35,994 nucleotides of DNA, from assembly GCA_903928915.1 (NCBI GenBank), contig CAIYSL010000111.1, forward strand, positions 1 through 35,994, read 5' to 3'. The notes beneath the pieces are model-generated. The model was not told the origin of the DNA and made no database searches. It saw nothing but the letters and a program-made list of their open reading frames with translations. A program made the translations under genes and the position numbers. This document shows positions 1-35,994 of this stretch, in pieces; position 1 is the stretch's first letter, and each line of letters opens with the position of its first letter. The DNA is from an uncultured Syntrophobacterales bacterium. GTDB taxonomy: Bacteria > Desulfobacterota > Syntrophia > Syntrophales > UBA5619.

Positions 1-1025
1 ATTTCGCCACGCCCCTGGTGGTGGGGATCTCCGACCTCCTGGCCTCCCAGGCCTACCTGAACATCGTCCAGTTCGTCGACCGGCGGCTGTTCAAGATGGG
101 GATCGTCATCTCGGCCATCATGGTCATCCTGGCGATCCTGTTTCTGATCATCGCCAAGAAGTACGTGTCGATCAAGGACTACAGCTCGCTCTCCTACTCG
201 GTGATCGAGCGGAAGAAGCTCTCCCCGCTGGGGCAGGCCGGGGCGATCGCCTTCCTGGCCTTCATCCTGATCCTGGCCTTCATCCCCTACCTGGGGCTCG
301 CGCTCGACTCCTTCGGCAAGGGGTGGGCGTTGACCCCCTTCCCGGTCAACTACACCTTCCAGTACTTCGAACGGGTGGCCTTCGAGACCCCGAAGTTCAT
401 CATCAATTCCCTGCTTTTTTCGGGGATCTCGGTGGCGATCTGTATCGCCGTGGGGGTGCCCGTGGCCTGGGTGATGTCCCGGACCAGACTCCCGGGGCGG
501 GGGGTGCTCGACTCCCTGACCACGCTGATCCTGGCCCTGCCCGGGACCGGGATCGGGATCGCCTACATGCGCGCCTTCCGGGACCCCTTCCCGCTGATGA
601 CCACGGCCCTGATCGGCATGTGGGTCGTCATCCCGATCGTCCTGGCGGTGCGGCGGCTCCCCTACACGGTGCGGGGGACCTTCGCGTCGCTCCTGATCGT
701 CCACCGCTCCTTCGAGGAGGCGGCCGAGAGCGTCGGCGCCACCAAACCCCGGACCTTCAAGGACGTGACGCTGCCCTTGATCTGGAAGGGGGTCCTGGTG
801 GGGTCCTTGTACTCCTTCATCCTGGCCCTCCAGGAGGCGTCGGCCACGCTCTTGCTGGTCGTGCCCGGCCACGAGATGATGACGGTGGGGATCTTCAACT
901 TCTACATCGGCGGGTCCGTCAACGAGGCCGCGGCCCTCGGGTTCATCCTGATCATCCTCGGCGCCGCGTGCCTGTTCATCATCAACCGGATGGCCGGCTC
1001 CAAGATGGGAGGGGTCTTCGGCTAG
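1..1025 (+). CDS. ABC transporter permease, Fe(III)/2-aminoethylphosphonate type (5' truncated by window)
   Basis: Inner-membrane permease subunit of a binding-protein-dependent ABC importer; the reading frame is open from base 3, so the true start lies outside the window. The visible 340 residues begin with an FATPLVVG stretch like that preceding the second half of FbpB/ThiP/PhnV-type two-domain permeases. Hydrophobic segments fall near bases 90-160, 240-305, 390-475, 515-560, 600-655, 790-860 and 930-990. The cytoplasmic EAA loop that contacts the ATPase is clear at about 715-790 (EEAAESVGATK followed by TLPLIWKG). The visible part is the C-terminal permease domain plus the linker and last helix of the first domain. 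The stop codon directly abuts the ATG of the HAD phosphatase gene, so the two are surely cotranscribed. Family assignment is firm; the substrate (ferric iron, a phosphonate, a polyamine or other) cannot be told without the binding protein, which must lie upstream. Confidence 0.88.
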   Translation, partial: FATPLVVGISDLLASQAYLNIVQFVDRRLFKMGIVISAIMVILAILFLIIAKKYVSIKDYSSLSYSVIERKKLSPLGQAGAIAFLAFILILAFIPYLGLALDSFGKGWALTPFPVNYTFQYFERVAFETPKFIINSLLFSGISVAICIAVGVPVAWVMSRTRLPGRGVLDSLTTLILALPGTGIGIAYMRAFRDPFPLMTTALIGMWVVIPIVLAVRRLPYTVRGTFASLLIVHRSFEEAAESVGATKPRTFKDVTLPLIWKGVLVGSLYSFILALQEASATLLLVVPGHEMMTVGIFNFYIGGSVNEAAALGFILIILGAACLFIINRMAGSKMGGVFG

Positions 1026-1802
1026 ATGTTCAAGGGATTCATCTTCGATCTGGACGGGACGATCTACCTGGGCGAGCGGCTCCTGCCCGGCGCGGAGCGG
1101 GTGGTGCGCCTGCTGCGCGAACGGGGTCGGAAGGTCGTCTTTCTCTCCAACAAGCCCCTGTACACCCGCGAAGACTACGCGGCGAAGCTCACCGCCCTGG
1201 GGATCCCCACAGCCCCGGCGGAGGTGGTGAACTCCACCTTCGTCCTGATCCGCTACCTCGCCAGGACGGCGCCGGACGCAAAGGTCTTCGTCATGGGGGA
1301 ATTACCCTTTGTGGCGGAGATGGCCCGGGCCGGTTTCCGGCTGACCGAGAACCCCGCAGAGATCGAATACGTCGTGGCCGCCTTCGATCGGACCTTCGAC
1401 TACCGCAAGTACAACATCGCCTTCCAGGCGATCAAACGGGGGGCGCACTTCATCGCCACCAACCCCGATCGGACCTGTCCCGTGGAGGGGGGGGAGCTCC
1501 CCGACTGCGCCGGCATCATCGCCGCTCTGGAGGCGGTGACCCTGAAGAAGGTGGAGGTCGTCGTGGGCAAACCCTCGCCGATCACCGTGCAGGTTGCGCT
1601 GGAGGCGATGGGGCTGGCAGCGGCCGACTGCCTCCTGACGGGCGACCGGCTGGAGACGGACATCCGCATGGGGCAAGAGGCGGGGATGAAGACCGCCCTC
1701 GTCATGACCGGCGTGACCGACGCGAAGACTCTGGAGGCATCCCCCCTCCAGCCCGACTACGTCTTCGCCGGCGTCGCCGGGCTGGAAGGCCTGCTGCGGT
1801 AA
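1026..1802 (+). CDS. HAD-IIA family phosphatase (NagD/phosphoglycolate phosphatase-like)
   Basis: Predicted cytosolic 258-residue phosphohydrolase of the haloacid dehalogenase superfamily. Motif I is FDLDGT with nucleophile D8 and acid/base D10; motif II is FLSNKP around S41; the motif III lysine is in VGKPSP at about residue 180; motif IV is LTGDRLETDI at about 200. The cap between motifs II and III is of the C2 (AUM/NagD) type and the length is normal for NagD-like enzymes. The ATG follows the permease stop codon with no gap, so expression probably depends on the transporter operon. That arrangement suggests, without proving, that it dephosphorylates an imported compound or a damaged metabolite linked to it. 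NagD-like enzymes are promiscuous, so the substrate is open. The gene converges on the GGDEF gene with 38 bp between the stops. Confidence 0.88.
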   Translation: MFKGFIFDLDGTIYLGERLLPGAERVVRLLRERGRKVVFLSNKPLYTREDYAAKLTALGIPTAPAEVVNSTFVLIRYLARTAPDAKVFVMGELPFVAEMARAGFRLTENPAEIEYVVAAFDRTFDYRKYNIAFQAIKRGAHFIATNPDRTCPVEGGELPDCAGIIAALEAVTLKKVEVVVGKPSPITVQVALEAMGLAAADCLLTGDRLETDIRMGQEAGMKTALVMTGVTDAKTLEASPLQPDYVFAGVAGLEGLLR

Positions 1803-1840
1803 CCGGGGGATCATCGTACCCGCCGCGCAGGAAATCCGGA

Positions 1841-3685
1841 CTACTCCCCAGGAACATCGCTGCATGTCTTCACTAGGGGGACAGCCACCGCTGCCGCACC
1901 TTCCCCGGAGAAGCAACAGCGGTTCTTCCCCTCCTTCTTGGCCCGGTACAGCGCCTCGTCGGCCCTCCGGATCAACTCCTCCATCGTCGTCCCCTGTTCG
2001 GGATAGAAGGCTACCCCGATGCTGAAGGTCACGCTCAGCGCATCGGTTCCCGGGGGGAGCTCCGCCAGGGACCGCCACTGCGCGAGGGCGAGTTGGATGC
2101 GCTCGACGATCCGGGCCACTTCGCCGGTGCCGGTGTAGGGCAAGACGACCGCGAATTCGTCTCCGCCGTACCGGGCCGACAGGTCGATGTCCCGGATGCT
2201 CTGTCGCACGATCTGGGCCAGTTCCTTGATGACGAGATCCCCCGTAAGATGGCCCCATCGATCGTTGATCTTCTTGAAGTCGTCGATATCGACGATCATC
2301 AAGCCTATCGGATATGTTTGGCGTTCCGCGCGCTTGACTTCCCTGCTCAGGAAGTTCTTGAAGTAGGTCTGGTTGTACAGGCCGGTCGGGCCGTCGTAAA
2401 TGGCCGAGTTGACCGCCTGCTCGAACTTGTTGCGCAGTTGGTCAAAATAGTACTTCTTTCTCAGCAGCACCTTCACCCGGGCCTTGAGCTCCCGGCTGTT
2501 GACCGGCTTGATCAGGTAGTCGTCCGCCCCCGACTCCACCCCCCGGACCTTGCTGTCGAGGTCCGAAAGACAGGTGATCATGATGATCTGGATCTCCTGC
2601 GTTTGGTGCAGGCCCTTCAATTGCCGGCAGACGTCAAACCCGCTGAGCCCCGGCAGGAGGATGTCGAGCAGGATGACGTCGTAGGGGCCCTGCCGAATCC
2701 GCTCCAGGGCCGCTTCGCCGCTGTTCACCGTCTCGAGGACATAGGGCTCCGCAGAGAACATGGCCCGGATCATGGCCGCGTCGCGCTCGTCATCTTCCAC
2801 CAGCAGGACCCGTGCGGCCCCGATCCCGCCCTCCCAGCCATCCTGGCGGGAAGGCTCGGTCAGCGCCTGCTCGGACTGGCACCGGGAAAGCAATTGGTCG
2901 CGGTACTGCTTCATGCGCAGCAACGAGTTGATGCGCGTCAGCAGTTCGACGCTGTTGACGGGTTTGCTGAGAAACTCGTCGGCTCCGGCCTCGAACCCGC
3001 GGATCTTCTCCTCAGCCCCCTCCAGGGCGGTCACCAGGATGATGGGGATGCTTTCCGTCGCGGGGTTCGTCTTCAGCCAATGGCTCACCTCATACCCATC
3101 CATTTCCGGCATCATGATGTCCAGCAGGATCAATTCCGGATGGTCCTGGAGTGCCCGCCGTACCGCCTCCTTGCCGTCGAAGGCGGTAAGGACCTCGAAC
3201 CGCCCGGCCGGAAGCTTGGCGGTCATCAATCTCACGTTCTGGGGATCGTCGTCCACGATCAGGATCCGATTCCTGTGGTGCCGCTCCTCGTACGGCCGGT
3301 CCTGGACGGCGGACGGGCGGCCCAGGTGCTTGGCGATGACCTCGCCGAATGTCCGGGTGTTGATCGGCTTCGTGATGTAGCCCGAGCAACCGGCCTGCCG
3401 GGCCTTGATTTCATCGCCGGGCATGGCATAGGAGGTCAGGGCCACGACAGGGATGCTCCGAGTCTCCGGCCGGCTCTTCAAGATCCGGGTCGCCTCCAGG
3501 CCGTCCATATCGGGAAGCTGAATGTCCATCAGAATCAGCGCCGGCCGCTCCGCCGTCGCAAGTGCGAGCCCGGTCGTCGCATCAGTCGCCTCCAACGCCT
3601 CCCATCCCCGCAGGTTCAGGATGCTGCGCACCAGCTTCAGGTTTAACGGATTGTCTTCGATCACCAGTATCTTGGCTGCAGTCAT
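1841..3685 (-). CDS. Response regulator with three receiver domains and a GGDEF diguanylate cyclase
   Basis: A 614-residue cytosolic signalling output protein predicted to make cyclic-di-GMP. Three receiver domains lie at about residues 5-121, 139-257 and 292-410; each keeps its phosphoacceptor aspartate (D54, D189, D341), the acidic pocket and the conserved Lys-Pro (KPI/KPV). The C-terminal cyclase (about 428-590) has an intact GGDEF signature at 507-511, and an inhibitory I-site RxxD (RDID, 498-501) exactly five residues before it, so product feedback is expected. The architecture resembles PleD with one additional receiver. The ATG overlaps the stop of the histidine kinase gene by four bases (ATGA, 3682-3685), indicating translational coupling and a cognate kinase. 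No separate promoter is seen; it is the last gene of the operon. Confidence 0.93.
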   Translation of the reverse strand: MTAAKILVIEDNPLNLKLVRSILNLRGWEALEATDATTGLALATAERPALILMDIQLPDMDGLEATRILKSRPETRSIPVVALTSYAMPGDEIKARQAGCSGYITKPINTRTFGEVIAKHLGRPSAVQDRPYEERHHRNRILIVDDDPQNVRLMTAKLPAGRFEVLTAFDGKEAVRRALQDHPELILLDIMMPEMDGYEVSHWLKTNPATESIPIILVTALEGAEEKIRGFEAGADEFLSKPVNSVELLTRINSLLRMKQYRDQLLSRCQSEQALTEPSRQDGWEGGIGAARVLLVEDDERDAAMIRAMFSAEPYVLETVNSGEAALERIRQGPYDVILLDILLPGLSGFDVCRQLKGLHQTQEIQIIMITCLSDLDSKVRGVESGADDYLIKPVNSRELKARVKVLLRKKYYFDQLRNKFEQAVNSAIYDGPTGLYNQTYFKNFLSREVKRAERQTYPIGLMIVDIDDFKKINDRWGHLTGDLVIKELAQIVRQSIRDIDLSARYGGDEFAVVLPYTGTGEVARIVERIQLALAQWRSLAELPPGTDALSVTFSIGVAFYPEQGTTMEELIRRADEALYRAKKEGKNRCCFSGEGAAAVAVPLVKTCSDVPGE

Positions 3686-5127
3686 GCCCGCTCCCCGCCC
3701 CGCTTCTCCGAGAACTCATCCGGTGCGGTCGACGCCATCGCCGCTGCCTCTTGCCGGGAGACCGCACCCGGTTCCTCGGAGAGGGTGAAATGAAAGCGGC
3801 TCCCCTTGCCCAACCCTTCGCTCTCGGCCCAGAGCAGACCGTCGTGCAACGCGACCAGTTTTCTGGTAAGCGTCAGTCCCAGGCCGGTCCCCTCGTACTT
3901 GCGGGAGGTTGAGTTGTCCGCCTGCTCGAAGGGCTCGAAGATCCGCTTGAGGTCCTGCGGGGCGATCCCGATGCCCGAATCCACGATGCTGAACCGCAGC
4001 CCTGCCTTCGCCTCCGGGTTGAACGCCCGTTCCGGCGCGACCCGGAGGCACACCGATCCTCCGTCGGGCGTGAACTTCACGGCATTGGAGAGCAGATTGT
4101 ACAGGATCTGCTTGAGTTTGCGTTCGTCGGCCGGAAAGGTTTCCGGAATTCCGGACATCTCGGCCGTAAGCCTGATCCGGTGCTTGAGCGCCTTTTCCTT
4201 GAGCATGACCAGACTGTTCGCCACCAGGGGCCGCAGTGAAACCGGCGCGAGTTGCAGCTCCATCTTCCCCGCTTCCACCTTCGCCAGGTCCAGGATCTCG
4301 TTGATCAACTCCAGAAGATGGCGGCTGCTCTGGAGCACGTCGCCCAGGAATTCCTCTTGCTGGTTGTTGATCGGGCCGTAATTCCTGTCCACGAGTAGTT
4401 CCGTGAAACCGATGATGTGGTTCAGCGGGGTCCGCAATTCGTGGCTCATGTTGGCCAGGAATTGCGACTTTGCTTCACTGGCGCGCCGGGCCTCCTCGCT
4501 GAGCGCAAGCGCCCTTTCGGTGGTCTCCTGGAGGGCCACCGTCCGCTCAGCCACCCGCTCTTCGAGGCTGGCCTGGTACTTCAGGAGATCCTCTTCCAGG
4601 GCCGCGGTCACCCGCAGCGGAACGTAATGGGCCACGAACGCCAGACTGGTCCCGATGACCCCGCACATCAGGAGGGCAATGATGCCGGAGAGAAACACCG
4701 CATAGCCGGACAGTCCGATGCGTATCTCTCCGATCTTCCGGTTGTTGAACACGACCGGGACGGACTCCCCGTAGATCAGGAACTCTCCCCGGCGCTTCTT
4801 CGGCTCCACGCGGTGCTCGTACTGACGGAGTGCGGCGTTCTGTTCGTCGGTGATGATCACATGCAGGATGTCGGTATGGGGAAGGAGCATCTCGATCATG
4901 CTGGAGTACTTGGTGGCTTGATACTTCCAGAGGTCGGGGGAGTCTGCAACGAGCTTGCGGATGTTGAGGCTCAGCATCCGGGCATAGGTTTCGGCATCGC
5001 CTTTGACCTGCGCGTATTGGAGGTAGACATAGATTCCCGGAAGTATCAGGGCGATGATAACGCCGATCGCAAGCGCCACGGGAAGCAGCTTCCGGTTAAG
5101 TTCTCTGGTCAGCGGGTTTCGCGCCAT
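3682..5127 (-). CDS. Membrane-bound hybrid-less sensor histidine kinase
   Basis: A 481-residue inner-membrane kinase. Helix 1 spans about residues 14-37, a periplasmic sensor of roughly 100 residues follows (no PAS or Cache signature that I recognise), and helix 2 lies at about 141-167. A coiled-coil-like stretch (174-222) leads to the HisKA dimerisation domain with phosphoacceptor H229 in MSHELRTPLNH. The HATPase_c domain (about 330-445) has the N box (NLLSNAVKF), G1 (DSGIGI), F box (FEPFEQ) and G2 (GTGLGL), so it should be catalytically active. There is no receiver domain; the three-receiver cyclase gene overlaps its stop by four bases and is the likely partner. The PstS-like binding protein gene is 21 bp upstream, suggesting the binding protein presents a ligand to the periplasmic loop. 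An AGGAG overlaps that gene's stop but sits about 18 nt from this ATG, so initiation may be weak or coupled. Confidence 0.92.
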   Translation of the reverse strand: MARNPLTRELNRKLLPVALAIGVIIALILPGIYVYLQYAQVKGDAETYARMLSLNIRKLVADSPDLWKYQATKYSSMIEMLLPHTDILHVIITDEQNAALRQYEHRVEPKKRRGEFLIYGESVPVVFNNRKIGEIRIGLSGYAVFLSGIIALLMCGVIGTSLAFVAHYVPLRVTAALEEDLLKYQASLEERVAERTVALQETTERALALSEEARRASEAKSQFLANMSHELRTPLNHIIGFTELLVDRNYGPINNQQEEFLGDVLQSSRHLLELINEILDLAKVEAGKMELQLAPVSLRPLVANSLVMLKEKALKHRIRLTAEMSGIPETFPADERKLKQILYNLLSNAVKFTPDGGSVCLRVAPERAFNPEAKAGLRFSIVDSGIGIAPQDLKRIFEPFEQADNSTSRKYEGTGLGLTLTRKLVALHDGLLWAESEGLGKGSRFHFTLSEEPGAVSRQEAAAMASTAPDEFSEKRGGERA

Positions 5128-5148
5128 GGGTTAGCTCACGGATCGCTC

Positions 5149-5991
5149 CTAATTGCCGGGGATGTACCCGTGGGACTTGAGGATCTGCGCGCCCTTATCG
5201 GAGCGAACGAAGTCCAAGAACGCCTTTCCCTGCTGCGTGAGTCTCTTCTCCTGGTAGATGAAGGCGAGGTCGCGGCCCAGCGGATAGGTCCCTTTGGAGA
5301 GCGTCTCCGGAGAGGGCGCCACCCCGTTGAGCTTGAGCGGCTTGATGGCCAGCCGCTCGGTTCTGATCATGCCGAGGTCCGAAACGCCTATGGCGTACGC
5401 GGTCTTGACGATAGCCTGGTTCGCCTCCTGATCGTTGTAGTAGACCGTCCAGCGGTTGGCCTGCAGGCTCTCCTGGTAGGCCTCGCGGAAGCCCGGAATC
5501 TGGCTCTGCAGCACGAGGAAGCCGCTGTCGGACTTCTCCCTGACCTGAACGATGATCTCCTGGCGCGCTTTCCACCGTACCTTCGTGCCCCGGTAGATGT
5601 CGATCAGCTCCTGGAAGGTGATTCCCTCCTCCTGGACGCCCGGATGGACGGCCACGACGATGGGCACCCGCGCATAGGATCGTACCGTGAACCCCAAGCC
5701 CGACTCATCGTTGGACAGCGGCCGGGAGACCAGGCCGAAGGCGATGGCGCCCTCGGCGGCCGCCTTTATGGCGCCCCGCGTGCCGATGCTTCCGGGAACC
5801 TGGATGGCGGTTGCCGGATTACCTTTCATGAATGCCTCGGCCAGGAGGCGTGTGATGCCCAGGTTGACCCCCGATCCCGCGGCGACCAGCGGCGGGCCGG
5901 GCGGTTGAGAACCAGCAGCCGCCCCGACAGCGGCGGGCACCAGACAGAGGACGACGATGAACCACACGGTAGCACGCATCTTCTTTTCCAT
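5149..5991 (-). CDS. PstS-like periplasmic substrate-binding protein
   Basis: A 280-residue exported protein of the PstS/PBP-like family (phosphate-type oxyanion binding). An N-terminal signal peptide of about 24 residues ends near AVGAAAG. The mature start has the family's AAGSGVN loop and, further on, GSIGTRGAIKAAAEGAIAFGLVSRPL, which resembles the PstS ligand-binding segments. The region SDSGFLVLQ and the C-terminal FLDFVRSDKGAQIL also match. No pstCAB genes follow; instead a histidine kinase and a GGDEF response regulator do, so a sensing rather than transport role is likely. Two ATGs lie four codons apart; the first (5991) is preceded by AAGGA at a suitable distance. A sigma54-like promoter lies 36 bp upstream. 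The ligand could be phosphate or another oxyanion; the binding residues cannot be settled by eye. Confidence 0.85.
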   Translation of the reverse strand: MEKKMRATVWFIVVLCLVPAAVGAAAGSQPPGPPLVAAGSGVNLGITRLLAEAFMKGNPATAIQVPGSIGTRGAIKAAAEGAIAFGLVSRPLSNDESGLGFTVRSYARVPIVVAVHPGVQEEGITFQELIDIYRGTKVRWKARQEIIVQVREKSDSGFLVLQSQIPGFREAYQESLQANRWTVYYNDQEANQAIVKTAYAIGVSDLGMIRTERLAIKPLKLNGVAPSPETLSKGTYPLGRDLAFIYQEKRLTQQGKAFLDFVRSDKGAQILKSHGYIPGN

Positions 5992-6026
5992 GGTTCCATC
6001 CTTGAGGCGGTGATCTCTGTGAACAA

Positions 6027-6043
6027 TACAAGAAGCGTGCCAA
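6027..6043 (-). promoter_or_regulatory. Sigma54-like (-24/-12) promoter for the binding protein-kinase-cyclase operon
   Basis: Read on the minus strand the site is TTGGCACG, four bases, then TTGTA. The consensus is YTGGCACG-N4-TTGCW, so the -24 element is perfect and the -12 element differs at one base (GT instead of GC). The predicted start site is about 25 nt before the ATG at 5991, a normal leader length, and an AAGGA ribosome site lies between. The -12 mismatch is at an important base, so it could be weak or fortuitous. Confidence 0.45.
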
Positions 6044-6115
6044 CGATTTCAGTGCAAGGAACGATCACGGGATGATGAAATGTCATTCATTGCTGATGCT
6101 TATGTTGCTGCGGGT

Positions 6116-6139
6116 GCGACCGGGCGCGACACCGGTCGC
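6116..6139. repeat. Perfect 8-bp inverted repeat (hairpin)
   Basis: Arms GCGACCGG (6116-6123) and CCGGTCGC (6132-6139) enclose an 8-nt loop; the pairing can be extended by GGG/CCC with a bulge. There is no T tract, so a simple intrinsic terminator is doubtful. It lies downstream of the helicase gene and upstream of the signalling operon, so it may limit read-through or be an operator. Confidence 0.35.
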
Positions 6140-6163
6140 CCGTTGATGAACGATTGCATAACA

Positions 6164-6184
6164 TGACAGGTGCGGTTCCTGTCA
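6164..6184. promoter_or_regulatory. Dyad of CTGTCA half-sites, possible operator
   Basis: TGACAGG (6164-6170) and CCTGTCA (6178-6184) form a perfect dyad around seven bases. A third GACAG half-site lies at 6195-6199. CTGTCAT is the half-site of the PhoB box, but a true Pho box is a tandem repeat with 4-bp spacing, and here the sites are inverted. A TTGACA on the minus strand overlaps the dyad, so it could also mark a sigma70-type promoter. The link with phosphate is inference from the PstS-like gene about 170 bp downstream. Confidence 0.3.
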
Positions 6185-6433
6185 ATTTATTGGCGACAGC
6201 AGAACCATCGTCCTGCCGATGGAAGAAGGGCAAGAACCGGCGACACCGGTGCGAAGACGGCCACGTTCAACCCGGGGGCGGGCGGGAAGAAAGTCGCCCC
6301 CGGAATAGGTACGGTCCGATACTGCCCCCGTGGCAATTGCCGCTGTCCGCTGCAGGAGCAGTGCCGGCGCCGCCATCCTTGTTCGCGCCCTGTTGTTCCT
6401 GGAGATCGCACGGTCCGTACTGACCGCGAAAGA

Positions 6434-9685
<3,252 letters not shown>

Positions 9686-9827
9686 GGCAGATGCGGCCCT
9701 TCACCCCGGGGAAACGGTTGTCCCGCGGAATGGCGATTCTCCCCGAAAAGGAGCGGCAAGTCAACCATGCACTCGACCGTCCATTCCCGGCGCTGCACCG
9801 GCCGCACCGGCCGGCGGGAAAATCTCC

Positions 9828-9857
9828 TTGACAGGCCCCGGCTACTTCCCCTATCCT
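9828..9857 (+). promoter_or_regulatory. Sigma70-like promoter for the amino acid ABC transporter
   Basis: A perfect -35 TTGACA (9828-9833) is followed after 18 bp by TATCCT (9852-9857; four of six consensus bases). The predicted start is near 9864, about 105 nt before the lipoprotein ATG. It is the only good sigma70-like match seen in the 284-bp divergent region shared with the helicase fusion gene. Confidence 0.5.
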
Positions 9858-9969
9858 CCGCGGCAGGAAACATTCGTTCTTATCATTACTCCGGCAACTT
9901 ATGCGCCGACTCAGCCGGAGCAACCACGTATCACGGGAAGCTTGCTTCCGAAGAAGGAGATGGCTCGTT

Positions 9970-10710
9970 ATGAAGAAAATCGTGCTCCTTTTCTGCCTTC
10001 TTTCGCTGGTCCTGTGCGGATGCACAAGGAAAGAGGAGGTCAAGACGATCCGGGTGGCGGTGTGTCCCACCTCGCCCCCCAACCTGTACGAGGAAAACGG
10101 GAAATACCTGGGGCTGGACCTGGAGCTGTTCGCAGGGTTCTGCGCAGCCCGGGGGTACCGCCATACCGTCACCGCCTACGACTGGCAGGGCATGCTCGGC
10201 GCGGTGATGTCAGGACAGGCGGACGTGGCCTTCTCGGGCATTTCCATCACCGAGAAACGGAAGGAGAAGATGGATTTCTCCGCGCCCTACATGGACAACA
10301 CCTGGAACCTGGTCAGCATGAAGAAGCGGAACATCCTGATCAAGGACCTCGGCGAGCTGAAGAAATACTCGCTCGGCTTTCCCCGCGGCATGGCCTACAG
10401 CGCCTTCATCAAAGACGACCTGGAGCCCAAGGGGATCTACCGGTTGGACGCCGCCAAGATGTACCCCACCTACAACGAGGTGCTCGCCGATCTGCAGAAC
10501 GGCAACCTGGACCTGGCCTTCCTGGACGGCTCGGTCGCCTCGGTGTACAAGAAGAAGCTCGAAATCCAGGACAGCTACGTCTTCACCGGGTTCGACACCT
10601 TCGGACTGGCCTTTCCGAAAGGCTCTCCGCTCAGGGACGATTTCGACCGTTACCTCAAAGAACTCGGCCCCGAGAAGCTGAAGGCCCTGATCGGCAAGTG
10701 GCTGGGATAG
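9970..10710 (+). CDS. Polar amino acid ABC transporter substrate-binding lipoprotein
   Basis: A 246-residue family 3 solute-binding protein. The start at 9970 is chosen over the upstream ATG at 9901 because it gives a clean lipoprotein signal (MKK, hydrophobic core, lipobox LCGC with C18) and has AAGGAG ten bases before it. The mature part begins IRVAVCPTSPPNLYEENGKYLGLDLELF and contains the QADVAFSGISITEKRKEKMDFS-type segment diagnostic of the family (D and R that grip the amino acid carboxylate/amine groups). It is followed in order by permease, ATPase and second permease genes. The exact amino acid is not decidable; the NLD-LAFLDGS segment and the missing acidic/basic specificity clues leave glutamine, arginine/histidine and cystine as options. 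Confidence 0.92.
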   Translation: MKKIVLLFCLLSLVLCGCTRKEEVKTIRVAVCPTSPPNLYEENGKYLGLDLELFAGFCAARGYRHTVTAYDWQGMLGAVMSGQADVAFSGISITEKRKEKMDFSAPYMDNTWNLVSMKKRNILIKDLGELKKYSLGFPRGMAYSAFIKDDLEPKGIYRLDAAKMYPTYNEVLADLQNGNLDLAFLDGSVASVYKKKLEIQDSYVFTGFDTFGLAFPKGSPLRDDFDRYLKELGPEKLKALIGKWLG

Positions 10711-10729
10711 CGAGGCGGGTAACGGGCCG

Positions 10730-11389
10730 ATGAGCTTCTGGGACATCCTCGCGGTGCTGGCGGCAGGCGCGGGTATCACGCTCCTGCTGAGCGTGGCCTG
10801 TATGGCCGCGGCGCTGGCCGTGGGGCTGGCGGTCGCCCTGCTCAGCCGGTCCCGCTGGGCGCCCGTGCAGCGTCTGCTGGTTGGGTTCACCTTCGTGTTT
10901 CGCGGCATCCCGGTCCTGGTCCTGCTGTTTCTCGTCTTTTTCGGCCTCCCGGGGCTGGGCCTCCGGGTTCCGCCGTTCCTCTCCCTGGTCCTGACCCTGG
11001 GGCTCGTCTCCGGGGCCTACCTGGCGGAGATCTTCCGGGGCGCCATGAACGCCGTGAACCGCGAGGAGGTCCTGGCCGCCGAAGCGGCGGGAATGACGCG
11101 GGCGCAGGGTTTTACGTACATCCTGCTCCCGCAGATGTTTCGGTTTTCCATCCCCGGCATGATCAACGAGTTCACCGCGATCCTCAAGTACACCCCCTTT
11201 GCCTATACCGTGGGGATCCCCGAGATCATGAAGCGGGCCATGAGCCTGACCCCGGTGATCCTGCGCGGTCTGGAGGTCTACCTGGCCGTGGGGATCGTGT
11301 ACTATCTGATCTACAAGGCGTGCGTGGTGATCTTCTCGGCGCTGGAGAAGCGATTCCGCATCCCCGGGCTGTCCGCGCAGGAGAGGTGA
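10730..11389 (+). CDS. Amino acid ABC transporter permease (HisM/GlnP family), first subunit
   Basis: A 219-residue inner-membrane permease with about five helices. The family signature region is visible: GAYLAEIFRGAMNAV followed by EEVLAAEAAGMTRAQGFTYILLPQ (the EAA loop). It starts 19 bp after the binding-protein stop, with GAGG upstream. Together with the second permease it should form a heterodimeric channel, as in HisQM. The ATPase ATG lies two bases after its stop. Confidence 0.93.
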   Translation: MSFWDILAVLAAGAGITLLLSVACMAAALAVGLAVALLSRSRWAPVQRLLVGFTFVFRGIPVLVLLFLVFFGLPGLGLRVPPFLSLVLTLGLVSGAYLAEIFRGAMNAVNREEVLAAEAAGMTRAQGFTYILLPQMFRFSIPGMINEFTAILKYTPFAYTVGIPEIMKRAMSLTPVILRGLEVYLAVGIVYYLIYKACVVIFSALEKRFRIPGLSAQER

Positions 11390-11391
11390 CC

Positions 11392-12129
11392 ATGCCCCTG
11401 ATCGAATGCGAAAATCTCGTGAAGCAGTTCGACGGTAAGCCCGTTCTGCGGGGGATCGACCTCGTCCTGAACGAGGGACAGGTCAAGGTGATCATGGGGC
11501 CGTCGGGATGCGGCAAATCCACGCTGCTGCGCTGTCTGAACCTGCTCGACCCACCCACGTCGGGCCGCATCCTCTTCCGGGGCGAGGATATCACCCGGCC
11601 GGGGGTGGACGTCCGGCGGCTCCGCCAGAGCATCGGGTTCGTGTTTCAACACTTCGCCCTGTACCGCCACCTGACGGTACAGGAAAACGTCACGCTGGGA
11701 CTCAGGAAGATCAGGAAGATGGGCAGCCGCATGGCCCGGGAGAAGGCCGTCTGCGAGCTGGAGCGGGTCGGGATGTACGAGCACCGGGACAAGTACCCTG
11801 CCCAGCTTTCCGGCGGGCAGAAGCAGCGGGCCGCCATCGTCCGGGCGCTGGCCATGGACCCGGCGGTGCTGTTTCTCGACGAGCCGACCTCCTCGCTCGA
11901 CCCCGAGATGTCCCGCGAGGTGGTCTCCGTCATCAACAAGCTGTTTCTCGACAACGTGACGATGTTCTGCGTCACCCACGACGCGTTCCTGGCGAAGTAC
12001 ATCTCCGACAGCGTCGTCTTTCTGGACGGGGGGGCGGTCCTGGCCGAAGACGTGGCCGAGCGGCTGTTCTACGACCACCCGGACCCGCGGATCCGCCAGT
12101 TTTTCCTGGGCGTGATCGACATGCGGTGA
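11392..12129 (+). CDS. Amino acid ABC transporter ATP-binding protein (GlnQ/HisP family)
   Basis: A 245-residue ATPase. Start 11392 is preferred to an in-frame ATG 72 bases upstream inside the permease gene, because the protein then begins at the conserved MPLIECENLVKQF and an AGGAGAGG lies just before it. Walker A GPSGCGKST at 36-44, Q-loop Q86, signature LSGGQ 139-143, Walker B FLDEP with D163/E164 and switch H196 are all intact. It is shorter at its C-terminus than regulated ATPases and has no extra domain. It sits between the two permease genes. Confidence 0.95.
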   Translation: MPLIECENLVKQFDGKPVLRGIDLVLNEGQVKVIMGPSGCGKSTLLRCLNLLDPPTSGRILFRGEDITRPGVDVRRLRQSIGFVFQHFALYRHLTVQENVTLGLRKIRKMGSRMAREKAVCELERVGMYEHRDKYPAQLSGGQKQRAAIVRALAMDPAVLFLDEPTSSLDPEMSREVVSVINKLFLDNVTMFCVTHDAFLAKYISDSVVFLDGGAVLAEDVAERLFYDHPDPRIRQFFLGVIDMR

Positions 12130-12135
12130 CCGGCC

Positions 12136-12801
12136 ATGAACGTTCTGATCCACGACCTGATCGCCTATGCGCCCCAGATCCTGGCCGGCCTGGAGAACAC
12201 CCTGCTGTTGGCCGCGATCGTGTCGCTGACCGGGTTTTGCGGCGGCATCGTCGTCTTTTCCCTGACGCTCAGCCGCAGCAGGCTCTGCCGGTCGATTACC
12301 GAGGGGTACATATCCTTCTTCATCGGCACGCCGCTTCTGGTCCACCTCTTCCTGATGTACTACGGTCTGCCCGAACTCGGGTTGCGTATCTCCCCGCTGG
12401 CCGCGGCCGCCGTCGGGTTCACGCTGAACATCTCGGCCTACAACGCGCGCCACCTGATGACGGCCTACCGCGGCCTGGACCGGATGGAGCTGGAGGCCGC
12501 CCGGGCCGCAGGCTTCACGGAACCGGAGACCTTCCGGCTGATCGTCCTCCCCCAGGCGCTGCGCCTGGCCGTGCCCGCGCTGACCAATCAGGCGACGCAA
12601 AACCTCAAAGACACCTCCGTGGCCTTCCTGATCCAGTACAAGGAGTTCTTCTCCCAGGTCCAGGAGGTCGCCGCGACGAACTTCGAGTTCTTCCGGGCCT
12701 ACCTCTTCACCGGCCTCGTCTACCTCGCCCTCGTTGCGCTGATCGTGGTTGCGGCGCGGCGCCTGGAACGGCGCATCGCCCTGCCCGGGTTTTCCGCATA
12801 G
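12136..12801 (+). CDS. Amino acid ABC transporter permease (HisQ/GlnP family), second subunit
   Basis: A 221-residue permease, paralogous to the upstream subunit. It has the conserved SITEGYISFFIGTPLLVHLF entry region, YNARHLMTAYRGLDRMELEAARAAGFTEPETFRLIVLPQ (EAA loop) and about five helices. The ATG follows the ATPase stop after six bases. It is the last gene of the transporter operon; a GC-rich hairpin follows the stop. Confidence 0.93.
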   Translation: MNVLIHDLIAYAPQILAGLENTLLLAAIVSLTGFCGGIVVFSLTLSRSRLCRSITEGYISFFIGTPLLVHLFLMYYGLPELGLRISPLAAAAVGFTLNISAYNARHLMTAYRGLDRMELEAARAAGFTEPETFRLIVLPQALRLAVPALTNQATQNLKDTSVAFLIQYKEFFSQVQEVAATNFEFFRAYLFTGLVYLALVALIVVAARRLERRIALPGFSA

Positions 12802-12807
12802 CGGCGC

Positions 12808-12834
12808 GGTCCGGCCTTCGTGCCGGCCCGGACC
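12808..12834 (+). terminator. GC-rich hairpin after the amino acid transporter operon
   Basis: GGTCCGG (12808-12814) pairs perfectly with CCGGACC (12828-12834), and the loop holds a further GGC/GCC pair. It starts seven bases after the last permease stop. There is no T tract, so it may act as a pause, an mRNA 3' stabiliser or a Rho-assisted end rather than a canonical terminator. Confidence 0.35.
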
Positions 12835-12918
12835 GGCTCCGGCATGCCCGGCGCGAAGGCGATTACCTATCTCCCTGCCGCAGTACTGAGGGAGGCGGAC
12901 GGCTTGGGGGCAGGGGCG

Positions 12919-13758
12919 TCAGTCGGCAGACGAACGGGCTCCGGCGATGCCGCGGAAGAGAACCGCGAGAATCACCACGACACCGCCCCAGAGGGCCCAG
13001 GGGCCGAGCCGTTCCCCCATCCAGAGGAGTGCCCAGAGGGGGTTCAGGATCGGCTCGATCACCGGGATCAAGACCCCCTCCATGGCCGTCACGTTCCTGA
13101 TGGCCACCACATAGCAGACGTAGGAGAGGCCGATCTGGAAGACGCCCAGCAGGACCAGGCCGATCCAGTCCGACCCGCCCGGCGCCGCCTGCACCATCCA
13201 GGGCAGACAGACCAGAACGGTCAGGAGGTTCCCCAGGATGGCGGAACCGGCGGGCGCGGCGTCCTTCTGGCCGCGCAGGGAGACGATCAGCGAGGCAAAG
13301 GCGACGCCGGAGCAGATCGCCAGGACGTTGCCCGCCATGCCGCCGGCGCTGAGACGGTCGAGAAAGAAAAGCGCCATGCCGCCGAGGACCGCCGCGATGG
13401 TCACCCAATCGAACCACCGGATCCGCTCCTTGAGCAGCCATCCCGCAAGCAGGGTCACGTACAGGGGCGCGGTGTACTGCAGCAGGATGGCGTTCCCCGC
13501 TGTGGTGAGCTTGGTTGCCGCCACGAACAGGGTCACCGTGGCCGCATAGCAGATCCCGCCGACCCACTGGGGCGCGGAAAAATCGACGGCCCTGCGCCCG
13601 AAGAATACGAGCAGGACCGGCAGCGCGATGGCGCTGCGGTACCCGGCCACGGCCAGCGCCGGCAGCGAGACCCCCTTGATCAGGACCCCGGCCAGGCTCC
13701 AGAGAACCGCCGCCGTCACCAGCAGCAGGACCGCCCGGGACCGCCTGTTTGTCGTCAT
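12919..13758 (-). CDS. EamA/DMT-superfamily transporter
   Basis: A 279-residue inner-membrane protein with ten predicted helices in two EamA repeats (about residues 8-140 and 150-270). The repeats show the usual features: AAVLWSLAGVLIKG near the N-terminus, a central NAILLQYTAPLYVTLLAGWLLKE block and the second-repeat MEGVLIPVIEPILNPLWALLWMGE block. Such proteins mostly export metabolites, amino acids or drugs; no substrate can be named. Its ATG overlaps by four bases the stop of the antiporter remnant upstream. It converges on the amino acid transporter operon. Confidence 0.9.
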   Translation of the reverse strand: MTTNRRSRAVLLLVTAAVLWSLAGVLIKGVSLPALAVAGYRSAIALPVLLVFFGRRAVDFSAPQWVGGICYAATVTLFVAATKLTTAGNAILLQYTAPLYVTLLAGWLLKERIRWFDWVTIAAVLGGMALFFLDRLSAGGMAGNVLAICSGVAFASLIVSLRGQKDAAPAGSAILGNLLTVLVCLPWMVQAAPGGSDWIGLVLLGVFQIGLSYVCYVVAIRNVTAMEGVLIPVIEPILNPLWALLWMGERLGPWALWGGVVVILAVLFRGIAGARSSAD

Positions 13759-14117
13759 GGCTCGCCGCCGAGTATCTTCAGCGCCGAATCGATTGCGCTA
13801 TGACTGCCGAACAGAATGAGTTGGTCGGCAGGCTGAAGCACAAGATCGCTCGGAAGAACTTCTGATACGTTCTTCACGGAACGGGAAAACTGCATTCCGA
13901 TGCCGCCGGAGAACAGCAGAAAGGCACCCCCGAGCTCCGCCAGAAAATGGATACCGGCCGTATCGTCGATCAGCTTCAGACCGAACGGCCCGATAAGGAT
14001 GCCGGCGATCAGAAACCCGCTGATCGAAGGAACGTTTCCCTGCTTGAAGATGTAGATGACGGGCAGGGAAAAGCCGAGAATGATGATCAACTGATGAATG
14101 AATTTCAGTCCGTCCAT
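13755..14117 (-). pseudogene. Internally deleted remnant of a Kef-type (CPA2) cation/proton antiporter with TrkA-C end
   Basis: An intact 120-codon frame that joins two distant parts of one gene family. Residues 1-80 are the N-terminus of a KefB-like antiporter (FIHQLIIILGFSLPVI, then SGFLIAGILIGPFGLKLID, then HFLAELGGAFLLFSGGIGMQF, roughly two to three helices). Residues 84-120 (LPSDLVLQPADQLILFGSHSAIDSALKIL) look like the last strand and helix of a TrkA-C domain. A normal protein has some 600 or more residues, so about 500 from the middle (most of the membrane domain and the TrkA-N domain) are gone. It can hardly transport. The stop overlaps the EamA start (ATGA), so the remnant may still serve to couple translation. 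A minus-strand TTGACA lies at 14258-14263, but with a poor -10. Confidence 0.75.
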
Positions 14118-14297
14118 TCGCGTTCCCGTTCTTGCCGGCCGTCAGGCAGGACGCCGGTTCGGCCTCGGCCTCAGGCGTCCCTCCGGCGAGGGTCCGCACC
14201 CGCCGCGGCGGCGGAGAGTTCTTCCCGTGCATTTCAGGTAGAGCAGTTTGCCGATATTGTCAAGCCGGGAAGATGTTAGCTGCTCCCCAATCCGGGG

Positions 14298-14326
14298 GTG
14301 AAATCAGGCGCCGAATGGTGTATAGC
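14298..14326 (+). promoter_or_regulatory. Possible sigma70-like promoter for the lipoprotein/channel pair
   Basis: GTGAAA (14298-14303) and TATAGC (14321-14326) are 17 bp apart, four of six matches in each element. The predicted start is about 50 nt before the TTG start codon at 14384. It is a weak match in GC-rich DNA. Confidence 0.3.
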
Positions 14327-14383
14327 GGGGGCGTAAGCATCGCGGCCGGAGTCCGGCCGTCACCGATCGGGAGGCGTGCACGG

Positions 14384-15463
14384 TTGACCAGACAAGCCAG
14401 GCTACTGCTGATGCCGATCCTGCTGCTGGGCCTGGCGCTCGGCTGCGCGGTCAAGGCCCCGACCCCGGCCCCGCGGATCTACAGGGAGGCCGGCCTCGGC
14501 AAGCCGGGCAGTTACCGTCTCCAGCTGTTCCCGGACGGCCGAGGCACCCTGGCCGAATATCTCGCCCGGGAGCGAACCGCCAATCCCGCACTCGCCGGCC
14601 TCGATTCCCCGGGGCTGATAAGACTCTTCCGCACCGCCTTTCCGGAGCTGTACCTCCCGGTCCAGCCGGGGGTGCCCCTCTGCAACCTGGAGACCAATTT
14701 CAAGCACTGCCGAGGGATCGAGCTGGAGGCCGATTTCGCGCTGTACGGCGACGACACGGTGGTGCTGTTCAGCCGGATCCTGTACCACGTCCGGCTTCGC
14801 CTGGAGGAGGAGCAGCCCAACTTTTTCCGGGCGGCCAAGGCGCAACGCGACCGGGGCGAGTTCGCCCTGCCGCGCCATTTCTACGTCGGGGCCCTGGTGG
14901 AGGCAATCCAGAAGGCCCTGCCGATCCTCCAGGAGATCGCCACCGACTACCGCAAATACATCAAGGACGACGGCGACCAGATCGAGATCGAACTGATCCT
15001 GGAGGCCTCCCCCGACCGGGCGGCGGCCAGGCAGGCCGACAAGCAGCTCGCCGATGCGATGCACTTCAGCGGCGGCATGGTCATCTCCACCCTGCCGATC
15101 CTCACTTTTGCCGCGGGCCTGACGGTCTCGGCCCTCCATACCGGGGGAAGAAGCTTCTGGGAGGTCCTGAAGGACCAGCGGGAATTCGACCTCTGCAAAC
15201 AGGATTTGAAGCTCGACCGGGTCGAATTCTCCTACACGGACAGCCTGGCCAGGAATTTCTCGCACCCGCTGCGGCCCGCCGATGACCCCTCCGAGGTGCT
15301 GATCCGGGGGATCGTCATCCGGCTGTGCAAGAAGGGGCAGGCGCAGGCCCGCGCCGGATCAGCCATCCCCATCACCGCACAGGGAGGCCGGAAGACGGAG
15401 GGGCGGGCGGCCGCGTGCGGTATCCCTGCCGGCGGACAGGAGGGAAAGGAAGCGCAATCATGA
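14384..15463 (+). CDS. Predicted lipoprotein of unknown function, TTG start
   Basis: I do not recognise the family. The frame is open much further upstream, but a TTG at 14384 with GGGAGG nine bases before it yields a tidy lipoprotein signal (TRQAR, leucine-rich core, LALGC with the cysteine near residue 20), so that start is chosen; an ATG at 14411 has no ribosome site. The 359-residue product is then mostly hydrophilic and mixed alpha/beta, with a cysteine pair in PLCNLETNFKHC (about residues 103-113), an acidic-basic helical part and one hydrophobic segment at about 230-247 (GGMVISTLPILTFAAGLTV). The last 40 residues are low complexity (Q, G, A, R). Its stop overlaps the start of the TMEM175-like channel gene (ATGA), so the two products are probably used together at the envelope. 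Confidence 0.75.
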   Translation: MTRQARLLLMPILLLGLALGCAVKAPTPAPRIYREAGLGKPGSYRLQLFPDGRGTLAEYLARERTANPALAGLDSPGLIRLFRTAFPELYLPVQPGVPLCNLETNFKHCRGIELEADFALYGDDTVVLFSRILYHVRLRLEEEQPNFFRAAKAQRDRGEFALPRHFYVGALVEAIQKALPILQEIATDYRKYIKDDGDQIEIELILEASPDRAAARQADKQLADAMHFSGGMVISTLPILTFAAGLTVSALHTGGRSFWEVLKDQREFDLCKQDLKLDRVEFSYTDSLARNFSHPLRPADDPSEVLIRGIVIRLCKKGQAQARAGSAIPITAQGGRKTEGRAAACGIPAGGQEGKEAQS

Positions 15464-16095
15464 CCGATGACCGGAGAGATACTCGCATCGACAAGAACAG
15501 ACTCGAAGCCCTCGTCGACGGTATCTTTGCCTTTGCGATGACGCTGCTCGTCACCGGCCTGGTCATCCCGAACCTATCCAAAACAGAGGCGCAGTCGGCG
15601 CTTGCCGGCACCATCGCAGGCATGCGTCACGAGCTCATATCCTTTCTGGTTGCCTTCTTCGTCCTCGCTTCCTTCTGGCACGTGCACAACCGGCAGTTTC
15701 ACTTCATCCGCCGGGTCGATGGCGGCATCCTGAGTATCACGCTGCTCATCCTGGCGGGTGTGGTCCTGATGCCCTTCACGACAAACGTCAGCGGGGATTA
15801 TTCAGAGGTGCAGGTCGCCGTCGTACTCTTCCACGGCAACATGCTCTGTCTCGGACTGCTCTTCCTCATCCACTGGTGGTACCTGACGAGGACCCCGGAC
15901 ATCACGACCGCTGCGATCAGCGACCGTGATGCCGCCTACGGAATGCGCCGGTGCCTGATCGTGCCGGCCGTCTCCGCGCTGGGGTTTGCGTTCTCCTTCA
16001 TCAGCCCCGCCTGGTCGATGACCAGCTACCTCCTCATCCTTCCTGCGTCCGTCCTCGCAGGGAAGTACCCGCAGGGAACCGGCAGCGGCGGGTAA
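15460..16095 (+). CDS. TMEM175-family (DUF1211) membrane protein, probable K+ channel
   Basis: A 211-residue protein with about six helices. Helix 1 carries the family motif in the form RLEALVDGIFAFAMTLLV (residues 14-31), close to the usual R...FSDGVFAIAMTLL but with valine where serine is usual. Then come SFLVAFFVLASFWHVHNRQFHFI (helix 3, with the typical W and HN) and further hydrophobic segments. Bacterial TMEM175 proteins form tetrameric potassium-permeable channels with a hydrophobic gate on helix 1. Start 15460 is chosen because AAAGGA precedes it and because upstream frame belongs to the lipoprotein gene. The four-base overlap implies translational coupling. Confidence 0.85.
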   Translation: MTDDRRDTRIDKNRLEALVDGIFAFAMTLLVTGLVIPNLSKTEAQSALAGTIAGMRHELISFLVAFFVLASFWHVHNRQFHFIRRVDGGILSITLLILAGVVLMPFTTNVSGDYSEVQVAVVLFHGNMLCLGLLFLIHWWYLTRTPDITTAAISDRDAAYGMRRCLIVPAVSALGFAFSFISPAWSMTSYLLILPASVLAGKYPQGTGSGG

Positions 16096-16127
16096 CCCCG
16101 GGGAAACGTCTTCGGGACGGAGGCCGG

Positions 16128-16985
16128 TCATCCCAGCTCGAAGCTGGTAACCCCGAAGATCCGCTCCAGCGGGAGCGCCGGTGCCGAGCCTGCGTACATG
16201 CGGGCCGTCTCGAACACCGGCGTCATCCCGTGGCGCCCCGCCAGCAGCCGGGCGACCGGGTTCGGCGCGGGGATGTCGAGGAAGAACTCCCCTCCCGGGA
16301 TGGCGGCGGTCAGCGCCCCGAGGAGACCCTCGGCGATCGCCTCAGCGTCGGCGAAGAGGGGGCCGATCTTCCACCCCTGCCGGCACGGGCGCAGGACCCC
16401 GTATCCGGTGAGCCGCCCGTCCCGCAGAATCCCCAGGGCCACCCCGCCGGGCTGGCGGATCCAGCATCCCAGAAAGGCCGTCCGGTCGGCAGGAAAGAGC
16501 CCCCGGTCATAGGCCCGGAGTTGCTCGCAGGGGACTGACTCCAGGGCGACGACCCCCGCCGCCCGTTCGCCCGCCGATGGGGCGACACCGCGGTAGCGAA
16601 TGTTGCGGTAGGCGAACAGGAATCCGTATCGCTTGTAGGTCTCCTGCTGAGCAGGGACCGCATCGTTGCCCACGGTCCTGCTGCCCACGTAGGCGGAGGC
16701 CTCGCGGACCAGGAGCCTCCCGATACCCCGGCCGCGCCACTGCTTCTTGACCATGTAGAACCCGGCAAAGGCGAACCGCTCGTCGTAGGCCACGGCGGAA
16801 ATGCAGCCCACCGGCTCGCCGGAGAGCTCGGCCAGGAAGAACCCCTGCGGGTCGGCGGCAGAGAAGCACTCCGCGTCGTTCAGCCCCGGATTCCACCCCT
16901 CCTCGGCGGCCCAGCCCACGGCCAGGTCGACCTCCTGCCGACTCATCCTGCGCACGGTTACGCCGTCGTTTTCCGCCGTCGCCAT
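16128..16985 (-). CDS. GNAT N-acetyltransferase with YitH-type C-terminal domain
   Basis: A 285-residue cytosolic protein. Residues 8-135 are a GNAT domain; the acetyl-CoA loop is VKKQWRGRGIGRLL (79-92). The C-terminal half, from about 150, resembles the Acetyltransf_18 (YitH) domain, itself a GNAT-like fold. The frame is open to 17102, but ATG 16985 has a very strong AGGAGGGAG just before it and begins where family similarity begins. Substrate unknown: such proteins acetylate small amines, antibiotics or protein N-termini. It converges on the channel gene and is divergent from the GHKL-GNAT fusion, 248 bp away. Confidence 0.87.
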   Translation of the reverse strand: MATAENDGVTVRRMSRQEVDLAVGWAAEEGWNPGLNDAECFSAADPQGFFLAELSGEPVGCISAVAYDERFAFAGFYMVKKQWRGRGIGRLLVREASAYVGSRTVGNDAVPAQQETYKRYGFLFAYRNIRYRGVAPSAGERAAGVVALESVPCEQLRAYDRGLFPADRTAFLGCWIRQPGGVALGILRDGRLTGYGVLRPCRQGWKIGPLFADAEAIAEGLLGALTAAIPGGEFFLDIPAPNPVARLLAGRHGMTPVFETARMYAGSAPALPLERIFGVTSFELG

Positions 16986-17073
16986 ATCTCCCTCCTCCTG
17001 TAGAGTCACGCTTCCGTTTCCGTCGACCCTGGGTAGGGCCGCACTCCGCCGCTGCCCGGACCTGAACCGCCCC

Positions 17074-17102
17074 CTTATACCCCCCACCGGTTCCCGTATC
17101 AA
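17074..17102 (-). promoter_or_regulatory. Sigma70-like promoter for the GNAT gene
   Basis: On the minus strand TTGATA (17102-17097) and TATAAG (17079-17074) are 17 bp apart; each has five of six consensus bases. The predicted start is near 17067, giving a leader of about 80 nt before the ATG at 16985. Confidence 0.55.
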
Positions 17103-17150
17103 TAGGGAGAACGGCGACTCTTCCGATGCACTGGGTCCTCCCCACGGCCA

Positions 17151-17179
17151 TTGAACATCGGGCGAAGTGATGCTATAAG
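17151..17179 (+). promoter_or_regulatory. Sigma70-like promoter for the GHKL-GNAT / amidohydrolase pair
   Basis: TTGAAC (17151-17156), a 17-bp spacer and TATAAG (17174-17179). The -10 has five and the -35 four of six consensus bases. The predicted start near 17186 gives a leader of about 48 nt. The -10 sequence and spacer length are the same as in the divergent promoter, 48 bp away. Confidence 0.6.
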
Positions 17180-17233
17180 GACCTTTCCCGCGAGTGGCGA
17201 AGGAGTATCACATCCCGGAGCACCGAGGTTGCC

Positions 17234-18751
17234 ATGGCGAAGAAGCGCGAGTTTGTGCAGTTGACCGTCCCCCCCGACCTGTCCTACCTGCCCTTGATCC
17301 AGCATGCCCTCCGGGAGATGGCCGGAAGGATCGGGTTTGCCGGCGACGACCTCTACCAGGTAGAGCTGGCCGCAGAGGAGGCGATCACCAACGTGGTCAA
17401 CGCCTATGCCGATCAGGACGAGGAGGCCTTCGACATCCTGTGCGAACGCGTCCCCCTGGGGCTCAGGATCGTCATCAGGGAAAAGGGGCTGCCCTTCGAT
17501 CCCGGCCAGATCCCCGACTACCATCCCGGCGCGGACCTCGAACAAATGTCGATCTCCGGGATCGGCGTCTTCCTGATGAAACAGGCGATGAACGAGGTGA
17601 CCTTCCTCAACCTCGGCATGGGCGGCAAGGAGACGCGCCTGGTCAAGTACCTGCCCAGCCGGAACATCGAAACCTACCTTACCGACCGGGACAAGGCCGA
17701 GGCCCGGGAAAAACCCGCTGCGGAGAAGCCGCCGCTTGCGAAGGAGATCCCCTACCGGGTCCGGCGGATGGCCCCCGCCGAAGCCGTGGAAATCGCCCGC
17801 TGCGCCTACAAGTCCCACGGCTACACCTTTTTCGACGACCACATCTACTATCCCGAACGGATCATCGAACTCAACGCGACGGGCCAGATGATCTCGGCGG
17901 TCGCCGTCACCGAGGACAACGTCTTCATGGGCCATTCCGCCCTCGTCTATCCCGCACCGGAGGCGCAGATCGCCGAATTCACCTTTGTGTTCGTGAACCA
18001 GGAGTACCGCGGCCAGGGCTGCATGAAGAAGCTCGCCGACTTTCTGTTCCACTGTCCCAAGCAAAACCCCCTCGCGGGTCTGTACTCCTACTCCGTCACC
18101 AACCACGAATTCACCCAGCGGGGGATGGCCCGCCATGACTTCAAGGACTGCGGCCTGCTGCTCGCCTCCAGCCCGGAGACCTGGATATTCAAGGGGATCG
18201 AGGCCCACTCGCAGCGGATCAGTGTGGCCTTGAGCTTCAAGTACCTGAGCGCAGCCTCCGCCCAGACCCTGTATCCCCCCGCGCACCACCGGGAGATCGT
18301 AGGACGGCTGTACGCAAACATCGGCGCCCCGCCCCCGCTGTTTGCCGCTGCCCCGGCGGACGGCGCCGTGGGGCTTCCCGCGGAAGGGGAGATCTGCACG
18401 GAACTGTTCCTCACGGAAAACTGTGCGGAGATCCACATCATCCGGTACGGCCAAAACGTCCTGCACGAGGTGCGCAGGACGCTCCGGGACCTCTGCCTGA
18501 AGAACATCGCCGCCATCCAGCTCTTCCTGGGGCTGGCGGACCCGTGCACCCAGCTGCTGACCGCCGAGTTCGAGAAGCTGGGGTTCTTCTTCGCCGGCAT
18601 CCTTCCGCTGACCCCGGTGGGCGACGCCCTGATCCTCCAGTACCTCAACAACGTACGCATCGATTACGACAAGCTCGCCCTGTACACCGAGGAGGCCCGC
18701 ATGATCAGGGATTATGTCCGCGCCACGGACCCCCTCGGGGACCTCGGGTGA
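17234..18751 (+). CDS. GHKL (RsbW/SpoIIAB-like) ATPase domain fused to a GNAT acetyltransferase
   Basis: A 505-residue soluble fusion. Residues 8-142 are a serine-kinase/anti-sigma type GHKL ATP-binding domain: N box ELAAEEAITNVVNAY with catalytic-type E49 and N53, a KGLPFDP G1-like loop at 84-90 and GIGVFLM G2 at 110-116. A charged linker (150-172, rich in K, E, P and A) leads to a GNAT domain (174-320), with the acetyl-CoA loop NQEYRGQGCMKKL (255-267). The rest, 330-505, ends with a FEKLGFFFAGILPLTP stretch like the last strands of a GNAT fold, so it may be a second, degenerate acetyltransferase unit. GAGG lies five bases before the ATG. No STAS antagonist or sigma factor gene is near. The likely role is regulatory acetylation or phosphorylation of an unknown protein. 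Its stop overlaps the amidohydrolase start by four bases. Confidence 0.85.
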   Translation: MAKKREFVQLTVPPDLSYLPLIQHALREMAGRIGFAGDDLYQVELAAEEAITNVVNAYADQDEEAFDILCERVPLGLRIVIREKGLPFDPGQIPDYHPGADLEQMSISGIGVFLMKQAMNEVTFLNLGMGGKETRLVKYLPSRNIETYLTDRDKAEAREKPAAEKPPLAKEIPYRVRRMAPAEAVEIARCAYKSHGYTFFDDHIYYPERIIELNATGQMISAVAVTEDNVFMGHSALVYPAPEAQIAEFTFVFVNQEYRGQGCMKKLADFLFHCPKQNPLAGLYSYSVTNHEFTQRGMARHDFKDCGLLLASSPETWIFKGIEAHSQRISVALSFKYLSAASAQTLYPPAHHREIVGRLYANIGAPPPLFAAAPADGAVGLPAEGEICTELFLTENCAEIHIIRYGQNVLHEVRRTLRDLCLKNIAAIQLFLGLADPCTQLLTAEFEKLGFFFAGILPLTPVGDALILQYLNNVRIDYDKLALYTEEARMIRDYVRATDPLGDLG

Positions 18752-20385
18752 AGCCGCCCGCCGACCTGGTGATTCGGGGGGGGACCGTCTACACGGCGGA
18801 CCCGCCTTCCCCTGTCGCCGAGGCCCTGGCCGTGACGGGGGAGCGGATCTCCTACGTGGGCGGCCGGGACGGCGTGGCCGACTGGATCGGCCCGGACACG
18901 GAGGTGCTCGACGGCCGGGGCCGTCTGGTCATCCCCGGGTTCCGGGATTCCCACATCCATCCCATCCACGGCAGCCTTCTGTGGGTCGAATGCGTCCTGG
19001 CCGGCGAAGATACCGTTGCCGGCTGCCTGGCGAAGATCGCCGCCCATGCCGCCGATACGGGCCGGGAGGTGATCCGCGGAAACGGCTGGCGGCAGGGGCT
19101 GTTCGGGCCGCAGGGGCCGCACAGAGGGCTGCTCGACGCGATCTGCCCCGACCGGCCGGTGTATCTCACGGCCCTGGACGGCCACTCCGCCTGGGTCAAC
19201 TCCCGGGCCCTCCGCCTTGCCGGCCTGGACAGAGGGACCCCCGACCCGCTGGGGGGAAGGATCGAGCGGGACCTCCGGACCGGGGAACCGACCGGCACGC
19301 TCAGGGAGTGGCCGGCCATGAACCTCGTCGCCGACCGCCTCCCCCCGCCGGATCGCGCGGACCTGCTGGCCGCCATGGAGGTGTTCATGGAGATGGCCGC
19401 CCGCTGCGGGATCGTGGCGGTCCAGGAGGCGGCCGCCGGGGAGCGGGAACTGGAGGTCTACCGCGAGCTCGACCGGGAGGGATCCCTGACGATGGAAATC
19501 GGGGCCTCGCTGCTGTGCGACCCCGCTGCCGGTCCGGAACAGGCAGACAAGCTGATCGCGCTGCGGCAGCGCTACGGCTCGGCGCTGGTGCACCCCTTCG
19601 CCGCCAAGATCTTCCTCGACGGCGTGCTGGAGAGCCATACGGCATACCTGTCTGCCCCGTACGCGGATCAGCCGGATCACCGGGGGACGCTCGTCTGGCC
19701 GGAAGAGAATTTTCGCGCCGTCCTGGGCGCCCTGGACCAGCGGGGGGTTGACCTGCACATCCACGCCGTGGGCGATCGGGCCATCGCTCTGGCCCTCGAC
19801 GCCTTCGCTGCGGCCGGCCGGCGGCGCGGGGGGGCTGCCGGCCGCCGTCATCAGGTGGCCCACCTCGACCTGCTGAATCTTGCGGACATGGATCGGCTGA
19901 AAGAGCTGGCCGTCATCGCCAACATGCAGCCTGCCTGGTTTTACGAGGATGAAAGCTTCTGCGAGGTGATCCTCCCGGCCATCGGCCCGGAGCGCGCCGC
20001 GACCCTCTACCGCCTCCGCACCCTGCTGTCCCGGGGCGTACAAACGTGCCTGAGCAGCGACTGGCCCTACAGCGGAGGGCTCAGCACCTTCAATCCCCTG
20101 GAGGCCATCCAGGTCGGCCTGACGCGGAAATCCCTTGCCGGAGGAGAAGGATCACCATTCCTGCCGGAGGAGCGGGTGGGACTCGGGGAGTTGATCGACG
20201 GGTTCACGATCGCGAGCGCCTTCGCCGGCCGCAGGGAGGAAGAAACCGGCTCGCTCACGGCAGGCCGGTATGCCGATATCGCGCTGTTGGAGCGGGACCT
20301 GTTTGCCTGCCCCCCCGCGGAGATCGGCCGGACAAAGGTCCTGCTGACCCTGTTTCGGGGCAGGGCCGTCCACCGGGACCTCTAG
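18748..20385 (+). CDS. YtcJ/NfdA-type amidohydrolase
   Basis: A 545-residue metal-dependent amidohydrolase (composite beta domain plus TIM barrel), normal length for the YtcJ/N-substituted formamide deformylase group. Metal and active-site signatures: GFRDSHIHPIHG with H69 and H71, AAKIFLDGVLESHTA (barrel-end lysine region, about 288-302), DLHIHAVGDRAI, QVAHLDLLN and the final SSDWPYSGG with the catalytic aspartate. The frame is open into the preceding gene; a GTG at 18748 is chosen because the protein then begins with the family's usual DLVIRGGTVYTAD strand and the GTGA overlaps the upstream stop. No signal peptide. The substrate could be an N-acyl or N-formyl amide; coupling to an acetyltransferase gene invites the idea of removing an acyl group, which is only inference. 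Confidence 0.88.
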   Translation: MKPPADLVIRGGTVYTADPPSPVAEALAVTGERISYVGGRDGVADWIGPDTEVLDGRGRLVIPGFRDSHIHPIHGSLLWVECVLAGEDTVAGCLAKIAAHAADTGREVIRGNGWRQGLFGPQGPHRGLLDAICPDRPVYLTALDGHSAWVNSRALRLAGLDRGTPDPLGGRIERDLRTGEPTGTLREWPAMNLVADRLPPPDRADLLAAMEVFMEMAARCGIVAVQEAAAGERELEVYRELDREGSLTMEIGASLLCDPAAGPEQADKLIALRQRYGSALVHPFAAKIFLDGVLESHTAYLSAPYADQPDHRGTLVWPEENFRAVLGALDQRGVDLHIHAVGDRAIALALDAFAAAGRRRGGAAGRRHQVAHLDLLNLADMDRLKELAVIANMQPAWFYEDESFCEVILPAIGPERAATLYRLRTLLSRGVQTCLSSDWPYSGGLSTFNPLEAIQVGLTRKSLAGGEGSPFLPEERVGLGELIDGFTIASAFAGRREEETGSLTAGRYADIALLERDLFACPPAEIGRTKVLLTLFRGRAVHRDL

Positions 20386-20422
20386 ATACGGGGCGGGCGG
20401 GAGGATTCCGGAACCGGCGCTG

Positions 20423-21454
20423 TCAGACGTTGAACCGAAAGTTGATGATGTCGCCGTCCTGGACGACGTACTCCTTGCCCTCGAGCCGGAGCTTTCCCGC
20501 CGCCTTGGCGGCGGCGTTGGTGCCGCCGCAGGCGATGAACTCGTCGAAGTTGATCACCTCGGCCTTGATGAACCCCCGCTCGAAATCGTTGTGGATCACC
20601 CCGGCCGCCCGCGGGGCCTTGGTCCCCACAGGGATGATCCAGGCCTTCACCTCGTCCTCGCCGACGGTGAAGTAGACCGTCCGCTTGAGGAGCGAAAAGG
20701 CCCCCCGGATGACCCGCCCGAAGGCGGCCTCCCGAATGCCCAGCGAATCCAGAAATTCCTGGCGCTCCTCCGGGGGGAGGGCCATCAGCTCCGCCTCGAC
20801 GGCGCAGCAGATCCCGATCGCGGGAACGGCGAGTCCGGCCTGCCGGTTGAATTCGTCGACGACGGCGGGATTCTCTTCGGGGGTGTTGACGACGACCATC
20901 TCCGGCCGGATCGTCCAGAAGGAGAAGCTCCTGAGGCCGTGGCGATCCTCTTCGGCCAGAGGAATCTCCCGCAGGGGCTTGCCCGCTTCGAGCTGCTCCT
21001 TCAGGCGGGGCAGGACCCGGCCGTGAAGGCTGTCCTGGGGGGTCATCGGCTTCTTGGCCATCTTCGCCAGGCGCTCCAGGCGGTTCTCGCAGATCATCAG
21101 GTCCGCGAGCACGAGCTCGTCGGCGAGCTTGCGGTAGCCCGTCAGGGCGTCGGCCGCATCGCCGGTGGTGTACCCGTCGACCACGTGGAGCAGCCCCTCG
21201 GCGCCGGCGAGGCTCTGGCGGACGGCCTCCCAGGCCTTCTCCCCCACGGCGTTGACGTCGCTGAAGGGGACCTTGGCCGGCGAGACTTTCACCGGCGTGA
21301 AAATCTCCACCAGTTTATCGAACCGGCTGTCCGGCACCGTGGCCAGCCCCCGCACGCAGGTCTCGCCGTGCATCTCCCGACTCTTCACGCCGGTCATGAT
21401 CTCGAACAGCGTGCTCTTGCCGCTCTGGGGCAACCCCAGGATCCCGATTTCCAT
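20423..21454 (-). CDS. YchF/Obg-related NTPase, divergent, with TGS/DUF933 C-terminus
   Basis: A 343-residue cytosolic protein. G1 is GLPQSGKST (7-15), the base-recognition motif is NTPE (190-193, the NxxE form that makes YchF prefer ATP), and residues 260-343 are a good YchF C-terminal TGS domain (KLRLEGKEYVVQDGDIINFRFNV with AAGVIHNDFERGFIKAEVI before it). It differs from true YchF: about 20 residues short, the switch II DxxG is DVNA at 66-69, and the GxGLGN segment is missing. It is therefore best seen as a YchF paralogue with altered nucleotide cycle. TAGGAG overlaps the dapL stop just before its ATG, so it is translated with dapL. The canonical YchF, which binds ribosomes, is presumably elsewhere in the genome. 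Confidence 0.85.
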   Translation of the reverse strand: MEIGILGLPQSGKSTLFEIMTGVKSREMHGETCVRGLATVPDSRFDKLVEIFTPVKVSPAKVPFSDVNAVGEKAWEAVRQSLAGAEGLLHVVDGYTTGDAADALTGYRKLADELVLADLMICENRLERLAKMAKKPMTPQDSLHGRVLPRLKEQLEAGKPLREIPLAEEDRHGLRSFSFWTIRPEMVVVNTPEENPAVVDEFNRQAGLAVPAIGICCAVEAELMALPPEERQEFLDSLGIREAAFGRVIRGAFSLLKRTVYFTVGEDEVKAWIIPVGTKAPRAAGVIHNDFERGFIKAEVINFDEFIACGGTNAAAKAAGKLRLEGKEYVVQDGDIINFRFNV

Positions 21455-21461
21455 TTTACTC

Positions 21462-22631
21462 CTATTTTCCGAAGGCCTTCTCGATCCGGACCATCGCCTC
21501 CTCCAGCCGGCTGTCGGCGACGGTGAGCGAGATCCGGATGAACCCCTCGCCGTACTGGCCGTAGGCGGTGCCCGAGGCGACGACGACCGCCGTCTTCTCG
21601 AACAGCTGGTTCGTGAACTCCAGCGAGCTCATCCCCTTGGGGGTCGGCACCCAGAGGTAGAAGGTCCCCTTCGGCGGGTTGAACTTGATTCCGATCCGCT
21701 CGAGGGTCGTGAGGACCCGCGTCCGCCTGCGGGCGTAGATGGCCATCATCTTCTCGATGTTTGCGGTCTCGTTGCGCAGCGCCTGGATCCCCGCGAACTG
21801 GACGGCGTTGAAGATCCCCGAGTCGGTGTTCTCCTTCACCTTGCTGATCGCCGCGATCAGGTCGGGGTTGCCGCAGGCCATCCCGATCCGCCAGCCCGTC
21901 ATGTTGTAGGGCTTCGACAGGGAGTTGAGCTCCACCCCCACGTCCATCGCCCCGGGACAGGACAGGAAGCTCAGCCGCTCCTGGCCGTCGAACAGCACCT
22001 CGCTGTAGGGGTTGTCGTAGCAGACGGCGATATCGTTGGCCTTGGCGAAGGCCACCAGCTTCACGAAGAATTCCCGGGTGGCGCAGGCGCCCGTCGGGTT
22101 GTTCGGGTAGTTCAGGAAGAGCGCCGTGGCCTTCTTGCAGACATCCGCCGGGATCTTGTCGAACTCGGGCAGGTAGTCGTTCGCGGGCAGGATCGGCACG
22201 TTGTAGGGGATCCCTTCGCCCATCAGGATGCTCGCCCGGTAGGCGGGATAGCCCGGGTCGGTCATCAGGACCACGTCGCCGGGGTTGACCCGGGCCATGA
22301 CGAAGTGGTGGCACCCCTCCTTCGACCCGATCAAACCCAGGACCTCCGTGGCCGGGTCGAGCTTCACCCCGTAGCGGATCTCGTACCAGCGGGCGACTTC
22401 CTGGCGGAAGGCGAACATCCCCTTCTCCTCGTCCGTGGGGTAGCGGTGGTTCTCCGGGTCATGGGCCGTCCGGCAGAGCTCCGCGATGATCGAATCCGGG
22501 GTCGGGTCCACCGGGTCGCCGATGGCGAGGCTGATCACGTCGACGCCGTCGGCCTTGGCCTTGGCGATCTTCTTGCGCAACTCCATGAACAGGTAGGGGG
22601 GGATCTTCTTCAACCGTTCCGCAATCTGCAT
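21462..22631 (-). CDS. dapL: LL-diaminopimelate aminotransferase
   Basis: A 389-residue PLP-dependent class I/II aminotransferase that converts tetrahydrodipicolinate and glutamate directly to LL-2,6-diaminopimelate, bypassing the succinylase and acetylase routes. Visible: SLAIGDPVDPTP near the N-terminus (substrate-contact segment), NYPNNPTGA (172-180), D206 and Y209 for PLP, Schiff-base K240 in SLSKPYNMTGWRIG and the C-terminal GFIRISLT with the carboxylate-binding arginine. AGGAG lies about 11 bases before the ATG. dapF is upstream in the same direction, which makes the assignment to lysine/peptidoglycan synthesis strong; an LL-DAP-specific transaminase cannot be told from a related one by motif alone. 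Confidence 0.93.
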   Translation of the reverse strand: MQIAERLKKIPPYLFMELRKKIAKAKADGVDVISLAIGDPVDPTPDSIIAELCRTAHDPENHRYPTDEEKGMFAFRQEVARWYEIRYGVKLDPATEVLGLIGSKEGCHHFVMARVNPGDVVLMTDPGYPAYRASILMGEGIPYNVPILPANDYLPEFDKIPADVCKKATALFLNYPNNPTGACATREFFVKLVAFAKANDIAVCYDNPYSEVLFDGQERLSFLSCPGAMDVGVELNSLSKPYNMTGWRIGMACGNPDLIAAISKVKENTDSGIFNAVQFAGIQALRNETANIEKMMAIYARRRTRVLTTLERIGIKFNPPKGTFYLWVPTPKGMSSLEFTNQLFEKTAVVVASGTAYGQYGEGFIRISLTVADSRLEEAMVRIEKAFGK

Positions 22632-22687
22632 ACCTTAATCTTCTCCTTTCATACCTGGGCAATCGGCTCCCGGAAGCTCGATTTGAG

Positions 22688-22802
22688 GTTTTTCCGGGCA
22701 CCCTGCCCCCGCAGCGGAGCGCCCGCCGGGAAAACTGTCTGAGCGCTTTAGCGCGAGTTTTTTCCCGGCAGCGCAGCGAGGAGGTGCAGGGTCGGGAAAA
22801 AC
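22688..22802. repeat. Nested palindromic element in the dapF-dapL gap
   Basis: The 200-bp gap holds concentric inverted repeats. Outer arms: 22688-22706 (GTTTTTCC...ACCCTGC) with 22786-22802 (GCAGGGT...GGAAAAAC), one two-base indel. Middle arms: GCCGGGAAAA (22725-22734) with TTTTCCCGGC (22760-22769), perfect. Inner hairpin: GCGCT (22743-22747), TT, AGCGC (22750-22754), perfect. Between arms are short GCAGCG/GCGCAGCG words. A CTCC/GGAG hairpin follows at about 22802-22820. It would fold in RNA and as a cruciform. It may be a REP-like dispersed element or an attenuator before dapL. Confidence 0.7.
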
Positions 22803-22831
22803 TCCTGAGAGCGTAGGGAGTCGATTACCCC

Positions 22832-23653
22832 TCACCTCTTCCAGGCTTCATCCCATAGCTTTCCCTGATACACCACCGTCGCCGTTCCTTCAAGATAAAC
22901 GTTCCGGAACCCCTCGGCCGTTCCCTCGAAGTAGACCCTGAGCAGCTCGCCGCTCTGCACCCGCACGTCCACCGGGGACTGCACCAGCCCTTTCCGGCTG
23001 GCGATCAGGGCCGAGGCCACGGAGCCGGTCCCGCAGGCCAGGGTCTCGTCCTCGACGCCCCGCTCGTAGGTCCGGACGCGGAGGCTGTGGTCGTCCGTGA
23101 CGGCGACGAAGTTGGCGTTCGTCCCCGCCGGCCGGTAGTGGTCGTGGGTGCGGATCGCGCGCCCCGTGGTGAAGACGTCGAACCCCTCCAGGTCGCGGAG
23201 GAAATGGACGACGTGCGGCACGCCGGTGTTTACGCTGTGGACGGTCAGGAGCTGATTGCCGATCGTGATGCGGTCGTCCATCACCAGGGAGTGGGGATCG
23301 GTCAGGCGGAGCTTCACCACGTCGCCCGTCACCTCGGCGTCGATGATCCCCGCGCCCGTCTCGAAGGACATCCGCTGGCCGGCGATCCCCTGGAGATAGG
23401 CGAACCGGGCGGCGCAGCGGCCGCCGTTTCCGCACATCTCCGCCTCGGAGCCGTCGGCGTTGTGGAACCGCCACTTGAAATCGACCTTCGCGGACGGCTC
23501 GATCACGAACAGGCCGTCGGCCCCGACCGAGACCTGCCGCCGGCAGACGCTCCGCGCAAAGGCCGCAAGGTCCCCCACGGCCAGCGACCCGTCCCGGTTG
23601 TCGATCAGGATGAAATCGTTGCCGCTCCCGCTCATCTTGGTGAACTCAATCAT
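22832..23653 (-). CDS. dapF: Diaminopimelate epimerase
   Basis: A 273-residue cofactor-independent epimerase converting LL- to meso-diaminopimelate, the next step after DapL. The two catalytic cysteines are in MCGNGGRC (C74) and LACGTGS (C207), each in its family context; SGSGNDFILID opens the protein and NTGVPHVV precedes the second half. The frame is open further upstream, but ATG 23653 has GGAGGAGG before it and matches the family's N-terminus (MIEFTKMSG). It starts 17 bp after the stop of the PEP/pyruvate-binding protein gene, and dapL follows after the palindromic gap. Confidence 0.96.
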   Translation of the reverse strand: MIEFTKMSGSGNDFILIDNRDGSLAVGDLAAFARSVCRRQVSVGADGLFVIEPSAKVDFKWRFHNADGSEAEMCGNGGRCAARFAYLQGIAGQRMSFETGAGIIDAEVTGDVVKLRLTDPHSLVMDDRITIGNQLLTVHSVNTGVPHVVHFLRDLEGFDVFTTGRAIRTHDHYRPAGTNANFVAVTDDHSLRVRTYERGVEDETLACGTGSVASALIASRKGLVQSPVDVRVQSGELLRVYFEGTAEGFRNVYLEGTATVVYQGKLWDEAWKR

Positions 23654-23670
23654 TGCCCCTCCTCCAACAA

Positions 23671-26286
23671 CTATTCCAGATAACAGACGGCCCGCTGGCT
23701 CTGCGGATCGGCCACGACGCGGGCGAAACGCCCGCCTGTCGCCGCCGGCAGATCGAACACCCTGACGATCTCCTGAAACCGCTCGGCGCCGGGAACAAGC
23801 TCCGTCAGGATGTTGGGCAGGCACGAGAACAGCGCCCCGTTGAACTCCGCCTCCGGGTCGTTCGGATAGACGGGCAGGTAGATGATCTGCGCCTCCACGA
23901 GGTCGAGGAAGAAGTGGGTCCCGTAGGAGACATCCGGCACCTGTCCCGCCTCCTCCCGCGCCATCTCCACGAGGACCGCGGTGTTGTTGATGTCGGCATA
24001 GCTCACGTTAACGCCGAGCTCGATGTTGCTGCTCCCCCACCTGCCCGGTCCCATCATCAGGATCCGGCCCGCGGCAACGGCGCTGTGCTCGTTGATCCGC
24101 CCGACGATGCGGCCGATGCTCTTCTTCAGGTCCGGCGAGGCGAGGGCGGAGTACCGCTCCGGGTCGATGTACAGCAGATACCGGACCGGGCCCGTGTCGC
24201 CGCCGCTGATCGTCCGGCCCGACCGGAACAGGAGCCGCTCCGGCGGGATGTCTTCGGGAAGCCGGATCGGCCCCGTCGCCCCGGGGAGCCGCATCGGGCG
24301 GCACTGGAGGAGGTTGATCCGGATCCTCCCGGTCGCGTCCACCGCGGCGGTGAATTCCGTGTCGAGCGGCTGGCCGTAGACCTTTTCGATGCGCACGAGC
24401 ATATCGTCGATGATCTTCACGAAGTCCGTCCGGCCGATCAGGTTGTTGGCGGTCATCACCAGCGGCTCGCTCGTCGTCTCGAGCCGGCTGGTCCAGGGAT
24501 CCGCCGGGTAGCCCTCCTTCATCAGCGAAACCAGCAGGTGCAGGTTCGGGTAGTCGCGGTCGGCCAGGAGCTCCTCAAGCGGCAGCGTCGCGAACTCGTT
24601 GTGCGCGAGGTCTATCAGGTCCACCTCGGTCTGCGAATACTTCGCGATCCGGACCCCTGTCTCGGGACGGAGCTGGGGATGGCTGACGGCGATCATCCGG
24701 GGGTAGTCGTTCCCGACCCGGTTGACCGCCCGGGTCCCCAGGCCGAAGACGAGGCGGATCATCCCCCGCTTCGGGTCGATCCGGTCGGTCCAGGCATAGA
24801 GGTTCCGAGAGAAGGCCACCCCGGCCAGGGTCGGGAAAAAGTACTGCCGGTAGGGGGTCCCGGAGACGCGCTGGACGAGGATCGCCATCTGCTCGTCGCT
24901 CTCGCCCAGCCCCCGGCTGCGGCGGTAGGTCATGGCGTCGGGGTTGAGGGCGCTGGCGTAGATCAGCTTCACCGCCCGGAGGAACGCTTCGAGCCGCTCC
25001 TCCGGGGGGCCCTGGTTCGCGCAGTACTCGCTGTGGTACTTCCCGGCGAAGGCGTTCCCGAAGCTGTCCTCGAGCAGGCTCGAGGAGCGGGCGATGATCG
25101 GCGCCTGCCCGAAGTAGGCGAGCATGTCCCGAAACTGCTCCATGATCTCCGGGGAAAACCGCCCGGCCAGGAACCGTTTTTCCACCTCGGCGAACTCCTC
25201 GCGGGAGATGTTCGCCGCCCGGGAAAGCTGGAGGCGCATCCGGAAGAGGTCGTTGTTCACCAGGAAGGTGAAGAACACGTCGGAGCCGATGTAGAAGGAG
25301 TCGTGCGGTTCGAGGACCTCCCGGAAATCGACCTCGCCCGGTTCGGAAAGGAGTATCCGCCGGGCGAGGAGCATCCCGGTCGCCTTGCCGCCGATCCGTC
25401 CCGACCCGATCAGGCGGTCGCGGATGGCGAACAGGTCGTCGAGGGTCATGGTGGCGTCGACCATCCGGTTGAACTCCGGATGGGTCCCGATGATCATCCG
25501 GGAGAGCTCCTGCTTGAGGGCGGCCACCTCGGGCGTCTTCTCGTCGAGGTCCAGCCCGGTCTCATGGTACTGCATCAGCCGCCGGTAGACGCTTTCCCAG
25601 GGGGCGATCGATCTCGTCCGCACCTGGAGCGGCTTCTTGATCGCCGAGACCGCGACGGCGGCGGCGTCACCGCTGCCGAACACCGGCGTCCAGACGGGAT
25701 CGGTCATGCTGTGGGGGAGGAACATCTGGGGCGAATAGCGGTCCCAGACCTTGAGGGGGTGGAGGTACATGCCCCCGTCGACCCGGTACACGTCCAAGAG
25801 GAGCTGGGTCGTGTCGCGGATCCGGGCCACGGCCCGATGGCTGTGGCGGCCGCGGGTGAGGGCGAAGTACGCCACCGTGTCGAGCTCGAACAGGAAAGGA
25901 CAGGTCACCTGGAAAAAATTCGCCAGCAGTTCGTCCGTCGCCCACTCGACGACGAGCGCCGAGAGGTTGTCGAAGACGTAGAACACCTCCTTCCCCTCCG
26001 CCTCGATGATCTGGTTGAGATTCCCGCTGAAGGAATCGAACCCGGCGTGGGGACTCACCTCGATCGTGGTGAGGCCGTCCAGCGGCGGCAGGATCGGGGG
26101 ATGGGGTGCGAACCGGAAATAGATCGTCCGCCTGCCGTCGCGGATCGCCTGCCGGGCGAAGGGCTCGGCGAAGAGGGAATAGTCCGCCAGGCGGTCCACC
26201 TGCCAGACGACGTTATCGCCCAGCCGGAGTTCCTGGAGCACCTGATCGAGCGGCGGCAGGCCGCTGGCAACGCTTCGCGATGTCAT
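23671..26286 (-). CDS. PEP/pyruvate-binding (PPDK_N) protein with P-loop-less KaiC-like N-terminal domain
   Basis: An 871-residue protein. Start 26286 is chosen because AGGGGAAG precedes it and the upstream frame is low-complexity arginine/proline. Residues 8-195 run like a KaiC/RAD55 RecA-fold domain (PPLDQVLQELRLGDNVVWQV..., RTIYFRF, then a Walker B-like FYVFDNLSALV at 102-112), but the P-loop is replaced by VDRLADYS and has no GKT. Residues 285-870 carry PEP synthase nucleotide-binding (PPDK_N) features: GRIGGKATGM (296-305), IIARSSSLLEDSFGNAFAGKY (397-417), and MMGPGRWGSSNIELGV near the end. No phosphohistidine swivel or PEP-binding TIM barrel follows, so it cannot perform the full PEP synthase cycle alone. 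It could phosphorylate or adenylate another protein; the role is unknown. It lies 17 bp before dapF. Confidence 0.85.
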   Translation of the reverse strand: MTSRSVASGLPPLDQVLQELRLGDNVVWQVDRLADYSLFAEPFARQAIRDGRRTIYFRFAPHPPILPPLDGLTTIEVSPHAGFDSFSGNLNQIIEAEGKEVFYVFDNLSALVVEWATDELLANFFQVTCPFLFELDTVAYFALTRGRHSHRAVARIRDTTQLLLDVYRVDGGMYLHPLKVWDRYSPQMFLPHSMTDPVWTPVFGSGDAAAVAVSAIKKPLQVRTRSIAPWESVYRRLMQYHETGLDLDEKTPEVAALKQELSRMIIGTHPEFNRMVDATMTLDDLFAIRDRLIGSGRIGGKATGMLLARRILLSEPGEVDFREVLEPHDSFYIGSDVFFTFLVNNDLFRMRLQLSRAANISREEFAEVEKRFLAGRFSPEIMEQFRDMLAYFGQAPIIARSSSLLEDSFGNAFAGKYHSEYCANQGPPEERLEAFLRAVKLIYASALNPDAMTYRRSRGLGESDEQMAILVQRVSGTPYRQYFFPTLAGVAFSRNLYAWTDRIDPKRGMIRLVFGLGTRAVNRVGNDYPRMIAVSHPQLRPETGVRIAKYSQTEVDLIDLAHNEFATLPLEELLADRDYPNLHLLVSLMKEGYPADPWTSRLETTSEPLVMTANNLIGRTDFVKIIDDMLVRIEKVYGQPLDTEFTAAVDATGRIRINLLQCRPMRLPGATGPIRLPEDIPPERLLFRSGRTISGGDTGPVRYLLYIDPERYSALASPDLKKSIGRIVGRINEHSAVAAGRILMMGPGRWGSSNIELGVNVSYADINNTAVLVEMAREEAGQVPDVSYGTHFFLDLVEAQIIYLPVYPNDPEAEFNGALFSCLPNILTELVPGAERFQEIVRVFDLPAATGGRFARVVADPQSQRAVCYLE

Positions 26287-26459
26287 CTTCCCCTGTTCTC
26301 CTGGTACCCGGACGCCGCCCGCAGCCCCCCTTCGCGGGGGACGGGCGCCCCCCCCGGGGAGGGTAATCCGCTCCGCCGCGCCGGATCGCCGCCGGGGTGG
26401 CCGGCGAGCAGGCCCGAGGGCGGGAAAGCCCCCGCGGCCGGCATGCCGTCCGCTTCGCG

Positions 26460-27416
26460 TCACTCCCCCGGTCCGACGATGTGGGTGCGGAGCGTCATCA
26501 GCCCTTCGATGGCGCACTCGACCACGTCGCCGGGCTTGAGGAACAGTTCGGCGGCGTTGGGCTTGCCGATGGCGGTGCCCCCCGGCGTCCCCGTGGCGAA
26601 CAGATCCCCGGGCTCGAAGGGGATGTACCGCGAGAAGTGGTCGATGATGTCGGGCAGCTTCCAGATCTGATCAACCGTGTTGAACCGCATCCGCTGTTCA
26701 CCGTTCACCGTGCAAGTCATCCAGAGGTCGTAGGGATCGGGAATCTCGTCGATGGTGACGATGCAGGGGCCCAGCGGCCCGAACCCGGGGATGTTCTTCC
26801 CGGTCCAGAAGCGCGAGCCCGAGGCCACCTCGCGCTTCTGCAGGGCCCGGTCGGTGAGGTCGTTCAGGATCGTGACCCCGGCGACGTACTTGAACGCCTC
26901 CGCCTTCCCCACCCCGAGCGCCCGCCTGCCGATGACGAACACCAGCTCCGGCTCGTAGTCGAGCAGGACGACTCCTTCGGGACGCACGACCCGCCAGTCG
27001 TGGCCCGAAAGGCAGTAGTTGTACTTGACGAACCCCGTGGGCTCCTGGGGCGTCTCCAGGATGAGGTCGTTCTTCCGGAGCTCCTCCAGATGCTTCCGGT
27101 AGTTCTTCCCCACGCAGAGGAACTTCTCCGCGTCGGGAACCGGGGGATGGAAGATGACCGTCTCCGGGGAATAGCTCCACTCCCCCTCCGCTGCCCTGCC
27201 GGCCTTTGCCGCATACGCGATCAGGCTGCGCACCCGCTCGAGGCCGGCCTCTCCGGCCGCCAGGAGCCCCCGCATCGTGGCCGGCAGCGGCAAGCCGGGA
27301 GCCTCGCGCCGCTGCGCCCGGTCCAGGGCCGCCAGGTCGAGCACGGCGCCGTCGGCCATGACGCCGATCCGGGGCAGGCTGTGGTCGCTCTGCGGCGCAA
27401 AGGTCGCTAGTTGCAT
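26460..27416 (-). CDS. Fumarylacetoacetate hydrolase (FAH) family enzyme
   Basis: A 318-residue cytosolic hydrolase/hydratase/decarboxylase of the FAH fold. Metal ligands are visible as E155 and E157 (DYEPELVFVIG) with D186 (LNDLTDR), followed by FWTGKNIPGFGPLGP and the substrate-side GDLFATGTPGGTAIG; the N-terminal 95 residues are the usual lid. AAGGAG lies about 11 bases before the ATG. Members cleave C-C bonds in beta-dicarbonyl compounds or hydrate/decarboxylate 2-oxo acids. Its position after the PanB homologue and iron alcohol dehydrogenase suggests action on a 2-oxo acid or acylpyruvate intermediate of the same pathway. The stop is 173 bp before the PPDK_N gene. Confidence 0.92.
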   Translation of the reverse strand: MQLATFAPQSDHSLPRIGVMADGAVLDLAALDRAQRREAPGLPLPATMRGLLAAGEAGLERVRSLIAYAAKAGRAAEGEWSYSPETVIFHPPVPDAEKFLCVGKNYRKHLEELRKNDLILETPQEPTGFVKYNYCLSGHDWRVVRPEGVVLLDYEPELVFVIGRRALGVGKAEAFKYVAGVTILNDLTDRALQKREVASGSRFWTGKNIPGFGPLGPCIVTIDEIPDPYDLWMTCTVNGEQRMRFNTVDQIWKLPDIIDHFSRYIPFEPGDLFATGTPGGTAIGKPNAAELFLKPGDVVECAIEGLMTLRTHIVGPGE

Positions 27417-27479
27417 GGCCGTTTTGTCTCCTTCTCGCGCGGGGCGCGGACACGCAGCGTCCCGCTGGACGCCGCGGTG

Positions 27480-28331
27480 CTACCGCTTCAGCAGCTTCTC
27501 CAGTTTGGGAAGCTCCCCGTCCACCATCTTGTAGGTATGCTCGGGCTGGGGGAACTGGCCGCTCCGGACATCCTTGGCGTACTCGGTAAAGGCCGCGATC
27601 GTCTTGTCGGCGATGCTTTCGTACTTCTTGACGAATTTCGGGGTGAAGGCCTGAAAGACACCCAGGACGTCGCTGCAGATCATCAGTTGGCCGTCGGCGT
27701 CGATCCCGGCCCCGATGCTGTACACGGGGATGTTGAGGTCGTCGCGGATGATCCGGCACACCTCCGGCGGCACCGCCTCGACGAGGAGCGAAAAGGCCCC
27801 CGCCTCCTGGATGGCGCGGGCGTCGACGATCAATTCCATCGCCGTCTCCGCGGTCCGCCCCTGGGCCTTGAACCCGCCGAGCTGGCCGGAGCTCTGGGGG
27901 GTGAGGCCGATATGGCCCATCACCAGCATCCCGCCGTCCACGATCGCCCGGATCTGGGCGCAGACCCGGCGACCGCCCTCCAGCTTGATCGCGTCGACAT
28001 GCGCCTCCTTGTAGAACCGGCCGGCGTTGCGCACCGCATCCTCCACGCTCACCTGGTAGGAGAGGAAGGGCATGTCGCCGATGACGAAGGTATTGGCGGC
28101 GCCGCGCCGGACCGCTTCGCAGTGGTAAATGCACTGGTCCATCGTCACCGGCACCGTCCCCTCGTACCCGTAGACGCACATCCCCAGGGAATCGCCGACG
28201 AGGATCATCTCCATCCCCGCCTCTTCGGCGAACCGGGCCGTCCAGTAGTCGTAGGCCGTGATCCAGACCAGGGACTCCTTCTTGTCCTTCATGCCCTGGA
28301 GGTCGAATCGCGAGAGTTTTTTCTTCGCCAT
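27480..28331 (-). CDS. panB: Ketopantoate hydroxymethyltransferase homologue
   Basis: A 283-residue TIM-barrel enzyme of the PanB family. Relative to E. coli PanB all key residues are present: D47 in VGDSLGM, D86 in GDMPF, K116 and E118 in KLEGG, H140 in GHIGLTPQ and E185 in EAVPPE. So it should bind Mg2+ and a 2-oxo acid. PanB normally adds a hydroxymethyl group from methylene-THF to 2-oxoisovalerate. It is 16 bp downstream of an iron alcohol dehydrogenase and followed by an FAH enzyme, with no panC or panD nearby, so a catabolic role (for example the reverse reaction, or a different 2-oxo acid) is as likely as pantothenate synthesis. The C-terminus is about 20 residues longer than in E. coli and hydrophilic. 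Confidence 0.88.
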   Translation of the reverse strand: MAKKKLSRFDLQGMKDKKESLVWITAYDYWTARFAEEAGMEMILVGDSLGMCVYGYEGTVPVTMDQCIYHCEAVRRGAANTFVIGDMPFLSYQVSVEDAVRNAGRFYKEAHVDAIKLEGGRRVCAQIRAIVDGGMLVMGHIGLTPQSSGQLGGFKAQGRTAETAMELIVDARAIQEAGAFSLLVEAVPPEVCRIIRDDLNIPVYSIGAGIDADGQLMICSDVLGVFQAFTPKFVKKYESIADKTIAAFTEYAKDVRSGQFPQPEHTYKMVDGELPKLEKLLKR

Positions 28332-28347
28332 GATTGCGCTTCCTTTC

Positions 28348-29517
28348 TCAGTCGAATGCGTTTTCGTAGATCAGCTCGATGTCCTCGACGGTCAGGATCC
28401 GCGGGGAACGGGTGAGGAGCCGCTGCTCCTTATGGGCCTCCACGGCCCACTGGTGGATGTCGGTCGCCTCCCGGCTGATCCCCAGGTCCGTCAGCGACGC
28501 GGGGAGGTTGACGCTCTTGAGCAGGAAGTGGATCGCCTCCAGGAGCCGTTCGAGGACCTCCCGCGGGGCGAGCCCGTCAATCGGCTCGCCCATCGCCCGC
28601 GCCAGGGCCGCCATCTTGTCGGCCTTCGCCACCGCGACGTAATCGAAGCAGGGGATGAGCAGCGCGCTCAGCGTCACCCCGTGCGGGGTGTGGTGCTCTC
28701 CGCCCACCGGATAGGCCATCGCATGGACCAGACTGGTGCCGGAATTGTTCAGCACCATCCCCGCCATCAGGCTTCCCAGGGACATATGGTACCGCGCTTC
28801 CCGGTCCTGCCCGTCGGCAAAGGCCGGTCCGAGCCACTTGGTGATGATCGAGATCGCCTCCAGGGCCAGCGCGTCGGTGATCGTGTTGGCGTTCTTCGAC
28901 AGAAAGGCCTCGGCCGCATGGATGTAGGCATCGATCCCGGCGCTTGCCGTCACCGCGGGGGGACAGGTCATGCTCAGCATCGGGTCGACGATCGCCACGT
29001 TCGGCAGCAGGTTGCTCGAGGCGACTACCTTCTTGACGTTGCTCGCCCGCTCCAGGAAGATGGCGTGCTTCGTCACCTCGGCCCCGGTCCCGGAGGTCGT
29101 CGGGACGATGATCGTCGGCTTGCCCCGCTTGGGCACCTTCTCCCTGCCGAAATAATCCTCCGTCTTGCCCGGGTTGGTGAGCAGCGCCGAGGCCATTTTC
29201 GACACATCCAGGATGCTCCCGCCGCCGAGGCCGATGATCACGTCGCAGTTGCACTCCCGCGCCACCTGCGCGGTCCGCTCGACCACGTCGGTGGCGGGCT
29301 CCGGGGTGTCGCGGTCCTGGATGTTCACCTGTACGGCGACCCCCACCGACTCCAGCAGCGCCTTGACGTTGCCCAGAACGCCGGTCTTCTCTACCCGGGG
29401 CCCCGTGATCAGCAGCGCCCGGCCGGCACCCAATTTCTTGGCCTGCTCGCCGATTTGGTTGATTGCGTTGATGCCGAAGATGATGGTTGGCGATTGAAAC
29501 AGGATGTTTTGGAACAT
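28348..29517 (-). CDS. Iron-containing (group III) alcohol dehydrogenase
   Basis: A 389-residue NAD(P)-dependent dehydrogenase. NAD site GLGGGSILD (96-104), PTTSGTGAEVT (139-149), metal ligands D196, H200, H265 and H279 (GIDAYIHAAEA, LVHAMAYPVGG, HHTPHG) are intact. The start at 29517 is preferred to an ATG five codons upstream because an AAGGAG sits seven bases before 29517, inside the longer frame. It is the promoter-proximal gene of the leftward arm, with a -10/-35 and an operator-like palindrome just upstream. Substrates of the family are short alcohols, 1,2-diols, 4-hydroxybutyrate and lactaldehyde; I cannot choose. Confidence 0.92.
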   Translation of the reverse strand: MFQNILFQSPTIIFGINAINQIGEQAKKLGAGRALLITGPRVEKTGVLGNVKALLESVGVAVQVNIQDRDTPEPATDVVERTAQVARECNCDVIIGLGGGSILDVSKMASALLTNPGKTEDYFGREKVPKRGKPTIIVPTTSGTGAEVTKHAIFLERASNVKKVVASSNLLPNVAIVDPMLSMTCPPAVTASAGIDAYIHAAEAFLSKNANTITDALALEAISIITKWLGPAFADGQDREARYHMSLGSLMAGMVLNNSGTSLVHAMAYPVGGEHHTPHGVTLSALLIPCFDYVAVAKADKMAALARAMGEPIDGLAPREVLERLLEAIHFLLKSVNLPASLTDLGISREATDIHQWAVEAHKEQRLLTRSPRILTVEDIELIYENAFD

Positions 29518-29561
29518 GGCATTCTCCTTCATGACGAATTCTTGCGGGGCAGCGCCCCTCC

Positions 29562-29581
29562 ATTCTCCCGACCGGGAGAAT
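29562..29581. promoter_or_regulatory. 20-bp operator-like palindrome at the leftward start site
   Basis: Arms ATTCTCCCG (29562-29570) and CGGGAGAAT (29573-29581) are perfectly complementary around AC. It covers about +1 to +20 of the predicted leftward transcript, and ends 34 bp before the alcohol dehydrogenase ribosome site region. That position suits a repressor that blocks transcription. A lone CGGGAGA also occurs at 29915-29921 in the rightward leader. No regulator gene is adjacent. Confidence 0.6.
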
Positions 29582-29586
29582 TGAGA

Positions 29587-29617
29587 TGTATATCAGTATG
29601 CCTCCCCGGGGTGTCAA
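29587..29617 (-). promoter_or_regulatory. Sigma70-like promoter of the dehydrogenase-PanB-FAH arm
   Basis: On the minus strand a perfect TTGACA (29617-29612) is followed after 19 bp by TATACA (29592-29587), with a TG one base upstream of it (extended -10, TGATATACA). The spacer is longer than ideal but the extended -10 compensates. The predicted start is near 29580. Confidence 0.55.
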
Positions 29618-29739
29618 GCGAAATTTGGCATGCGGCGAAAAGAGCGCGCACCCTGGACGGGACCGAAAACGAGTGGAAATTCCCGGCGTACCTGGCCGCG
29701 CGCCGCGCCAAAGCGGAACACATTCGTGCGATATAGACC

Positions 29740-29768
29740 TTGAAAAAAGGGAGGCTATCCGCTATAAG
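29740..29768 (+). promoter_or_regulatory. Sigma70-like promoter of the Tct transporter arm
   Basis: TTGAAA (29740-29745), a 17-bp spacer and TATAAG (29763-29768), five of six matches in each element. The predicted start is near 29775, which leaves a long leader of about 170 nt before tctB. Confidence 0.65.
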
Positions 29769-29774
29769 CAGGTG

Positions 29775-29946
29775 CTTCGCACGGAACGCCTGACCAGGCA
29801 CTCGGAGAGGTGCGACGTCCGCTTTCCGGCGGACCGCATCGGGAACGCCGCACCGCCGGTCGGAAGGAAGAAGCGGCACCCGGAGGTCCGATTCCGGGAG
29901 AGACTTTCCGGAGGCGGGCGGGGTTCGTTCCCCAGGGGGAAACACC
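29775..29946 (+). other. Long untranslated leader of the tct operon
   Basis: About 170 nt from the predicted start to tctB with no plausible gene. It can fold locally: GTCCGC (29815-29820) pairs with GCGGAC (29827-29832) around six bases, and GGGG/CCCC arms around TTCGTT lie just before the ribosome site (about 29921-29934). GGGGGA precedes the ATG. I recognise no known riboswitch. Confidence 0.35.
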
Positions 29947-30390
29947 ATGACCATCGATCGATTGAGCGGCGCGCTGCTGATCCTGCTGGGGCTGTTCGTC
30001 CTCTGGGAGCGGCGGGTGCTGCCGCTGGGAAACGCCAGCCAACCCGGTCCGGGGTATGTTCCGCTGATCCTGGCGGTGCTGCTGCTGATTTTCGGCGTGA
30101 TCCTGATCGCCCAGGGCAAGGGGTCGAAACCTCTGCGGTCGCTCTCCTGGGAAGAGGCGCCCCATGCGGCCGCGATCCTGGGGTGCTGTCTGTTCATCAC
30201 CGTCTTCCTGGAAACGATCGGGTACCGCATCACCATGCTGATCGTCATGGGATTTCTGTTCGGGATCATGGAGCGCCGAAACCCCTGGTGGCTGGCGCTG
30301 ATCCTGGCTGTCGGGTTTTCCTTCGGCACCTTCTGGCTGTTCGATAGCCTGCTGCGGGTGCCCCTGCCGCGGGGCGGATGGGGGTTCTAA
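29947..30390 (+). CDS. tctB: Tripartite tricarboxylate transporter, small membrane subunit (TctB)
   Basis: A 147-residue protein with four predicted helices (about residues 6-22, 37-52, 75-95 and 105-140), matching the DUF1468/TctB family. Its sequence (LSGALLILLGLFVLWERRVLPLGNASQPGPGYVP) has the typical polar loop after helix 1. GGGGGA lies before the ATG. The TAA stop shares its last base with the TctA ATG. It is the promoter-proximal gene of the rightward arm. Confidence 0.9.
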   Translation: MTIDRLSGALLILLGLFVLWERRVLPLGNASQPGPGYVPLILAVLLLIFGVILIAQGKGSKPLRSLSWEEAPHAAAILGCCLFITVFLETIGYRITMLIVMGFLFGIMERRNPWWLALILAVGFSFGTFWLFDSLLRVPLPRGGWGF

Positions 30391-31913
30391 TGGAATCGAC
30401 GCTGCACAATCTTCTGCTCGGGTTCGGTACGGTGTTCACGCCGACCAACCTGCTGTACTCCTTCGTGGGCTGTCTGATCGGGACGATGGTCGGGGTCCTG
30501 CCGGGGGTCGGCCCCCTGGCCGGGATCAGCATGCTCCTGCCCACCACCTTCGGGCTGCACCCCACCTCGGCGATCATCCTCTTGGCGGGCATCTATTACG
30601 GCGCCATGTACGGCGGCTCGACTACCTCGATCCTGATGCGCATCCCCGGCGAGGCGGCATCGGTCATGACCTGTATCGACGGCTATGCCATGGCGCGCAA
30701 GGGCCGCGCCGGCCCGGCCCTGTCGATCGCTGCCATCGGCTCCTTCATCGCCGGCACGCTGAGCGTCATCGGCCTGATGCTCCTGGCCCCGAGCCTGGCG
30801 CGGTTCGCCCTCGGGTTCGGACCGCCGGAATACTTCTGCCTGCTCGTCTGCGGCCTCGTCGTCCTGAGCTACATGACCGGCGGGTCGATCGTGAAGAACC
30901 TCTCGATGATCTGTCTGGGGTTGATGATCGGCATGATCGGGATCGATCAGATGTCGGGGTATTTCCGCTTTTCCTACGGCGTGACGGCCCTGGGCGACGG
31001 GATCGGCATCGTGCCCGTGGCGGTGGGGCTCTTCGGGGTTTCGGAGATCCTGGCCACGGCGGGCAGCGCGGACATCCGCGAGGTGTTGAAGCCCCGGCTG
31101 CGGGACCTGCTCCCCTCCGGGCAGGAGCTCAAGGATTCCGTCGGGCCGATCGGCCGGGGGACGCTGCTCGGGTTCCTGATCGGCATCATTCCCGGATCGG
31201 CCCACATCATCTCCACCTTCGTGGCCTACGCCATGGAGCGGCGGCTCTCGAAGCATCCGGAGCGGTTCGGCGAGGGGGCGATCGAAGGGGTGGCCGGCCC
31301 CGAGGCGGCCAACAACGCCGCCAGCGAGGGGGCCCTGGTGCCGCTCCTGGCGCTGGGCGTCCCCACGGGGCCCATCCCGGCGGTGCTCCTGGCCGCGCTG
31401 ATGGTCCACGGGATCACCCCCGGCCCCCTGTTCATCAAGGAGCAGCCGGAGGTCTTCTGGGGGCTGATCGCCAGCATGTACGTGGGCAACACGGTGCTGC
31501 TCCTGCTCAACCTGCCGATGGTGGGCATCTTCGTCAATTTCCTGCGCGTCCCCTACCGGATCCTCTACCCGATCATCCTGCTGTTCTGCATCGTGGGGGT
31601 GTACGCCGTCAATTCGAGCATGGTCGACGTGGCCGCCATGTGCGTTATGGGGCTTTTGGGGTACCTGCTGAGGAAGCTGGATTTCGAAACGGCGCCGCTG
31701 GTCCTGGGGGCGGTACTGGCGCCGATCATCGAGTTCAGCTTTCGCCAGGCCCTGGCCATGTCGAACGGCAAGTACGCCATTTTTGTCGAACGGCCGATCG
31801 CCGCCACCTTTCTGGCGGTGGCGCTGGCGATGATCCTGCTGGGTCTCAAGCCGCTGGTATTCAAAAAGAAGGATTGGCGCGAGCGATTAACGGAGGCGGA
31901 AAAGAGCGGCTGA
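30390..31913 (+). CDS. tctA: Tripartite tricarboxylate transporter, large membrane subunit (TctA)
   Basis: A 507-residue protein with about 11-12 helices, the normal TctA size. Family signatures: GVLPGVGPLAGISMLLP (about 32-48), YYGAMYGGSTTSILMRIPGEAASV (68-91) and the repeat of this pattern in the second half, FLIGIIPGSAHIIST and EAANNAASEGALVPLLALGVPTGP. This is the channel of a secondary, ion-driven importer with the TctC binding protein. An ATG four codons earlier (30378) is in frame; 30390 is preferred because GGGGG precedes it and the TAATG junction is typical of coupled genes. Confidence 0.95.
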   Translation: MESTLHNLLLGFGTVFTPTNLLYSFVGCLIGTMVGVLPGVGPLAGISMLLPTTFGLHPTSAIILLAGIYYGAMYGGSTTSILMRIPGEAASVMTCIDGYAMARKGRAGPALSIAAIGSFIAGTLSVIGLMLLAPSLARFALGFGPPEYFCLLVCGLVVLSYMTGGSIVKNLSMICLGLMIGMIGIDQMSGYFRFSYGVTALGDGIGIVPVAVGLFGVSEILATAGSADIREVLKPRLRDLLPSGQELKDSVGPIGRGTLLGFLIGIIPGSAHIISTFVAYAMERRLSKHPERFGEGAIEGVAGPEAANNAASEGALVPLLALGVPTGPIPAVLLAALMVHGITPGPLFIKEQPEVFWGLIASMYVGNTVLLLLNLPMVGIFVNFLRVPYRILYPIILLFCIVGVYAVNSSMVDVAAMCVMGLLGYLLRKLDFETAPLVLGAVLAPIIEFSFRQALAMSNGKYAIFVERPIAATFLAVALAMILLGLKPLVFKKKDWRERLTEAEKSG

Positions 31914-31959
31914 TGCCCTCTTTCCCCCGGAAGGACTTCACACAAGGGAGGAAATGAAG

Positions 31960-32952
31960 ATGAACGCAAGAAGGATGCTTTTGGCAGTTCTGGCGATGGG
32001 TTGTCTCCTGGCAACCGCTTTCGCGCCGGGTCCGGCCCTGGCGGCCGATCCCTATCCCACCCGGCCTATTCAGGTCATCGTGCCGTTCCCGCCGGGCGGT
32101 GTGGCCGATCTGGTCGGCCGTCCCTTCGTGGCGGCCCTGGAAAAACACCTCAAGCAGCCGGTGGTGATCGTCAATAAGACCGGCGCCGGCGGCGCCGTGG
32201 GGATGCAGGCCCTGGCCGTCTCCAAACCGGACGGCTACAGCCTGATGGTGGCCCTCTCCAGTATCTCGGTCATGCCCGAGGTGGACACCATGTTCGGCCG
32301 GCCGCCCGTGTATAAATTGAGCGATTTCGCTCCGATCGCGCTGCTTTCCGCCGACCCCACCGTGCTGATCGTGAGCAGCAAGTCCCCCTGGAAGACCGTC
32401 GCCGATTTCGTCGCCGACGCCAAGAAACGGCCGGGTGAGATCAAGTACAGCTCCTCGGGCATCTACGGGACGATGCACGTGGCCATGGAGATGTTCGCCC
32501 ACTCGGCGGGGATCAAGCTGCGCCATATCCCCACGGGCGGCGGCGGGCCGGCCCTGACGGCGCTGCTGGGCGGCCACGTGGACGCCCTCTCCGGCGGCCC
32601 GAACATCGCCGTTGCCCAGATGAAGGCGGGCACCGTGCGGGTTCTCGGCGGGTGGGGGGATAAGCGCCTCGCCGCCCTGCCGGACGTGCCGACGCTGAAG
32701 GAGCTGGGCTACAAGGATGTGGAATTCTACATCTGGTCCGGGTTCTTCGCCCCGGCGGCGACCCCCGAGCCGATCCTCAAGGTCCTGCGCGAGGCCACGG
32801 CCAAGGCCGTCCAGGCCCCGGAGTTCAAAGCGGCGATGCAGAAGATGGAGACGCCGATCGCCTACCTGGACGCCCCGGAGTTCAAGACGTTCTGGGACAA
32901 GGATGCGGACCGGCTGATCAAGTCCGTGCGCAACATCGGCAAGGTTCAGTAG
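31960..32952 (+). CDS. tctC: Tripartite tricarboxylate transporter, periplasmic binding protein (TctC/Bug family)
   Basis: A 330-residue exported binding protein. The signal peptide (about 29 residues) ends PALA-ADPYP. Mature features: YPTRPIQVIVPFPPGG, then GAGGAVGMQAL, both ligand-loop regions of the Bug family, SSSGIYGTMHVAMEMF and PTLKELGY near the end. The ATG at 31960 is chosen over that at 31954 because GGGAGG lies eight bases before it and only two before the other. Bug proteins bind carboxylates, aromatic acids, nicotinate or amino acids; the ligand here is unknown. Confidence 0.94.
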   Translation: MNARRMLLAVLAMGCLLATAFAPGPALAADPYPTRPIQVIVPFPPGGVADLVGRPFVAALEKHLKQPVVIVNKTGAGGAVGMQALAVSKPDGYSLMVALSSISVMPEVDTMFGRPPVYKLSDFAPIALLSADPTVLIVSSKSPWKTVADFVADAKKRPGEIKYSSSGIYGTMHVAMEMFAHSAGIKLRHIPTGGGGPALTALLGGHVDALSGGPNIAVAQMKAGTVRVLGGWGDKRLAALPDVPTLKELGYKDVEFYIWSGFFAPAATPEPILKVLREATAKAVQAPEFKAAMQKMETPIAYLDAPEFKTFWDKDADRLIKSVRNIGKVQ

Positions 32953-32980
32953 GGTTTGGAGTTTCTTTCGCGATTCACCG

Positions 32981-33037
32981 GTAGGGGCGTTCCGCGCCGG
33001 CGGGACGTCCCTACCTGCTTTGCGGGTTCCCACCCGC
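32981..33037. repeat. Tandem hairpins between tctC and the hydroxyacid dehydrogenase gene
   Basis: Hairpin 1: 32981-32994 (GTAGGGGCGTTCCG) with 33001-33014 (CGGGACGTCCCTAC), 14 pairs of which two are G-U wobbles as RNA, loop of six. Hairpin 2: GCGGGT (33022-33027) with ACCCGC (33032-33037), loop TCCC. The first looks like the GTAGGGGCG...-type intergenic repeats found dispersed in many genomes. It may attenuate read-through from the tct genes. Confidence 0.55.
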
Positions 33038-33086
33038 GGTTCGGGGCGGCAGCGGCAGTTTTTCAGGACGGTCGGGAGGAGGGGCT

Positions 33087-33983
33087 ATGCAGCGGATCGG
33101 GTTGGTCGGGCTGGGGCTGATGGGACGGCAGTTGGGACGGCGGCTGCTCATGGCGGGCTTCCCGCTTACGGTCTGGAACCGGTCGCGGCCGAAGGCCGAG
33201 GAGCTGATCGCCGCAGGGGCGCTGTGGGGCGATTCACCCGCCGCCCTGGCCGGGCAGGCGGATGTGGTCATCACGATCGTCACCGATTCTGCCGCCTCCG
33301 CGGCGGTCATCTGCGGCCCCGGCGGCGTTCTCGAGGGGGCCCGGCCCGGTTTGGTTCTGATCGACATGGCGAGCATCGCCCCGGAGATGTCCCGAACGAT
33401 TGCCGCCCGGGCAAAGGGCACCGGGGTGATCATGCTCGACGCCCCGGTGACGGGAAATCCGAAGGTGGCCGCGGAGGGGAAACTGGGGATCATGGTCGGC
33501 GGTCCGGAGGCGACCTTCACCGCCTGCCTGCCGATCTTCCAGGCGATGGGGGTGAAGATCATCCACGTGGGCGAGGCCAACGGCCTCGGGACCACCCTGA
33601 AGCTGATCAACAACCTGGTGATGGGGGTGGCCATCGAAGCGGTGGCGGAGGCCCTCGTCCTGGCCGGCAAGGCCGGCATCGATCCGCAAAAGGTGGTGGA
33701 GATCACCTCCGTCGGCGGCGCCCGCACCGGGGCCATGGAGACCCGGGGCGGCCGGATGATTCAGCACGATTTTTCCCCCCATTTTTCCGCGAACAACATG
33801 TACAAGGACCTGTTCCAGGCCCTGAAACTGGCCGACGAGGTGGGCGCCTTCCTCCCCGCGGCCGGCGTTTCTCTGGAGATGCTGCGGGCGGTAAAAAACC
33901 AGGGAAAGGGAGATCTGGATTCGGCCAGCGTCATCACCGTCATCGAGGCGATGGCCAACACGGTCGTCAAGTCGGGCGGCTGA
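33087..33983 (+). CDS. NAD(P)-dependent beta-hydroxyacid dehydrogenase (3-hydroxyisobutyrate dehydrogenase type)
   Basis: A 298-residue cytosolic oxidoreductase. The Rossmann motif is GLVGLGLMGRQL (5-16); the substrate loop is DAPVTGNP (118-125, in place of the usual DAPVSGG); the catalytic lysine is K172 in TLKLINN. GGGAGGAGG precedes the ATG. Family substrates include 3-hydroxyisobutyrate, tartronate semialdehyde, 2-(hydroxymethyl)glutarate and glyoxylate. As the fourth gene of the transporter arm, it probably oxidises or reduces an intermediate of the imported compound. Two hairpins separate it from tctC, so its expression may be lower or separate. It converges on gspE. Confidence 0.9.
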   Translation: MQRIGLVGLGLMGRQLGRRLLMAGFPLTVWNRSRPKAEELIAAGALWGDSPAALAGQADVVITIVTDSAASAAVICGPGGVLEGARPGLVLIDMASIAPEMSRTIAARAKGTGVIMLDAPVTGNPKVAAEGKLGIMVGGPEATFTACLPIFQAMGVKIIHVGEANGLGTTLKLINNLVMGVAIEAVAEALVLAGKAGIDPQKVVEITSVGGARTGAMETRGGRMIQHDFSPHFSANNMYKDLFQALKLADEVGAFLPAAGVSLEMLRAVKNQGKGDLDSASVITVIEAMANTVVKSGG

Positions 33984-34013
33984 TTCCCCCTGCGGGGCCA
34001 AAGAGGGGCGGGC

Positions 34014-35816
34014 CTACGCCTCCAGGTCGGTCTCGCGCTTGATGATCCGGGTGACGCGGAAGACCTCTTCGATCGTCGTGATTCCCTCCAGCACCTTCTG
34101 GGCGCCGTCCTGCAGGAGGTTCGTCATCCCCCGTTTCATCGCCTCGTCGTTGATCTGGTTCGCGTCGGAGGTCTTGAGGATCAGCCTTTTCACCGGATCG
34201 TCCATGACGAGGATCTCGAAGATCGCCGTCCGGCCGCGGTAGCCCGTGTTCATGCAGGAGGCGCACCCTGCCTTCCGGTAGACCGGGTGCTTCTCGAGCC
34301 GTGCCTTGTCCACCCCCAGGTTGGCCAGCGATTCTTCGTCGGGGGTGTAGGGCTCCTTGCACTTCGGACAGAGGACCCGCACGAGCCGCTGGGCGATGAT
34401 CGCGATCACCGACGAGGTGACGAGGAAGGGCTCGATCCCCATGTCGATCAGCCGGGTGACGGCGCTCGCCGCGTCGTTCGTGTGGAGGGTGGAGAAGACC
34501 AGATGCCCGGTCAGCGAAGACTGGATCGCGATCTCCGCGGTCTCCCGGTCGCGGATCTCACCCACGAGGATCACGTCCGGGTCCTGGCGGACGATCGAGC
34601 GGAGCCCCTGGGCGAAGGTGAGGTCGATCTTCGGGTTCACCTGGATCTGGCCGATCCCGTCGATCTGGTATTCGATCGGGTCCTCGATCGTGATGATGTT
34701 CACCTCGGCGGAGTTGATGCTCGTGAGCGCCGCGTACAGGGTCGTCGTCTTTCCGCTCCCGGTGGGCCCCGTGACGAGGATGATCCCGTAGGGCGACTTG
34801 ATCAGCCGGTTGAAGATCCCGACCTTCCGGCTGTCCATCCCCAGATCCGAGAGCATCAGGATCGACGATGTCTTGTCCAGAAGCCTGAGGACCACCCGCT
34901 CCCCGAAGGCCGTGGGGATGGTGGAGACGCGGATGTCGACGCTCCGGTCGGCCACCTTGATTTCGATCCGGCCGTCCTGGGGAAGCCGCTTTTCGGCGAT
35001 GTTGAGCTTGGCCATGATCTTCACGCGCGACACGAGCGGCGAGTGGATCTTCCGGGGGAGGCTGAGGATATCGTACAGGATGCCGTCGATGCGGTAGCGG
35101 ACCTTCACGTTCGCCTGGTAGGGCTCGATGTGGATGTCGCTCGCCCGGTCCTTCGTCGCGCCGGAGAGGAGGAGGTTGACCAGCTTGATGATCGGGGCGT
35201 CGCTCGTCTCATCGAGCAGGTCCCCCGTCTCCTCGATTTCGGAGATGAGGCTGTCGGTGGACTCGTCGTGCATCTCCTGGAAGAACTCCTTGGCGGTGCT
35301 CCGGCTCAAGTCGTAGGCGAGGTTGATCGCCGCCAGGATCGCCTCCTGGGTGGCCAGCACGACCGGCCGATCGGTGCGCCCGAGGAGGCGGCAGAGGTCG
35401 TCCACGGCCTGGTAATTGGCGGGGTCGTTGATCGCCACGACGAACCCCTGCGGCGTCCCGAGCGGAACGATCCTCTGCCGTTTCAGGTACTGGATCGGCA
35501 GGCGGGCGGTGAACTCGGTCTCCATATGGTCCGTGGGAAGCGTCTCCCAGAAGGGGATGCAGTACTCGGCGCCGACGGCCTTCAGCAGCTCCGTCTCGGG
35601 CAGGACCCGCTTCTGGATCAGCAGCTCGACCATGCCGGCGCCGTTCTCCCGGAGAAGGCCGCGTACCTCGGCGAGAACATCGGCCGGGACCCCGAGGGCC
35701 TCCAGGCGCGCCGCGAGACCGGCGGCGGGAGACCCCGGCGCGGCTGGCGCGTTTCCCCCCGGCGGGGCAGTCGTCACCGCCGCGGGCGTTTCAGCGTGGT
35801 TTGGCTGGACAGGCAT
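34014..35816 (-). CDS. gspE: Type II secretion ATPase GspE
   Basis: A 600-residue cytosolic hexameric ATPase that powers the inner-membrane platform of type II secretion. A proline/alanine-rich N-terminal 35 residues precede the T2SSE N-terminal domain (about 35-170). The ATPase core has Walker A GPTGSGKT (350-357), Asp box ITIEDPIEYQ (375-384), Walker B DVILVGEIRD (414-423) and His box FSTLHTNDAASA (441-452). A zinc-binding C483, C486, C518, C521 set (CPKC...CASC) separates GspE/PilB from PilT. It is somewhat longer than the usual 500-570. The preceding gene encodes a secretin C-terminus, ten bases upstream, which favours GspE over PilB. Confidence 0.92.
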   Translation of the reverse strand: MPVQPNHAETPAAVTTAPPGGNAPAAPGSPAAGLAARLEALGVPADVLAEVRGLLRENGAGMVELLIQKRVLPETELLKAVGAEYCIPFWETLPTDHMETEFTARLPIQYLKRQRIVPLGTPQGFVVAINDPANYQAVDDLCRLLGRTDRPVVLATQEAILAAINLAYDLSRSTAKEFFQEMHDESTDSLISEIEETGDLLDETSDAPIIKLVNLLLSGATKDRASDIHIEPYQANVKVRYRIDGILYDILSLPRKIHSPLVSRVKIMAKLNIAEKRLPQDGRIEIKVADRSVDIRVSTIPTAFGERVVLRLLDKTSSILMLSDLGMDSRKVGIFNRLIKSPYGIILVTGPTGSGKTTTLYAALTSINSAEVNIITIEDPIEYQIDGIGQIQVNPKIDLTFAQGLRSIVRQDPDVILVGEIRDRETAEIAIQSSLTGHLVFSTLHTNDAASAVTRLIDMGIEPFLVTSSVIAIIAQRLVRVLCPKCKEPYTPDEESLANLGVDKARLEKHPVYRKAGCASCMNTGYRGRTAIFEILVMDDPVKRLILKTSDANQINDEAMKRGMTNLLQDGAQKVLEGITTIEEVFRVTRIIKRETDLEA

Positions 35817-35825
35817 ACGGCGGCG

Positions 35826-35994
35826 CTACTCCTTCCGTTCGATCTGCGGTTTTTGAAAGGTCCGCGCCTCGTTCATCTTGATGATCCCCTCCTCGACGTT
35901 GCCCACATCGTCGAGCTTCTTCTGGTAGATCGCCGCGGCCTCATTCTGGTTCCGGATGATGTGCGGGGTGATGAACACGAACAAGTTCGTCTTC
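35826..35994 (-). CDS. gspD: Secretin GspD, C-terminal end (truncated by window)
   Basis: The last 55 or so codons of a gene that begins outside the window. The readable product has TNLFVFITPHIIR, the characteristic end of the secretin barrel domain, then a hydrophilic tail (YQKKLDDVGNVEEG...QIERKE) that would carry the S-domain or pilotin contact. The outer-membrane secretin forms the exit channel of type II secretion. The stop TAG overlaps an AAGGAG-like motif 10-15 bases before the gspE ATG. Confidence 0.85.
   Translation of the reverse strand, partial: KTNLFVFITPHIIRNQNEAAAIYQKKLDDVGNVEEGIIKMNEARTFQKPQIERKE

Follow-up and report, generated by a model that had tools for sequence, protein, structure and literature searches.

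A KaiC-fold domain without a P-loop joined to a dikinase-type ATP-grasp domain and a probable divergent swivel in a protein family linked to glutamate dehydrogenase

One gene of 871 codons in the window, the whole stretch of 35,994 nucleotides analyzed here, encodes a member of a multi-phylum protein family. We propose, at a probability of roughly 0.55, that the family derives from a dikinase and acts as an ATP-to-histidine phosphotransferase whose N-terminal domain is exchangeable, and that it controls or serves glutamate and ammonium metabolism. The proposal was drawn from sequence comparison and a predicted structure. We favor regulation over a role in small-molecule catalysis for two reasons: among the relatives, signaling domains take the place of the N-terminal part, and the neighboring genes include the nitrogen repressor NrpR and NifA-like regulators. 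The parts of the protein and two neighboring genes are as follows.

23671..26286, minus strand: whole gene, 871 aa; KaiC-fold domain, helical linker, PPDK_N ATP-grasp domain and swivel-like C-terminal domain
25675..26286, minus strand: KaiC/RecA-like domain without P-loop, residues 1-204 (VIA-align and hhalign to KaiC)
26176..26220, minus strand: residues 23-37, GDNVVWQVDRLADYS, located where KaiC has its P-loop strand and loop (hhalign, opposite the KaiC P-loop)
25969..25971, minus strand: D106, Walker-B-like aspartate (VFYVFDNLS)
25399..25674, minus strand: linker and helical segment, residues 205-296 (helices in the model; lowest pLDDT at 218-223)
24289..25398, minus strand: PPDK_N ATP-grasp domain, residues 297-666 (Pfam PF01326)
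23674..24279, minus strand: C-terminal domain, probable divergent phosphohistidine swivel, residues 670-871 (structural alignment to 2ols; motif via receiver-fused relatives)
24034..24051, minus strand: GPGRWG motif, residues 746-751, nearly invariant
23908..23928, minus strand: SYGTHFF, residues 787-793, in which H791 is the candidate phosphohistidine (101 of 101 homologues have G[TSA]H[FL]F)
22832..23653, minus strand: dapF, diaminopimelate epimerase, downstream of the gene (TIGR00652, 255.6 bits)
21462..22631, minus strand: aminotransferase after dapF, probably LL-diaminopimelate aminotransferase (dapL); Pfam Aminotran_1_2, the dapL name taken from context

The reading frame begins with an ATG at 26286, its stop ends at 23671, and dapF starts 17 bp further on, at 23653, so that the interval and spacing given in the original prediction were both correct. 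A match to the protein was found in 39 of 61 related genomes, and about 90 columns are invariant in an alignment of 89 sequences that share 38-85% identity with the window protein. This conservation ruled out a chance or antisense open reading frame, and the gene was confirmed as real and conserved in hundreds of genomes. The open frame on the plus strand at 23653-26670 (1005 aa) is antisense to the gene, as is typical of G+C-rich coding DNA, and was not accepted as a gene. The gene is present as a single copy in its own 4.3-Mb genome, where the other PPDK_N segments belong to separate proteins. Judged from its relatives, the window falls near the Syntrophaceae/Smithellaceae within Thermodesulfobacteriota. 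An unusually long protein with PPDK_N and PEP-utilizers domains, in a frame of 1434 aa, was also observed in this genome (G000:C93:35473-36897, L033).

An AlphaFold2 model calculated with the 89-sequence alignment had a mean pLDDT of 87.9 and a pTM of 0.88. Residues 1-215 of the model aligned to KaiC (8zn5_C) with a VIA-align Z of 21.0 over 199 residues at an rmsd of 2.8 Å, and the RecA-like relatives FlaH and PH0284 were matched as well. In hhalign, KaiC proteins from related genomes were found at Prob 80 and E 1e-5, with VASGLPPLDQVLQELRLGDNVVWQVDRLADY placed opposite the KaiC segment that carries the P-loop. None of the 101 homologues contains a Walker A motif, and all 101 contain GDNxV, located where the P-loop strand begins. 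The Walker-B-like D106 is invariant in the 89 sequences. The model and the profile alignment thus agree with the original prediction of a KaiC-like N-terminus that keeps a Walker-B-like strand and has no P-loop, and the domain was confirmed on these grounds as a KaiC/RecA fold that lost its P-loop. The protein has the fold, the STGxxxLD entry motif and the Walker-B-like aspartate in common with the KaiC, FlaH and RadA-like RecA-fold ATPases, whereas it lacks their P-loop and, in the alignment to KaiC, has RFAxH in place of the catalytic glutamate pair. Weak Pfam matches to MEDS and PAXNEB/Elp4 were found in some members (3 and 6 of 20; best E 0.001), and neither family was matched by the window protein itself. 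We take MEDS (the DcmR sensory domain) and PAXNEB/Elp4 to be the same kind of degenerate, P-loop-less RecA-fold domain; to our knowledge, no fusion of either to PPDK_N is known.

The ATP-grasp domain was matched by PF01326 at 153.9 bits against a cut-off of 27, which bears out the earlier assignment of this part to PPDK_N and PEP synthase. K301 (GGK), R400 (RSSS), E644, and Q661 and R663 (Gln-x-Arg) are invariant in the 89 sequences, and in PPDK these residues belong to the ATP site. The model aligned to the ATP domain of rifampin phosphotransferase (5hv6) with a VIA-align Z of 21.7, and a plain sequence search against the PDB returned only ATP domains of PEP synthases, as weak matches. Since the Pfam match, the invariant residues of the ATP site and the fit to the rifampin phosphotransferase domain point in the same direction, the window protein is likely to bind ATP.

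The original prediction held that the protein has no His-swivel. Although Pfam indeed finds no PF00391 in the window protein, this part of the prediction was probably wrong, given an invariant histidine motif and a structural alignment that runs through the swivel region of PEP synthase. H791 is present in all 101 KaiC-type proteins and invariant in the 89-sequence alignment. When the whole model was aligned to PEP synthase 2ols by VIA-align, residues 262-871 of the model were placed against residues 13-466 of the chain (364 residues, 4.2 Å), a range that extends from the ATP domain through the end of the swivel region. The alignment to rifampin phosphotransferase 5hv3 reached residue 866, near the end of that chain; the match lists for the whole model were filled by KaiC and PPDK entries. 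Profile comparison by hhalign of the C-terminal domain with PF00391-type swivels from related genomes and with 28 PEP synthases was not significant in any variant (E 0.02-0.66), and its low-scoring path was collinear from LLQxRP to LGIP.

The receiver-fused relatives read W-x-x-I-(x)n-A-I-V ... S-H-x7-L-G-I-P-Y, matching the swivel motif of PEP synthase (W..I...AIV...SH-x7-LGIP), and by way of these relatives SYGTHFF of the window protein aligns with the PEP synthase swivel segment. The C-terminal domain is common to the receiver-fused proteins and the window protein, which matches one of them up to residue 938 of the latter at E 2e-39. The pattern W..[IM].{3,6}[AG][IV][VI].{6,30}[SC]H.{7}[LM]G[IV], which was chosen after the sequences had been inspected, occurs in most receiver-fused proteins of the window's phylum; a stricter form was found in 25 of 28 PEP synthases, and no occurrence outside PPDK-like proteins was found in 3.2 million background residues. 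Neither the Bacteroidales members nor the KaiC-type proteins match the pattern, and the motif is more eroded in the KaiC type than in the receiver type. Since the receiver-fused relatives have the swivel motif of PEP synthase around this histidine, the phosphohistidine is likely to be H791, and we consider it quite probable that the C-terminal domain is a divergent swivel.

The window protein ends after this domain and no PEP/pyruvate barrel was matched in Pfam, as had been predicted. A neighboring gene might have supplied the swivel or the barrel. A profile HMM of the PEP synthase swivel and barrel, which recovered 30 of 30 PEP-utilizer controls, gave no match among the 2256 open reading frames of 80 loci, and a separate partner gene of this kind was rejected for those loci. 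The earlier view that the protein is not a normal metabolic dikinase was likewise supported.

At least 577 loci were found in a scan of named genomes. The best 80 of these, most of them metagenome-assembled so that single contigs may be misplaced, were distributed over Thermodesulfobacteriota, Myxococcota, Omnitrophota, Planctomycetota, Chloroflexota, Bacillota, Acidobacteriota, Verrucomicrobiota, Methanosarcinaceae and others. Where annotation was seen, it was only "PEP/pyruvate-binding domain-containing protein". The N-terminal part is swapped among the relatives and consists of a KaiC fold, tandem receivers or a helical domain. A tree built on the ATP-grasp and C-terminal domains, which all types share, contained three groups corresponding to these types, with labels assigned by a crude rule that split the receiver rows between "REC" and "other" and left two "other" rows, L238 and L176, within the KaiC group. 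Of the two receivers in the receiver type, only the second has a full phosphorylation site (VEDS, ISD and DKN); the acceptor aspartate is missing from the first. Members of the receiver-fused branch (L178, L212-L224 and L180, P0003) usually adjoin a glutamate dehydrogenase (GDH) gene.

Neighboring genes, assigned by homology searches, indicate that the family-wide partner is ammonium assimilation. Of 80 loci, 40 have GDH within 6 kb, and 52 have at least one of GDH, glutamate synthase (GOGAT) and NrpR. Within 1.5 kb, GDH was found at 39 of 101 KaiC-type genes versus none of 90 control loci, which were carriers of PEP-utilizers, PEP synthases or KaiC/RadA genes; in these and the other linkage counts, related genomes are non-independent samples. 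A receiver-type query yielded 30 loci, among them receiver, helical and KaiC types, and 22 of these have GDH within the same distance. Counting only directly adjacent genes, GDH was upstream in 15 of 52 loci and downstream in 8 of 59. It was just upstream on the same strand in 15 loci and convergent within 400 bp in 4, and in the others it was more distant. At L178 it lies directly upstream of the receiver-type gene, and gdhA and the receiver-type gene of Parabacteroides distasonis are divergently oriented. Since gene order and strand vary, the linkage has been kept or rebuilt through rearrangement, and it spans several phyla, two domains of life and the three N-terminal types. GOGAT, NrpR, NifA-like activators, CarA and CarB recur near the gene, and CTP synthase is also among the neighbors. 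The genes carA and/or carB, which encode glutamine-dependent enzymes, were observed near the gene at L046, L085, L100, L103, L105 and L114, on several Omnitrophota and other contigs.

In the window, the neighborhood is of another kind. The gene is followed by dapF and the probable dapL and then by a gene for a YchF-like GTPase, and a gene of the fumarylacetoacetate-hydrolase family lies upstream. The original prediction had placed the gene in a lysine operon. The linkage to dapF and dapL was found on about eleven contigs, all from close relatives of the window and with some of these relatives lacking it, and in those that have it the aminotransferase adjoins dapF in the same way; no dapF or dapL was found beside the gene at other loci within the DNA examined. 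Synteny therefore ruled out lysine biosynthesis as the family-wide role and showed the dapF linkage to be local, the family-wide partners being GDH, glutamate synthase and NrpR. The only GDH of the window genome lies on a different contig, and in the window's clade dapF and dapL occupy the place held by GDH elsewhere. The dapL product is a glutamate-using aminotransferase. In this clade the partner may differ. In the window itself, diaminopimelate synthesis may have become the target, or the gene may merely have been relocated.

In the proposed phosphotransferase, ATP would phosphorylate or pyrophosphorylate H791, as in PEP synthase, and the swivel would shuttle the phosphoryl group from the ATP site to an acceptor selected by the N-terminal domain or by a partner protein. 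The N-terminal domain, which is a KaiC fold here and tandem receivers or a helical domain in the relatives, would be the sensor or docking part, and the protein would thereby control glutamate and ammonium metabolism or catalyze an ATP-dependent step of it. The wider genomic context is compatible with the earlier suggestion of a regulator or protein kinase-like enzyme. A more specific form is dikinase-derived signaling, in which the swivel histidine phosphorylated by ATP would donate its phosphoryl group to a nitrogen-metabolism protein and the N-terminal domains would be interchangeable plug-ins. The receiver-fused branch, whose second receiver keeps the acidic pair, the acceptor aspartate and the lysine, would then form a His-to-Asp relay in which an ATP-grasp domain takes the role of the histidine kinase. 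We put this form forward only tentatively.

Less likely than the proposed phosphotransferase is a small-molecule enzyme, that is, a dikinase-type ligase or phosphotransferase activating a glutamate or diaminopimelate metabolite, with the KaiC-fold domain binding the substrate. Rifampin phosphotransferase (RPH) and PigC/RedH, the PPDK_N enzymes known to lack a PEP barrel, belong to this kind and were among the nearest NCBIfam and structure matches, the neighbors are mostly glutamate and glutamine enzymes, including CarA/CarB and CTP synthase, and the many invariant N-terminal residues would suit a binding site. However, in relatives that keep the linkage to GDH, receivers or a helical domain replace the part that would hold the substrate, a pattern more easily explained by sensors or adaptors. 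A reading in line with the original prediction is an ATP-binding regulator with no phosphohistidine step, in which the ATP-grasp domain would only sense ATP or phosphorylate a protein directly and the C-terminal domain would be unrelated to swivels. The structural alignments through the swivel region in two templates and the collinear W..I...AIV, SH and LGIP motifs of the receiver-fused relatives make this improbable, despite the lack of a Pfam swivel or a significant profile match. That the KaiC-fold domain is itself a lost ATPase would suit a degenerate, inactive PEP synthase remnant kept as a scaffold; we regard such a remnant as very unlikely, since neither the ATP-site residues nor H791 vary between bacteria and archaea, even though the sequences are only about 40% identical.

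PEP synthase and pyruvate phosphate dikinase have an ATP-grasp domain with the ATP-site residues followed by the swivel histidine, an order in which the window protein agrees if H791 is, as is probable, that histidine. The window protein differs from them in having no PEP/pyruvate barrel, a probable swivel too divergent for Pfam and an additional KaiC-fold N-terminus. RPH and PigC/RedH combine a PPDK_N ATP domain and a swivel with another third domain in place of the PEP barrel; in the window protein, with its probable swivel, the third domain is the N-terminal KaiC fold and the similarity is only distant, and those enzymes act in drug modification and prodigiosin synthesis whereas the present family is linked to glutamate metabolism. 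EI-Ntr (PtsP) of the nitrogen PTS is presumably comparable in the way it works, with a sensory N-terminal domain, a swivel histidine and regulation tied to nitrogen status, but it uses PEP and a PEP barrel where the present family would use ATP and an ATP-grasp domain. The Parabacteroides protein WP_041525632.1 ("PEP/pyruvate-binding domain-containing protein") resembles the window protein in its PPDK_N domain and GPGRWG...GTHFF module and differs in having two receiver-like domains in place of the KaiC fold; its gene adjoins gdhA, GDH being a neighbor of many other genes of the family.

No paper on the family or its context (KaiC with PPDK_N, GDH with PPDK or PEP synthase, swivel with receiver, GDH histidine phosphorylation) was found in open PMC full text, subscription literature being outside the scope of the search, and the MEDS/DcmR literature in open PMC held nothing on the window protein. 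The individual parts are known. Neither their combination, nor the probable hidden swivel, nor the link to GDH is described in the open full text searched, subscription literature aside. If the proposed phosphotransferase is correct, a large multi-phylum family would be an ATP-driven histidine phosphotransferase tied to GDH, an ammonium entry point into metabolism. It would show a dikinase fold turned regulator, in which the PEP barrel was replaced by sensor-like domains, among them a KaiC fold that has lost its ATPase. The position of the gene beside GDH in many bacteria and some archaea points to a form of ATP-driven control over nitrogen metabolism that would be new.

In a relative at L175:733-3945, the PPDK_N domain and GTHFF module are followed by a C-terminal nucleotidyltransferase (NTP_transf_2) domain, and a GDH match lies just upstream. 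An Omnitrophota contig with NrpR and two GDH genes carries two KaiC-type copies from different subclades that face each other (L049:5632-8238 and 8342-10954). In the window's own genus, a relative near a GDH (L176:1458-3314) has no KaiC-fold domain and has lost typical residues (RPSSLREDVFENASAGKF), and is probably a decaying copy.
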